Notes under the pieces: generated by a model | Seen by the model: the letters and a program-made list of their open reading frames with translations, nothing else | Database searches by the model: none | Told to the model about the DNA's origin: nothing | Program-made: the position numbers and the translations under genes | Part shown: positions 1 through 34,141 of the stretch, in pieces | Layout: the number at the start of each line of letters is the position of its first letter | How positions within the stretch are numbered: the first letter of the stretch is position 1 | IMG/VR virus record: IMGVR_UViG_3300032282_001611 | Span: 1-34,141 of that record | Origin: a virus | DNA: 34,141 nucleotides | Strand: one strand, 5' to 3'

Positions 1-3
1 AAC

Positions 4-213
4 ATGCTCAAGAAGGAAGGCAACAGCCTGGTGTATACTACACAGCATGGTGAGATCATCAAGCAGTTCCGCAAGGCTTGGGAACGCAATGACAATGGAT
101 CGCTTGACAAGCTGATGGCTGATATTGTTGAACGCGATAAACTCGAAGTGTTAAATAAGCCAATCGTAGCTATGAGCGACGATGTGGATGAGGAATCCGT
201 TCAAGGAGAATAA
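4..213 (+). CDS. Small hypothetical phage protein (possibly 5'-truncated by the window)
   Basis: I do not recognise this 69-residue acidic protein. The frame is open to the first base of the window, so the ATG at position 4 may be internal to a longer gene starting upstream. The middle (FRKAWERNDNGSLDKLMADI) looks like a short amphipathic helical protein, with no signal peptide, membrane segment or metal-binding motif. It ends two bases before the next start codon, and its last codons carry the AAGGAG ribosome-binding site of that gene. It is therefore probably the first visible member of an operon leading into the uvsY-like gene. Confidence 0.6.
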   Translation: MLKKEGNSLVYTTQHGEIIKQFRKAWERNDNGSLDKLMADIVERDKLEVLNKPIVAMSDDVDEESVQGE

Positions 214-215
214 AA

Positions 216-503
216 TTGAGTCTATATGATAGTGAAGCATCCATGGTAGTTGATGCATGGGCGGCAATCAAACCCTATCTGAATAAAAAAGATAGGGATG
301 ATGCGGCTCAAGCATTTTTACGCACCTTAGAAAATTATGTTGACATTGAAAGCATGGCTAATGATATTGCTGGACATGACGGGCCGTTAGACCGTGCTCT
401 TTCCACGCTCTACGGCGGCCACACAAGCGACGAGGACAACTACAATGATCCAGAAGGCGATGAAGAACTGTTTAGCGGTAGCTACGATGATGAAGACGAG
501 TAA
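216..503 (+). CDS. Small acidic hypothetical protein with TTG start
   Basis: Unrecognised 95-residue protein. The start is a TTG placed 7 nt after a clear AAGGAG (203-208); no in-frame ATG lies near the N-terminus, so TTG is preferred. The N-terminal 60 residues are predicted helical (DAWAAIKPYLNKKDRDDAAQ). The last 25 residues are a strongly acidic tail rich in D, E, N, S and Y that ends in DDEDE. Acidic tails of this kind occur in DNA-mimic or partner-docking phage proteins, but that is only a suggestion. It sits directly upstream of the uvsY-like gene with a 3-nt gap, so a role alongside recombination is plausible by context only. Confidence 0.6.
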   Translation: MSLYDSEASMVVDAWAAIKPYLNKKDRDDAAQAFLRTLENYVDIESMANDIAGHDGPLDRALSTLYGGHTSDEDNYNDPEGDEELFSGSYDDEDE

Positions 504-506
504 TCG

Positions 507-965
507 ATGAGTAATTGGTTCCGGAAGGTTACTGCGGACATTGGAAATCTACCAGACGCAATAGATTGGTTTGAGGCCCAGCTTCAAGAAGCCAAAGCAG
601 AAATCAGTCTACGCGGCAATGTAGAAAAGAATGCCCGAGACCTTCCGGGTATCATTGAGCATAGGTTTAACCAACTGCAAGAAATAGAAGCGATCCTAGA
701 ACATCTTAACATTGAACTAAGACGTTTGCGGAGCAATCACTTCAAACGGTATCTAGAGCATTACAACAGGGCCATGAGCAGTCGCGATGCTGAGAAATAC
801 AGCGATGGCGAACCAGAAGTGTTGGAAATGCAAAAGCTCATAAACGAGTTTGCTCTAGTACGCAATACCTTCCAAGGCCTGATCAAAGCGATTGATACAA
901 AGAACTTTATGATTAGCAACATCACGCGACTGCGAGTCGCCGGAATGGAAGATGCAAGCGTCTGA
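507..965 (+). CDS. uvsY: UvsY-like recombination/replication mediator
   Basis: This 152-residue, helical, charged protein is close in length to T4 UvsY (137 aa). In T4, UvsY loads the UvsX recombinase onto Gp32-coated single-stranded DNA. The C-terminal half (about residues 75-152) has the spacing I expect for UvsY of aquatic T4-like phages: YLEHYNR, a DAEKYSDGE segment, a long helix with INEFALVRN, then a KNFMISNITRLR ending. The N-terminal half is coiled-coil-like. The gene follows two small ORFs and overlaps the next gene by 14 nt, so the two are translationally coupled. UvsW lies 4 kb downstream, consistent with a recombination cluster. The assignment rests on pattern resemblance; another coiled-coil protein is the main alternative. 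Confidence 0.6.
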   Translation: MSNWFRKVTADIGNLPDAIDWFEAQLQEAKAEISLRGNVEKNARDLPGIIEHRFNQLQEIEAILEHLNIELRRLRSNHFKRYLEHYNRAMSSRDAEKYSDGEPEVLEMQKLINEFALVRNTFQGLIKAIDTKNFMISNITRLRVAGMEDASV

Positions 966-1518
966 TATTTCATGTGTGGCAGATATCGTTGGTGCTAAGT
1001 TTAACGCATTGCAAAGTACCAACCAACGTGCTTATGCAGACTATCTTGAGTTCTATGTATGCAAGCTGATCGAAGACACCTACCCAGAACTTTACAAAGC
1101 ATCAACCAGTGTACGTAGTCCAGAAGACTTCATGCTAGGCAACATCCTTGTTGATGTAAAAACTAGATGCATAGGCAGAGAGTTCAGCATGCCCAACCTC
1201 ATCAGTGTTGACCGTGCAAGCAAGATCCTAGCAGACCAAACACGCGACATTTGGTATTGGTTCATTGACTACGAAGTGCATGCTGATGGCACGTTTAGCA
1301 TAGTGAGCTCAGAACTCACACCCATATGGCATCTCAACTGGGACGCCCTCAGCATACAGAACCTTGGGCTTGGACAGATACAGATATCCAACTGGGCTGT
1401 GCTACAGGACCCAGCACCTGCTAGGGCGCAGTGGTGCTTGAATTTAACGAAAAAAACACGTGAATTCTATGTGCGCCTGCAACAAAAGCTGGAAAAACGC
1501 ATAAAAGCACTGGGCTAA
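952..1518 (+). CDS. Putative PD-(D/E)XK nuclease-like protein
   Basis: A 188-residue protein starting at an ATG inside the 3' end of the uvsY-like gene. An N-terminal helix carries a conserved-looking acid (E34 in ADYLEFYVCK). It is followed by P57-E-D59 and the strand motif ILVDVKTR, with D68-x-K70. That order (helix acid, PD-like, then DxK in a hydrophobic strand) is typical of restriction-endonuclease-like folds. The rest contains aromatic strands (WYWFIDYEV) compatible with a mixed beta core. Role and substrate are unknown. Coupling to uvsY suggests processing of recombination intermediates or host DNA degradation. A non-catalytic fold with a chance DxK remains possible. Confidence 0.5.
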   Translation: MQASDISCVADIVGAKFNALQSTNQRAYADYLEFYVCKLIEDTYPELYKASTSVRSPEDFMLGNILVDVKTRCIGREFSMPNLISVDRASKILADQTRDIWYWFIDYEVHADGTFSIVSSELTPIWHLNWDALSIQNLGLGQIQISNWAVLQDPAPARAQWCLNLTKKTREFYVRLQQKLEKRIKALG

Positions 1519-1585
1519 GTGCTTGATTTTCAAGGGATTTTTAGCCCTGCTAAGTCATTGATTTTCAAGGGATTTTTCTAGTACT
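1516..1585. repeat. Two direct copies of a 35-bp unit, each holding an inverted repeat
   Basis: TTGATTTTCAAGGGATTTTT occurs perfectly at 1523-1542 and 1558-1577, 35 bp apart, and each copy is preceded by TAAGT. Each copy contains an inverted repeat with a TTT centre: CTTGA-TTT-TCAAG at 1522-1534 and TTGA-TTT-TCAA at 1558-1568. The pair lies about 100 bp upstream of the strong promoter of the AAA+ ATPase gene and begins at the stop codon of the nuclease-like gene. A duplicated operator is one reading. A weak terminator (AGGG...CCCT around the first copy with T-runs) is another. Confidence 0.7.
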
Positions 1586-1623
1586 TTATGCTAAATTCTG
1601 TGGGTGTTGCAAAAATACAACAC

Positions 1624-1691
1624 AAAAAAGTGAAAAAAAGTTCAAAAAAGTGGCAAAAACGGTTGACTGCAACCCTGCTCTAGTGCATAAT
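1624..1691 (+). promoter_or_regulatory. Sigma-70-type promoter with phased A-tracts upstream
   Basis: The promoter reads TTGACT (1663-1668), 17 bp, CATAAT (1686-1691), and precedes the AAA+ ATPase gene. Immediately upstream are four A-tracts at 1624-1629, 1633-1639, 1644-1649 and 1655-1659. Their centres are about 10 bp apart, which predicts intrinsic DNA curvature or an UP element. The expected leader is about 29 nt and includes AAAGGAG. Confidence 0.75.
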
Positions 1692-1726
1692 ACAAACACT
1701 AGGCAATAACACAAAGGAGCTTGTAT

Positions 1727-2806
1727 ATGTCAACAGTAACAATTTTGCGCGGTAGCTACCGCAATGTGCCCGTCCGTAATCGTACGTTCCGTATGCTTAA
1801 GGACTTCCAAGTTGGAGCCAAGGGCGGCTTCGTCACTGTGCTAGGTGATGGCAGTGATGCTTTTCCTGCTAAAGCAATCCGGGTTCGTGTAAGCGGGCTC
1901 AAAGACATTGTAGCAGATTCTTCAATTGGTAATCGTAACGAGGAGGACATTATGGGTCTAGCTACCCAAGATGACGGCTCTGTGCTTCGCATTGAGAAGC
2001 CAGCGGATCCAGAAGTTTACACTGAAACTGACGAAGAAGCCATTGAGCGCATCCGTCAGCGTTTTGATATTTTGGATGAGATGACGCACGGTACCACAAG
2101 TGGTGCAGTACGTGCAATGATTGTCAGCGGCCCTCCAGGTGTTGGCAAGAGCTATGGTGTTGAGAAGGTGCTTGAAGAAGCCGCTTTGTTCGATAAGATT
2201 GCTCAACGCAAGCAGAAGTTTGAAGTGGTTAAGGGCGCAATGAGCGCATTGGGCCTCTACGCCAAACTGTTCAAGTATGCAGATGAAGGTTGCGTGGTAG
2301 TGTTCGACGACTGCGACAGCGTGTTGTTGGACGACTTGAGCTTGAACATCCTGAAGGCAGCTTTGGACTCTAGCAAGAAGCGTTACATTAGCTGGAACAC
2401 GGACTCGCGCTTGTTGCGTAGCGAAGGCATTCCAGATCGTTTCGAGTTCAAGGGCTCGGCAATCTTTATTACGAACATCAAGTTCGAGCACGTTCGTAGC
2501 AAGAAGCTGAAGGACCATTTAGATGCGTTGGAGTCGCGTTGCCACTATCTGGACTTGACTCTGGACACCACACGTGACAAGTTGCTCCGCATCAAGCAGA
2601 TTGTCAAAGACGGCATGCTTGACAGCTACGACTTTGAAGATGGTGCTAGCGACGAGATTGTTGAGTACATGGAAACAAACGTCAAGCGTTTGCGTGAGTT
2701 GAGCTTGCGTACTGTTCTCAAGCTGGCAGACTTGCGCAAGATGAGCGCAGGCACTTGGAAGAAGATTGCGGAAGTGACCATCATCCGCAAAGGTGTTGAA
2801 GCCTAA
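1727..2806 (+). CDS. AAA+ ATPase
   Basis: A 359-residue protein. I chose ATG 1727 because AAAGGAG at 1713-1719 is 7 nt upstream; a TTG at 1721 is too close to it. The N-terminal 110 residues are a small beta-rich domain (TILRGSYRNVPVRNRTFRM). The AAA+ core follows: Walker A GPPGVGKS (residues 135-142), Walker B VVVFDDCD (190-197) and a sensor-1 segment IFITN (246-250). The C-terminal part is helical, as in a AAA+ lid. Remodelling ATPases of this size occur in T4-like aquatic phages without an assigned target. It is isolated by its own strong promoter upstream and a hairpin downstream, so it is probably transcribed alone and early. The ATPase assignment is firm; the biological role is not. Confidence 0.85.
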   Translation: MSTVTILRGSYRNVPVRNRTFRMLKDFQVGAKGGFVTVLGDGSDAFPAKAIRVRVSGLKDIVADSSIGNRNEEDIMGLATQDDGSVLRIEKPADPEVYTETDEEAIERIRQRFDILDEMTHGTTSGAVRAMIVSGPPGVGKSYGVEKVLEEAALFDKIAQRKQKFEVVKGAMSALGLYAKLFKYADEGCVVVFDDCDSVLLDDLSLNILKAALDSSKKRYISWNTDSRLLRSEGIPDRFEFKGSAIFITNIKFEHVRSKKLKDHLDALESRCHYLDLTLDTTRDKLLRIKQIVKDGMLDSYDFEDGASDEIVEYMETNVKRLRELSLRTVLKLADLRKMSAGTWKKIAEVTIIRKGVEA

Positions 2807-2852
2807 AGTTTAAGATGGGGTGATTGCCTAGTAAACAACTCCACCCGTCTTG

Positions 2853-2880
2853 GCCCTGGATGCGAAAGTGTCCAGGGCTT
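2853..2880 (+). terminator. Hairpin terminator after the AAA+ ATPase gene
   Basis: GCCCTGGA (2853-2860) pairs perfectly with TCCAGGGC (2871-2878). The intervening TGCGAAAGTG can extend the stem and leaves a GAAA tetraloop. Only a short T-rich stretch (TTTCTC) follows, so termination may be partial. Confidence 0.65.
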
Positions 2881-2901
2881 TCTCGGTGGGTGCAGATGAG
2901 G

Positions 2902-2930
2902 TTGACATAAACCAACTCTTCAGCTACACT
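2902..2930 (+). promoter_or_regulatory. Sigma-70-type promoter for the ParB-like gene
   Basis: A consensus TTGACA (2902-2907), a 17-bp spacer and TACACT (2925-2930). The predicted start is near 2937, giving a leader of about 50 nt with an AGAAGGAA ribosome-binding site before ATG 2988. Confidence 0.75.
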
Positions 2931-2987
2931 TAAAACACTTGAGGAAGACGGCGCATTGTGCGTCATAGAAACCGAGAAGGAAATATC

Positions 2988-4040
2988 ATGGCAGTCAAAC
3001 GCCTTACCCGTAAGCTCACGGATGTTATCGCCGAAGTTGAAACACAACTCAAGGCCCACTATAACGTCACGCAAAAAGAACTTGATGCATGGCGAGCCCG
3101 TGCGCAAGCATTGCAACATAAATTCCCAGTCAGCTCAATGATAGCGATTGAGGACCTTTGGATCGACTACGAAGTCCAACGTGATGTGTTGCACAAGCAT
3201 ATTATCAACATCATGAAGAAATGGGATCCAAGGATTTGTAGTCCTGGCTCAGCTTGTCGCATTGTAGGCAGACCAAATACCTTTCTTTATGATGCGCAAC
3301 ACCGTACCATTGCCGCAGGGCTTCTTGGCTTTACGGAAATTCCATGTGCAGTCGTGGAAACATCTGATCCAAACTTTGCCAGCTATGCATTTGAGATGCT
3401 AAACGACACAGGCGTCAAGCGATTGACTCCAGGCGACTTGCATCGCAATGCATTGGTGCGATACAAGAATGGTAGCCGAGATATCAAAGTGGTACGGGCT
3501 CGTGTGTTACAAGACCAATTCGACAAGGCGGGTATTGACTTGCAAGACAAAGGCTCACGTGCCAGCGACAACCTACGTGGTAGCAACGACTACTTCTTCA
3601 GCCACTTCAAGTATGCCTACAAAGCGATTGAAGTTGATGAAAAAGGTAGTGTCCTTTTTGATGTGTTAGGCGCAATCAAAGAAGTGTTTCCGTTGCAGGA
3701 AGAAATTGACCAAGGTGTGTTTATTGGTCTCAATGAGATTGAACGTCTGTGCGGAATCAACAATATCAAACTGCCTGTTGGTTGGATGAAGACTCTGTTG
3801 GAGAGTGTGAAGCAGACGTTCAAGAGTTCGGCGTTGGTACATGCCAAAGCCAAGGTGCAATGGGAACATGTCAAGCCAGGGTCAACTTGGAGTGCGCCCA
3901 GCGCAATGAGCAACTTCTTGCGCGAGCTACACTTGCGCAATGGTGGTACACTAGCTATTCCTTATCATGGCGATGGTGCCAAGATGGGTATCGAAGAAGG
4001 CAATGCAGCCCCGGGATTGTTCCCTGACACGGAGAAGTAA
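2988..4040 (+). CDS. ParB/sulfiredoxin-fold domain protein
   Basis: A 350-residue protein starting at ATG 2988 behind AGAAGGAA; an in-frame GTG 30 nt upstream lacks a site. Residues about 55-130 (DYEVQRDVLHKHIINIMKKWDP, then IVGRPNTFLYDAQHR and TIAAGLLGFTEIPCAVVE) have the layout of the ParB N-terminal/sulfiredoxin fold: a sentence listing positions to vary, then a display strand and the DAQHR turn. This fold includes CTP-binding ParB proteins, nucleases and phosphate-processing enzymes. The remaining 220 residues look helical and are unassigned. It follows the AAA+ gene but has its own promoter and is 2 nt from the next gene. Whether it binds CTP, cuts DNA or regulates is not visible. Confidence 0.65.
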   Translation: MAVKRLTRKLTDVIAEVETQLKAHYNVTQKELDAWRARAQALQHKFPVSSMIAIEDLWIDYEVQRDVLHKHIINIMKKWDPRICSPGSACRIVGRPNTFLYDAQHRTIAAGLLGFTEIPCAVVETSDPNFASYAFEMLNDTGVKRLTPGDLHRNALVRYKNGSRDIKVVRARVLQDQFDKAGIDLQDKGSRASDNLRGSNDYFFSHFKYAYKAIEVDEKGSVLFDVLGAIKEVFPLQEEIDQGVFIGLNEIERLCGINNIKLPVGWMKTLLESVKQTFKSSALVHAKAKVQWEHVKPGSTWSAPSAMSNFLRELHLRNGGTLAIPYHGDGAKMGIEEGNAAPGLFPDTEK

Positions 4041-4041
4041 G

Positions 4042-4584
4042 ATGGCTACTGGTATGGCTACAGAAGAAGACTACAAGTTTTTTGATTTCCTTGCTCCCTA
4101 TGTATGGCCTGAATATACTGCCAAACAACTTGCTCTTCTACGTAAGCAAGTTGAAATGGGTATAATTCAAATTGAAACTATGTTAGAAAATGCTCTAGCA
4201 AATGCTAGTGGAACATATACAAGGATTGCTGAAAATGGTAGAGATTTCACAGACAACAGCGATGCTAAAAAATCCGTTAGCAATTTTCGTAACAATAATA
4301 CTTGGCGAGATCAATGGACAAATAGTTTTGCTATAACAAATCTTAAGAATAAAACTGGTCTAATACGTGCTCTTTGTTATAGCAAAGAACAAGACAAGTT
4401 TTATTGTTTTGCCATACCGCATAGGGCATATAAAGGCATGGCCAGGGTTGATATTATATTAGACACTAGCACAGGTTATAGAGAGCCAATTGGTATTCCA
4501 GGAGGTAAATGGAACTACTATCAAGTTAAAGATTTCCTAAGGTTGGCAACTATTACTGAGAAGGAAGCAAATAGATATGCTTAA
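4042..4584 (+). CDS. Hypothetical protein, AT-rich, with a conserved-looking GRDFTDNSDAK motif
   Basis: A 180-residue protein at ATG 4042, behind GGAG in the end of the previous gene. I do not recognise a named family. The motif GRDFTDNSDAKKS (about residues 68-80), the later segment KTGLIRALCYSKEQDKFYCF, and IPHRAYKG form an alpha/beta pattern resembling nuclease-like phage ORFs, but I cannot identify the catalytic residues with confidence. Its codons favour A/T at third positions much more than the flanking genes (AAT, GCT, ATA, TTA), suggesting recent acquisition. It overlaps the next gene by 8 nt and so is embedded in the operon. Confidence 0.6.
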   Translation: MATGMATEEDYKFFDFLAPYVWPEYTAKQLALLRKQVEMGIIQIETMLENALANASGTYTRIAENGRDFTDNSDAKKSVSNFRNNNTWRDQWTNSFAITNLKNKTGLIRALCYSKEQDKFYCFAIPHRAYKGMARVDIILDTSTGYREPIGIPGGKWNYYQVKDFLRLATITEKEANRYA

Positions 4585-5137
4585 AGAATCACTTGAATCG
4601 TTCCGTGCACCAAGCTATGGCAAGACCAAGCGTAGTGCTGACACCTACCGGACTGTGGCAAATCATTGCCGCAGTCACTTGACTGGGCTGGTTGTAGAGT
4701 ACAAGTCTGTTGAAAATGATCAACAGCGCCTGCGTGAAATTCGCAACGACATGGATTACTATCTGCGTCGTTATCACGAGTACTGTATCCAACAGCGTGA
4801 TGGTATGAAGGCGCACTATCATGAAGTGGACGCAGACGAGGATTGCGACTTTGAACATTTGATTCCAGCGGCACGTATCCGTGACCTGCTGTTGGCAGAT
4901 GTGTTTACAGTTGAGCAGGCACTGAATGCTCCTACTGTACGGCTGAGTCGTGACAAGCATGAGGCATTGAAGGATGCAGGTTGGGCCAGCAAGACTCCAG
5001 ACATGTGGCACCCGTTTAAGAGATATTCAGGGGTGTTTACAGCTAAGTACACTACCCACGATGGCACAGAGATTGATCCAAACACTTGGACATTGGAAGA
5101 CCACTTCCGCTACTTTTCACATCTGGTGATTGAATAG
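4577..5137 (+). CDS. Conserved-looking hypothetical protein
   Basis: A 186-residue protein with ATG 4577 behind AAGGAAG inside the preceding gene. The first 80 residues are helical and basic (RRYHEYCIQQRDGMKAHYHEV). The central CDFEHLIPAARIRDLLLADVFTVEQALNAPT segment, followed by LSRDKHEALKDAGW, looks like the recurring 'DFEH.IP' region I associate with uncharacterised proteins of large aquatic myoviruses. There are no membrane segments. It ends 36 nt before UvsW, and the UvsW promoter begins right at its stop codon. Function is unknown; a nucleic-acid role is only inferred from context. Confidence 0.6.
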   Translation: MLKESLESFRAPSYGKTKRSADTYRTVANHCRSHLTGLVVEYKSVENDQQRLREIRNDMDYYLRRYHEYCIQQRDGMKAHYHEVDADEDCDFEHLIPAARIRDLLLADVFTVEQALNAPTVRLSRDKHEALKDAGWASKTPDMWHPFKRYSGVFTAKYTTHDGTEIDPNTWTLEDHFRYFSHLVIE

Positions 5138-5138
5138 G

Positions 5139-5167
5139 TAGACAAACAACATGGCACCTGCTATACT
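5139..5167 (+). promoter_or_regulatory. Sigma-70-type promoter predicted to give a leaderless uvsW mRNA
   Basis: TAGACA (5139-5144), 17 bp, TATACT (5162-5167). Counting seven bases past the -10 box puts the transcription start at 5174, the A of the uvsW ATG. No Shine-Dalgarno lies in the 20 bases before that ATG. Confidence 0.65.
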
Positions 5168-5173
5168 TGCACA

Positions 5174-6649
5174 ATGAGAACATGTGTCATACGTATAACC
5201 GATGAAGTCAATGCTAAACTGGTTGGATTGGAAGTAACCACTCGCAACCGTTTGGCCAAAGAACTCAAGTTCTTTATGCCCTACGCATTCCACGTTCCAG
5301 CCTACAAGCTGGGACGTTGGGATGGTTGCGTCAGCTTCTTTTCCTTAGGTGGAGCCACCTTTGTAAACTTGCTTGAACGCATACTGCCTGTGCTGTATGA
5401 GGAACATTATGAAGTGTCCATTGAGGACCAGAGAGAACAGCATGACTTAGATTTCGTCCCCATTGATGAAGAATATCATGGGGATATGGTTTGGCCAGAC
5501 AAGCATCCAATGGCAGGCCAGCTGGTACGACTGCGTGACTATCAGGTGGATGCAGTCAATCACTTCCTTACCACTCCACAAAGCATCCAGGAGATTGCCA
5601 CAGGTGCAGGCAAGACCTTGATGACTGCTACCATGAGCAAGTGTGTAGAACATCTTGGCCGTAGCCTAGTCATCGTTCCCAACAAAGACCTTGTGCGGCA
5701 GACATACGAGGACTATCACAACCTAGGACTTGATGTCGGTGTGTATTTTGGTGATGAAAAGCAAACAGACAAGACTCATACCATTGCTACATGGCAGAGC
5801 CTCAACGTGCTAGACAAGCGTTTCAAAGATGGCGAAACCAATGTTAGCTTGGAAGTGTTCTCAACAGGCTTGGCAGCTATCATCGTAGACGAAGTACACC
5901 AAGCCAAGGCAGATGTGCTGAAGAAATTGCTTACAGGACCTTTTGCTAACGTACCAATACGTTGGGGACTGACAGGAACTGTACCAAAAGAAGACTGGCA
6001 GAAGATCAGTCTTGAAGTAAGCCTTGGTCCTGTTGTGAGCAGTCTCAGCGCCGCTACATTGCAGGACATGGGTGTGCTTGCTGAGTGCCATGTGAATGTG
6101 GTGCAGATGGAAGAAACTGCCGAGTATGGTAGTTACCAAGAAGAGCTAGAATATCTTACTACCAACAGCACACGATTAGACTACATTGCTGATCTAATCA
6201 AGAACATCTCAGATACAGGCAACACCTTGGTGCTGGTTGATCGTATTCGTGCTGGAGAACAGATAGTAGAGCGCATTGAAGATAGTGTGTTTGTATCTGG
6301 GTCAATGAAGAGCAAGGACCGTAAAGATGAGTATGATGAAGTGGCGACTGCGACTGGAAAGGTTATTGTGGCTACCTATGGAGTGGCTGCTGTGGGTATT
6401 AACATTCCTCGTATTTTTAATCTGGTATTGCTGGAACCCGGAAAGAGCTTTGTCCGAGTTATACAGTCTATTGGGCGCGGTATTAGAAAAGCACAAGACA
6501 AGGACTTCGTACAGATCTGGGACTTGACTAGCACTAGCAAATTTAGCAAAAGACATTTACGTGAACGCAAGAAGTTCTATGCTGATGCCAAATACCCTTA
6601 TATCATTGAGAAGGTAGATTATCGTTCACAGGGAAAGAAAAAGAAATGA
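5174..6649 (+). CDS. uvsW: UvsW-like superfamily 2 DNA/RNA helicase
   Basis: A 491-residue protein, close to T4 UvsW (about 500 aa). UvsW is an ATP-dependent helicase that unwinds R-loops and drives branch migration and fork regression, shifting replication from origin- to recombination-dependent initiation. The N-terminal 115 residues form the small DNA-binding domain (KFFMPYAFHVPAYKLGRWDG). Helicase motifs follow: Q-motif region LRDYQ (about 119-123), Walker A GAGKT (144-148), DEVH (239-242), TGT (268-270), and motif VI QSIGRGIRKA near residue 435. The gene has its own promoter at the upstream stop codon. Its last four bases (ATGA) start the next gene. Confidence 0.93.
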   Translation: MRTCVIRITDEVNAKLVGLEVTTRNRLAKELKFFMPYAFHVPAYKLGRWDGCVSFFSLGGATFVNLLERILPVLYEEHYEVSIEDQREQHDLDFVPIDEEYHGDMVWPDKHPMAGQLVRLRDYQVDAVNHFLTTPQSIQEIATGAGKTLMTATMSKCVEHLGRSLVIVPNKDLVRQTYEDYHNLGLDVGVYFGDEKQTDKTHTIATWQSLNVLDKRFKDGETNVSLEVFSTGLAAIIVDEVHQAKADVLKKLLTGPFANVPIRWGLTGTVPKEDWQKISLEVSLGPVVSSLSAATLQDMGVLAECHVNVVQMEETAEYGSYQEELEYLTTNSTRLDYIADLIKNISDTGNTLVLVDRIRAGEQIVERIEDSVFVSGSMKSKDRKDEYDEVATATGKVIVATYGVAAVGINIPRIFNLVLLEPGKSFVRVIQSIGRGIRKAQDKDFVQIWDLTSTSKFSKRHLRERKKFYADAKYPYIIEKVDYRSQGKKKK

Positions 6650-7188
6650 GCTCAGTCAGCTATCTATTTCCTACCCCTGTCTTTTGTACTATAGCGTCAC
6701 CATACCTGCAACTTCAAATTGAAGAAGAGTTCAAAGCAAAAGAAGAAGATATAAAGAAATATCTAGGACGTGAAACTTGGGGAGATAACACATCAAGCAC
6801 ATGGCCTTCTATTGGAAACATTCTTACGCAGAAAAATTTAGATGTATTGAAACAGCACATTGATGATTGCTGTAAAGAGTTCCTTAAAGAGATATCCGAA
6901 CCTGCATGTGTGCTTCGTGAATCCTGGGTAAACTACAATCAAAAATACCAATTTCAAAATAGACACGTGCATTTACCAGCCAGGATATCTGGCATCTATT
7001 ATTTGAAAACAACAGGAGTAGATGGAAACCTAGCACTACATCCGCCATCAGATATAATGAATGGTACGACAAAAGAGATTATTCCAGAAACAGGACTAAC
7101 AGTATTGTTCCATTCATGGACGCCTCATTCAGTAAGACAAAATTTAACAGATTCCACTAGGATATCTGTGGCGTTCAATTATTATTGA
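6646..7188 (+). CDS. 2-oxoglutarate/Fe(II)-dependent oxygenase-like protein
   Basis: A 180-residue protein overlapping uvsW by ATGA. It matches the phage/aquatic family of putative 2OG-Fe(II) oxygenases (Pfam 2OG-FeII_Oxy_5 type). The features are an SWVNYN strand, RHVHLPARISGIYYL with H107 and H109 as candidate metal ligands, FHSWTPHSV with the distal histidine H161, and RISVAFNYY with R172 as the likely 2-oxoglutarate anchor. Family members are thought to hydroxylate proteins or other substrates, but substrates are generally unknown. Codon use is AT-richer than its neighbours, similar to the gene at 4042, which points to later acquisition. The oxygenase fold is well supported; activity and substrate are inference. 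Confidence 0.8.
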   Translation: MSSVSYLFPTPVFCTIASPYLQLQIEEEFKAKEEDIKKYLGRETWGDNTSSTWPSIGNILTQKNLDVLKQHIDDCCKEFLKEISEPACVLRESWVNYNQKYQFQNRHVHLPARISGIYYLKTTGVDGNLALHPPSDIMNGTTKEIIPETGLTVLFHSWTPHSVRQNLTDSTRISVAFNYY

Positions 7189-7212
7189 TGTCAAAGATTA
7201 ACAGGGAAAGAA

Positions 7213-7713
7213 ATGAAAATATTAACACATGATAACAACACGTTTGAGTTGAATACTCTACCGGAAGAAATAGATGACCTGCGATATGGAGTACTTGATT
7301 ACAGCGATCCACACAATCCAGATTACTTTTTCGTGCCACTGATCTTCCTTGAGAACTTCTATGCACCTGCCGCTGTGCTACAGATAGGACCTTACCAGAT
7401 TGAAATGCCATTGGATTGGAGCATCGTTATTGGTGAACCAGATCACGGTGATCCAGAGATAGTTCCAATCATGAGCCTAAATGATAGAGGGTTCAAGACC
7501 TTTGCATTCAATCCAATGAAGAGTTTCAAACCTGAATGGCTAAAAGTTGATATTGTAAACGTGTACCAAGAAGTACGATGGTATTTTCCAAAGTTGAAGT
7601 ATGGTCACATACTAGCATTGCCACTTACAGATGGCCCAGAGCCACTGTGTGCTTATTTTGTGAAAGAGACAAATAAGGTTCCTGAGGTCCTCGACATTAG
7701 CAAGATGTGGTAG
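7213..7713 (+). CDS. Conserved-type hypothetical protein of aquatic T4-like phages
   Basis: A 166-residue protein with AGGGAAAG ahead of ATG 7213. I recall proteins with the same order of motifs (PLDWSIVIGEPDHGD, SLNDRGFKTFAFNPM, VYQEVRWYFPKLKYG, CAYFVKE) as uncharacterised neighbours of replication/transcription genes in cyanophages; that is memory, not a search. It is beta-rich, with no membrane segment and no metal motif. The last codons contain the -35 box of the next gene's promoter. A role in replication or late transcription is suggested only by location. Confidence 0.65.
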   Translation: MKILTHDNNTFELNTLPEEIDDLRYGVLDYSDPHNPDYFFVPLIFLENFYAPAAVLQIGPYQIEMPLDWSIVIGEPDHGDPEIVPIMSLNDRGFKTFAFNPMKSFKPEWLKVDIVNVYQEVRWYFPKLKYGHILALPLTDGPEPLCAYFVKETNKVPEVLDISKMW

Positions 7714-7719
7714 TATAAT
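7691..7719 (+). promoter_or_regulatory. Sigma-70-type promoter abutting the gp62-like start codon
   Basis: TCGACA (7691-7696), 17 bp, consensus TATAAT (7714-7719). The predicted start is 7725-7726, and the ATG begins at 7725. No Shine-Dalgarno precedes the ATG. The promoter lies within the 3' end of the previous gene. Confidence 0.65.
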
Positions 7720-7724
7720 ACAAC

Positions 7725-8234
7725 ATGGCAACTAAACCTAAAGCAACAAAAGAAAAGGCAGCACCCAAAGAACGCAAACTGGATATCTTCCAGGAGGTGT
7801 TGCCTGGCATTGATCGTCGCAATATGGAATTCTTCAGCAAGCTATCAGACGAGCAGAAGAAGGAATTCAGTCCTTGGCTAGTGCAACGCTGGGCGGCAAG
7901 TGTTGAAGGTTCAGCAGGTGTGCAGGAGTATTTCATACAGGCAGTTAACGAGCGTTCCAACATCAACATGAAGGAACTCAAAGACCATCCAGAGCTACAG
8001 TGGATGCTACTGTCCAGCTGTGGTATAAAGAAAGCATATAGGCGCAGTTGGATTGGAGCGGCAAAAGGCGTAAAGAAAGATAAAATCACAGAGTTTATTT
8101 CTGAACTGTATCCAAGTGCAGGCGAACAGGAAATTGAACTCATGCGCATCATCAATGATGAAAGCGAGCTCAAGCAAATTGCTGAACAGATGAACCTTAA
8201 GAAATCAGAAATCAAGGAAGTGTTCGGTGGATGA
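7725..8234 (+). CDS. gp62-like small subunit of the sliding-clamp loader
   Basis: A 169-residue protein. After a basic, lysine/alanine-rich N-terminal 20 residues, its body follows the order I know for clamp-loader small subunits of aquatic T4-like phages: FSPWLVQRWAAS, then a FIQAVNER...LQWMLL helix pair, a basic RRSWIG segment, and a C-terminal KITEFISELYPSAGEQEI helix series. In T4, gp62 with the AAA+ subunit gp44 loads the gp45 clamp for DNA polymerase and late transcription. No gp44 or gp45 gene is in this window, which weakens the context. The ATGA overlap couples it to the zinc-finger gene. Alternative: an unrelated helical phage protein. Confidence 0.55.
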   Translation: MATKPKATKEKAAPKERKLDIFQEVLPGIDRRNMEFFSKLSDEQKKEFSPWLVQRWAASVEGSAGVQEYFIQAVNERSNINMKELKDHPELQWMLLSSCGIKKAYRRSWIGAAKGVKKDKITEFISELYPSAGEQEIELMRIINDESELKQIAEQMNLKKSEIKEVFGG

Positions 8235-8917
8235 AAGATCAACTTGAATGTAGGTTTTGTGGTAAGTCTTTCCAAAAAGAAAGCACACTGGTTGCGCACA
8301 TGTGCGAACCCAAGCGCAGGATACTGTCAGAAAATGACAAGCCTAATCGCATAGGATACAATGCTTGGTTGATATTTCGCAAGCTGATGACTCCAAGTGC
8401 AAAGAAGACTCCTACATATGAAGACTTTACCAAGAACAAATACTACACAACATTTGTCAAGCTAGGCAAGCGGATCGTTGACCTAAGTATACCAGAGCCA
8501 GACAATTTTGTTAAGTACTTGGTAATGAACTCTGTTAAGTTTTCCAACTGGGGCAAAGACTTTGTGTATGAAATGTACATACGAGAAATGACCAAGAAGG
8601 AAACAATACAACGTGCGGCAGAAAGAACAGTACTGCTAATGCAACAATGGGGTATGGATCAACAACAGGATTGGAAAAAGTTCTGGACCAATGTTAGCAC
8701 CACACAGGCATTGCATTGGATACGTGTAGGAAGACTGAGTCCCTGGGTCATGCTTGGCACTGAACAAGGCAAGGGTTTGCTAGATAGATTTGACCAACAT
8801 CAGTTGCAAGAAGCAACTGGCTACATAGAACTAGATCCGTGGCGCATCAGGATAGCACGTAACAAAGACGAGTGCATATGGATGCAACAGGTATTCAACA
8901 AGGTTGAGGAAGAATAA
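8231..8917 (+). CDS. Zinc-finger-containing phage protein
   Basis: A 228-residue protein with an N-terminal C2HC finger: C7-x2-C10, H23 and C25 (ECRFCGKSF...TLVAHMCEPKRR). A basic EPKRR run follows directly, as in nucleic-acid-binding fingers. The remaining 200 residues are mostly helical and aromatic-rich (KFSNWGKDFVYEMYIREM) with no catalytic signature I can name. It is translationally coupled by ATGA to the gp62-like gene and shares one base with the following gene. Proteins of this layout recur near replication genes of T4-like aquatic phages in my recollection. A DNA- or RNA-binding accessory role is likely but unproven. Confidence 0.7.
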   Translation: MKDQLECRFCGKSFQKESTLVAHMCEPKRRILSENDKPNRIGYNAWLIFRKLMTPSAKKTPTYEDFTKNKYYTTFVKLGKRIVDLSIPEPDNFVKYLVMNSVKFSNWGKDFVYEMYIREMTKKETIQRAAERTVLLMQQWGMDQQQDWKKFWTNVSTTQALHWIRVGRLSPWVMLGTEQGKGLLDRFDQHQLQEATGYIELDPWRIRIARNKDECIWMQQVFNKVEEE

Positions 8918-9129
8918 TGATGGAACAATATAACAACGTAACTGAAACGCAAATCCGCGAAGAAAATAAAGTGTTGCGACAAGCAGGCGATCCAGCCGAC
9001 ATACGACAGCTTAAGGCATTGGTTGCCATGCTTATCAAGAAGGTCGATGACATTGAACAACGGCTGACACGCACCATGTCAGAAGCAAAGTCAGCACGTG
9101 ATGCGTCAAGACATGCAATAAGGAAATAA
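8917..9129 (+). CDS. Small coiled-coil hypothetical protein
   Basis: A 70-residue charged protein starting at ATG 8917 (overlapping the previous stop by one base) or the adjacent ATG 8920, after GAGGAAG. Residues about 28-60 (LKALVAMLIKKVDDIEQRL) have heptad-like hydrophobic spacing, suggesting a dimeric coiled coil. There is no membrane segment. Spacing to the next gene is 2 nt, and its last codons AGGAAATAA supply that gene's ribosome-binding site. Confidence 0.55.
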   Translation: MMEQYNNVTETQIREENKVLRQAGDPADIRQLKALVAMLIKKVDDIEQRLTRTMSEAKSARDASRHAIRK

Positions 9130-9131
9130 TT

Positions 9132-9722
9132 GTGAAAGCGCAAGGTACAGACATTGATATCGACCTAGCAGATAGAGAACTACTGCTGAGGTTGATTGAT
9201 CACGTTCCTGCAATGCAGAAAGATCCTCGTGGCCGCACAACTAAACATAATACAGGTGTTTACTTCCACGATGTGCCTACAGATCCATTTACTGGATTAT
9301 GTACACTGGATTATAAGACTGCTGAGGAAGTTGGTTACTTTAAGATTGACGTTCTTAACGTCAACATCTATAAGGATGTGAAAGATCCAGAACATCTGGA
9401 TAGGCTTGCCGCACAAGAACCAAATTGGGATTTACTACAGCACAAGGAAATCATACAACAACTCTTCCATATACACGGACATGCGGATCTTGTTGTACGT
9501 TCTAAGCCACAAACACTAGATCAACTAGCAATGGTATTGGCGTTGATTAGACCGGGCAAGCGACACCTGGTTGGTAGACCATGGGATGAGGTTGAATCTC
9601 AGATATGGGATAAGGGTGATGAAGGATATAGCTTTAAGAGAAGCCATGCTCTAGGCTATGCACTGGCTATTGTTGTACAGTTGAATCTTCTGCAGGAACA
9701 AGCCTTGGGGTTGCTAGATTAA
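9132..9722 (+). CDS. Miniature DNA polymerase III alpha (DnaE/PolC)-like protein
   Basis: A 196-residue protein with a GTG start after AAGGAAA. It carries, in the right order, condensed versions of C-family polymerase landmarks. D9-I-D11 in TDIDIDLADR matches the DFDVDF catalytic pair; KHNTGVYF (38-45) matches KHAGGVVI; EEVGYFKIDVLNV with D73 matches the third catalytic aspartate region (VKFDFLGL). LALIRPGKR (137-144) matches LVALFRPG, and YSFKRSHALGYALA (166-179) matches YGFNKSHSAAYALV. Bacterial DnaE is over 1100 residues, so almost all fingers and thumb are missing. I recall similar uncharacterised proteins in cyanophages. Whether it polymerises, binds DNA or mimics the host polymerase is unknown. 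Its 3' end overlaps the convergent desaturase gene by 56 bp. Confidence 0.7.
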   Translation: MKAQGTDIDIDLADRELLLRLIDHVPAMQKDPRGRTTKHNTGVYFHDVPTDPFTGLCTLDYKTAEEVGYFKIDVLNVNIYKDVKDPEHLDRLAAQEPNWDLLQHKEIIQQLFHIHGHADLVVRSKPQTLDQLAMVLALIRPGKRHLVGRPWDEVESQIWDKGDEGYSFKRSHALGYALAIVVQLNLLQEQALGLLD

Positions 9723-10401
9723 AGAATGCTAATAATTTGATATAGGCCCAACCTATATCAAATTCCCATCTACGTTGACTGAACTTAGGACTAGCACCGT
9801 TAGCATGATGATTATTATGTAATTCTTCACCACCGATCCATACTGCCCATGGCAACAAGTTACGACTAGTGTCTTTGGTATCAGTATTACGATACCCCCA
9901 CCAATGTGCTAAACCGTTGATAACACCAGCCGCCCAAAATGGAATCCATAGCATTTGAATCCCCCATACCAAGAATCCCCATGGACCAAATAATAATAAA
10001 TCAACAACAAGCATGAGCAAGATACCAAGAGCATTATGCTTTCGATACACATGACGTTCGATCCAATCGTCAGGAGTACCAGTGCTCAGTTGAGATATCA
10101 TTACACGATCTTTGGCTGCTTGTTTATAAAGTAATGCGCCAGCAAATAGCACACGCCATATTCCGTAGACTTGTGGACTATGCGGATCACCGGGTTGGTC
10201 TGAACGCTGATGATGCTTGCGATGAACTGCTACCCACTCTTCTGTGACCATTCCAGTAGTTAGCCAAAGCCAGAAGCGCATGAAATGTGATACAGCTGGG
10301 TGGAATGAGACACCCCTATGTGCTTGGCTACGATGCAGGTAGAGAGTCACACACATTATAGTGATATGTGTCATTGCCAGCAGGTAAATTATTCCTATCA
10401 T
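9667..10401 (-). CDS. Fatty acid (acyl-CoA delta-9 type) desaturase
   Basis: A 244-residue integral membrane di-iron desaturase. It has the three histidine boxes H23RSQAH28, H60RKHH64 and H195NNHH199, plus NGLAHWWGYRNTDTKDTSRN and the GEELHNNHH context typical of stearoyl-CoA-type delta-9 desaturases. Hydrophobic segments lie at about 1-20, 40-52, 124-140 and 143-165. Such enzymes insert a double bond into host acyl chains and raise membrane fluidity. It is shorter than most bacterial versions (300-400 aa). The start overlaps the stop of the upstream gene (ATGA), so both are expressed from one minus-strand late promoter. Its tail overlaps the mini-DnaE gene by 56 bp. A clear auxiliary metabolic gene. 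Confidence 0.92.
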   Translation of the reverse strand: MIGIIYLLAMTHITIMCVTLYLHRSQAHRGVSFHPAVSHFMRFWLWLTTGMVTEEWVAVHRKHHQRSDQPGDPHSPQVYGIWRVLFAGALLYKQAAKDRVMISQLSTGTPDDWIERHVYRKHNALGILLMLVVDLLLFGPWGFLVWGIQMLWIPFWAAGVINGLAHWWGYRNTDTKDTSRNLLPWAVWIGGEELHNNHHANGASPKFSQRRWEFDIGWAYIKLLAFFNLATPRLVPAEDSTVQQ

Positions 10402-10781
10402 GTATTGTCTATTTTACGTATCAGCTGTATCTGTCGTCGCTTGATACGTTTTGTGATCACGCTTTGCAAGGTAACCACATGCCCTGCTACCACATCAAAT
10501 TCCTTGATTGAGAAGGTTTGTAAACTGTACTGGAAAGGCCTGAATTTCATACCTAGTACAATGTTTATTGGTAACTGCCTATTAGTTGCCCACCACCATT
10601 CGTCACCCATTTCTAAGAACAACTTTTTGTCCTCTTCTTGCAGGCGATTATAAACGTACATGCTAACGATGCTGTTATCGTAGTTTTGTATGATTCCTAC
10701 GTATTCTTGTCCACTATATCGGGCCAGGCATAAAAATGGGAATCTTCCAAGCATGTTTGTGATTTCTTCTGGTGTATTCAT
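10398..10781 (-). CDS. Conserved-type hypothetical protein upstream of the desaturase
   Basis: A 127-residue protein. I chose the ATG at 10781; an in-frame TTG two codons upstream is less likely. Motifs such as CLARYSGQEYVGIIQNYDNS, DEWWWATNRQLPI and a C-terminal VTLQSVITKRIKRR resemble an uncharacterised family of aquatic T4-like phages, by recollection. The C-terminal 20 residues are strongly basic and the core is beta-rich. It leads a two-gene minus-strand operon with the desaturase, joined by ATGA, and has a GGTAAATA late-type element 9 bases upstream. Function unknown; there is no metabolic signature linking it to the desaturase. Confidence 0.7.
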   Translation of the reverse strand: MNTPEEITNMLGRFPFLCLARYSGQEYVGIIQNYDNSIVSMYVYNRLQEEDKKLFLEMGDEWWWATNRQLPINIVLGMKFRPFQYSLQTFSIKEFDVVAGHVVTLQSVITKRIKRRQIQLIRKIDNT

Positions 10782-10790
10782 TGTCAAGAC

Positions 10791-10798
10791 TATTTACC
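10791..10798 (-). promoter_or_regulatory. Late-type promoter GGTAAATA, minus strand
   Basis: The minus strand reads GGTAAATA here, 9 bases upstream of the ATG at 10781. It is oriented toward the unknown/desaturase operon and lies 4 bp from the divergent CATAAATA. It leaves an unusually short leader and no clear ribosome-binding site, so it is weaker than the plus-strand element. Confidence 0.5.
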
Positions 10799-10802
10799 AA
10801 AC

Positions 10803-10810
10803 CATAAATA
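10803..10810 (+). promoter_or_regulatory. Late-type promoter CATAAATA
   Basis: CATAAATA lies 21 bases upstream of ATG 10832. It matches the T4 late -10 consensus TATAAATA except for the first base, with no -35 box, as expected for gp55-type late promoters. Confidence 0.7.
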
Positions 10811-10831
10811 TGGTATGACACAGGAACGAAC

Positions 10832-11593
10832 ATGAACGTATCGTATGTATATGATCAAACACTCCACGTAATGGTTGGAGTAGGAACCTTAAGGAATACC
10901 CCTATGAATGAACGTCGTTATACGGCTTACATAGGTGTGGACAACACCATTGACTTGCAATTCAAAGACAGAGATCGCAAGCCAGTTGACATCACACTTA
11001 AAACAGTAATTTGGCAGATGACCGATCCTATTACAGGTGAAGCATTGATACGCAAAACTGCTATAGCAAGCGATGCGTCCAAAGGCATGGCCAAACTGCA
11101 ATTATTGGATCATGATACTGCTGGATTAGCTACTGGAATCTATCATGTGGGTATTATGCTGGTTGGAACTGATGGAACAACCAGCGCAAGCTATACAGAC
11201 TTAAACTACGATGCTCGTGCTGAAATTGAATTACGCACAGGTGCATATGAAGCGTTTCGCAACAGCGACCAAACTGTGTCATTTACAGAACCATTTAATA
11301 CCATGGGATATTCTGGTCCAGTTAAAGCAGCCGGTAGTGTCAGTGATGTTTGTTCGCTCAACACAGTCGCAATTTACATGACTGACTATAAAGGTGCCAT
11401 TCATTTAGAATCCAGTATAGAAGAAATCCCAATAAACTGGAGTGCGCTTGGTGATCCAGTTGGATGGGAATATAACACCTACACTGGCATTGATACTTTC
11501 AATATTACCAGCCGTGCAAAATGGTTGCGTATCAAGTATATTGCAGACATAACGAACACAGGCACCATTGACAAAGTCATCTGCAGAGCGTAA
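10832..11593 (+). CDS. Probable virion protein with a BppU-N-like domain
   Basis: A 253-residue beta-rich protein. Residues about 28-135 (YTAYIGVDNTIDLQFKDRD, then PVDITLKTVIWQM, then GIYHVGIMLVGTDG) resemble the immunoglobulin-like N-terminal domain of baseplate upper proteins: a declared ground term of strands describing extension of a polymer. The C-terminal half (KGAIHLESSIEEIPINWS...RAKWLRIKYIAD) is also strand-rich and could be a ligand-binding or structural module. It is preceded by a CATAAATA late promoter and ACAGGAAC, while the next gene has its own sigma-70-type promoter. That supports late expression as a structural component, possibly of the baseplate or fibres. No enzymatic motif is seen. 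Confidence 0.6.
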   Translation: MNVSYVYDQTLHVMVGVGTLRNTPMNERRYTAYIGVDNTIDLQFKDRDRKPVDITLKTVIWQMTDPITGEALIRKTAIASDASKGMAKLQLLDHDTAGLATGIYHVGIMLVGTDGTTSASYTDLNYDARAEIELRTGAYEAFRNSDQTVSFTEPFNTMGYSGPVKAAGSVSDVCSLNTVAIYMTDYKGAIHLESSIEEIPINWSALGDPVGWEYNTYTGIDTFNITSRAKWLRIKYIADITNTGTIDKVICRA

Positions 11594-11596
11594 ACT
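11568..11596 (+). promoter_or_regulatory. Sigma-70-type promoter abutting the GTG start of primase
   Basis: TTGACA (11568-11573), 17 bp, TAAACT (11591-11596). Seven bases past the -10 box is 11603, the G of the primase GTG. No Shine-Dalgarno is present. The -10 box covers the stop codon of the upstream virion gene. Confidence 0.65.
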
Positions 11597-11602
11597 AGCT
11601 TT

Positions 11603-12568
11603 GTGAGTCTGATTCAAGAAACTATAAAAGCGCATGTTCACGGATTGAGAGCTAGCCCTAAGGGCTGGTGGACAATCAACTGTCCTATGTGCGTGGCATT
11701 TGGACAACCGCGGCCAGACACAAAGCGCCGCGGAGGATTCCGCTTTGACTCGGACGGTAGCACAGCATATCATTGCTTCAACTGTGGCTTCAAAGTACGC
11801 TGGCAACCAGGCCAGGGCATGGGACATAAGCTCAAAACATTGCTACGCCAAATTGGTGTAGACGAAGGAGAGGTGCAACGCCTCAACCTACAGTTGATGA
11901 GTGAACGAGATGACACACAGATAGTTGAGTACAAGGCAGAAGAGATATGGACACCAGAATGGCCCACTATAGATGTACCAGGATCTAGTACACTGACATG
12001 CGAAGCCGCAGAATATATAGAAGAAAGAAAAATGACAGGGCTTGCAGACTGGCATTGGTGTGATGCCAAGTTCTGGAACATTGACAGGCGTGTGATTTTA
12101 CCGTATACTTGGGAAGGTAACACAGTAGGATATGCCGCACGTTGGATAGGCACACCGCCCAAGGACACAGCTAAGATACTACGCAAGGCACCAACTGACT
12201 TTGTGTTCAACATGGATCCGCAAGGCGAACCCCGTAAGTTTGTGCTGGTAGTAGAAGGCGAGTTTGATGCACTAGCAGTTGATGGTGTTGCAGTACTACA
12301 CAATGACATAAGTCCCAAACAGGCACAGTTGATTGCAGACCTGGATGTTGAACCCATCGTAGTGCCAGATAAGGATCGTAGTGGAACCCGGCTAGCAGAA
12401 CGTGCGATAGAATTAGGATGGAGCGTGGCATTCCCAGACTGGGATAACGGAATAAAGGATTGCGCAGATGCGACTAAAGCGTATGGCCGAGTGGTAACGC
12501 TAAACAGTATAATACAATCGAGACAAGATAATCCGTTGAAGATAAAAATTATGTTAAGGAAGAATTGA
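11603..12568 (+). CDS. DNA primase (T4 gp61-like)
   Basis: A 321-residue primase, close to T4 gp61 (342 aa). It synthesises RNA primers on the lagging strand in complex with the gp41 helicase. The N-terminal zinc site is C27-x2-C30 ... C58-x2-C61 (INCPMC, HCFNC). The TOPRIM core has VVEGEFDAL (E218 and E220) and VVPDKDRSG (D256 and D258), giving the metal-binding acidic residues. The GTG at 11603 is the only early start that retains the zinc domain, and it has no ribosome-binding site. Its stop codon overlaps the start of gp41 by one base, matching the functional primosome pair. Confidence 0.9.
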   Translation: MSLIQETIKAHVHGLRASPKGWWTINCPMCVAFGQPRPDTKRRGGFRFDSDGSTAYHCFNCGFKVRWQPGQGMGHKLKTLLRQIGVDEGEVQRLNLQLMSERDDTQIVEYKAEEIWTPEWPTIDVPGSSTLTCEAAEYIEERKMTGLADWHWCDAKFWNIDRRVILPYTWEGNTVGYAARWIGTPPKDTAKILRKAPTDFVFNMDPQGEPRKFVLVVEGEFDALAVDGVAVLHNDISPKQAQLIADLDVEPIVVPDKDRSGTRLAERAIELGWSVAFPDWDNGIKDCADATKAYGRVVTLNSIIQSRQDNPLKIKIMLRKN

Positions 12569-14055
12569 TGGCTGAACAGCATGAAATTAAAGAGTACTCA
12601 GATGACTTGCAAAAGTTGTTCTTGGAGTTCTTGATTGGCAATGGAGAACTGGCCAGTAGATGCCAAGGTATTTTAGAAGCTGACTACTTCTCTCGTAGGT
12701 TAAATCCTGCCGCAGACTTTATCAAGAAGTATGTGGATCAGCACAGCATGGTTCCTACAGCAGAACAGGTCAATGCCACATGTGGCACAAACCTACAGCA
12801 GATTGATCCAACAGCAAATGTACATGCTGACTGGTTCCTGGGTGAGTTTGAACAGTTTTGTAGATACAAGGCACTTGAGAAGGCAATCCTTAAGAGTGCA
12901 GACATGCTGGAAAAGCAACAGTATGGCGGTGTTGAAAAACTGATCCGTGAAGCCACACAGATTGGACTTGCCAAGAGCTTTGGCACAGACTACTATGCAG
13001 ATCCACGTGCTCGTCTTGGCATACTTAAAGATGCCAACGGACAAGTTAGCACAGGTTGGAAGACTGTGGACGAAAAGCTGTATGGTGGATTCAATAGAGG
13101 TGAGCTCAACATCTTTGCTGGTGGATCGGGTGCAGGCAAGAGCTTGTTCTTGCAGAACATTGCATTGAACTGGAGTCTACAAGGCTACAATGTCATTTAC
13201 TTCAGTCTTGAATTGAGTGAAGGTCTAACTAGCTTGCGACTTGACAGCATGGTCACAGGCATGCCGACCAAAGAGGTGTTCCGCAACATTGATGACGTTG
13301 AACTCAAAGTCAAGATGGCAGGTAAGAAAGCAGGCGCATTGCAGGTAGTACAGTTGCCCAATGGTATCACTATCAACGACTTGCGAGCATGGCTAAAGGA
13401 ATTCCAGGTACAGACTGGCAAGAAAGTTGACGCTATCATTGTTGATTATCTTGACTTGATGATGCCAGCAGGGCAGAAGATCAGTGTGGCAGACTTGTTT
13501 ATCAAAGACAAGCTGGTATCAGAAGAATTGCGTAACTTGTCCATCCAGCTCAATCTGTTGTTGGTTACAGCGTCGCAGTTGAATCGTAGTGCTGTTGAAA
13601 CAGTGGAGTTTGATCACAGTCACATTGCAGGTGGCTTGAGTAAAATCCAGACAGCAGACAACGTGTTTGGTATTTTCTCTAGCATTGTGTTGCGCGAACG
13701 TGGGCGTGTGCAGATACAGTTCATGAAGACACGTAGTTCAAGTGCAGTTGGACAGAAGATGGAACTGGCATTTAATGTGCAGAGCTTGCGCATCAGTGAT
13801 ATGGATCCAGACGCAGATGATGGTCCAAGTGATGCTGATGTGCTATACAAGAGATTGCAGACACAACAACATGGCCAAGAAAAAAGCGTCCCTGGTGTTG
13901 CCAGCGACGCCGCGGTAGTTAAGAGAGTTGCAAGTGCGGAACAGTTGAGGGCTATGCTACGCAAAACCCCCCAAGTTCCAGAATCATCTCCTGCTAAATG
14001 GGAGAAAGCAACTGGTACACCTGCTTGGGAAAAACCACCCCAAGGACAGAGTTAA
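12568..14055 (+). CDS. Replicative DNA helicase (T4 gp41/DnaB-like)
   Basis: A 495-residue DnaB-family helicase (T4 gp41 is 475 aa). I start it at ATG 12568 behind AAGGAAG, since the preceding TTG overlaps the primase stop. The N-terminal 140 residues are the helical hairpin domain. The RecA-like core has Walker A GGSGAGKS (185-192), Walker B with VDAIIVDYLDLM (about 287-298) and the downstream TASQLNRS segment (H3-like). The last 65 residues are a proline- and alanine-rich, poorly conserved tail that may be disordered or contact partners. It is translationally coupled to primase. Its stop codon shares TTAA with the stop of the convergent gene. Confidence 0.93.
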   Translation: MAEQHEIKEYSDDLQKLFLEFLIGNGELASRCQGILEADYFSRRLNPAADFIKKYVDQHSMVPTAEQVNATCGTNLQQIDPTANVHADWFLGEFEQFCRYKALEKAILKSADMLEKQQYGGVEKLIREATQIGLAKSFGTDYYADPRARLGILKDANGQVSTGWKTVDEKLYGGFNRGELNIFAGGSGAGKSLFLQNIALNWSLQGYNVIYFSLELSEGLTSLRLDSMVTGMPTKEVFRNIDDVELKVKMAGKKAGALQVVQLPNGITINDLRAWLKEFQVQTGKKVDAIIVDYLDLMMPAGQKISVADLFIKDKLVSEELRNLSIQLNLLLVTASQLNRSAVETVEFDHSHIAGGLSKIQTADNVFGIFSSIVLRERGRVQIQFMKTRSSSAVGQKMELAFNVQSLRISDMDPDADDGPSDADVLYKRLQTQQHGQEKSVPGVASDAAVVKRVASAEQLRAMLRKTPQVPESSPAKWEKATGTPAWEKPPQGQS

Positions 14056-14456
14056 ACTGCCGGTGTGGTTGTCTTTTGCTTGCCCAAGTCCTGCTTGATG
14101 CGTGATACTAAACTTGCATCATCACCAATGAGGTCCATTAGGCTCTGCATTACGTCTAACATTACAAGACGCTGTGGACTGCTTAATGGGCTTCCGCTCA
14201 TCATAGCTTTCATTGCGCTGTTTAGGCTGGATACTTGGCCTTTATCAACAAGTCCGTTTTGGGCTAGCTGGTACATGCGGGCCATTGCTTTTTGTGACTT
14301 AGCACGACTATCAGCATCGTTGTTTACATCGCCAGCAGGTTGTGCTTGGCCAATTTTAGCGTCAATACCAGGTTGTTCAACTGGTGCTTCGCCTAATTCC
14401 GATTCTAATAAACTCAAACGGTCGATTATGTCTCTAATTTGTTGTGTTGGTTGCAT
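14052..14456 (-). CDS. Small hypothetical protein on the minus strand
   Basis: A 134-residue helical protein. The ATG at 14456 is chosen because GGAGG (14467-14471 read on the minus strand) lies 10 bases upstream and a CATAAATA late promoter lies just beyond. A longer frame upstream has no site. The N-terminus (MQPTQQIRDIIDRLSLLESELG) is coiled-coil-like, followed by a Q/A/G/D-rich linker and two C-terminal helices (QRLVMLDVMQSLMDLIGDD). There are no membrane or catalytic motifs. As a late-class, minus-strand insertion between gp41 and virion genes it could be a minor virion or chaperone protein. I recall similar short proteins in cyanophages but cannot name it. Confidence 0.7.
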   Translation of the reverse strand: MQPTQQIRDIIDRLSLLESELGEAPVEQPGIDAKIGQAQPAGDVNNDADSRAKSQKAMARMYQLAQNGLVDKGQVSSLNSAMKAMMSGSPLSSPQRLVMLDVMQSLMDLIGDDASLVSRIKQDLGKQKTTTPAV

Positions 14457-14479
14457 GGGATACAATCCTCCTATTGATT

Positions 14480-14496
14480 TATTTATGCCATAAATA
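14480..14496. promoter_or_regulatory. Palindromic bidirectional late promoter
   Basis: TATTTATGCCATAAATA is a perfect inverted repeat around one central base. Read on the plus strand, CATAAATA (14489-14496) precedes ATG 14515 by 18 bases. Read on the minus strand, CATAAATA (14487-14480) precedes ATG 14456 by 23 bases. Both genes have good ribosome-binding sites, so both directions look functional. Confidence 0.75.
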
Positions 14497-14514
14497 CATT
14501 TGGGAGCAGAGATC

Positions 14515-14769
14515 ATGAAGAAACAGACCCGTAGTCTACTACAAGAAATAAACGACTTAGTCCCCCAAAAGGACGTCAACTTCTTTGTTGAAAGCAAAGC
14601 AGTTCAGGCCATTGCCAGTGTACAAAACCTATTGAAACTGATAGAGTCTAACTACTCCCCAGAAGACGCATCAGATCTAATCAAGCGTTTGTTTAACAGC
14701 ATGAAAAGCGGAGATCAGGAAAAGTTCCGCAGAGGTGTGCGATATATACGAGAGTCAAAACAGCCATGA
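14515..14769 (+). CDS. Small helical hypothetical protein
   Basis: An 84-residue protein. I use ATG 14515 with GGGAGCAGAG ahead rather than a TTG 15 bases upstream. It is all-helical by pattern (VQNLLKLIESNYSPEDASDLIKRLFNSM) and basic at the C-terminus, with no membrane segment. It overlaps the following gene by four bases (ATGA), so it is probably produced in balance with it. The late promoter and location at the head of the virion-protein block suggest a virion or assembly role. I do not recognise a family by name. Confidence 0.65.
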   Translation: MKKQTRSLLQEINDLVPQKDVNFFVESKAVQAIASVQNLLKLIESNYSPEDASDLIKRLFNSMKSGDQEKFRRGVRYIRESKQP

Positions 14770-15923
14770 GATTTAATGATCTACTAGTCGAAGGACACAA
14801 GCGCATCCTTAAAGAAGCCACAGTTGGTCGCGACCTACAACATATAGAAGACTATCTAATCGTTGATGGTGCCGAAGGTGGACTTGGTAGTTTGATAGAC
14901 TTGAAGCGCCTTGCCGATAATGCAGGAGAAAGCTCAGTTAAGTGGGATGGCACAATGGCTATCTATTGGGGCTACAGCAACGAAGGCAAGTTCTATCTGA
15001 TCCCAAATGCCCAATGGGCAAAGAAGCTGGTACTTCCAAAGGAAGACTTAGCGTCAGAAATACAGAATACAGGACGTAAGCGTCCAGATCAAACAGATGA
15101 CCAACATGCACAAGTGCGCAAGGCGCTCAGTGACAAGTACATGGCTCTATGGGACGTATTTGAAAAAGCATCCGCAGGTACACGTGGCTTCTTCAAAGGT
15201 GATATTATGTTTACAGGTAAACAACATCCAGATGCCAACGGAAACTATGTGTTTACACCTAACAAGGTTACCTATACAGTGAGTCCTAAAGGGCTGTATG
15301 GAAAGATGCCTACCGCAGAAGTATTTGTTACGGTACATGGTAAAGCAGACGAGCTTGGTAGTCCTAGACTGACACCTGCAGATCCTAAAGAAGTAGCCAT
15401 GCTCAACAGTACACCTGCGCTGATTGCATTAGATATACAAAAGCCAGTAGGTGGTGTTGATATTGATACTGCTGAAATAGACAAAGCAATAGGCATGGTC
15501 AAGCAAAATGCTGCCGCCATTGATGCTATCTCTAATTTTACTGCACCAAAGTTTACCACATTCAAACAGATCATGTACAACTATGCAGTCAAGCTAGGTA
15601 AGAGTCATGATTCGTTAGACTTCAATGATTGGTTGCTGACTGCCAAGGTCAGTGAACCGCAGAAAGCCGTAATTGCAGACATACAAAAGAAACCAGAGTG
15701 GAAATTATTTTGGAGTACTTTCCTTGCGCTTAAACGAGCCAAGTACAAAGTTTTTGATCAGCTGACAAACCAGCACGGTAGCGAAATGGCCAAGACACTT
15801 GGTATCACTGCAAGCACCAATGGCAAGCCAGGCGGCGAAGGGTATGTTACTCCAGCTGGTAAAATCGTCAATCCGAATTTCCGTAGTGCGCCAGACAATC
15901 CAAGATTTACTGGCGAGATCTAA
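14766..15923 (+). CDS. DUF6267-like protein with a ligase-type KxDG motif
   Basis: A 385-residue protein coupled by ATGA to the upstream gene. It resembles an uncharacterised family of aquatic T4-like phages that I recall as DUF6267: LQHIEDYLIVDG, then SSVKWDGTMAIYWG with K59-W-D-G62, FFKGDIMFTG (142-151) and YVFTPNKVTYTVS (161-173). KxDG followed by a hydrophobic-G-(D/E) strand is the order of motifs I and III of the covalent nucleotidyltransferases (DNA/RNA ligases, capping enzymes). I do not see a convincing motif IV or V, so ligase activity is hypothesis. The C-terminal 30 residues are glycine- and proline-rich. Late-class expression would be odd for a replication ligase. Confidence 0.65.
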   Translation: MRFNDLLVEGHKRILKEATVGRDLQHIEDYLIVDGAEGGLGSLIDLKRLADNAGESSVKWDGTMAIYWGYSNEGKFYLIPNAQWAKKLVLPKEDLASEIQNTGRKRPDQTDDQHAQVRKALSDKYMALWDVFEKASAGTRGFFKGDIMFTGKQHPDANGNYVFTPNKVTYTVSPKGLYGKMPTAEVFVTVHGKADELGSPRLTPADPKEVAMLNSTPALIALDIQKPVGGVDIDTAEIDKAIGMVKQNAAAIDAISNFTAPKFTTFKQIMYNYAVKLGKSHDSLDFNDWLLTAKVSEPQKAVIADIQKKPEWKLFWSTFLALKRAKYKVFDQLTNQHGSEMAKTLGITASTNGKPGGEGYVTPAGKIVNPNFRSAPDNPRFTGEI

Positions 15924-15937
15924 TAGAGAGAAGCAAC

Positions 15938-16702
15938 ATGAAAAGAGACGAAAGTTTAGAACAAGATATCAACGAAGCGTACAGTAGTATATTTGTTGAA
16001 AGCAAACTATTCAAGAGTAAAGTTGCTGTAACTAGCATGGATATTGAAGATGTTGCAGAATACACTTACATAAGCATCGTGGCTCTTTGGGTAATGTACT
16101 GTGTTCCTGTTACCAAGCAAACTGCAATGGCTTATGCTGACCGTACAATGAGCTTTGGTAACTTCAAGCAAGAACGTAACATGGCAACAGACTTATATGT
16201 TGCACTCAATACATTGATAAACCCAACAGGATCTGTTAGCAAGACCCTAGCAGATCAAGCAGGCAATGTTGAGTCTCGTAAAAGCATACATGTCAATCAA
16301 CAGTTGATCAAGAACTTCCTTGATGGCATGGCATCAGGCAGCGTAGATAGTACTGATGCGTCTCGTTTCTTGCTTAAACTAGAGCGCATGCTAAACATAC
16401 ATAACATCATGTATAAGTCTGTGCGTAGGATGGCACAGGACTGGACAGGACTTAATCCACACGAACGCAATCTTGTAGTTTCAAGACTCATGCAATATTT
16501 TAACTTGCATGCCAAGCGCAGTGAGCTTAAACCTTTCCTAGAAGACATGGCAAGATCTGAAGGCTACAGAGAAGGCGATGCACCAGACCACGGAAACAAA
16601 GCTGATACTATCAAAGCATTAGCAGTAGCCGCGGCAGCATTATATGGTGGTTACAGGCTTGGTAGGGCATTACTTCCAGATGCAAAGAAACTGTTCAAAT
16701 AA
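15938..16702 (+). CDS. Hypothetical protein, probably virion-associated
   Basis: A 254-residue mostly helical protein with GAGAAG ahead of ATG 15938. The central part (about 45-190) has regular amphipathic helices (RFLLKLERMLNIHNIMYKSV). A hydrophobic segment near the C-terminus, IKALAVAAAALYGGYRLGRALL (about 226-247), could be a single membrane span. There is no signal peptide or catalytic motif. It is 14 bases after the DUF6267-like gene and probably in the same late operon. A membrane-contacting internal virion or ejection protein is one possibility, but the sequence alone does not show it. Confidence 0.65.
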   Translation: MKRDESLEQDINEAYSSIFVESKLFKSKVAVTSMDIEDVAEYTYISIVALWVMYCVPVTKQTAMAYADRTMSFGNFKQERNMATDLYVALNTLINPTGSVSKTLADQAGNVESRKSIHVNQQLIKNFLDGMASGSVDSTDASRFLLKLERMLNIHNIMYKSVRRMAQDWTGLNPHERNLVVSRLMQYFNLHAKRSELKPFLEDMARSEGYREGDAPDHGNKADTIKALAVAAAALYGGYRLGRALLPDAKKLFK

Positions 16703-16732
16703 ACACGATCTCAGCTGGATTTAGCCATCAGG

Positions 16733-16740
16733 ACTAAATA
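16733..16740 (+). promoter_or_regulatory. Late-type promoter ACTAAATA
   Basis: TAAATA with no -35 box, 53 bases before ATG 16794. The intervening leader holds a small hairpin (GAAGA 16748-16752 with TCTTC 16759-16763) and AAGGAGA. Confidence 0.6.
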
Positions 16741-16793
16741 AAAGCAGGAAGACATAGATCTTCTCAGAACATTCCATATCAAGGAGAATTATT

Positions 16794-17177
16794 ATGGCAT
16801 CAACAACAACTCGTGTAAACGGTACAGCAGGCGCAGAAGACGGCGGCATTTTGTCACCAGGCGCTAGCCTTGCTTTCTACAAGGTTACAGTTAAGGACGC
16901 TTCTGCAGCCGCAGTTGACCTTCGTGCAGAATCAGAAATAAACGAAGCAATTGAATTGCTTGTCCGTGCAATTCCTACAACAATCGCTTATGACATTGCT
17001 AACGCCACATCAGGCATTATCCATGTGATTTGCGACGGTCATGCTGCCTTGTCAGCTGCCGCATTGCAGACATCCCTACGTGCTCTTGGTACTTCAATCG
17101 GTACTAACGGCATTGACGTGTCAGGTACAGTTGTAGAAGCTGGCGCTGGTTTCACAGTTAGCTCAACAGCAGTTTAA
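16794..17177 (+). CDS. Small, probably abundant virion protein
   Basis: A 127-residue, soluble, Ala/Thr/Gly/Val-rich protein with very low lysine content and alternating hydrophobic residues typical of beta-sandwich capsid decoration or tail proteins. It has a strong AAGGAGA ribosome-binding site, its own late promoter and a strong terminator just downstream. That makes it a single-gene unit, a common layout for highly expressed structural proteins. I do not recognise the family. A head decoration or tube-type protein is possible by size and context, but no homology is visible. Confidence 0.65.
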   Translation: MASTTTRVNGTAGAEDGGILSPGASLAFYKVTVKDASAAAVDLRAESEINEAIELLVRAIPTTIAYDIANATSGIIHVICDGHAALSAAALQTSLRALGTSIGTNGIDVSGTVVEAGAGFTVSSTAV

Positions 17178-17198
17178 TCTTAGACTGAGTAGTAAATT

Positions 17199-17224
17199 GA
17201 AAGCCGCCGAGAGGCGGCTTTCTC
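17199..17224 (+). terminator. Strong intrinsic terminator
   Basis: GAAAGCCGCC (17199-17208) pairs perfectly with GGCGGCTTTC (17213-17222) around a GAGA tetraloop, in a 10-bp stem. Because the stem ends in AAAG/CTTTC, it may work in both directions. It separates the small abundant virion protein from the next late unit. Confidence 0.85.
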
Positions 17225-17240
17225 ATGACCACGTTACTGG

Positions 17241-17248
17241 CTTAAATA
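17241..17248 (+). promoter_or_regulatory. Late-type promoter CTTAAATA
   Basis: TAAATA 27 bases upstream of the GTG at 17276, directly after the terminator, as expected for a new late transcription unit. Confidence 0.6.
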
Positions 17249-17275
17249 GTGCATACTTAATGAAGGCACAGATAC

Positions 17276-17686
17276 GTGGAATTTTTTACATGCTACACAT
17301 TGATAGACATTACTTGTACTGGGGTCAATGATCCAGCAAGCGTATTACCTTATCAACAATATCAGAACTTCAATACATTCCTGCAATTCATCGGCCTTCG
17401 TACACAGCCATTGGATATAAAAGTTGAAAGATTAACAGATCAACCTCTTGATGATTTCAAGTTTGGATCCAAGTATAGCGGCAGCGGCGATGTGTGGAAG
17501 ATAACATGGTCCATTGAAACGGTTGGCTACGTTGGTATCAATGAACTCAAGCAAGATGCAGATGGGATTCCAATACATACTAACCTAACTGAAACAGTTG
17601 ATCTGACATCTAGCGTGTTAGAGACCAAAGATTCTCGTAAGCGTAACCTGTATTTTACCAAAGAAAATAGACCCACTCAAACATAA
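17276..17686 (+). CDS. Virion-type protein of aquatic T4-like phages
   Basis: A 136-residue protein with a GTG start; the ATG just upstream at 17260 is out of frame. MEFFTCYTLIDITCTGV followed by PYQQYQNFNTFLQFIGLRTQP, then GSGDVWKITWSIETVGY and a C-terminal LTETVDLTSSV...KRNLYF matches a recurring small structural protein I recall from cyanophages. It is beta-rich with no membrane span. It is alone between two late promoters. The likely role is a minor tail or head component; the exact function is unknown. Confidence 0.65.
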   Translation: MEFFTCYTLIDITCTGVNDPASVLPYQQYQNFNTFLQFIGLRTQPLDIKVERLTDQPLDDFKFGSKYSGSGDVWKITWSIETVGYVGINELKQDADGIPIHTNLTETVDLTSSVLETKDSRKRNLYFTKENRPTQT

Positions 17687-17692
17687 CTTTTC

Positions 17693-17700
17693 GATAAATA
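17693..17700 (+). promoter_or_regulatory. Late-type promoter GATAAATA
   Basis: GATAAATA lies 123 bases before ATG 17824, by far the longest late leader in the window, just after the previous stop codon. Confidence 0.65.
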
Positions 17701-17823
17701 ATCCAGCGGTATTGTTTCCGCTTTGGCACATCATTGGACTCAACACTACACCCACTTTAGGCATAATTACAGGCTCTTACAACCACGCCAACTAAGCGTG
17801 TCAATATAAAGGAGTCCAACTCG
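17701..17823 (+). other. Long structured 5' leader
   Basis: This non-coding leader of about 120 nt contains two hairpins, AGCGG/CCGCT (17705-17709 with 17718-17722) and CACGC/GCGTG (17784-17788 with 17796-17800). It ends with AAAGGAG 10 bases before ATG 17824. The second hairpin lies about 10 nt before the ribosome-binding site, so it could tune translation. I see no ORF inside it. Confidence 0.45.
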
Positions 17824-18105
17824 ATGGCCACTAATCTCGAGAAGGAAAATCTAGAAGCACACGTTGATCTATGTGCTGAAAGATATCGTCGCTTGGAAGA
17901 AAAGTTCGAATCCCTTAGCCATCGCATGGATGCCATTGAAGAGCGTCTGGAAAACATGAGTGCAAAGAATTCCGCTCAGTTTGAAGAACTTAAAAAGATG
18001 GTGCGTGAAGGTCAAGAAAGCAAATTCAAAGTTTTGGTAACTACCGCTGGTAGCGTTATCGCCGCCCTGTTAGCTACACTTGGTTATTTGATAGCAAAAA
18101 AATGA
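17824..18105 (+). CDS. XhlA-like coiled-coil protein with C-terminal membrane segment
   Basis: A 93-residue protein. Residues about 5-65 form a charged coiled coil (RYRRLEEKFESLSHRMDAIEE), and residues about 68-91 (KVLVTTAGSVIAALLATLGY) are a single hydrophobic span ending in KK. That is the architecture of XhlA/BhlA-type proteins, which accompany holins and endolysins at the inner membrane, and of some tail-associated membrane proteins. AAAGGAG precedes the ATG. It overlaps the next gene by four bases (ATGA). Sole late promoter and long leader suggest controlled expression, which would suit a lysis component, but no endolysin or classic holin is adjacent. Confidence 0.6.
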   Translation: MATNLEKENLEAHVDLCAERYRRLEEKFESLSHRMDAIEERLENMSAKNSAQFEELKKMVREGQESKFKVLVTTAGSVIAALLATLGYLIAKK

Positions 18106-18395
18106 GATTGTATGAGATGTTTGATGACTCGGAAGATGAAGTCATCGTTGAAGCAAAGCTGGTATGGGCACGCCGTGGCAAGAAGGTTGTGCGTAAAGTT
18201 CGTTGTACCTCTGGTAAACGAAAAGGCCGTGCTGTTGCTAAAGCATCCAGTTGTGGTAAGAAGATAGATATGAAGAAGCGTTTTGTAATGAAACGCACAC
18301 AACGTAGATTCAAGCAAAAGATTAAAATGAAAGCACGTAGGACCAAGAGGTTCAACCCAATTAGTAAACGTGTAGCGCGACTAAACAAGCACTAG
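18102..18395 (+). CDS. Very basic small protein, probably nucleic-acid binding
   Basis: A 97-residue protein with about 40% Lys+Arg after an acidic N-terminal leader (MRLYEMFDDSEDEVIVEA). The segment VRCTSGKRKGRAVAKASSCGKK and the final RRTKRFNPISKRVARLNKH resemble small basic proteins I recall from pelagiphages and cyanophages. The acidic start followed by a basic body suggests an internal head protein matured by the prohead protease, similar in principle to T4 internal proteins, but no cleavage site can be proved. Two cysteines (about 35 and 51) could bind metal or form a disulphide. It is coupled to the XhlA-like gene by ATGA. Confidence 0.6.
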   Translation: MRLYEMFDDSEDEVIVEAKLVWARRGKKVVRKVRCTSGKRKGRAVAKASSCGKKIDMKKRFVMKRTQRRFKQKIKMKARRTKRFNPISKRVARLNKH

Positions 18396-18403
18396 GATTT
18401 ATC

Positions 18404-18910
18404 ATGGCTCGTAAACGCAAACAAGTTAAGCAATTGGCAGAATCTCTGAGAGAAGCAATTGACCGTGCGCATAATTTATTAGAAGATGACTTTCATTCTC
18501 CAGGCAAGTTAGTGGCATCAGCGCATCGACAGGGTGATAAATTTGTCTTTGAAAATGGCTGGGTTATTAAGACCAAAAACGAACCTTGGCTTGGTAAGAA
18601 GAAGAATTTTTATGATGTATACAATGCAAACACAGGTACTAAGGAAGCTGAGAACCTAGGACTGTTTATGTCTGCAATGGCTATTGTTAGAGTAAACTCA
18701 AGTAAACGACTGAGCCAGATTTTAGATACACAAAACATATTAAGATCGGATAACACATATCAGCATCATCTTAACGATGCCGCTATATTTGGTATGCGAT
18801 TGAAATCAAACCACGCTGACGAATTCAAGCGTGATTTTTACCTTATACGTATGGAAGAAGCAATGATAAATTGCAAGGCAGCTAAGATAGCTCTGCGCTC
18901 TTACATTTGA
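18404..18910 (+). CDS. Hypothetical protein, late region
   Basis: A 168-residue protein with a weak TAGGA before ATG 18404. The N-terminus is basic and helical (MARKRKQVKQLAESLREAID), the middle carries beta strands (GDKFVFENGWVIKTKNEPWLG) and the C-terminus is helical. It follows the basic protein by 8 bases, so it is probably in the same late operon. No family recognised. The FENGWVIKTKNEPWLGKKKNFYDVYN region is reminiscent of small phage virion proteins, but no specific role can be proposed. Confidence 0.6.
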   Translation: MARKRKQVKQLAESLREAIDRAHNLLEDDFHSPGKLVASAHRQGDKFVFENGWVIKTKNEPWLGKKKNFYDVYNANTGTKEAENLGLFMSAMAIVRVNSSKRLSQILDTQNILRSDNTYQHHLNDAAIFGMRLKSNHADEFKRDFYLIRMEEAMINCKAAKIALRSYI

Positions 18911-18920
18911 GTTAACCAAG

Positions 18921-18928
18921 CATAAATA
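18921..18928 (+). promoter_or_regulatory. Late-type promoter CATAAATA
   Basis: CATAAATA, 20 bases before ATG 18949, with TAGGAAGG between as ribosome-binding site. Confidence 0.7.
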
Positions 18929-18948
18929 TCACTAGGAAGGTTATCAAC

Positions 18949-19632
18949 ATGAAACTAAACGATCTTGAAGTATCACAGCCACAAAAGAACACAAAGGCAC
19001 GTAAGTTCTTAGAAAGCCAGCACCGAGTCAACGTGAATGTTGATGCGTCTAAGGCATCTGAACTGTTACGTAAAGTTCACAAACTCAAAGAAGAGCAATT
19101 TTATTCTAAGAGCGATTTCCATCTAGACCCTGCTTATACAAAGCTAGCAATGCTTGCACAGCTCTTGAAAGAAACAGTTGAAAATGGTGTTGTTGAAGAA
19201 TTGGCCGAAGCTGACGAAATGGGCGGAACAGGTGAAAACCTTGAACAAGCTCAACTGATCCTGGCAGTACAGGACATGATTGACGATATCATGGGCATGG
19301 CAGAAGATTTAGCCAGCATGCAAGTACAAAAGATGATGCCTATCATTGCCAAGATGAAGATGGCATTTAGCATGGAACAAGCCCAGGCATTTGAAACGTC
19401 TGTAAACACCACATTAACATCGGCACTTGATGCAATGAAGGCAGCACACGATGGTATGACTGATGCAGTAGCAGTATTACAAGGTCAATCACCAGCAATG
19501 CCGGCACCGGATCTTGGTAGTGATGCATCAATACCAACAGACGACGCAAGCGATCCTGCCGCAGGTATGGACGCCGCCAGCGGCCCAGCTGATGAGCCAT
19601 TGGGACGTGGGTTAAAAGATGAAGCTCTTTGA
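18949..19632 (+). CDS. Helical virion-type protein with disordered acidic tail
   Basis: A 227-residue protein. Residues about 20-60 are basic and helical. Residues 60-175 form long helices rich in methionine (QVQKMMPIIAKMKMAFSMEQ). Residues 180-225 are a low-complexity A/D/P/S tail (SIPTDDASDPAAGMDAASGP). The segment FHLDPAYTKLAMLAQLLKETVENGV recalls an uncharacterised structural protein of aquatic T4-like phages. There is no membrane span. It overlaps the next gene by 14 nt. Likely an internal or scaffold-like virion component, by composition and late promoter only. Confidence 0.6.
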   Translation: MKLNDLEVSQPQKNTKARKFLESQHRVNVNVDASKASELLRKVHKLKEEQFYSKSDFHLDPAYTKLAMLAQLLKETVENGVVEELAEADEMGGTGENLEQAQLILAVQDMIDDIMGMAEDLASMQVQKMMPIIAKMKMAFSMEQAQAFETSVNTTLTSALDAMKAAHDGMTDAVAVLQGQSPAMPAPDLGSDASIPTDDASDPAAGMDAASGPADEPLGRGLKDEAL

Positions 19633-19933
19633 AGTTGATGCACAGCTAGATGATTTAAGAGACGAGGTCTCTGGACTCATATTGGCTGCAAAAGGTGCAG
19701 GGATGGATGAAATCTCTCCTAATCAATTACTTTTTGATCTGCGCCGAAGCGGCAACAACATGGGCATAGATGAGCTTATGCTATTGCTTAAAGGGTTGCC
19801 AGGAGTCGAAGAAGCTAATCCTCGTTCAATCAAGATAGCAACTACTTCTCCAGAAGAAAAGCTGAAACAAAAAGACGACGAGATTGTTAGCAAGATGGCT
19901 TCTAAAAGTCTCGATAAAAAGATAGGACAATAA
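19619..19933 (+). CDS. Small hypothetical protein, late operon
   Basis: A 104-residue charged protein starting inside the end of the previous gene. It has a compact alpha/beta pattern (SPNQLLFDLRRSGNNMGIDELMLLLKGLPGVEEANPRSIKI) with a helix-turn-helix-like arrangement followed by a KLKQKDDEIVSKMASKSLDKK helical tail. It is not recognisable as a DNA-binding family. It is 1 base from the Ala/Gly-rich protein gene, so the three genes from 18949 to 21104 form one late operon. Confidence 0.6.
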   Translation: MKLFEVDAQLDDLRDEVSGLILAAKGAGMDEISPNQLLFDLRRSGNNMGIDELMLLLKGLPGVEEANPRSIKIATTSPEEKLKQKDDEIVSKMASKSLDKKIGQ

Positions 19934-19934
19934 T

Positions 19935-21104
19935 ATGAACATGGTAGATCTTGGGGCAAGTACTGATGTATCAACTGAAGCCAGCACAGGCAACGAAAAT
20001 GCTGGTGCAAGTGTAGGTGCTGAGGCTAGTGCAAGTGCTACCTTAACTGCTGATGCCCAGGCTGGTATTGATGGTTCAATGGCCAGTGCCAGCGCAGAAG
20101 TTGCTGTCAGTGCAGAAGCCAGTGCAAGTGCAGAAGCAGAAGCACATGCATCACAAGATCTTGGTAGTGGCATTAGTGCTGTCGCTGAAGCCAATGCAGA
20201 AGCAGAAGTTCATGCAAGTGCAGAAGCCGGTGCAGAAGCCAGTGCAAGCGGTGGATGGGACGGATCGGATGCCAGCGTACAAGCAAGCGCAAGCGTTGAA
20301 GCAAGAGTTGAAGTAGGTGCAAGCGGTAGTACAGAAGCCAGCGCCGGATTAGAAACACCAGTTGGTGATATCAAAGTTGGTGCAGAAGCAGAAGGTAGTG
20401 CAGGTGCATACGCTGAAGCAAATGCAGGAATTGAAGGTCATGCAAGCGTTGGTGAACATGGCGTTGATGTAGGTGGTGGTGCAATGGCTGGAGCCAGTGT
20501 TGGCGTTGAGGCTGAAGGTTCGGCAGGTGTTACGACTCCACTAGGCGGAGTCGAAGCAGGTGGCGGAGTTGGTGCAAGCGTTGGTGTGCAAGTAGGTGCC
20601 GAAGGCGAAGCACATGCTACATTCAACGATGGTGTTGCTAGCGTTGGTATATCAGGCGAAGCAGCCGTATTAGTTGGATTAGATGCAGATGTTAATGTTA
20701 ACATTGACACAAAGCCAGCGGTAGAAACAGTTACCACAGTAGTTGACAACTCAGTTGAGATTGCCGCGGAAGCAAAACGCCAATCAGATTTATTGGCAGC
20801 TCAAGCAGTTGAAGCACAGCGCCAGGCACAGGCAGAATTAGATAGACAAGCCGCTGATGCAAAGCGAGTAGCAGATGCCACAGCCGCTGAGTTACAAAGA
20901 CAAAAAGATATTGCTGCCGCCGAAACAAAAAGATTAGCCGACGAAGCTGCCAAAGCTACAAAAACAGTTACGACACAAACAGTTGAAGCAGTCAAATATG
21001 TTGGCCCAGGTGCTAGTAACGTAGCCAAGCAAACTGGTAATGCGATTACTAATACAGCAAAGAAAGCTGGCAATGCACTAAATCCGAAAAAGTGGAAGTT
21101 CTAA
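19935..21104 (+). CDS. Ala/Gly/Glu/Ser-rich low-complexity repeat protein with coiled-coil C-terminus
   Basis: A 389-residue protein. Residues about 1-250 are almost entirely A, S, E, G, V and T in degenerate AEASA/GAEA/GVEAEG repeats (for example AEASASAEAEAHASQD), without cysteines or aromatic clusters. Periods of two to four residues suit a stacked beta or polyglycine-like fibrous fold. Residues about 265-340 are a Q/A/R/D-rich coiled coil (KRQSDLLAAQAVEAQRQAQA). The last 30 residues are basic (AKKAGNALNPKKWKF). This is not a known fibre family to me. A fibrous or internal virion protein is likely from late context. The DNA repeats are also direct (GCAAGTGCAGAAGC-like) and could expand or contract. 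Confidence 0.65.
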   Translation: MNMVDLGASTDVSTEASTGNENAGASVGAEASASATLTADAQAGIDGSMASASAEVAVSAEASASAEAEAHASQDLGSGISAVAEANAEAEVHASAEAGAEASASGGWDGSDASVQASASVEARVEVGASGSTEASAGLETPVGDIKVGAEAEGSAGAYAEANAGIEGHASVGEHGVDVGGGAMAGASVGVEAEGSAGVTTPLGGVEAGGGVGASVGVQVGAEGEAHATFNDGVASVGISGEAAVLVGLDADVNVNIDTKPAVETVTTVVDNSVEIAAEAKRQSDLLAAQAVEAQRQAQAELDRQAADAKRVADATAAELQRQKDIAAAETKRLADEAAKATKTVTTQTVEAVKYVGPGASNVAKQTGNAITNTAKKAGNALNPKKWKF

Positions 21105-21105
21105 C

Positions 21106-21450
21106 ATGCCATCATACACCCCAATGTTAACTGCAACCGAGTCTCGTTCTAAGTCGCGTAACGATCGTGTGATTTTTGATGAGATACGAAATATTGAATC
21201 AGCAATACTTGACGAAGTGGATGCTGGCAATTATGAAGTGGGTGTAACTGGGACCACCATGACTGATGTGGGTGCTGGTATTAGTATAGCTAGAGATTTC
21301 TATGCCACCTGGACAGCAGTTGATCAGAATCGTTCCCGTGTTGTTCAAATGAATTCGGTTATTGATTATTTCCAAAGCATTGGCTACTCAATCGAGCGCA
21401 GGCTCAATGGATCCACAGGCGATACCTTTTACTGGTATGTGGCTTGGTAA
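21106..21450 (+). CDS. Virion-type protein of aquatic T4-like phages
   Basis: A 114-residue protein 1 base after the repeat protein. It has the pattern EIRNIESAILDEVDAGNYEV...TTMTD, then MNSVIDYFQSIGYSIERRLN and TGDTFYWYVAW, which I recall as a small conserved structural protein of cyanophages. The first half is a helix with conserved glutamates, and the second half forms strands ending in aromatic residues. No catalytic residues are visible. It is the last gene of the late operon before an early-type promoter. Confidence 0.65.
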   Translation: MPSYTPMLTATESRSKSRNDRVIFDEIRNIESAILDEVDAGNYEVGVTGTTMTDVGAGISIARDFYATWTAVDQNRSRVVQMNSVIDYFQSIGYSIERRLNGSTGDTFYWYVAW

Positions 21451-21454
21451 CTGG

Positions 21455-21483
21455 TTGACACTTGTCGCAAAATCGCTTACACT
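21455..21483 (+). promoter_or_regulatory. Sigma-70-type promoter inside the late region
   Basis: TTGACA (21455-21460), 17 bp, TACACT (21478-21483). Seven bases past the -10 box is 21490, one base into the exonuclease ATG (21489). No Shine-Dalgarno precedes it. Confidence 0.7.
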
Positions 21484-21488
21484 AAGCG

Positions 21489-22160
21489 ATGATCACAATA
21501 AATCCCCCTGTAATATATCATAAACTAGAACGAATAGATAGCCCAAATGGGCGTAGGTATCTAACTCCAAACGGGGGTGATAAGTTACCTTCTGTAACAG
21601 AAATCCTTTCCAAGACTGGAGATAAGACTGCGCTGATTGAATGGCGCAAACGTGTTGGTGATGAAGAAGCCAACCGTATCTCAAAAGAATCAACAGGACT
21701 TGGTACACTTGTACACAAGCATGTTGAGAATCATATTCTAGGTGAAGAGCGTCCGGGTGGCACAAATGATGTTCGTATGTTGGCTAAAACATTAGCAGAC
21801 AATATCATTGAAAAAGGGCTAGTCGAAGTTAATGAAGTATGGGCAATGGAACAGCCATTGTATTATCCAGGATTGTATGCTGGTACAGCTGACTTGATTG
21901 GTGTATTCCGCGGCATTCCTTCAATCATGGATCACAAGACTAGCAAGCTCTTAAAGAAAGAAGAGTGGGTACAAGACTACTTCATGCAGTTATGTGCATA
22001 CGCTCTTGCCCACAATGAAGTATATGGAACCGACATCAAGCAAGGTGCTATTTTTATGGCAGCTAGAGACGGAACATATAAAACGTATGTCTTAGAAGGT
22101 ACTAAGTGGCAAGAAAGCTGTGAAGCATGGACCAGACGTGTTGAAGCCTATTACAGCTAA
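21489..22160 (+). CDS. RecB-family PD-(D/E)XK exonuclease (MGME1/Cas4-like)
   Basis: A 223-residue nuclease with the RecB-family signature: LPSVTEILS at the N-terminus, GTLVHKHVE with H76, GTAD with D135, DHKTS with D148 and K150, and QLCAYA with Q167 and Y171. Such enzymes degrade DNA ends or trim single-stranded flaps in phage recombination and host DNA breakdown; small phage members relate to mitochondrial MGME1 and lambda-type exonucleases. It has a promoter of the early/middle class although it is surrounded by late genes. Its stop TAA is part of the late promoter of the next gene. Family assignment is strong; polarity is unknown. Confidence 0.88.
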   Translation: MITINPPVIYHKLERIDSPNGRRYLTPNGGDKLPSVTEILSKTGDKTALIEWRKRVGDEEANRISKESTGLGTLVHKHVENHILGEERPGGTNDVRMLAKTLADNIIEKGLVEVNEVWAMEQPLYYPGLYAGTADLIGVFRGIPSIMDHKTSKLLKKEEWVQDYFMQLCAYALAHNEVYGTDIKQGAIFMAARDGTYKTYVLEGTKWQESCEAWTRRVEAYYS

Positions 22161-22163
22161 ATA
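22156..22163 (+). promoter_or_regulatory. Late-type promoter GCTAAATA overlapping a stop codon
   Basis: GCTAAATA includes the TAA stop of the exonuclease gene and lies 23 bases before ATG 22187. Confidence 0.65.
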
Positions 22164-22186
22164 CCTTCAGCTAGGTTAAAAAGACA

Positions 22187-22855
22187 ATGACTACAGATAC
22201 CCTAATTTCCAGGATTCAATTAAGACGCGGTAACTTTGAGGATCTTCCTATCCTTAAAGAAGGCGAGCTTGGCTATGCAATGGATAGAAAACGCCTATTC
22301 ATTGGAAATCCATCGCAGACTATAATTTCAACTGGCGACACTGATACCTATGAGTTAGATTTTCGTATCGCTCGCCCAAGTCAAATTATTGTATTAGTTG
22401 ATAATACACAAAAGACTGCTGGTGTACATTATACTGTATCTGGTACTGCATTGACTTTCAATGCACCTGCGCCAGCTCTTAACGCAGTTATTCAAGTAGG
22501 TGTTAACAATGAAATTGTATTGGATAAAGCCGATGCAATGACTGATACTTTGCCAATCTTGGCAGCAGTAATGGATAGTTTCAGTGGAATCTATTTTGAT
22601 TCCACAGTATATAATACAGCAGTAATTGATTACAGCTTCAAGGACTCATCAGGAAATATGCAAGTAGGACAAATAAGAATGATAACCAACGGAATAGATG
22701 TTAGCGTTGCAGACACAAGCAATGCCATTGGTTCTCCAACCGTATCTTTCTCAGGTGAAATAGATGGCAACGACTATTTCCGACTCAACTATACCAACAG
22801 CTCATCATCTGCTGGTACTTTCTATTACACAATAAGACTCTGGTATACACAGTGA
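22187..22855 (+). CDS. Virion protein with Mtd-N-like (phage tropism determinant) domain
   Basis: A 222-residue protein. The N-terminus SRIQLRRGNFEDLPILKEGELGYAMDRKRLFIGN is the hallmark of the major-tropism-determinant N-terminal domain found in phage receptor-binding and fibre-associated proteins (R-RG...LP.L..GE.GY..D...L.IG). The middle (TYELDFRIARPSQIIVLVDNTQ) and C-terminal beta-rich part (SFSGEIDGNDYFRLNYTNSSSS) suit a trimeric fibre or baseplate module. A late promoter precedes it and its stop overlaps the GTG of the next gene. It is likely a tail or baseplate structural protein; no hypervariable cassette or reverse transcriptase is nearby. Confidence 0.75.
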   Translation: MTTDTLISRIQLRRGNFEDLPILKEGELGYAMDRKRLFIGNPSQTIISTGDTDTYELDFRIARPSQIIVLVDNTQKTAGVHYTVSGTALTFNAPAPALNAVIQVGVNNEIVLDKADAMTDTLPILAAVMDSFSGIYFDSTVYNTAVIDYSFKDSSGNMQVGQIRMITNGIDVSVADTSNAIGSPTVSFSGEIDGNDYFRLNYTNSSSSAGTFYYTIRLWYTQ

Positions 22856-23316
22856 TCTGGGATTTACCGACTGAAGCTAGGTTGGTACTCTGGAGAAACT
22901 TTCGTAAGACACTAGAGTGGAAAGACCTACATGCTGCCGCAGAAGCTTCGGCAGAGTGGTGGTCTGAAATTCCAACACAAGATATTACTCCAAACGTATC
23001 TGCTCCATGGGCAACCGATACTTGGCCAGATCCATGGAACCTCATGGCTGACGGGCCACTTGATCATACACATACCAGTGTAGCTATAGCATATACACTA
23101 TGGATGGTAGCATTACCTGAAGACAAAGAACGTATCACGCTTGGTGTGATAAACAGCAATGAAAGACGGCAAATTTTGTTAGTAGTTGTCATAGACAACG
23201 AGCGACTTATCAATTATAATAGCGGTAAAGTAGTTGACATGAGTCAATTAGGAGGTAACGCAGAAATGCTATCAACCCATACCTACAGCACCTTTAAGAG
23301 CCGTATAAAGGCGTAG
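22852..23316 (+). CDS. Conserved-type hypothetical protein in the virion block
   Basis: A 154-residue protein with a GTG start overlapping the previous stop (GTGA). It has a tryptophan-rich N-terminal half (EWKDLHAAAEASAEWWSEIP, then WATDTWPDPWNLMADGP), followed by AIAYTLWMVALPEDK and a strand pair (RRQILLVVVIDNERLINYNSG). The DTWPDPW...IAYTL pattern recalls uncharacterised proteins beside fibre or head genes in aquatic T4-like phages. No catalytic site is seen. Translational coupling to the Mtd-N-like protein suggests joint assembly. Confidence 0.65.
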   Translation: MIWDLPTEARLVLWRNFRKTLEWKDLHAAAEASAEWWSEIPTQDITPNVSAPWATDTWPDPWNLMADGPLDHTHTSVAIAYTLWMVALPEDKERITLGVINSNERRQILLVVVIDNERLINYNSGKVVDMSQLGGNAEMLSTHTYSTFKSRIKA

Positions 23317-23335
23317 ATATAGATATGGTCGGCAT

Positions 23336-23343
23336 CGTAAATA
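23336..23343 (+). promoter_or_regulatory. Late-type promoter CGTAAATA before nrdA
   Basis: TAAATA 30 bases upstream of the first nrdA ATG, in the only intergenic gap of this block. Late control of ribonucleotide reductase would be unusual, and no convincing sigma-70 pair is visible in this gap. Confidence 0.5.
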
Positions 23344-23373
23344 CCTCATCCTCGATAGATTCAACAAGAAGAA

Positions 23374-25698
23374 ATGACCACCATGACAGATAAGAAACCA
23401 GTTAACGTATTAAAAAGAGATGGACGCAAAGAGCCACTAGACATCAATAAAATCCACATAATGGTCGAGGAAGCATGTGAGGGGCTGAGCGGCGTAAGTG
23501 TTAGCCAAATTGAAATGAACGCAGATTTGCAGTTCAACGACGGTATCACCACAGCAGATATCCAAGAGATCCTTGTACGTAGTGCTAATGATCTTATTAG
23601 CCTTGAAAAACCAAATTATCAATATGTAGCGGCCCGACTATTGCTGTACGGGCTACGCAAAGACGTATTCAACCAGTTCAATTATATTCCATTGATCGAC
23701 ATGGTCAAGAAGAATGCAGATCGTGGAGTATACGATAAGTCCATCCTTGAGGCCTATTCTATTGACGAATGGGAAACGCTAGACACGTATATCAACCACG
23801 ATAGAGATTTGCATTTTACCTATGCTGGTATGCGTCAGCTTGTAGACAAGTATTTGGTACAGGATCGTAGCAATGGTAAAATCTTTGAAACTCCGCAGTT
23901 TATGTACATGCTCATTGCCGCTACCCTCTTCCAGAAGTATCCTAAAGAAAAACGCCTAGGTTATGTGCGTCGTTACTACGATGCTATTTCAACTTTCAAG
24001 ATCAATATTCCCACCCCAGTAATGAGTGGGGTACGTACACCTATTCGTCAGTTTGCAAGTTGTGTACTTGTAGACGTAGACGACACATTGAATAGTCTGT
24101 TCAATAGCGGTACTGCGGTCGGTTACTACATTGCCCAACGTGCTGGTATTGGACTAAACTTAGGAAGGGTCCGTGCCATTGGCAGTAAAATTCGAGGAGG
24201 TGAGGTCGCTCATACCGGTGTCATCCCCTTCCTAAAAGTTTACGAAGCAGTAGTTCGTTCATGCACACAGAATGGAGTGCGTGGAGGAAGTGCTACTGTT
24301 CATTTCCCTATCTGGCATAAAGAAATTGAGGACATTGTTGTTCTTAAGAACAATAAAGGTACAGAAGATAATCGTGTGCGTAAGTTGGATTACTCTATCC
24401 AGACAAGTAAAATATTCTATGAGAGATTATTGACTGGTGGGAACATCACCCTTTTCTCGCCTCATGATGTTCCAGGCTTGTACGAAGCATTTGGTGACAA
24501 TGATAAGTTTGATGCATTGTATACCAAGTACGAAGCAGATAAGAACATTCCTAAGAAGACAGTAAATGCAATGAATCTTTTCACTGAGATCCTTAAGGAA
24601 CGTGCTGAAACAGGTCGTGTGTATCTTATGAACATGGATCATGTTAACTCACACAGTAGTTTCCTTGACAAGGTCAATATGAGTAACTTGTGTCAGGAAA
24701 TCACATTGCCAACAGAACCAATCCAGGGACTAAATGGATCAGGTGAAATCGCATTGTGTATCCTTAGTGCAGTCAACGTAGGAACATTGCGTAACCTAGA
24801 TGATCTTGAAAGCATCTGCGACCTAGCAGTACGTGCGCTTGATGAAATCATTGAGTATCAAGGTTATCCTGTTGAGGCAGCAGAACGTAGCACAAAGGCA
24901 CGTCGTAGTTTAGGTATTGGTTATATTGGGCTTGCGCATTATCTTGCCCGATTGAAGTTGTTCTATCACAGCGCAGAGGCTCCACAGGCAGTAAATCGTT
25001 TAACAGAAGCTTTCCAATATTATCTATTGAAAGCATCTGTGCAGTTGGCCAAGGAGAAAGGCCCTTGCGAATTCTTTGACCGTACAAAGTATGCACAAGG
25101 TATTCTACCAATTGACACATACAAGCGCGACGTAGATGAATTCCTTGACCCAACATTACATTATGATTGGGAGGAATTGAGAAATGAAATCAAGATCAAC
25201 GGCCTTCGCCATTCAACGCTCACGGCGCAGATGCCAAGCGAATCATCAAGTGTGGTTTCAAATGAGACAAATGGAATTGAACCGCCAAGAGCTTTCTTAT
25301 CTGTTAAGAAGTCCAAAAAAGGACCGCTCAAGCAAATAGTTCCAAGCTATCAGAGCTTGAAGAACTATTACACATTGCTGTTGGACATGCCTAGCAATGA
25401 AGGTTATTTCAAAATCGTTGCAGCCATGCAGAAATACTTTGACCAAAGCATTAGTGGTAATTGGAGTTACAATCCAACACAGTTCCCTAACAATGAAGTG
25501 CCAATGAGTGTGTTCATGAAAGACATGTTGATGACATATAAATGGGGCTGGAAGACAAGTTACTATCATAACACATATGATATGAAGAGTGACGATAGTG
25601 CCGAAGAAGCTGCCGCGGCAGCTGGCAATCCTGCACAAATTATAATCACCCCATCCAGCGACACAGGCGACGACTCCTGTGATGCTTGCACCATTTAA
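23374..25698 (+). CDS. nrdA: Ribonucleoside-diphosphate reductase, class Ia large (alpha) subunit
   Basis: A 774-residue protein. It reduces ribonucleoside diphosphates to dNDPs with NrdB. It starts at ATG 23374 (23383 is an alternative with better spacing from AAGAAG). Residues about 10-100 form an ATP-cone (VLKRDGRKEPLDINKI). The catalytic residues are C230 (FASCVLV), N438/C440/E442 in SNLCQEITLP and C462 in LCILSAVN. MPSESSSVVSNETNGIEPP is the family signature. The paired tyrosines of the radical path are in SYYHNTYD, and the C-terminal redox pair is C769-D-A-C772. Downstream are nrdB and glutaredoxin, which re-reduces that pair. All activity residues are intact. Confidence 0.97.
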   Translation: MTTMTDKKPVNVLKRDGRKEPLDINKIHIMVEEACEGLSGVSVSQIEMNADLQFNDGITTADIQEILVRSANDLISLEKPNYQYVAARLLLYGLRKDVFNQFNYIPLIDMVKKNADRGVYDKSILEAYSIDEWETLDTYINHDRDLHFTYAGMRQLVDKYLVQDRSNGKIFETPQFMYMLIAATLFQKYPKEKRLGYVRRYYDAISTFKINIPTPVMSGVRTPIRQFASCVLVDVDDTLNSLFNSGTAVGYYIAQRAGIGLNLGRVRAIGSKIRGGEVAHTGVIPFLKVYEAVVRSCTQNGVRGGSATVHFPIWHKEIEDIVVLKNNKGTEDNRVRKLDYSIQTSKIFYERLLTGGNITLFSPHDVPGLYEAFGDNDKFDALYTKYEADKNIPKKTVNAMNLFTEILKERAETGRVYLMNMDHVNSHSSFLDKVNMSNLCQEITLPTEPIQGLNGSGEIALCILSAVNVGTLRNLDDLESICDLAVRALDEIIEYQGYPVEAAERSTKARRSLGIGYIGLAHYLARLKLFYHSAEAPQAVNRLTEAFQYYLLKASVQLAKEKGPCEFFDRTKYAQGILPIDTYKRDVDEFLDPTLHYDWEELRNEIKINGLRHSTLTAQMPSESSSVVSNETNGIEPPRAFLSVKKSKKGPLKQIVPSYQSLKNYYTLLLDMPSNEGYFKIVAAMQKYFDQSISGNWSYNPTQFPNNEVPMSVFMKDMLMTYKWGWKTSYYHNTYDMKSDDSAEEAAAAAGNPAQIIITPSSDTGDDSCDACTI

Positions 25699-25706
25699 GG
25701 AAAAAT

Positions 25707-26801
25707 ATGTCTACAGTATTCAATAGGAATAAAGTCGATTTCACCAAAGAAACTATGTTCTTTGGTGAACAACCCAACACACAGCGGTATGATGTATTTC
25801 GCTATCCAATCTTTGATAAGCTAACACAGCTACAGCTAGGATACTTTTGGAGACCAGAAGAAGTATCACTACAGAAAGATCGAGGCGACTACCTTGATTT
25901 CCGCGATGAGCAGAAGTTTATCTTTACTGCCAATCTTAAGTATCAAACTTTGTTAGACAGCGTACAAGGACGCGGCATCATACAGGCATTTGGACCTTAT
26001 TGTTCTTTACCAGAACTTGAAGGATGTATGAATGCATGGCAGTTCTTTGAGAACATACATAGCCGTAGTTACACGCATATCATCAAGAACATCTACAGCA
26101 ATCCAAGCGAGGTGTTTGATACTATCCTTGACGATGAAAAAATCGTAGCACGTGCTAAATCGGTTACTGAAGCATACGATAATTTCATTGAATATGCACG
26201 TAGATGGGAAGTTACAGGAAAAGGCGACGAGCGTATGTTGCGCAAGTTGTTGTTCCTTGCTATGATGAATGTCAACGCACTAGAAGGACTTCGCTTCTAT
26301 GTATCATTTGCATGTACCTTTGCATTTGGTGAATTGAAGAAGATGGAAGGTTCAGCAAAGATTGTTAGTCTTATTGCACGTGATGAAACACAACATTTGG
26401 CTATCAGCCAACACATCATCAAGAACTGGCAAAAAGGAGATGATCCTATCATGCTAGAAGTGATGAAAGAATGTGAAAACGAAGTTTACGAAATCTATCG
26501 TAAAGTCGTTGACGAAGAAAAAGATTGGGCTAATTACTTGTTCAGCCGAGGAGCAATCGTTGGACTCAACGAAAAGCTCATGCACTCATATATTGAGTAT
26601 ATGGCCAATCGTCGACTGAAGGCGTTGAACTACAATGAAATTTATGAGCGTAGATCAGACAATCCGCTGCCATGGATGCAACACTGGTTGAGTTCCAAGG
26701 GTCTGCAAAACGCCCCACAGGAAACAGAGATTGAGAGTTATATCGTTGGCGGCATCAAGCAAGACATAACCGCAGACACATTTGCGGGATTCAAACTTTA
26801 A
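25707..26801 (+). CDS. nrdB: Ribonucleoside-diphosphate reductase, class Ia small (beta) subunit
   Basis: A 364-residue di-iron/tyrosyl-radical subunit. ATG 25707 follows TAAGGA at the nrdA stop. Metal ligands and radical tyrosine are all present, at almost the same numbers as in E. coli: D84 (TLLDS), E115 and H118 with Y122 (FFENIHSRSYTHII), E193 (NALEGLRF), then E227 and H230 (IARDETQH). The C-terminal end (TADTFAGFKL) can dock into NrdA. The classic E. coli/T4-type sequence argues for a tyrosyl-radical enzyme. It is 8 bases from nrdA and 12 from glutaredoxin, in one operon. Confidence 0.97.
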   Translation: MSTVFNRNKVDFTKETMFFGEQPNTQRYDVFRYPIFDKLTQLQLGYFWRPEEVSLQKDRGDYLDFRDEQKFIFTANLKYQTLLDSVQGRGIIQAFGPYCSLPELEGCMNAWQFFENIHSRSYTHIIKNIYSNPSEVFDTILDDEKIVARAKSVTEAYDNFIEYARRWEVTGKGDERMLRKLLFLAMMNVNALEGLRFYVSFACTFAFGELKKMEGSAKIVSLIARDETQHLAISQHIIKNWQKGDDPIMLEVMKECENEVYEIYRKVVDEEKDWANYLFSRGAIVGLNEKLMHSYIEYMANRRLKALNYNEIYERRSDNPLPWMQHWLSSKGLQNAPQETEIESYIVGGIKQDITADTFAGFKL

Positions 26802-26813
26802 GGAGTTACATAC

Positions 26814-27080
26814 ATGGAAATCGTTAATCAAACCAGACCAGTAGTTGAGATTTATGGCACAAAGGTTTGCCCCTATTGCGTACAGGCTAAGAGACTAGTA
26901 GGTCAAAAAGACTGGGAACTAAAAGAATACAAGGTTGATGAGCGAACCGAGCTTCGAGAGGAAATGGAAAAACGTGCTGGCCAACCAGTTCGTACAGTTC
27001 CCCAGATATTTGTCAACGGTGGTTATGTTGGCGGTTACACTGATTTTGTTGAATTCCTTGATAAGACAGAACTAGTATAA
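26814..27080 (+). CDS. Glutaredoxin
   Basis: An 88-residue glutaredoxin with active site C19-P-Y-C22 (GTKVCPYCVQAK), the cis-proline region RTVPQIFVNG (about 60-69) and the glutathione-binding GGYTDFVEF. It re-reduces the C-terminal cysteines of NrdA using glutathione and so completes the phage ribonucleotide reductase system. A strong AAGGAGT precedes the ATG. It is followed directly by a terminator, which marks the end of the nrd operon. Confidence 0.95.
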   Translation: MEIVNQTRPVVEIYGTKVCPYCVQAKRLVGQKDWELKEYKVDERTELREEMEKRAGQPVRTVPQIFVNGGYVGGYTDFVEFLDKTELV

Positions 27081-27098
27081 GCAGTAATATACTCGAGC

Positions 27099-27130
27099 AA
27101 AAAGCCCCGTTTGACCGGGGCTTTTTCTTT
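27099..27130 (+). terminator. Strong intrinsic terminator of the nrd operon
   Basis: AAAAAGCCCCG (27099-27109) pairs with CGGGGCTTTTT (27116-27126), then CTTT follows. It is a GC-rich stem with A-tract and T-run, so it can act in both directions. Confidence 0.9.
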
Positions 27131-27131
27131 G

Positions 27132-27139
27132 GTTAAATA
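27132..27139 (+). promoter_or_regulatory. Late-type promoter GTTAAATA
   Basis: TAAATA 18 bases before ATG 27158, directly after the terminator, with TTGGAGGA as ribosome-binding site. It starts the tail lysin and fibre unit. Confidence 0.7.
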
Positions 27140-27157
27140 TACAATTGGAGGAACCAC

Positions 27158-27466
27158 ATGTTTATAATTAACGTAACAAAACCTGGCGATATCGTCAGTA
27201 TCAAGCTGACCAGCAATGATGAAGTGATTGGCAAATTAGTTTCTGACGACAACGGAACATTGGTGTTAAACAAGCCGGTTGTATTAGCAATGGCACAGTC
27301 AGGACCAACCATGGTTCCTTACATGCTCACAGCTGAACCCACAGTACACGACTTTACATTCAAAGAACAGCATGTGGTACATTGTGTACCCACAGCAAAA
27401 ACTCTTGCAAGCCAATATATCCAGGGTACAACAGGCATCGTGCCTGCAGGAAATATACAGATCTAA
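27158..27466 (+). CDS. Small LSm-like conserved phage protein
   Basis: A 102-residue protein. TKPGDIVSIKLTSNDEVIGKLVSDDNGTLVLNKPVVLAM has the strand spacing of an Sm/LSm-like barrel. A PYMLTAEP segment and a conserved-looking ASQYIQGTTGI near the C-terminus follow. I recall the same sequence pattern as a frequent uncharacterised protein of aquatic T4-like phages. It opens the late unit that contains the multi-domain lysin (12 bases downstream). Assembly of a small ring in the baseplate or RNA binding are both possible; neither is shown. Confidence 0.65.
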   Translation: MFIINVTKPGDIVSIKLTSNDEVIGKLVSDDNGTLVLNKPVVLAMAQSGPTMVPYMLTAEPTVHDFTFKEQHVVHCVPTAKTLASQYIQGTTGIVPAGNIQI

Positions 27467-27478
27467 GGACTAACCTAG

Positions 27479-30400
27479 ATGGGTAGACTCAGCAGTGGCT
27501 ACGGCCCACGTGGCGGCGGATTTCACAGCGGTACAGATTATGCGGCGCCTATAGGTACGCCTATCTACGCCAATGGGCCAATGACCGTCACTGGAGTCTA
27601 TCCAAATGGATCAGCAGGACAAACAGGATATGGCAATACAGTAACACTCAAAGATGCCAACGGAGTTGAATATAGGCATGCTCACTTAAACAGCGTACCT
27701 AATCTACAACCAGGACAGCAAGTTGGTGCAGGCGACTTAGTAGGTAATGTAGGCAATACAGGAAACTCATCAGGACCGCACAACCATTTTGAAGTTTCTA
27801 CTGCTGGCAACATCAATGGCAAGCAAGGACTAACCAGCGGCGAAGCAATAGATCCCAAGACAGGAAAAGCCTATTCAGATTCGTTCTCAATGGGTAGCAA
27901 GGATGCAGGAAGTCTTAATAGCGAGCGCGGAGGTGCAGGACAGGAACAAGGAGATGATCACGATCATACTCCAGCACCTACAGATAAACCACCACCGGCA
28001 CCTACAACAACTACACCGGCACCCAAAGCACCACCAACATCCAATGGTAAACGAGTACATCGACTAACTGACAGGAATTCAGCAGGCGGTGCTATCGATG
28101 AGTGTGTTGCTAAAACTGTGTTTGTTAACAATCTACCTATCAGTGTTGATGGTAGCAAAGGTACAGGGCATCCAGCAGGATCAGATCCTGCTGACCGTGT
28201 GCCGCCGAATACAAGGCCCGGTGGTGCAACACCCAGGAGAAATCCAAACAATAATAATTGTGTAGGCGAGCGACCTTCTCCGAATGGTGGCCAGCAACCG
28301 CCACAACCCACTACACCAAATGCACCAGAAGGTAACCCAACTAATATTGTAGACTTAGGTAGGCAGTTACAGGCACAAGGAATTCGAGTAAGCGAGCATC
28401 CTGAATTTGGTGGAGTAGAACCAGTACACAGAGGTAGAGGTCATTATGATGGTCGAGCAATTGATGTTAATGCACCTGGCGGCATAGTTGAGGCCAATGA
28501 CCCAGTATGGGGTCCTCGATTTGATACGATTGCACAGCAAGCTCGCGCACAAGGATTTACAGTTATTTGGCGTAGTGCTGGCCACTATAACCACATGCAC
28601 ATTGAACAACCAGCCAATGGTGTGATACCAAATGCCAATCCACCAAATCCTGCGGCACCCCCAGCACCTAATCTTCCAGCAGGTGCATCTGGCGATTGTG
28701 TTCCAGGAGATAATGCAGTACCTGCACCTAGTCCTCCACCTTCAGCGGATCACTGCTACCATTGTTGGGCCACAGCAAACGGTAGTAGGAATGTATTTGT
28801 TGAAAATCTACCAGTGAACTTCGAAGGTAATCTTGATACCTGCGGTCACGCTCGTATTGAAGGTTCACCAAATGTGTTTGTTGGGGAGACTACTAACACA
28901 GCACAAGATAGGCCGCTTGGGTCTGACCGAGCCGCACGTAATACCAAAGAATCAAACAAAGGCAGCGGCAACGCAAGTCCGAGCAATGTTGCTTGCCGTC
29001 AGAATGAAGTCGATCAGTCTAAGAAAAATGCTGATCCAGAAGATCCCAATAAAGATGGTCCGCAACCAAACGCTGATCCAGACGATCCCAATAAACCAGT
29101 TGATGCAAAGCCAGGTGTAACAGGTGAAGGACAAGCAGATAGCGAACAAGCCAGCCGTCAACGATTATTAGCACAAATGGAACAAGATTACGCCAACAGA
29201 GATCAATGGAAAGGCGGTAAGGGTTCTCCTGCTGGCAATGCCGCTTTCCAAAATTTAGGATATGGTAATGCTGCCAATGGAACCGCATGGTGCGCTGGTT
29301 ATGTAAACAGCAATCTCAAGGATGCTGGCGCAGGATATGCATCAAGTCTAAGTTCACAATCACCCACAGCATTTAAGCCAGTGCCATCAGGCCAAGCCAA
29401 GCCAGGCGATGTGTTAGTGTTTGATCATCATACAGCACTGGTCAAAGAAGTTGCACCAAATGGTGATATATTATTACAAGGTGGTAACCAGGGTGGCGGT
29501 AGCGGTGCAGTCACACAAAACTGGTTACGTGCAAGCAATGGATACAATTATGGCGGACAGAGTCTACAAGGAATTTACAATCCTCACGACAAGGAATGGA
29601 ACGCCAGTCATAATCTAAATGTGATACCCAATGGACAACAGCGACCTGGATACGGCAGCGCACAACCAGGCGGAACGCCCGGCGGGAAAGATTGTCCACC
29701 ACAGACACCACAAGAACAAGCAGCCGGAGAAGGAAAAGGTACTAGACCAGAGCTAGGTGGTGATGGCCGCACACCAGGCGATGTTGCTTATCCTAATCCA
29801 AGCAGTATATTGGGCGGCATCCTTGGCGGCGGAGGCTTGTTTGGCGGCGGTCCAACCTTCCCAACAAATCAAGGACCTTATCCTGCACCACCTAAAGTTG
29901 ATCCAATGAAGATTGCGTCAGAAGTATTTGATGCATCAATGGACGACAATGAAAGTCCTCCAATCAGTCCGTTGAACACATGCGATCGTGCTAGAGAATT
30001 AGCCAAGGCAGCAACTGGAAAAGAATTCCCATCCGGAACAGAAGTGGCCGCACAAGTAGCAACAGCACAGAAGCTTTGGTGGGACGAAGCAATGGCTGCA
30101 AATCAATATAGATACGAAGCGGCTGTGGAAGCATACAGGCAGGCAGGCATAACTGCATTTAGACCACTAAGCGCAGAATCAATGACACGCATCATGGCTT
30201 ACCAAAGCGGTTGGGGTAATAGTAGATGCGTTAGTTCAGCCGCATACGATAAGAACAATCCTATAGGTATTGGGTGGAACGGATCTTCGTTCTACGAATA
30301 CCCAGACAAACAGTTAGGATGGGATGCTACATGGAAATTCATAGCATTTGGAACAGATGGCAGTCTAGGACGATACTTGCTCCCTGTAGATACCCCGCAG

Positions 30401-30493
30401 GAAACAGATTTTGAGATAGACTATATCTACAAGCAAGGATTGGTAAACGGTCAAACACCACCGGGTGTGTTGCTGATAAAGCCACCCCAGTAA
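27479..30493 (+). CDS. Multi-domain tail-associated peptidoglycan hydrolase (M23, M15-like, CHAP, glucosaminidase-like)
   Basis: A 1004-residue modular protein with AAGGA ahead of ATG 27479. Domains in order: an M23 LytM-type endopeptidase with H16-x3-D20, H67 and H101-N-H103-FE; a proline linker; a PAAR-like patch near 195-245; an M15/VanY-like carboxypeptidase with H322-x6-D329 and H372-M-H374; a second PAAR-like patch (435-470, NGSRNVFVENLPVNFEG). Then comes a CHAP/amidase-like domain with C605 (GTAWCAGYVN) and H651 (HHTALV), a glycine/proline linker, and a C-terminal region with YQSGWGNS and NNPIGIGW (908-933) resembling the lysozyme-like glucosaminidase fold. There is no signal peptide. 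It is most likely a baseplate/spike lysin opening the cell wall during injection. Confidence 0.85.
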   Translation: MGRLSSGYGPRGGGFHSGTDYAAPIGTPIYANGPMTVTGVYPNGSAGQTGYGNTVTLKDANGVEYRHAHLNSVPNLQPGQQVGAGDLVGNVGNTGNSSGPHNHFEVSTAGNINGKQGLTSGEAIDPKTGKAYSDSFSMGSKDAGSLNSERGGAGQEQGDDHDHTPAPTDKPPPAPTTTTPAPKAPPTSNGKRVHRLTDRNSAGGAIDECVAKTVFVNNLPISVDGSKGTGHPAGSDPADRVPPNTRPGGATPRRNPNNNNCVGERPSPNGGQQPPQPTTPNAPEGNPTNIVDLGRQLQAQGIRVSEHPEFGGVEPVHRGRGHYDGRAIDVNAPGGIVEANDPVWGPRFDTIAQQARAQGFTVIWRSAGHYNHMHIEQPANGVIPNANPPNPAAPPAPNLPAGASGDCVPGDNAVPAPSPPPSADHCYHCWATANGSRNVFVENLPVNFEGNLDTCGHARIEGSPNVFVGETTNTAQDRPLGSDRAARNTKESNKGSGNASPSNVACRQNEVDQSKKNADPEDPNKDGPQPNADPDDPNKPVDAKPGVTGEGQADSEQASRQRLLAQMEQDYANRDQWKGGKGSPAGNAAFQNLGYGNAANGTAWCAGYVNSNLKDAGAGYASSLSSQSPTAFKPVPSGQAKPGDVLVFDHHTALVKEVAPNGDILLQGGNQGGGSGAVTQNWLRASNGYNYGGQSLQGIYNPHDKEWNASHNLNVIPNGQQRPGYGSAQPGGTPGGKDCPPQTPQEQAAGEGKGTRPELGGDGRTPGDVAYPNPSSILGGILGGGGLFGGGPTFPTNQGPYPAPPKVDPMKIASEVFDASMDDNESPPISPLNTCDRARELAKAATGKEFPSGTEVAAQVATAQKLWWDEAMAANQYRYEAAVEAYRQAGITAFRPLSAESMTRIMAYQSGWGNSRCVSSAAYDKNNPIGIGWNGSSFYEYPDKQLGWDATWKFIAFGTDGSLGRYLLPVDTPQETDFEIDYIYKQGLVNGQTPPGVLLIKPPQ

Positions 30494-30514
30494 TTTAAGA
30501 GGATACATAGTATT

Positions 30515-33500
30515 ATGGCACTAGTAAATGTTGAAGTAGGGTCAAACACCCTAGGTATAGGATTACCAACAGAGCTTGATATCAAGCGTCTGCTTTGTGC
30601 CCTGTTGGCTGGAGATATAAACAACCTAATGAGCGGTCCGTTGATTTGTATCAACACGCATATTGATGATTTATTAGGTAGACTACCCTCAGGTGTGCTT
30701 GCTGATGCTCTAAGAGATTTGCAGTATGGTATTGGAGACTTGTTACAGCAATCAGGCATCAACGATACGCTAGGAAGATTGAACAGCGCAACAAGCCAAC
30801 TGGAAAGCCTTTTTGGCCTTGGCGGAATTTGTCCTGTTCCGTTTACTTTGCCACGCATTGGCAACATACTTGGCGACATGGTGGCTGCTTATTCAGCAGG
30901 TGCAAGACAAATCATATCTGATATCGCAAACCTTGAGCAAGCATTAAGTCATGTGTGTCTTGGCACAGGTGGTATTGGTGCCAACTGGAACAACATGATT
31001 GGTGGTAGTCTTTACAGATTAAATCAAGATATCAATACATTTGGTGGAAGTCAGATTCCTGAAAACGTAATAGGACAATACGTTGCACAGTTCAATCAAT
31101 CTAAAAATGCAGTGGCAGGAATAGTTGACCGTATGAACGGCGGCGCAGGCAATGACGCCGCCGCAGTAGCAACCGCTGCCGGTCTTGCTTTTCAACTCAA
31201 CGGGTTGTATAACAAATTGGGTTCTTATCCTGTAACTGATGGCAACGTAGTATACGATAACGTATTCAAGATGTTCTTGGATCCAGATGTGTATGATGCA
31301 CTGGTTGGGCAAACTGGTGGTACAACGCTTATCACTACAACTGAAAATGTGTTAGACAACTGTGGTCGTGTTGTTTCTACTAAAGAAGTTGTACTACAAG
31401 GTGACATCAATACCAAGCCGTTTGATGCTACATTAGATGCGGCAGTAGTTCCTGTGCCTACTCCGGCACTTGGGGATTTCAAAGTAAGAGAAGAATCCGG
31501 ACAATTCAAAGTCAATCTGTTAAGTGGCAACAATCCTGTAATCACATTGATCAAAGGACGTAGCTATAATATTGCACTGGAAACAGATACCATTGGTTTC
31601 AACATTGTTGACCCGGTGACCAACCAAACATATAACGAAGGATTAGTACACGAAGACGGAACACAAGGACAGTATGCACAGAATAAAAAGATTGGATACC
31701 TTACATGGAATATTCCAATCGATGCACCAGATGAATTGAAGTATGCCAATGTTGGCGGAACTGAGACTAACAGGATTGTCTTGCAGAATGTTTCGGCAGC
31801 AGGTGTTCCTTACATAACCCCACCAGGCGGAGATACTACCAACAGCTTTGGTAAAGTCATAGTCAGCGGACAAGGCACGATTGAATCATCTATACCTGGT
31901 GATACACTGACATTTGCTGCCGGAAGTAATATAACTTTTGCAACCGATACAGTAAACAAGAGAGTAACCATATCGGCTAATACAAGCACAGGTAACCTAG
32001 GATCAATCATTGTCAAAGACGAAGGCACTTTGATAAATGCCGGTGCCACTACATTAAACTTTACTGGTACTGGTGTCATCGCTACTTCTTCTGGTAATGT
32101 AGTAACACTTCAAATTGATACAGGTGGCGGATTAAATGCCTTTACAAATTTTACAGTTGGCGCAAATGTAATACAACCCGATTCTACTAACGATACATTA
32201 ACTTTTGTTGCCGGCTCGAATGTTATATTGGACGCTAATACTACAACAGATACTATAACCATATCGAGCATTGGTGGTTATGCATTTAGTAACATTGTTG
32301 TAGATGATGTTATTGTAGAAGCAGATACACAAGGTGATACACTAACATTAGTAGCCGGTCCAGGGATCAGTTTAACCGCAGATCCGCTGTCAGATACCAT
32401 TACAATCACTAATACTGGAGGAGGAGGAGGAGGAGGCGGAAATAGCTTTGCTATCGTTGCAGTACCTGGACAACCTAGTGTGATTGCCGAAACCGCAAAT
32501 GATACTCTAAATATACATGCAGGCACAAATGTATCTATAACAACTAATGCAACAACAGACACCTTAACCATAAATGCTAGTATTCCGACATTCAAAAATA
32601 TCGTTGTTGGTTCAAATACTGTTGTGGCAGATAATGATACTGATACACTAACATTGATAGAAGGTAATGGAATAACACTAGTAGGTGACCCGGTTACTGA
32701 TAGCATAACAATATCTTCAGCAGTTAATACATTTTCATCTATTACAGTATCGGGCGGAGCAACCGCAGTAGCTGATACTGCCAATGATACGTTAACATTG
32801 ATACCAGGATCTGGTATTACATTGGTTGCTGATCCTGTCACTGATAGCATAACCATTTCGTCTACTGCGCCAAACTTATTTTCAACGGTTGCAGTTGCCG
32901 GGCAATCAAACATTGTTGCTGATGGTGCAGGAGATACACTTACCTTTGCCGCAGGATCGGCAATAACATTAACTACAAATGCTACTACGGATACGTTAAC
33001 TGTTGCCATATCAAGCAATCCAACTATTCCGGGAAATCAATTTATACGTGTTCCTTTTGGTACAACCTTACAGAGGCCTACAACAGGAGCAGATGGACAG
33101 CTACGTTATAATACTACTACAACTGCATTGGAAGTATTCAATACATCATGGAAAAGCCTGATTGATGAAGTAGTCAGTGTTGGTACAGGTACCAACATTA
33201 TTAAAGCAGTAACAGATTCTAAAGTTGAACTACGTAGTGTTAAAGCTGGAACTGGTATATCAATCGCTACAGATGGAAACGATATTACTATCGCATCTAC
33301 AGTTACAGATCTCACAACCGGTACTAATGTTGGTACCGGTACCGGTGTATTCAAAGAGAAAGTAGGCGACCAGTTAATTTTCCGTAGCATTAAAGCAGGT
33401 ACAGGTGTTGCTGTAACAACTGATGGTAATGACATAACCATTACAGCACCAAGAGACCAATTCGTAGAAGCTGGTACAGCTACAACAACTACTGCGGCAT

Positions 33501-33820
33501 TTACAAACGTAACATGGACCAATACACTAGCACCGGTAACCAATAGCTCTTGGTTCTTTGAAGCCACATTTATTGGACGTAGGACAGGCGGCGTAGTTGA
33601 ACGTAATGCTTTCAAAATCGAAGGAGTAGTTGATAACACAGCTGGCACCATATCGCTAGTCGGCCCAGCGGCAAAGACTACCTACCAGAACAATGCTACC
33701 CAATGGGATGTTGATGTCTCAATCGTTTCCAATGTGTTGCGCTTCCGAGTTAAAGGTGAAGCTAGCAAGACAATCAAATGGACAGGTTGGTTACGTTATC
33801 AGGCAGTTACTGAGGTATAA
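30515..33820 (+). CDS. Repeat-rich tail fibre protein
   Basis: A 1101-residue protein with AGAGGA ahead of ATG 30515. Residues 1-300 are a helical N-terminal region (IDDLLGRLPSGVLADALRDL) probably attaching to the baseplate. Residues about 300-440 are beta-rich. Residues about 443-835 hold about eight copies of a repeat of 46-55 residues with the core ADTxxDTLTLxxGxGITL and TDSITISS, a typical fibre shaft. A run of eight glycines lies at about 635-642. RVPFGTTLQRPTTGADGQLRYN (about 845) is a common phage virion signature. Two further VKAGTGISIATDGNDITIA-type repeats and a C-terminal beta-sandwich (about 980-1101, FFEATFIGRRTGGVVERNAF) may bind the receptor. Confidence 0.85.
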   Translation: MALVNVEVGSNTLGIGLPTELDIKRLLCALLAGDINNLMSGPLICINTHIDDLLGRLPSGVLADALRDLQYGIGDLLQQSGINDTLGRLNSATSQLESLFGLGGICPVPFTLPRIGNILGDMVAAYSAGARQIISDIANLEQALSHVCLGTGGIGANWNNMIGGSLYRLNQDINTFGGSQIPENVIGQYVAQFNQSKNAVAGIVDRMNGGAGNDAAAVATAAGLAFQLNGLYNKLGSYPVTDGNVVYDNVFKMFLDPDVYDALVGQTGGTTLITTTENVLDNCGRVVSTKEVVLQGDINTKPFDATLDAAVVPVPTPALGDFKVREESGQFKVNLLSGNNPVITLIKGRSYNIALETDTIGFNIVDPVTNQTYNEGLVHEDGTQGQYAQNKKIGYLTWNIPIDAPDELKYANVGGTETNRIVLQNVSAAGVPYITPPGGDTTNSFGKVIVSGQGTIESSIPGDTLTFAAGSNITFATDTVNKRVTISANTSTGNLGSIIVKDEGTLINAGATTLNFTGTGVIATSSGNVVTLQIDTGGGLNAFTNFTVGANVIQPDSTNDTLTFVAGSNVILDANTTTDTITISSIGGYAFSNIVVDDVIVEADTQGDTLTLVAGPGISLTADPLSDTITITNTGGGGGGGGNSFAIVAVPGQPSVIAETANDTLNIHAGTNVSITTNATTDTLTINASIPTFKNIVVGSNTVVADNDTDTLTLIEGNGITLVGDPVTDSITISSAVNTFSSITVSGGATAVADTANDTLTLIPGSGITLVADPVTDSITISSTAPNLFSTVAVAGQSNIVADGAGDTLTFAAGSAITLTTNATTDTLTVAISSNPTIPGNQFIRVPFGTTLQRPTTGADGQLRYNTTTTALEVFNTSWKSLIDEVVSVGTGTNIIKAVTDSKVELRSVKAGTGISIATDGNDITIASTVTDLTTGTNVGTGTGVFKEKVGDQLIFRSIKAGTGVAVTTDGNDITITAPRDQFVEAGTATTTTAAFTNVTWTNTLAPVTNSSWFFEATFIGRRTGGVVERNAFKIEGVVDNTAGTISLVGPAAKTTYQNNATQWDVDVSIVSNVLRFRVKGEASKTIKWTGWLRYQAVTEV
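31841..33030 (+). repeat. About eight tandem fibre repeats, roughly 46-55 codons each
   Basis: Each unit reads F..I.V....V.AD...DTLTL..G.GITL...P.TDSITIS at protein level. The last units (32580-33030) are the most alike, and the first two are the most diverged. Units are similar at DNA level too, so unequal recombination could change the copy number. Confidence 0.75.
32417..32440 (+). repeat. GGA trinucleotide run coding eight glycines
   Basis: Six consecutive GGA codons, then GGC and GGA, lie between two fibre repeats. A triplet run keeps the frame when it slips, so length variation would change only the hinge. Confidence 0.85.
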
Positions 33821-33834
33821 AACGGATTTATTCG

Positions 33835-33864
33835 TTGACATCTTTCTGCTAGATGTGTTATTAT
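33835..33864 (+). promoter_or_regulatory. Sigma-70-type promoter before the last gene
   Basis: TTGACA (33835-33840), 18 bp, TATTAT (33859-33864) precede ATG 33895 with a leader of about 24 nt. A second -10-like TATACT at 33870 has no matching -35. Confidence 0.55.
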
Positions 33865-33894
33865 GTGCTTATACTAATCCTATAGGCACATAAT

Positions 33895-34141
33895 ATGACA
33901 CCAGAACTAGACGCAAAACTTTGTAGTAGCTATCCAAAAATGTTTGCCGATCGCTATAGCGATATGACCACCACAGCCATGTGCTGGGGATTCGAGCACG
34001 GAGATGGCTGGTACAACATCATTGACCAGCTTTGCAGCCACATACAGCATCACATTGATTGGCGCAATAAACAACGCCTTGAGGCTGTCAAATATAATGA
34101 AATGATAGTAGAAGCAGGCTATGGAAATCTTGATCCTTTGC
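33895..34141 (+). CDS. Conserved-type hypothetical phage protein (3' partial)
   Basis: An open frame of 82 codons runs off the window end. The N-terminus CSSYPKMFADRY, then TAMCWGFEHGDGWYNIID and the following QLCSHIQHHIDW are a frequent uncharacterised sequence in phages of many hosts (the MCWGFE.GDGW pattern), by recollection. Cysteines and histidines are numerous (C10, C30, C47, H49, H52, H53) and could bind metal, but no known site is formed. It has a sigma-70-type promoter rather than a late one, so it is separate from the fibre gene and probably early. The remainder of the gene and its function are outside this window. Confidence 0.7.
   Translation, partial: MTPELDAKLCSSYPKMFADRYSDMTTTAMCWGFEHGDGWYNIIDQLCSHIQHHIDWRNKQRLEAVKYNEMIVEAGYGNLDPL

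What the first reader, a model, noticed from the sequence alone, without database searches (positions are those of the whole stretch)
5139..5176. Promoter whose start falls exactly on the uvsW ATG: a leaderless mRNA class
TAGACA-N17-TATACT ends 6 bases before ATG 5174, and no Shine-Dalgarno is present. The same layout recurs at 7725, 11603 and 21489, each with a 17-bp spacer and the start codon 5-6 bases after the -10 box. Four independent cases in 34 kb make chance unlikely and point to a phage class of leaderless messages for DNA-metabolism genes.
Basis: partly seen in the sequence, partly recalled or inferred. Interest (0 to 1): 0.75.

Follow-up and report, generated by a model that had tools for sequence, protein, structure and literature searches.

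The report
Leaderless gene starts in giant phages
In a large, mostly uncultured group of giant T4-like phages, promoters are placed so that the gene's start codon should be the first letters of the messenger RNA, with no leader, and this layout has been kept at DNA-replication genes through deep evolutionary divergence.

Summary
TAGACA-17-TATACT-6-ATG lies at 5139-5176, with three more such sites at 7725 (unknown), 11603 (primase, GTG start) and 21489 (exonuclease). In the window, 4 of 41 starts carry it against about 0.05 expected; 300 shuffles gave at most 1. The layout is conserved in relatives: a sigma70-type site ends 5-7 nt before the start of primase in 64 of 85 orthologs, exonuclease in 39 of 59 and uvsW in 19 of 83, against 0.2-0.4% background. 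Among those 122 starts the base before the codon is a pyrimidine in 103 (controls 355 of 775), none has a Shine-Dalgarno-like 4-mer (controls 350 of 775), and 116 are ATG. Large relatives also place T4-type late promoters 4-5 nt before ATG, including at terminase and virion genes, so "DNA-metabolism genes" is too narrow. RaK2 lacks both classes. Transcript 5' ends and translation were not measured. Leaderless phage messages are known singly; a conserved two-promoter class in T4-like jumbo phages was not found in print (ten searches, listed under Tried and rejected).

The parts
5139..5144 (+). -35 element TAGACA of the uvsW promoter
5162..5167 (+). -10 element TATACT of the uvsW promoter (17-bp spacer; 6 nt to ATG)
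5174..6649 (+). uvsW-like DNA helicase gene, predicted leaderless; the conserved N-terminus begins at this ATG and the next in-frame ATG is 34 codons downstream
7691..7696 (+). -35 element TCGACA, inside the 3' end of the upstream ORF (7213-7713)
7714..7719 (+). -10 element TATAAT directly after the upstream stop; 5 nt to ATG 7725
7725..8234 (+). gene of unknown function (phrog_11758), predicted leaderless
   Evidence: relatives of the same family with the layout, L010, L019 and L046,
11568..11573 (+). -35 element TTGACA, inside the 3' end of the upstream ORF (codons ATT GAC AAA)
11591..11596 (+). -10 element TAAACT, beginning at the upstream stop TAA; 6 nt to GTG 11603
11603..12568 (+). DNA primase (gp61-like) gene, GTG start, predicted leaderless
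21455..21460 (+). -35 element TTGACA, intergenic
21478..21483 (+). -10 element TACACT; 5 nt to ATG 21489
21489..22160 (+). exonuclease gene (phrog_298), predicted leaderless

Best explanation
These are functional host-sigma70-type promoters whose initiating nucleotide is the first base of the start codon, or within one or two bases of it, so they make leaderless mRNAs. They are a conserved class in a broad group of T4-like, mostly jumbo-size phages, mainly at replication and recombination genes (primase, gp41 helicase, uvsW or the gene just upstream of it, exonuclease). Shown: the layout, its statistical excess and conservation, the base preferences, and the lack of SD. Inferred: host RNA polymerase starts at the A (or G) of the start codon; the 5'-AUG message is translated by the leaderless (70S-type) route. 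Likely consequence, inferred: because there is no SD, read-through RNA from upstream should translate these genes poorly, so each gene's own promoter gates its protein output. Large relatives use the same trick with a T4-type late promoter core for virion genes.
For: Window excess. In 81 records (80 uvsW loci plus the window) strong sites by distance to the start: 55 at 6 nt, 9 at 5, 7 at 7, and 0-4 at each of 8-24, then a separate leadered hump near 25-37. Orthologs: primase 64/85, exonuclease 39/59, uvsW 19/83 at 5-7 nt, background 0.16-0.41%. After thinning to under 60% protein identity: primase 20/27, exonuclease 3/6, uvsW 2/11. Of 45 loci without a uvsW site but with an assessable upstream gene, 26 carry the layout at that gene. 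Pyrimidine at -1 in 103/122 vs 355/775 controls; SD-like 4-mer 0/122 vs 350/775; ATG 116/122. Gaps of mostly 31-45 nt, just promoter-sized, hold the uvsW and exonuclease sites. Codon evidence at the primase site: where the -35 overlaps the upstream gene, Asp is GAC in 34/34; where the upstream gene ends well before the start, GAT in 11/13. Late-type class: G001 20 and G003 24 starts with TAAATA at 4-5 nt, shuffles mean 1.1, maxima 5 and 4.
Against: No transcript or protein data. Many loci are close relatives, so raw counts overstate independent events; after thinning, uvsW alone is weak (2/11). The 11 GAT loci sit in about two places on the tree. Part of the whole-genome count is ambiguous: some predicted starts at 5-7 nt are followed by an SD-like stretch and an in-frame ATG about 20-25 nt on. 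The layout is absent or rare in isolates RaK2, Atu_ph07, Phosso and Vibrio 2.275.O. 17 of the 21 primase negatives have the site at 8-10 nt, i.e. 1-3 nt leaders rather than none. The promoter scoring uses E. coli-type weights from memory; the host is unknown.
Confidence: 0.85

Rival explanations
1. The promoters are real but incidental to translation: the genes are mostly translated from longer polycistronic RNAs, by SD-independent initiation, and the short messages contribute little.
For: The genes lie in same-strand runs; no RNA data exclude read-through; T4-type operons are commonly polycistronic (recalled).
Against: Exact 5-7 nt spacing with a pyrimidine at -1 is not explained by it; these starts lack SD where 350/775 control starts have an SD-like 4-mer; upstream stop to start gaps of mostly 31-45 nt disfavour close coupling at uvsW and exonuclease.
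Confidence: 0.1
2. The -35/-10 matches come from coding constraint on the upstream gene's C-terminus plus A/T-rich sequence before start codons.
For: In 27 primase loci the -35 overlaps the end of the upstream gene, mostly a conserved C-terminus G[TV][IVL]DK.
Against: 11 of 12 uvsW sites with an upstream ORF in view, 34 of 35 exonuclease sites and 32 of 62 primase sites lie wholly after the upstream stop. Where they overlap, the preceding residue varies I/V/L but its codon always ends in T and Asp is always GAC, 34/34, against GAC 0.40 in the contigs. Other distances show no such excess.
Confidence: 0.03
3. Short-leader rather than leaderless: transcription begins 1-4 nt upstream of the start codon at many of these genes.
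For: Sigma70 start-site choice varies by a few bases (recalled); 53 of 122 sites are at 7 nt and 17 of 21 primase 'negatives' at 8-10 nt.
Against: Pyrimidine at -1 and purine at the first base of the codon favour the codon itself; a 1-3 nt leader would still have no room for SD.
Confidence: 0.2

Closest known systems
Lambda cI and PY54 cI/cro leaderless phage mRNAs
   Same: Phage promoters with +1 at the AUG; RACE-mapped for PY54 (PMC4488713, passages read); lambda named as the early leaderless case (PMC3160421, passages read).
   Different: Single regulatory genes of temperate phages, not a conserved set of replication genes across a lineage.
Predicted leaderless SigA promoters of Cluster O mycobacteriophages
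   Different: Five close relatives, three promoters, hosts rich in leaderless genes.
Bacterial TA-led leaderless genes (Actinobacteria, Deinococcus-Thermus)
   Same: TANNNT -10 box about 12 bp upstream of the start codon (PMC3160421, passages read).
   Different: Cellular genomes, up to tens of percent of genes; here a selected minority of genes in a virus, with a full -35.
T4-type late promoter (TATAAATA, recalled)
   Same: The late-type leaderless class in G001/G003 carries the TAAATA core.
   Different: The uvsW site here has a -35 and no TAAATA; RaK2 shows no late-type core at 4-5 nt. T4's own leaders were not examined.

Membership tests
Leaderless mRNA gene | -10 element placed so that +1 falls on or next to the start codon | tested here: met
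Leaderless mRNA gene | no Shine-Dalgarno upstream | tested here: met
   0 of 122 promoter-bearing starts vs 350 of 775 controls
Leaderless mRNA gene | start codon is the true translation start | tested here: met
   by sequence only: uvsW homologs align from query residue 1-8; no in-frame start in the window gene until codon 18 (TTG) and 34 (ATG)
Leaderless mRNA gene | mRNA 5' end at the start codon | not testable with these tools
   needs 5'-end mapping in infected cells
Leaderless mRNA gene | translated without leader (70S-type initiation) | not testable with these tools
   needs reporter or ribosome profiling
Sigma70 promoter | -35 and -10 hexamers with about 17-bp spacing | tested here: met
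   base table of the 62 sites at 6 nt
T4 late promoter | TATAAATA core without -35 (uvsW site of the window) | tested here: not met
   uvsW site is TATACT with a -35
T4 middle promoter | MotA box in place of the -35 | not tested
   MotA box not searched; a near-consensus -35 is present

The most novel reading that the evidence does not exclude
This phage lineage runs a leaderless programme in two stages: host-sigma70 promoters for replication genes and late-type promoters for virion genes, each tuned so that +1 is the start codon. Translation is thus gated by promoter choice, and may be tied to ribosomes remodelled by phage-encoded bS21 (found in 11 of 14 records searched) and IF3 (3 of 14).
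Probability: 0.3. Interest if true: 0.85.

Novelty: new variant of a known kind. Interest (0 to 1): 0.66.

Why it matters
Leaderless phage mRNAs are textbook single cases. Here the layout is kept at primase through protein identities down to about 33% (28% for SCTP-2) to the window's protein, which suggests selection for leaderless expression of replication genes in environmental giant phages. It gives a natural system to ask when and why leaderless initiation is favoured during infection. It also matters for annotation: the annotated primase start looks wrong in Salicola phage SCTP-2 and probably in PA5oct, where the leaderless start fits better.

Tried and rejected
Chance and composition: rejected by offset backgrounds, shuffles and the RaK2 contrast. 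Pure coding constraint at the primase site: rejected by codon choice and by loci with intergenic promoters. Restriction to DNA-metabolism genes: rejected by the late-type class. Looking for a late sigma factor in G001-G003: Pfam Sigma70_r2 gave nothing there and the RaK2 sigma-like protein found nothing (which has no positive control), so the late-type promoter identity rests on the motif alone. ATAAATA in the window itself is not above chance (5 vs 6.19 expected). Near-DNA search in phage records: no match. The g7725 row of the ortholog test gave no usable orthologs (its 78 hits yielded 0 rows, for a reason I did not trace), so 7725 rests on the window site and the relatives.

Literature: ten searches found no report of a leaderless class in T4-like or jumbo phages; the library lacks most subscription papers, and I read only passages of eight papers (PMC5312081; PMC13282480; PMC3160421; PMC9031893; PMC9723584; PMC4351075; PMC4488713; PMC9004378, where the only hit was in its reference list); the rest I saw as search listings. 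PMC5312081 reports 26-491 nt leaders in jumbo phage AR9 and remarks that phage transcripts are often leaderless. That phiKZ has leaderless transcripts is recalled and was not confirmed here.

Full report
What was checked. The site is as described: TAGACA 5139-5144, 17 bp, TATACT 5162-5167, six bases, ATG 5174. The three other sites are also as described, except that 11603 starts with GTG and 7725 has TCGACA as its -35. PHROG matches name 5174 a DNA helicase (uvsW-like), 11603 a DNA primase, 21489 an exonuclease, and 7725 a family of unknown function. The window is a 34,141-base virus record with no near-DNA match in phage records (query 3000-9000). Its uvsW protein is nearest, among isolates, to those of jumbo phages: Sinorhizobium phage Phosso 55%, the Pseudomonas PA5oct group 49%, Agrobacterium Atu_ph07 49%. 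The host is unknown.

Chance within the window. Of 41 plus-strand starts, 4 have a site of score 10 or more at 5-6 nt; 0.048 are expected from the per-base rate, and 300 dinucleotide shuffles gave at most 1. The same window holds a leadered contrast: TTGACT-17-CATAAT 29 nt before TTG 1721, with a GGAG before that start.

Relatives of uvsW. In 81 records (these 80 plus the window) strong sites (score 11 or more) by distance from the -10 end to a candidate start were: 55 at 6 nt, 9 at 5, 7 at 7, 2 at 8, 2 at 9, 4 at 10, then 0-4 at each distance to 24, and a second hump near 25-37 nt that looks like ordinary leaders. Loci include close pairs, and up to three candidate starts per gene were used. 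Close relatives keep TTGACA-17-(TATAAT-like)-6-ATG before uvsW although the proteins are only 61-69% identical; most of the more distant loci have no such site at uvsW itself.

Ortholog test. In distinct orthologs a site of score 9 or more ends 5-7 nt before the start in 64 of 85 primases, 39 of 59 exonucleases and 19 of 83 uvsW genes; the same test at other offsets gives 0.16%, 0.41% and 0.34% (rows whose match began after query residue 12, duplicates, and rows with too little upstream sequence were dropped by the script). Thinned to under 60% protein identity the counts are 20/27, 3/6 and 2/11: primase is strong on its own, uvsW alone is not. Of the 21 primase negatives, 17 have a site of score 9 or more at 8-10 nt (my count from the listing); of the 20 exonuclease negatives, 13 have one at 8-11 nt; this is a looser test, best of 80 positions. 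Of 83 uvsW rows, 19 have it at uvsW, 26 at the gene just upstream, 19 at neither, and 19 could not be assessed (14 with too little upstream sequence, 5 with no upstream ORF); no offset control was run for the upstream-gene test.

Signals that the start codon is +1. Over the 122 promoter-bearing starts the base before the codon is a pyrimidine in 103, against 355 of 775 other ATG starts in the same loci; an SD-like 4-mer at -18 to -5 occurs in 0 of 122 against 350 of 775; 116 of 122 start codons are ATG and 6 GTG. Pyrimidine at -1 and purine at +1 is the usual initiator preference of bacterial RNA polymerase (recalled). The rows are related to each other, so these are not 122 independent events. 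Part of the SD contrast is built in, because the -10 occupies that stretch.

Where the promoter sits. For exonuclease and uvsW nearly all sites with an upstream ORF in view lie after the upstream stop, in gaps of mostly 31-45 nt. For primase 32 sites are intergenic, 27 have the -35 inside the upstream gene, 3 are fully covered, and 2 have no upstream ORF in view. In the upstream gene's C-terminal motif the Asp codon is GAC, after a T-ending codon, in 34 of 34 loci where stop and start nearly touch; in 13 loci with a separate gap it is GAT in 11. The two exceptions are L100, an unrelated peptide, and the Vibrio phage L086 (47 of 85 orthologs have the motif). GAC is 0.40 of Asp codons in the contigs of the 27 overlap loci. 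The GAT loci fall in about two places on the primase tree, one being L019 next to L021, so this rests on few events.

Phylogenetic spread. On an 85-row primase tree the label needs 11 changes, against 18.8 when shuffled (0 of 500 shuffles as low). RaK2 with Vibrio 2.275.O, and Phosso with Atu_ph07, lack it; PA5oct and SCTP-2 have it. The tree is unrooted and SCTP-2 and PA5oct are long branches. In isolates, PA5oct exonuclease has the site 7 nt before its annotated ATG. PA5oct primase is annotated from a GTG directly on the -10, while a GTG six bases on fits the layout. SCTP-2 primase is annotated 96 bases too short if the leaderless ATG is right. RaK2 and Vibrio 2.275.O primases have SD-like sequences instead.

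Whole genomes. G001 (357,559 bases), G003 (354,680) and G002 (342,607) have 12, 6 and 7 sites at 5-7 nt, next to a larger leadered hump; RaK2 has 0 and PA5oct 1. Two G002 genes are counted twice through neighbouring starts, and some G001 and G002 cases have an SD-like stretch and an in-frame ATG just downstream, so the true number per genome is lower, perhaps 3-9 (estimate). Families of ten such proteins scanned from G001 and G003: gp41 helicase, primase, a DNA polymerase piece, an endonuclease, exonuclease, a 2OG-Fe(II) oxygenase, a nucleotidyltransferase-like protein, an ABC transporter-like protein, a deoxyribonucleotidase, and one with no match. Leadered strong promoters in G001 (37 proteins scanned) sit before clamp loader, rII and many unknown genes, so replication genes are not exclusively leaderless.

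A second class. The late-type core TAAATA ends 4-5 nt before the longest-ORF start of 20 of 430 genes in G001 and 24 of 383 in G003 (shuffle means 1.1, maxima 5 and 4); G002 5 of 424 (not above its shuffle maximum), PA5oct 1 of 399, RaK2 0 of 523. The base at -1 is a pyrimidine in 18/20 and 20/24. Genes include terminase large subunit, tail tube and other virion proteins. In T4, +1 lies about six bases after the last A of the core (recalled), which would put it on the A of ATG. The same 5-nt peak is seen in the uvsW loci (39 at 5 nt). The window and its nearest relatives do not show it (0 at 4-5 nt in 13 records). No sigma factor was found to go with it.

How it probably works. Host RNA polymerase with its main sigma factor starts at the first base of the codon, giving 5'-AUG messages that 70S ribosomes can bind without SD (mechanism from PMC9031893, passages read). 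Read-through RNA from upstream would carry the same AUG internally without SD and should be translated poorly, so expression would follow the gene's own promoter. These steps are inference. bS21 genes occur in 11 of 14 records and IF3 genes in 3 of 14. PMC9723584 (passages) links phage bS21 to late-stage expression. Any tie to leaderless initiation is speculation.

Verdict.

Noticed in passing
G001 (L256-L273) and G003 (L274-L291): T4-type late core TAAATA ends 4-5 nt before the start codon at 20 and 24 genes, including terminase and tail genes: a second, late leaderless class.
   Followed up: partly
L087 30186-30282; L084 20885-20891: Primase starts in isolates SCTP-2 (annotated too short) and PA5oct (annotated on the -10) look mis-annotated; leaderless starts fit better.
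   Followed up: partly
14 large records: Phage-encoded ribosomal protein bS21 in 11 of 14 and IF3 in 3 of 14 records searched.
   Followed up: no
L258:3844-5073 (-), L024:747-1952 and relatives: A roughly 400-aa gene family starting with (T)IEDCLELLAG, just upstream of uvsW in many loci and often with the leaderless promoter; no PHROG match and no Pfam match above cut-off for the two members scanned.
   Followed up: partly
G001 11920 and 16294; G002 48194 and 117066: Promoters with ATG at the predicted +1 followed by an SD-like stretch and an in-frame ATG about 20-25 nt later: possible dual starts.
   Followed up: no
window 9132-9722: A 196-aa gene matching a DNA polymerase PHROG (phrog_11778); G001 carries a similarly short polymerase piece (phrog_11127), suggesting a split or remnant polymerase.
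   Followed up: no
window 1663-1721: Strong sigma70-type site (TTGACT-17-CATAAT) 29 nt before TTG 1721 with GGAG: an ordinary leadered gene start beside the leaderless ones.
   Followed up: no

What the first reader, a model, noticed from the sequence alone, without database searches (positions are those of the whole stretch)
14766..15923. KxDG motif suggests a covalent nucleotidyltransferase fold in an uncharacterised phage family
SSVKWDGTMAIYWG (K59-x-D-G62) and GFFKGDIMFTG (141-151) occur in the order and with the strand context of motif I and motif III of DNA/RNA ligases. No function is assigned to this family that I know of. It sits among late virion genes, where a ligase or nucleotide-tagging enzyme would be unexpected.
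Basis: partly seen in the sequence, partly recalled or inferred. Interest (0 to 1): 0.7.

Follow-up and report, generated by a model that had tools for sequence, protein, structure and literature searches.

The report
Unrecognised RNA-ligase-like enzyme in cyanophages
A gene family carried by hundreds of ocean and freshwater phages and labelled "unknown function" has the predicted shape and the complete, never-varying active site of enzymes that join broken RNA or DNA, so it is probably an overlooked phage RNA-repair (or DNA-sealing) enzyme.

Summary
The ORF 14766-15923 is real: 385 aa, Pfam DUF6267 (E 1.9e-15), no assigned function. KxDG at residues 59-62 is confirmed, but alone it is weak evidence: 20% of shuffled copies contain one. 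In 81 non-redundant family members K59, D61, G62, D146, E358, G359, V361 and K366 never vary. The ordered four-motif pattern occurs in 0.15% of shuffles; among 574 other phage ORFs it hits only RNA ligases and RNA-ligase-like proteins. Two AlphaFold models (pLDDT 86 and 90) have covalent-nucleotidyltransferase ligases as nearest solved structures (43 of 50 and 50 of 50 rows), best for Naegleria RNA ligase (Z 8.2), T4 Rnl1 (7.8) and Trl1 (7.0). There is no OB domain. The setting is a replication/repair module, not late virion genes. Two jumbo phages carry an RNA-ligase-like gene between the same flanking genes; elsewhere DUF6267 is fused or adjacent to a Pol-beta-like nucleotidyltransferase, a HIGH-fold nucleotidyltransferase or a kinase. 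I infer an active, divergent polynucleotide ligase, most likely for RNA repair. Activity and substrate are untested. No paper found in the library names this family.

The parts
14766..15923 (+). DUF6267 ORF, 385 aa: predicted covalent nucleotidyltransferase (RNA-ligase-like)
   Evidence: PF19782 57.6 bits, cut-off 27; model pLDDT 86.4, pTM 0.81; nearest solved folds are ligases
14841..14852 (+). H26-x-E28-D29, conserved element upstream of motif I
   Evidence: H26 and E28 in 80 of 81, D29 in 79 of 81 sequences
14940..14951 (+). Motif I, K59-W-D61-G62; K59 is the predicted nucleotide-accepting lysine
   Evidence: K59, D61, G62 in 81 of 81; K59 ends strand 57-59 in the model
15195..15212 (+). 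Candidate motif III, KGD146IMF
   Evidence: D146 in 81 of 81, inside strand 141-150
15258..15275 (+). P165-N166-K-V-T-Y170, conserved element after motif III
   Evidence: P165, N166, Y170 in 81 of 81; a similar PNTVVY follows the motif III candidate in Atu_ph07 gp066
15471..15800 (+). Helical insertion between motifs III and IV (residues 236-345)
   Evidence: Helices 236-247, 249-256, 266-279, 286-292, 297-307, 310-345 in the model; much shorter in syn9 gp183
15837..15848 (+). Motif IV, E358-G359-Y-V361
   Evidence: E358, G359, V361 in 81 of 81
15861..15872 (+). Motif V, K366-I-V-N
   Evidence: K366 in 81 of 81; hhalign pairs this block with T4 Rnl1 EGYVAVMKDGSHFKI (not significant by itself)
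14500..14769 (+). Upstream flanking gene, 89 aa; homologue of Atu_ph07 gp068
   Evidence: 32% identity, E 3e-8; phrog_11854 'virion structural protein'
15938..16702 (+). Downstream flanking gene, 254 aa; homologue of Atu_ph07 gp064
   Evidence: 29% identity, E 5e-26
12565..14055 (+). DnaB-type replicative helicase (T4 gp41 counterpart)
   Evidence: phrog_19 E 2.2e-69
11603..12568 (+). DNA primase
   Evidence: phrog_47 E 1.8e-21

Best explanation
DUF6267 is a divergent, stand-alone family of the covalent nucleotidyltransferase superfamily and probably an ATP-dependent 5'-PO4/3'-OH polynucleotide ligase used for RNA (tRNA) repair. Inferred mechanism: K59 attacks the alpha-phosphate of ATP to give lysyl-AMP; D146 and E358 (with D61) hold the metal; K366 contacts the AMP phosphate; AMP passes to a 5'-phosphate end and a 3'-OH attacks to seal the break. 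The helical insertion between motifs III and IV would help dock the substrate in place of the missing OB or C-terminal domain. Partner enzymes (Pol-beta-like nucleotidyltransferase, P-loop kinase, HIGH-fold nucleotidyltransferase, depending on the phage) would prepare the ends or restore nucleotides. Shown here: residue invariance, predicted fold and nearest solved structures, gene linkage. Inferred: activity, ATP as donor, RNA as substrate, roles of the partners. My estimates: covalent nucleotidyltransferase about 0.9; RNA ligase as stated here 0.6.
For: Eight motif residues invariant in 81 non-redundant sequences. Four-motif pattern is specific to RNA ligases and RNA-ligase-like proteins among 574 other phage ORFs. 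Two independent models: 43 of 50 and 50 of 50 nearest rows are ligases; RNA ligases rank first, Naegleria RNA ligase Z 8.2 over 177 residues, T4 Rnl1 7.8, Trl1 7.0, T4 Rnl2 6.3, against human DNA ligase 1 at 5.4. Aligned C-terminal ends put window K366 at T4 Rnl1 240, T4 Rnl2 225, TbREL1 307 (ranges, assuming no gap in the last dozen residues), the motif V lysines of those enzymes (own knowledge); catalytic residues of Naegleria RNA ligase are given in PMC9931718. In Atu_ph07 and Phosso an RNA-ligase-like gene (weak PF09414, E 0.002 in Atu_ph07, KLDG...EGVV...FK) lies between homologues of the same two flanking genes, and DUF6267 is absent there above cut-off. Fusion (L026/L027) or adjacency (L020) to a Pol-beta-like protein; PMC7824862 describes RNA-ligase-associated Pol-beta enzymes in phages. 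An AAA_33 kinase lies two genes downstream in HTVC008M.
Against: No significant sequence match to any ligase family or PDB chain. Structural Z values are moderate (6.4 and 8.2) and Foldseek E-values are weak (0.09 and 0.07). Motif V has one lysine (K-I-V) rather than K-x-K, motif III an Asp rather than the usual Glu. Replication-gene neighbours and lack of a known ligase in several hosts of the gene also fit DNA sealing. The Pol-beta-like assignment rests on a residue pattern only, and RlaP was not detected there. No pocket superposition was possible.
Confidence: 0.6

Rival explanations
1. It is the missing replicative DNA ligase of T4-like cyanophages and pelagiphages: a nick-sealing enzyme that stands in for T4 gp30 on Okazaki fragments.
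For: Located next to helicase, primase, UvsX and polymerase genes. Seven cyanophage-type genomes lack a PF01068 ligase, five of them tested also lack PF01653 and PF09414. PMC2984593 states that g30 homologues are not found in cyanomyoviruses and leaves open distant homologues.
Against: Stenotrophomonas phage DLP6 and Vibrio phage 2.275.O carry both a DNA ligase and DUF6267. No OB domain or motif VI. DNA ligases rank below RNA ligases in the fold comparison. PMC2984593 itself considers use of the host ligase more probable.
Confidence: 0.2
2. It nucleotidylates something without joining strands: it caps or tags nucleic-acid ends, a protein or a small molecule, working with the HIGH-fold nucleotidyltransferase next to or fused to it.
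For: Directly fused to a HIGH-fold nucleotidyltransferase in S-PM2 and adjacent or near in other cyanophages, DLP6, L020 and L026. The superfamily includes guanylyltransferases, and PCE1 appears in the Foldseek list.
Against: The window has no such partner gene within reach. Nearest folds are RNA ligases; the capping-enzyme match is weaker (E 0.42). No OB domain, which capping enzymes need.
Confidence: 0.14
3. The motif resemblance is accidental: the protein is a virion or accessory protein with an unrelated fold.
For: KxDG is common by chance; no significant sequence homology to ligases; the small adjacent gene is annotated 'virion structural protein'.
Against: Four motifs in order, all invariant, and two models that retrieve almost only ligases.
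Confidence: 0.05

Closest known systems
Pfam DUF6267 (PF19782) / phrog_455
   Same: The protein is a member: 57.6 bits against a cut-off of 27; phrog_455 E 1.8e-7.
   Different: These entries carry no function, so membership explains nothing; the window belongs to a divergent branch (about 20% identity to cyanophage members).
T4 Rnl1 family RNA ligases
   Same: Second-best solved fold for the short form (Z 7.8); same four-motif order; motif IV-V spacing 8-14, median 12, against 13 in T4 Rnl1 (Rnl1 numbering from own knowledge).
   Different: No significant profile match; lacks the C-terminal domain; large helical insertion between motifs III and IV; one motif V lysine.
Naegleria RNA ligase (NgrRnl)
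   Same: Best solved fold for both models: Z 6.4 and 8.2; equivalents of K170, D172, E227, E312 and K326 (PMC9931718) are present as invariant residues.
   Different: About 10% identity; the aligned part of NgrRnl is its C-terminal nucleotidyltransferase domain, and its N-terminal domain has no counterpart here.
T4 Rnl2 / PF09414 RNA_ligase
   Same: Shared core, Z 5.3 and 6.3.
   Different: No PF09414 match; no Rnl2 C-terminal domain.
ATP-dependent DNA ligases (T4 gp30, human LIG1)
   Same: Shared core, Z about 4-5.4.
   Different: No OB domain or motif VI; no PF01068 match.
Atu_ph07 gp066 / Phosso gp446 (RNA-ligase-like, jumbo phages)
   Same: Same place between homologous flanking genes; KLDG, EGVV and a motif V block (Phosso FKVVDKDHFAPLNNF) that resembles LKLVDRLEFSRANF of DUF6267.
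   Different: Not detected by the DUF6267 profile; hhalign link is short (E 0.007).

Membership tests
Covalent nucleotidyltransferase superfamily (ligases, capping enzymes) | Motif I KxDG with invariant lysine | tested here: met
   81 of 81 sequences
Covalent nucleotidyltransferase superfamily (ligases, capping enzymes) | Acidic motif III, motif IV [ED]GxV, motif V lysine, in order | tested here: met
   D146, E358, G359, V361, K366 in 81 of 81; Asp in III and a single lysine in V are atypical
Covalent nucleotidyltransferase superfamily (ligases, capping enzymes) | Nucleotidyltransferase core fold | tested here: met
   Two predicted models; nearest solved chains are ligases, 43 of 50 and 50 of 50 rows. 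Moderate Z; not an experimental structure
Covalent nucleotidyltransferase superfamily (ligases, capping enzymes) | Covalent lysyl-NMP intermediate | not testable with these tools
   Needs a labelling assay with K59A control
Pfam DUF6267 | Score above gathering cut-off | tested here: met
   57.6 bits against 27
Pfam RNA_ligase (PF09414, Rnl2-type) | Profile match | tested here: not met
   No match up to E 10
T4 Rnl1 family | Profile similarity over the whole domain | tested here: not met
   hhalign covers 14-40 columns only, E 0.016-0.044, same as a helicase control
T4 Rnl1 family | Fold of the N-terminal catalytic domain | tested here: met
   Z 5.5 and 7.8 to 5tt6, up to residue 251
ATP-dependent DNA ligase | OB domain with motif VI after motif V | tested here: not met
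   19 residues follow K366 in the window, median 20 in the aligned segments
ATP-dependent DNA ligase | PF01068 profile match | tested here: not met
   No match up to E 10
mRNA capping guanylyltransferase | C-terminal OB domain | tested here: not met
   No sequence left for it
RNA ligase (function) | Seals RNA ends | not testable with these tools
   Needs an enzyme assay

The most novel reading that the evidence does not exclude
DUF6267 is a previously unrecognised family of OB-less polynucleotide ligases carried by T4-like marine cyanophages, pelagiphages and freshwater relatives. It is the core of an end-repair cassette that recruits different nucleotidyltransferases (Pol-beta-like, HIGH-fold) and a kinase in different phages, and it accounts for the long-noted absence of a ligase in cyanomyoviruses.
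Probability: 0.4. Interest if true: 0.8.

Novelty: new variant of a known kind. Interest (0 to 1): 0.66.

Why it matters
The family is found in 470 of the public phage records searched, mostly cyanophages, as a hypothetical protein in the records read. A review of T4-like cyanophages left open whether they carry a distant, unidentified ligase (PMC2984593). The survey of jumbo-phage RNA repair lists RtcB, Rnl1, Rnl2 and rare divergent actinophage ligases only (PMC7824862). A testable ligase in these abundant ocean viruses would bear on how they undo host defences that cut tRNA, or how they finish DNA replication, and could supply a new compact ligase for laboratory use.

Tried and rejected
Sequence-only links to ligases failed: Pfam and NCBIfam scans, PDB sequence search with one protein and with a 37-row profile, hhalign against T4 Rnl1, Rnl2 and gp30 profiles. 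In hhalign an unrelated helicase profile scored as high as Rnl1, so that result is used only for where the match falls. The idea that DUF6267 simply replaces DNA ligase was weakened by DLP6 and Vibrio phage 2.275.O, which have both. RlaP (PF10127) as the identity of the Pol-beta-like partner was not detected and a PDB profile search gave nothing, so Pol-beta rests on the residue pattern alone. Genome-collection hits are mostly MAG or SAG contigs; no cellular family is claimed. No tRNA gene in the window. Seven unrelated, mostly helical chains appear in the window model's list at Z 4-5. A first fetch of S-PM2 at 140-189 kb missed the gene. A search for AAA_33 kinases is positive in all ten phages tested, so presence alone says little; only its position in HTVC008M is used.

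Full report
Observation. The finding is an ORF of 385 codons at 14766-15923 on the + strand. Its start codon overlaps the stop of the upstream gene. Residues 56-69 read SSVKWDGTMAIYWG and 141-151 GFFKGDIMFTG, as stated. KxDG alone means little: 20% of shuffles of the protein contain it.

Identity. The protein matches Pfam DUF6267 (57.6 bits, cut-off 27) and phrog_455 'unknown function'. No NCBIfam model matches and no paper in the library contains 'DUF6267'. Close relatives are uncultivated phage contigs. Distant ones are cyanophages, pelagiphage HTVC008M, Methylophilales phages, Vibrio phage 2.275.O and Stenotrophomonas phage DLP6. With the cyanophage P-TIM40 member as query, 470 phage records have a match, and at least 598 IMG/VR stretches encode a relative.

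Conservation. In 81 sequences of less than 80% identity the following never vary: K59, D61, G62, G69, F76, D146, P165, N166, Y170, H191, K326, E358, G359, V361, K366 and F372; H26 and E28 are 80 of 81. K59-x-D-G, D146, E358-G-x-V and K366 fit motifs I, III, IV and V of the covalent nucleotidyltransferases, in order. The ordered pattern occurs in 0.15% of shuffles. In 574 other phage ORFs of at least 250 aa it occurs 10 times: seven T4 Rnl1 homologues, Atu_ph07 gp066 (two copies of the same genome) and Phosso gp446. That ORF set included ligase loci that I had fetched, so this is a specificity check, not a census. Spacings: I-III 69-91, III-IV 163-250, IV-V 8-14 with median 12. The E-K distance in T4 Rnl1 is 13 (E227, K240; numbering from own knowledge).

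Fold. AlphaFold2 on the window protein with 34 relatives gave pLDDT 86.4 and pTM 0.81. A second model, for syn9 gp183 (320 aa, shorter insertion), gave 89.9 and 0.85. The alignments behind the two models share many rows, so they are independent in target, not fully in input. Foldseek against the PDB put covalent nucleotidyltransferases on top both times, but weakly (best E 0.09 and 0.07). VIA-align of the Foldseek candidates gave, for the window model, Naegleria RNA ligase Z 6.4 (174 residues, 4.5 A), T4 Rnl1 5.5, TbREL1 5.4 and T4 Rnl2 5.3; 43 of the 50 rows are ligases. For the short form it gave Naegleria RNA ligase Z 8.2 (177 residues, 3.9 A), T4 Rnl1 7.8, Trl1 7.0, archaeal RNA ligase 6.6, T4 Rnl2 6.3 and human DNA ligase 1 5.4; all 50 rows are ligases. 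Rows within 1 Z are ties, and Z near 8 is moderate; the weight comes from the uniformity of the list together with the motifs. The aligned ends place window K366 at residue 240 of T4 Rnl1 (5tt6), 225 of T4 Rnl2 (2hvq) and 307 of TbREL1 (1xdn), assuming no gap in the last dozen residues. These are the motif V lysines of those enzymes (own knowledge). For NgrRnl the catalytic residues are K170, D172, E227, E312 and K326 (PMC9931718). Only 19 residues follow K366 and 58 precede K59, so there is no room for an OB domain. Between motifs III and IV lies a helical insertion.

Profile evidence from sequence alone is not significant. The best hhalign segment to T4 Rnl1 is the motif IV-V block, but a helicase control scores the same over an unrelated stretch. 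The Atu_ph07/Phosso pair aligns to DUF6267 exactly at motif I (E 0.007) and to T4 Rnl1 over 197 columns that start at motif I (E 0.005); these are pairwise values.

Context. The window carries UvsY (507), a UvsW-type helicase (5174), a 2OG oxygenase (6646), primase (11603), DnaB-type helicase (12565), exonuclease (21489) and ribonucleotide reductase (23374, 25686). The gene is therefore in a replication/recombination module, with a few genes annotated as virion proteins interspersed. In cyanophages and HTVC008M it follows polymerase, UvsX and the gp41 helicase. In Atu_ph07 and Phosso, homologues of window genes 14500 and 15938 enclose an RNA-ligase-like gene and a Pol-beta-like gene, and DUF6267 is absent above cut-off. 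The Pol-beta-like protein is fused N-terminally to DUF6267 in L026 and L027, adjacent in L020 and about 6 kb away in L018. Its five members share GDxD...D and a VQxD segment. In HTVC008M an AAA_33 kinase, the family in which T4 PseT scores best in the same search, lies two genes after DUF6267. A HIGH-fold 'cytidyltransferase' lies next to or near DUF6267 in S-PRM1, P-TIM40, HTVC008M, C48C1, Sf-CH11, syn9 and DLP6 and is fused to it in S-PM2.

Ligase content. S-PRM1, Melnitz, HTVC008M, C48C1, P-TIM40, syn9 and Sf-CH11 have no PF01068 match; the first five have no PF01653 or PF09414 match either. This agrees with PMC2984593. DLP6 and Vibrio 2.275.O have both a DNA ligase and DUF6267, so simple replacement cannot be the whole answer.

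Verdict. My estimates are about 0.9 for a catalytic-type covalent nucleotidyltransferase, about 0.8 for a polynucleotide ligase, and 0.6 for an RNA ligase. It is a new family within a known superfamily. The enzyme activity, its nucleotide donor and its substrate have not been shown.

Noticed in passing
L275 996-2775 (S-PM2, NC_006820.1 around 103025-104804): In S-PM2 the DUF6267 C-terminus runs directly into a HIGH-fold nucleotidyltransferase (GRFNPPTTGHE) in one frame, and the gene is split over two overlapping frames in this record; BFVD holds a 591-aa S-PM2 protein of this kind.
   Followed up: partly
L026 and L027, 7110-9107; L020 7135-8001; L018 10388-11170; L234 3049-3882; L235 6139-6999: An unnamed Pol-beta-like family (GDxD...D, VQxDfMF) is fused or linked to DUF6267 or to an RNA-ligase-like gene; no Pfam match including RlaP.
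   Followed up: partly
L030 7742-8404 (HTVC008M gp129): AAA_33 P-loop kinase two genes after DUF6267 and just before the HIGH-fold nucleotidyltransferase gene; a possible polynucleotide kinase.
   Followed up: no
L026 9073-11418, L030 8401-10191, L031 7643-8986: The HIGH-fold nucleotidyltransferase proteins near DUF6267 also carry DUF5824 (PF19141) in L026 and HTVC008M, and a weak match in C48C1.
   Followed up: no
22187-22855: Protein with an N-terminal Mtd_N (major tropism determinant) domain, E 3.5e-8, between the exonuclease and ribonucleotide reductase genes; a possible tail or receptor-binding protein.
   Followed up: no
27479-30493: 1004-aa ORF with an N-terminal M23 peptidase domain and a weaker CHAP match: two different cell-wall hydrolase domains in one phage protein.
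   Followed up: no
L239-L272: DUF6267 hits in bacterial and archaeal genome records are mostly MAG or SAG contigs, which suggests phage contigs binned with cells; Nonlabens xiamenensis 1Q3 (L243) is an isolate record worth a look.
   Followed up: no

Follow-up and report, generated by a model that had tools for sequence, protein, structure and literature searches.

The locus considered here raises the question of what holds several wall-cleaving domains together in one phage protein, and of where in the phage such a protein would act. It lies in a linear virus record of 34,141 bp, analysed as a whole and called the window, which is probably a fragment of a larger phage genome. Its gene content is of the large T4-like phage type, with a UvsY-like mediator, DNA helicases, a primase, NrdA, NrdB and a glutaredoxin. 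The DnaB-like helicase is closest to those of the jumbo Pseudomonas phages PA5oct and MIJ3 (54% identity) and next to that of Agrobacterium phage Atu_ph07, and the closest relative of NrdA is found in cyanophages. Elsewhere in the window, positions 22187-22855 encode a 222-aa protein whose N-terminus matches Mtd_N, the major tropism determinant N-terminal domain (E 3.5e-8).

An earlier note on this DNA had described a 1004-residue polypeptide with M23, M15-like, CHAP and glucosaminidase-like modules. The length holds, as the frame is open throughout and follows a ribosome-binding site, and reverse-strand frame 1 over the same interval has many stops. The features of the gene are as follows.

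27465..27469, + strand: Shine-Dalgarno-like AAGGA, 9 nt before the ATG, read from the sequence
27479..30493, + strand: whole gene, 1004 aa, in the order M23, PAAR (N half), LAS peptidase insert, PAAR (C half), CHAP, helical C-terminal domain
27479..27859, + strand: M23 endopeptidase domain, aa 1-127 (Pfam PF01551)
28049..28171, + strand: N half of the PAAR domain, aa 191-231, from the alignment with the unsplit PAAR of L005, L008, L051, L052 and L053
28172..28744, + strand: insert, aa 232-422, with the LAS domain between Pro/Gly-rich linkers
28337..28612, + strand: putative LAS (Mt3/VldE-like) zinc peptidase domain, aa 287-378, with H322, D329, H369, H372, H374 and W364
28745..28894, + strand: C half of the PAAR domain, aa 423-472, with predicted zinc ligands His425, Cys455 and His457
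29249..29587, + strand: CHAP domain, aa 591-703 (Pfam PF05257), with Cys605 and His651
29891..30490, + strand: C-terminal domain, aa 805-1004, modelled as mostly helical, with Gln909

From these assignments, the protein appears to combine three wall-cutting enzyme domains with intact active-site residues, one of them inside a PAAR cap, and Pro/Gly-rich linkers join the enzyme domains. Two of the three are those already named. The M23 module matches Pfam PF01551 over aa 15-110 (E 5.4e-21, 75 bits, cut-off 28.7) and its HxxxD and HxH zinc motifs are complete (His16-x3-Asp20, His69, His101-x-His103). The CHAP module reached 24.2 bits over aa 599-670 in the whole-protein Pfam scan (cut-off 26) and 29.2 bits (E 1.3e-6), above the same cut-off, when the segment was scanned alone. 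The cut-off is also passed in two orthologs, with 30.4 bits in L005, and Cys605 and His651 are kept in the orthologs. A scan of viral contigs with the CHAP domain only gave no matches. When the full 1004-aa protein was compared by tblastn with 50,697 annotated phage records, only short matches to the M23 part were obtained.

The organising domain of the protein is the PAAR. The earlier note had seen PAAR-like patches; the signal is genuine, and the patches are the two halves of one PAAR domain split by the LAS domain. Two separate PAAR domains were considered and ruled out, because the orthologs show a single uninterrupted one. The unsplit domain of L005 matches Pfam PAAR with E 5.7e-4 over positions 3-65 of 70, and among PDB entries it matches 4JIW (E 3.2e-4). 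The copy of the window stays below threshold (E 0.029), as expected of a split domain, and in the AlphaFold2 model of aa 162-522 the PAAR has a pLDDT below 35. Alignment with L052, L053 and Dolphis gp24 places H231, H425, C455 and H457 at the three-His/one-Cys predicted zinc site. The first His is not strictly kept, since L005 has GTAD in place of GTGH.

The N half of the PAAR ends at the predicted zinc ligand His231 and the insert falls between this first ligand and the second, His425. It is 573 nt long, the reading frame is kept across both junctions, its GC and GC3 are similar to those of the remainder of the gene, and no flanking direct repeat was found at its ends. In PAAR proteins, three His and one Cys coordinate the zinc close to the vertex of the cone (PMC8651086). 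Since the insert separates His231 from His425, the LAS domain should project near this vertex and should thus stand near the tip of the PAAR cone. An enzyme in the vertex loop might also disturb the zinc site.

The inserted domain itself carries the motif HYxGRAID...GHYNHMH (H322, D329, H369, H372, H374). Its relatives were found at 27 viral loci, some of them near-duplicates, among which H322, D329 and H374 of the HxxxxxxD ... HxH zinc motif are conserved and W364 is invariant. Some relatives are part of T4-like tail or tape-measure-like proteins (L001, L022, L041), and the domain of the window is 79% identical to that of the L001 phage group. In a scan of genome contigs with the LAS domain, the sole match was a Brevibacterium tape-measure-like protein (L021). 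Many phage contigs also encode small LAS proteins of 162-194 aa with a signal-peptide-like start (L003:5749-6276, L026-L045), which are perhaps exported lysins.

The AlphaFold2 model is confident for the LAS domain only, with ten-residue means of 65 to 86. The best structural alignment of this part to PDB chains by VIA-align was to VldE (Z 7.7, 78 residues, 23% identity). The other matches from the LAS superfamily were the S. albus DD-peptidase, ChiX, Ply500, MepA and Hedgehog, the LAS members ranging from Z 7.7 to 4.3. These values are middling (under 8) and unrelated sugar phosphatases score Z 5 to 6.2 against the same model, so that the structural support for a LAS fold is fair rather than strong. 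In a comparison of the LAS profile with PDB sequences, the matches were weak, with Hedgehog first (E 0.24 and worse). Taken from motif and model, aa 287-378 can be assigned with fair confidence to the LAS-fold zinc peptidases.

As for its family, a Pfam scan of aa 287-378 alone gave no meaningful match and no M15 family at E up to 10. The domain named M15-like in the earlier note is better read as a LAS/Mt3-type zinc peptidase than as Pfam M15. VldE, which cuts L-Ala-D-Glu, belongs to the Mt3 enzymes, whose name is taken from motif 3 of the TM4 tape measure, and bears the residues H301, D308, H370, D372, H373 and H375 (PMC11667670). By motif, these correspond to H322, D329, H369, N371, H372 and H374 of the window. 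Mt3 also contains a well-conserved Trp (PMC1796659). The HxDHxH pattern of Mt3/VldE accordingly reads H369-x-N371-H372-x-H374 in the window, together with W364 and with Asn replacing Asp. Because VldE is the best structural match, cleavage of L-Ala-D-Glu appears likelier than that of terminal D-Ala, by analogy with this characterised relative. The cutting of terminal D-Ala that had been proposed earlier is therefore not supported, and a terminal D-Ala carboxypeptidase was ruled out from the lack of a Pfam M15 match and the structural ranking of VldE.

Relatives of the whole gene came to light when the C-terminal domain and the PAAR sequence were used in scans. Three are syntenic orthologs: L005 (823 aa), L008 (at least 802 aa, the frame reaching the contig end) and L051 (887 aa). 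All three have the layout M23-PAAR-CHAP-C-domain with an unbroken PAAR, and roughly aa 232 to 422 of the window protein have no counterpart in them, so the insert is known in one record only, the window. In all three, the gene comes after nrdA and nrdB. As in the window, a glutaredoxin and a 102-aa phrog_527 ORF lie between nrdAB and the ortholog in L005, and a 102-aa ORF in L008.

In parallel, two stand-alone PAAR proteins were found, and both keep the three His and one Cys. That of L053 has 90 aa (27.3 bits, Pfam cut-off 27) and is directly behind a 141-aa ORF, NrdA and NrdB, which is the same place as that of the window gene. That of L052, encoded in a 376-kb record, has 95 aa and shows a weak match to the phiKZ spike-tip protein 6P1Z (E 0.015). 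M23, CHAP and LAS models gave no matches in the records with stand-alone PAARs, which may be fragments. Comparison of these sequences makes plausible an order in which a stand-alone PAAR behind nrdAB would have gained M23, CHAP and the C-terminal domain, and then the LAS domain in the PAAR loop.

Another large protein should be mentioned with respect to the number of enzymes per chain. The earlier note had held that one or two catalytic domains are usual in tail lysins, which is partly right, as a T4-like tail protein of L001 also has three hydrolase domains. This different protein (L001:1224-4562, L002:3586-6864) is about 1100 aa long and Pro-rich, and contains Peptidase_M15_4, GH19 and the same LAS domain. 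It is a second three-hydrolase phage protein.

Three further features surround the gene.

27099..27126, + strand: terminator-like hairpin and T-run, 11 pairs, between the nrdAB-glutaredoxin genes and the PAAR-enzyme gene group
27158..27466, + strand: 102-aa ORF, phrog_527 (unknown function), immediately before the PAAR-enzyme gene
30515..33820, + strand: 1101-aa neighbour ORF, probable tail-fibre or tail protein

Sites like the hairpin are no commoner in the surrounding region than in its shuffles. The phrog_527 ORF, also found upstream of the gene in L005 and L008, is possibly a candidate partner of the tip protein. Downstream, the positional counterparts of the 1101-aa neighbour in L005 and L051 have matches among tail-fibre PHROGs. 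The length of this fibre-like protein varies widely, with 1302 aa in L005 (L005:8643-12551), 1091 aa in L051 (L051:9880-13155) and 1101 aa in the window, and that of L005 has collagen-like Gly-Pro repeats.

A tail module was not found beside the PAAR-enzyme gene within the 34-kb record. A tail context is supported by the probable tail-fibre neighbour, by the CHAP domain, which matches the end of the baseplate hub/tail lysozyme family phrog_1259, and by a separate M23 gene among the baseplate genes of L016. The latter is 46-48% identical to the M23 of the window and is located between a baseplate-wedge gene and the hub/spike genes (L016:8001-13682).

With the PAAR as its organising domain, the likely location of the protein is the tip of the tail spike. 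The protein is probably the PAAR (gp5.4-type) tip of a phage with a contractile tail, enlarged to a penetration tool with several enzymes. As judged from its family, the PAAR domain would cap the baseplate spike. The M23 endopeptidase would be attached on its N-terminal side, the CHAP amidase/endopeptidase would follow on the C-terminal side with a helical domain that possibly binds the wall, and the LAS (Mt3/VldE-like) peptidase in the PAAR loop would project from near the vertex of the cone. When the sheath contracts, the tip would pass into the wall, where its three different peptide-cutting activities would act at a single point, and the peptidoglycan opened there could give passage to the tube and the DNA. 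Of the multi-enzyme lysin proposed earlier, M23 and CHAP remain as named, the third enzyme is of another type, the glycan cutter is unproven, and the protein is best read as a virion lysin. Against walls with much cross-linking, several cutters may be of help. This is suggested by TM4, in which a tape measure without Mt3 lowered DNA injection into stationary cells and reduced infection (PMC1796659).

The glycan cutter deserves separate consideration, since a working glucosaminidase at the C-terminus would mean that the protein also cuts glycan. This domain (aa 805-1004) is conserved in the orthologs with 60-76% identity and its motif QSGWGNS...KNNPIGIGW resembles the GH73 signature, in the register of which it was placed by a profile comparison with ten GH73 domains. 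Pfam Glucosaminidase gave weak matches in three of the orthologs (E 0.094 in the window, 0.022 and 0.056 in two others), and these 13.8-15.9 bits are about half of the cut-off of 30.2. The catalytic Glu of the E[S/T]GxG motif is replaced by Gln909 in the window and by Gln in L005, L008 and L051, that is in 4/4 orthologs. A Glu is present at that position in a distantly similar domain (E 2e-4) that ends an L016 protein encoded beside the baseplate spike gene. A lysozyme-like fold was not found for aa 805-1004 by Foldseek or VIA-align, the model being poor in the relevant half. By tblastn, the C-terminus of the window protein had no match in the 50,697 annotated phage records, and the C-terminal domain of L016 gave no match either. 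A working GH73 enzyme is thus unlikely, and the glucosaminidase-like fourth domain of the earlier note is not borne out. As a guess, the domain could be a degenerate, perhaps wall-binding relative of GH73.

Other readings concern the whole protein or the reality of the insert. M23 and CHAP are frequent in endolysins, and the PHROG matches of the M23 part are often labelled endolysin, as would suit a soluble enzyme of several domains that breaks the host open from inside late in infection. A PAAR in the middle of the chain, the stand-alone PAAR at the same place in L053, the adjoining probable tail-fibre gene and a translation without obvious signal sequence all speak against it and make an endolysin quite unlikely. 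A role as an antibacterial effector carried on PAAR in the manner of the T6SS, directed against competitors instead of serving DNA entry, would have its model in T6SS PAARs with effectors of such kind (PMC8651086). The gene stands however in a phage gene group, next to a probable tail-fibre gene, nothing resembling an immunity gene was recognised, and tail-borne wall hydrolases have a plain role in entry, so that this role is highly improbable. Finally, the presence of the insert in a single record and the 79% identity of its LAS domain to that of the L001 group could reflect a metagenome assembly join of two phages, the true gene being M23-PAAR-CHAP-C-domain as in L005, L008 and L051. Yet both junctions are in frame, within one PAAR loop and bordered by Pro/Gly-rich linkers, and GC and GC3 match the gene. 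Such a join is very unlikely because it would rarely fit in frame, loop, linkers and composition twice over.

The tip protein read from this gene can be compared with several known systems. It shares the three-repeat PAAR with three His and one Cys with T4 gp5.4, phiKZ PHIKZ163.1 (6P1Z) and the T6SS PAAR 4JIW, and its stand-alone relatives in L052 and L053 match known spike tips in size. Unlike these tips, the PAAR of the window has a hydrolase fused to each side and a third one interrupting it. With Mt3 of TM4 and VldE (Spr1875), it has in common the LAS fold, HxxxxxxD and HxxHxH and the conserved Trp, and Mt3 also sits in a tail protein. The window has Asn371 where VldE has Asp372, its activity is predicted, and its domain lies inside a PAAR, whereas that of TM4 lies in a tape measure. 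In the same way, T4 gp5 and phrog_1259 have a wall hydrolase built into the spike complex, and the CHAP-like end of phrog_1259 matches the CHAP of the window; here, however, three enzymes are carried, and by the PAAR tip protein instead of the hub or spike. T6SS PAARs with effector extensions also unite PAAR and enzymatic cargo in one chain. Their cargo is mostly a C-terminal extension, the form in which 40.3% of the toxins found are encoded (PMC8651086), whereas the cargo of the window flanks the PAAR on either side and also lies within it, and the protein is that of a phage.

Jumbo-phage PAAR proteins have been described in a review as stand-alone and unfused to effector domains (PMC7824862). 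A PAAR domain has been mentioned in a predicted jumbo-phage tail fibre (PMC12173070), so fused phage PAARs are not unknown. In literature of limited coverage, no phage PAAR with several wall hydrolases or split by one was found. Against the description in the review (PMC7824862), the present genes provide fused phage PAAR forms, including one whose PAAR fold houses an enzyme, and an unfused relative at the same genomic place.

Phage virion lysins are known mostly on hubs, spikes and tape measures. The gene described here joins two fields, namely these lysins and the effector-carrying PAAR tips of the T6SS. Its set of relatives makes testable whether cargo close to the vertex is tolerated by the cone and whether DNA entry is faster with an enzyme mounted on the tip, and its wall-cutting domains are possible parts for enzyme-based antibacterials. 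The chances are about even that a wall peptidase sits at the PAAR vertex between zinc ligands and that the nrdAB-linked PAAR gene is an evolving tool-holder, being a tip alone in L053, carrying M23, CHAP and the C-terminal domain in three phages and an extra enzyme in the window. If this is true, phage tails would acquire wall-cutting tools by loading them on the tip, as the T6SS does with effectors on PAAR.
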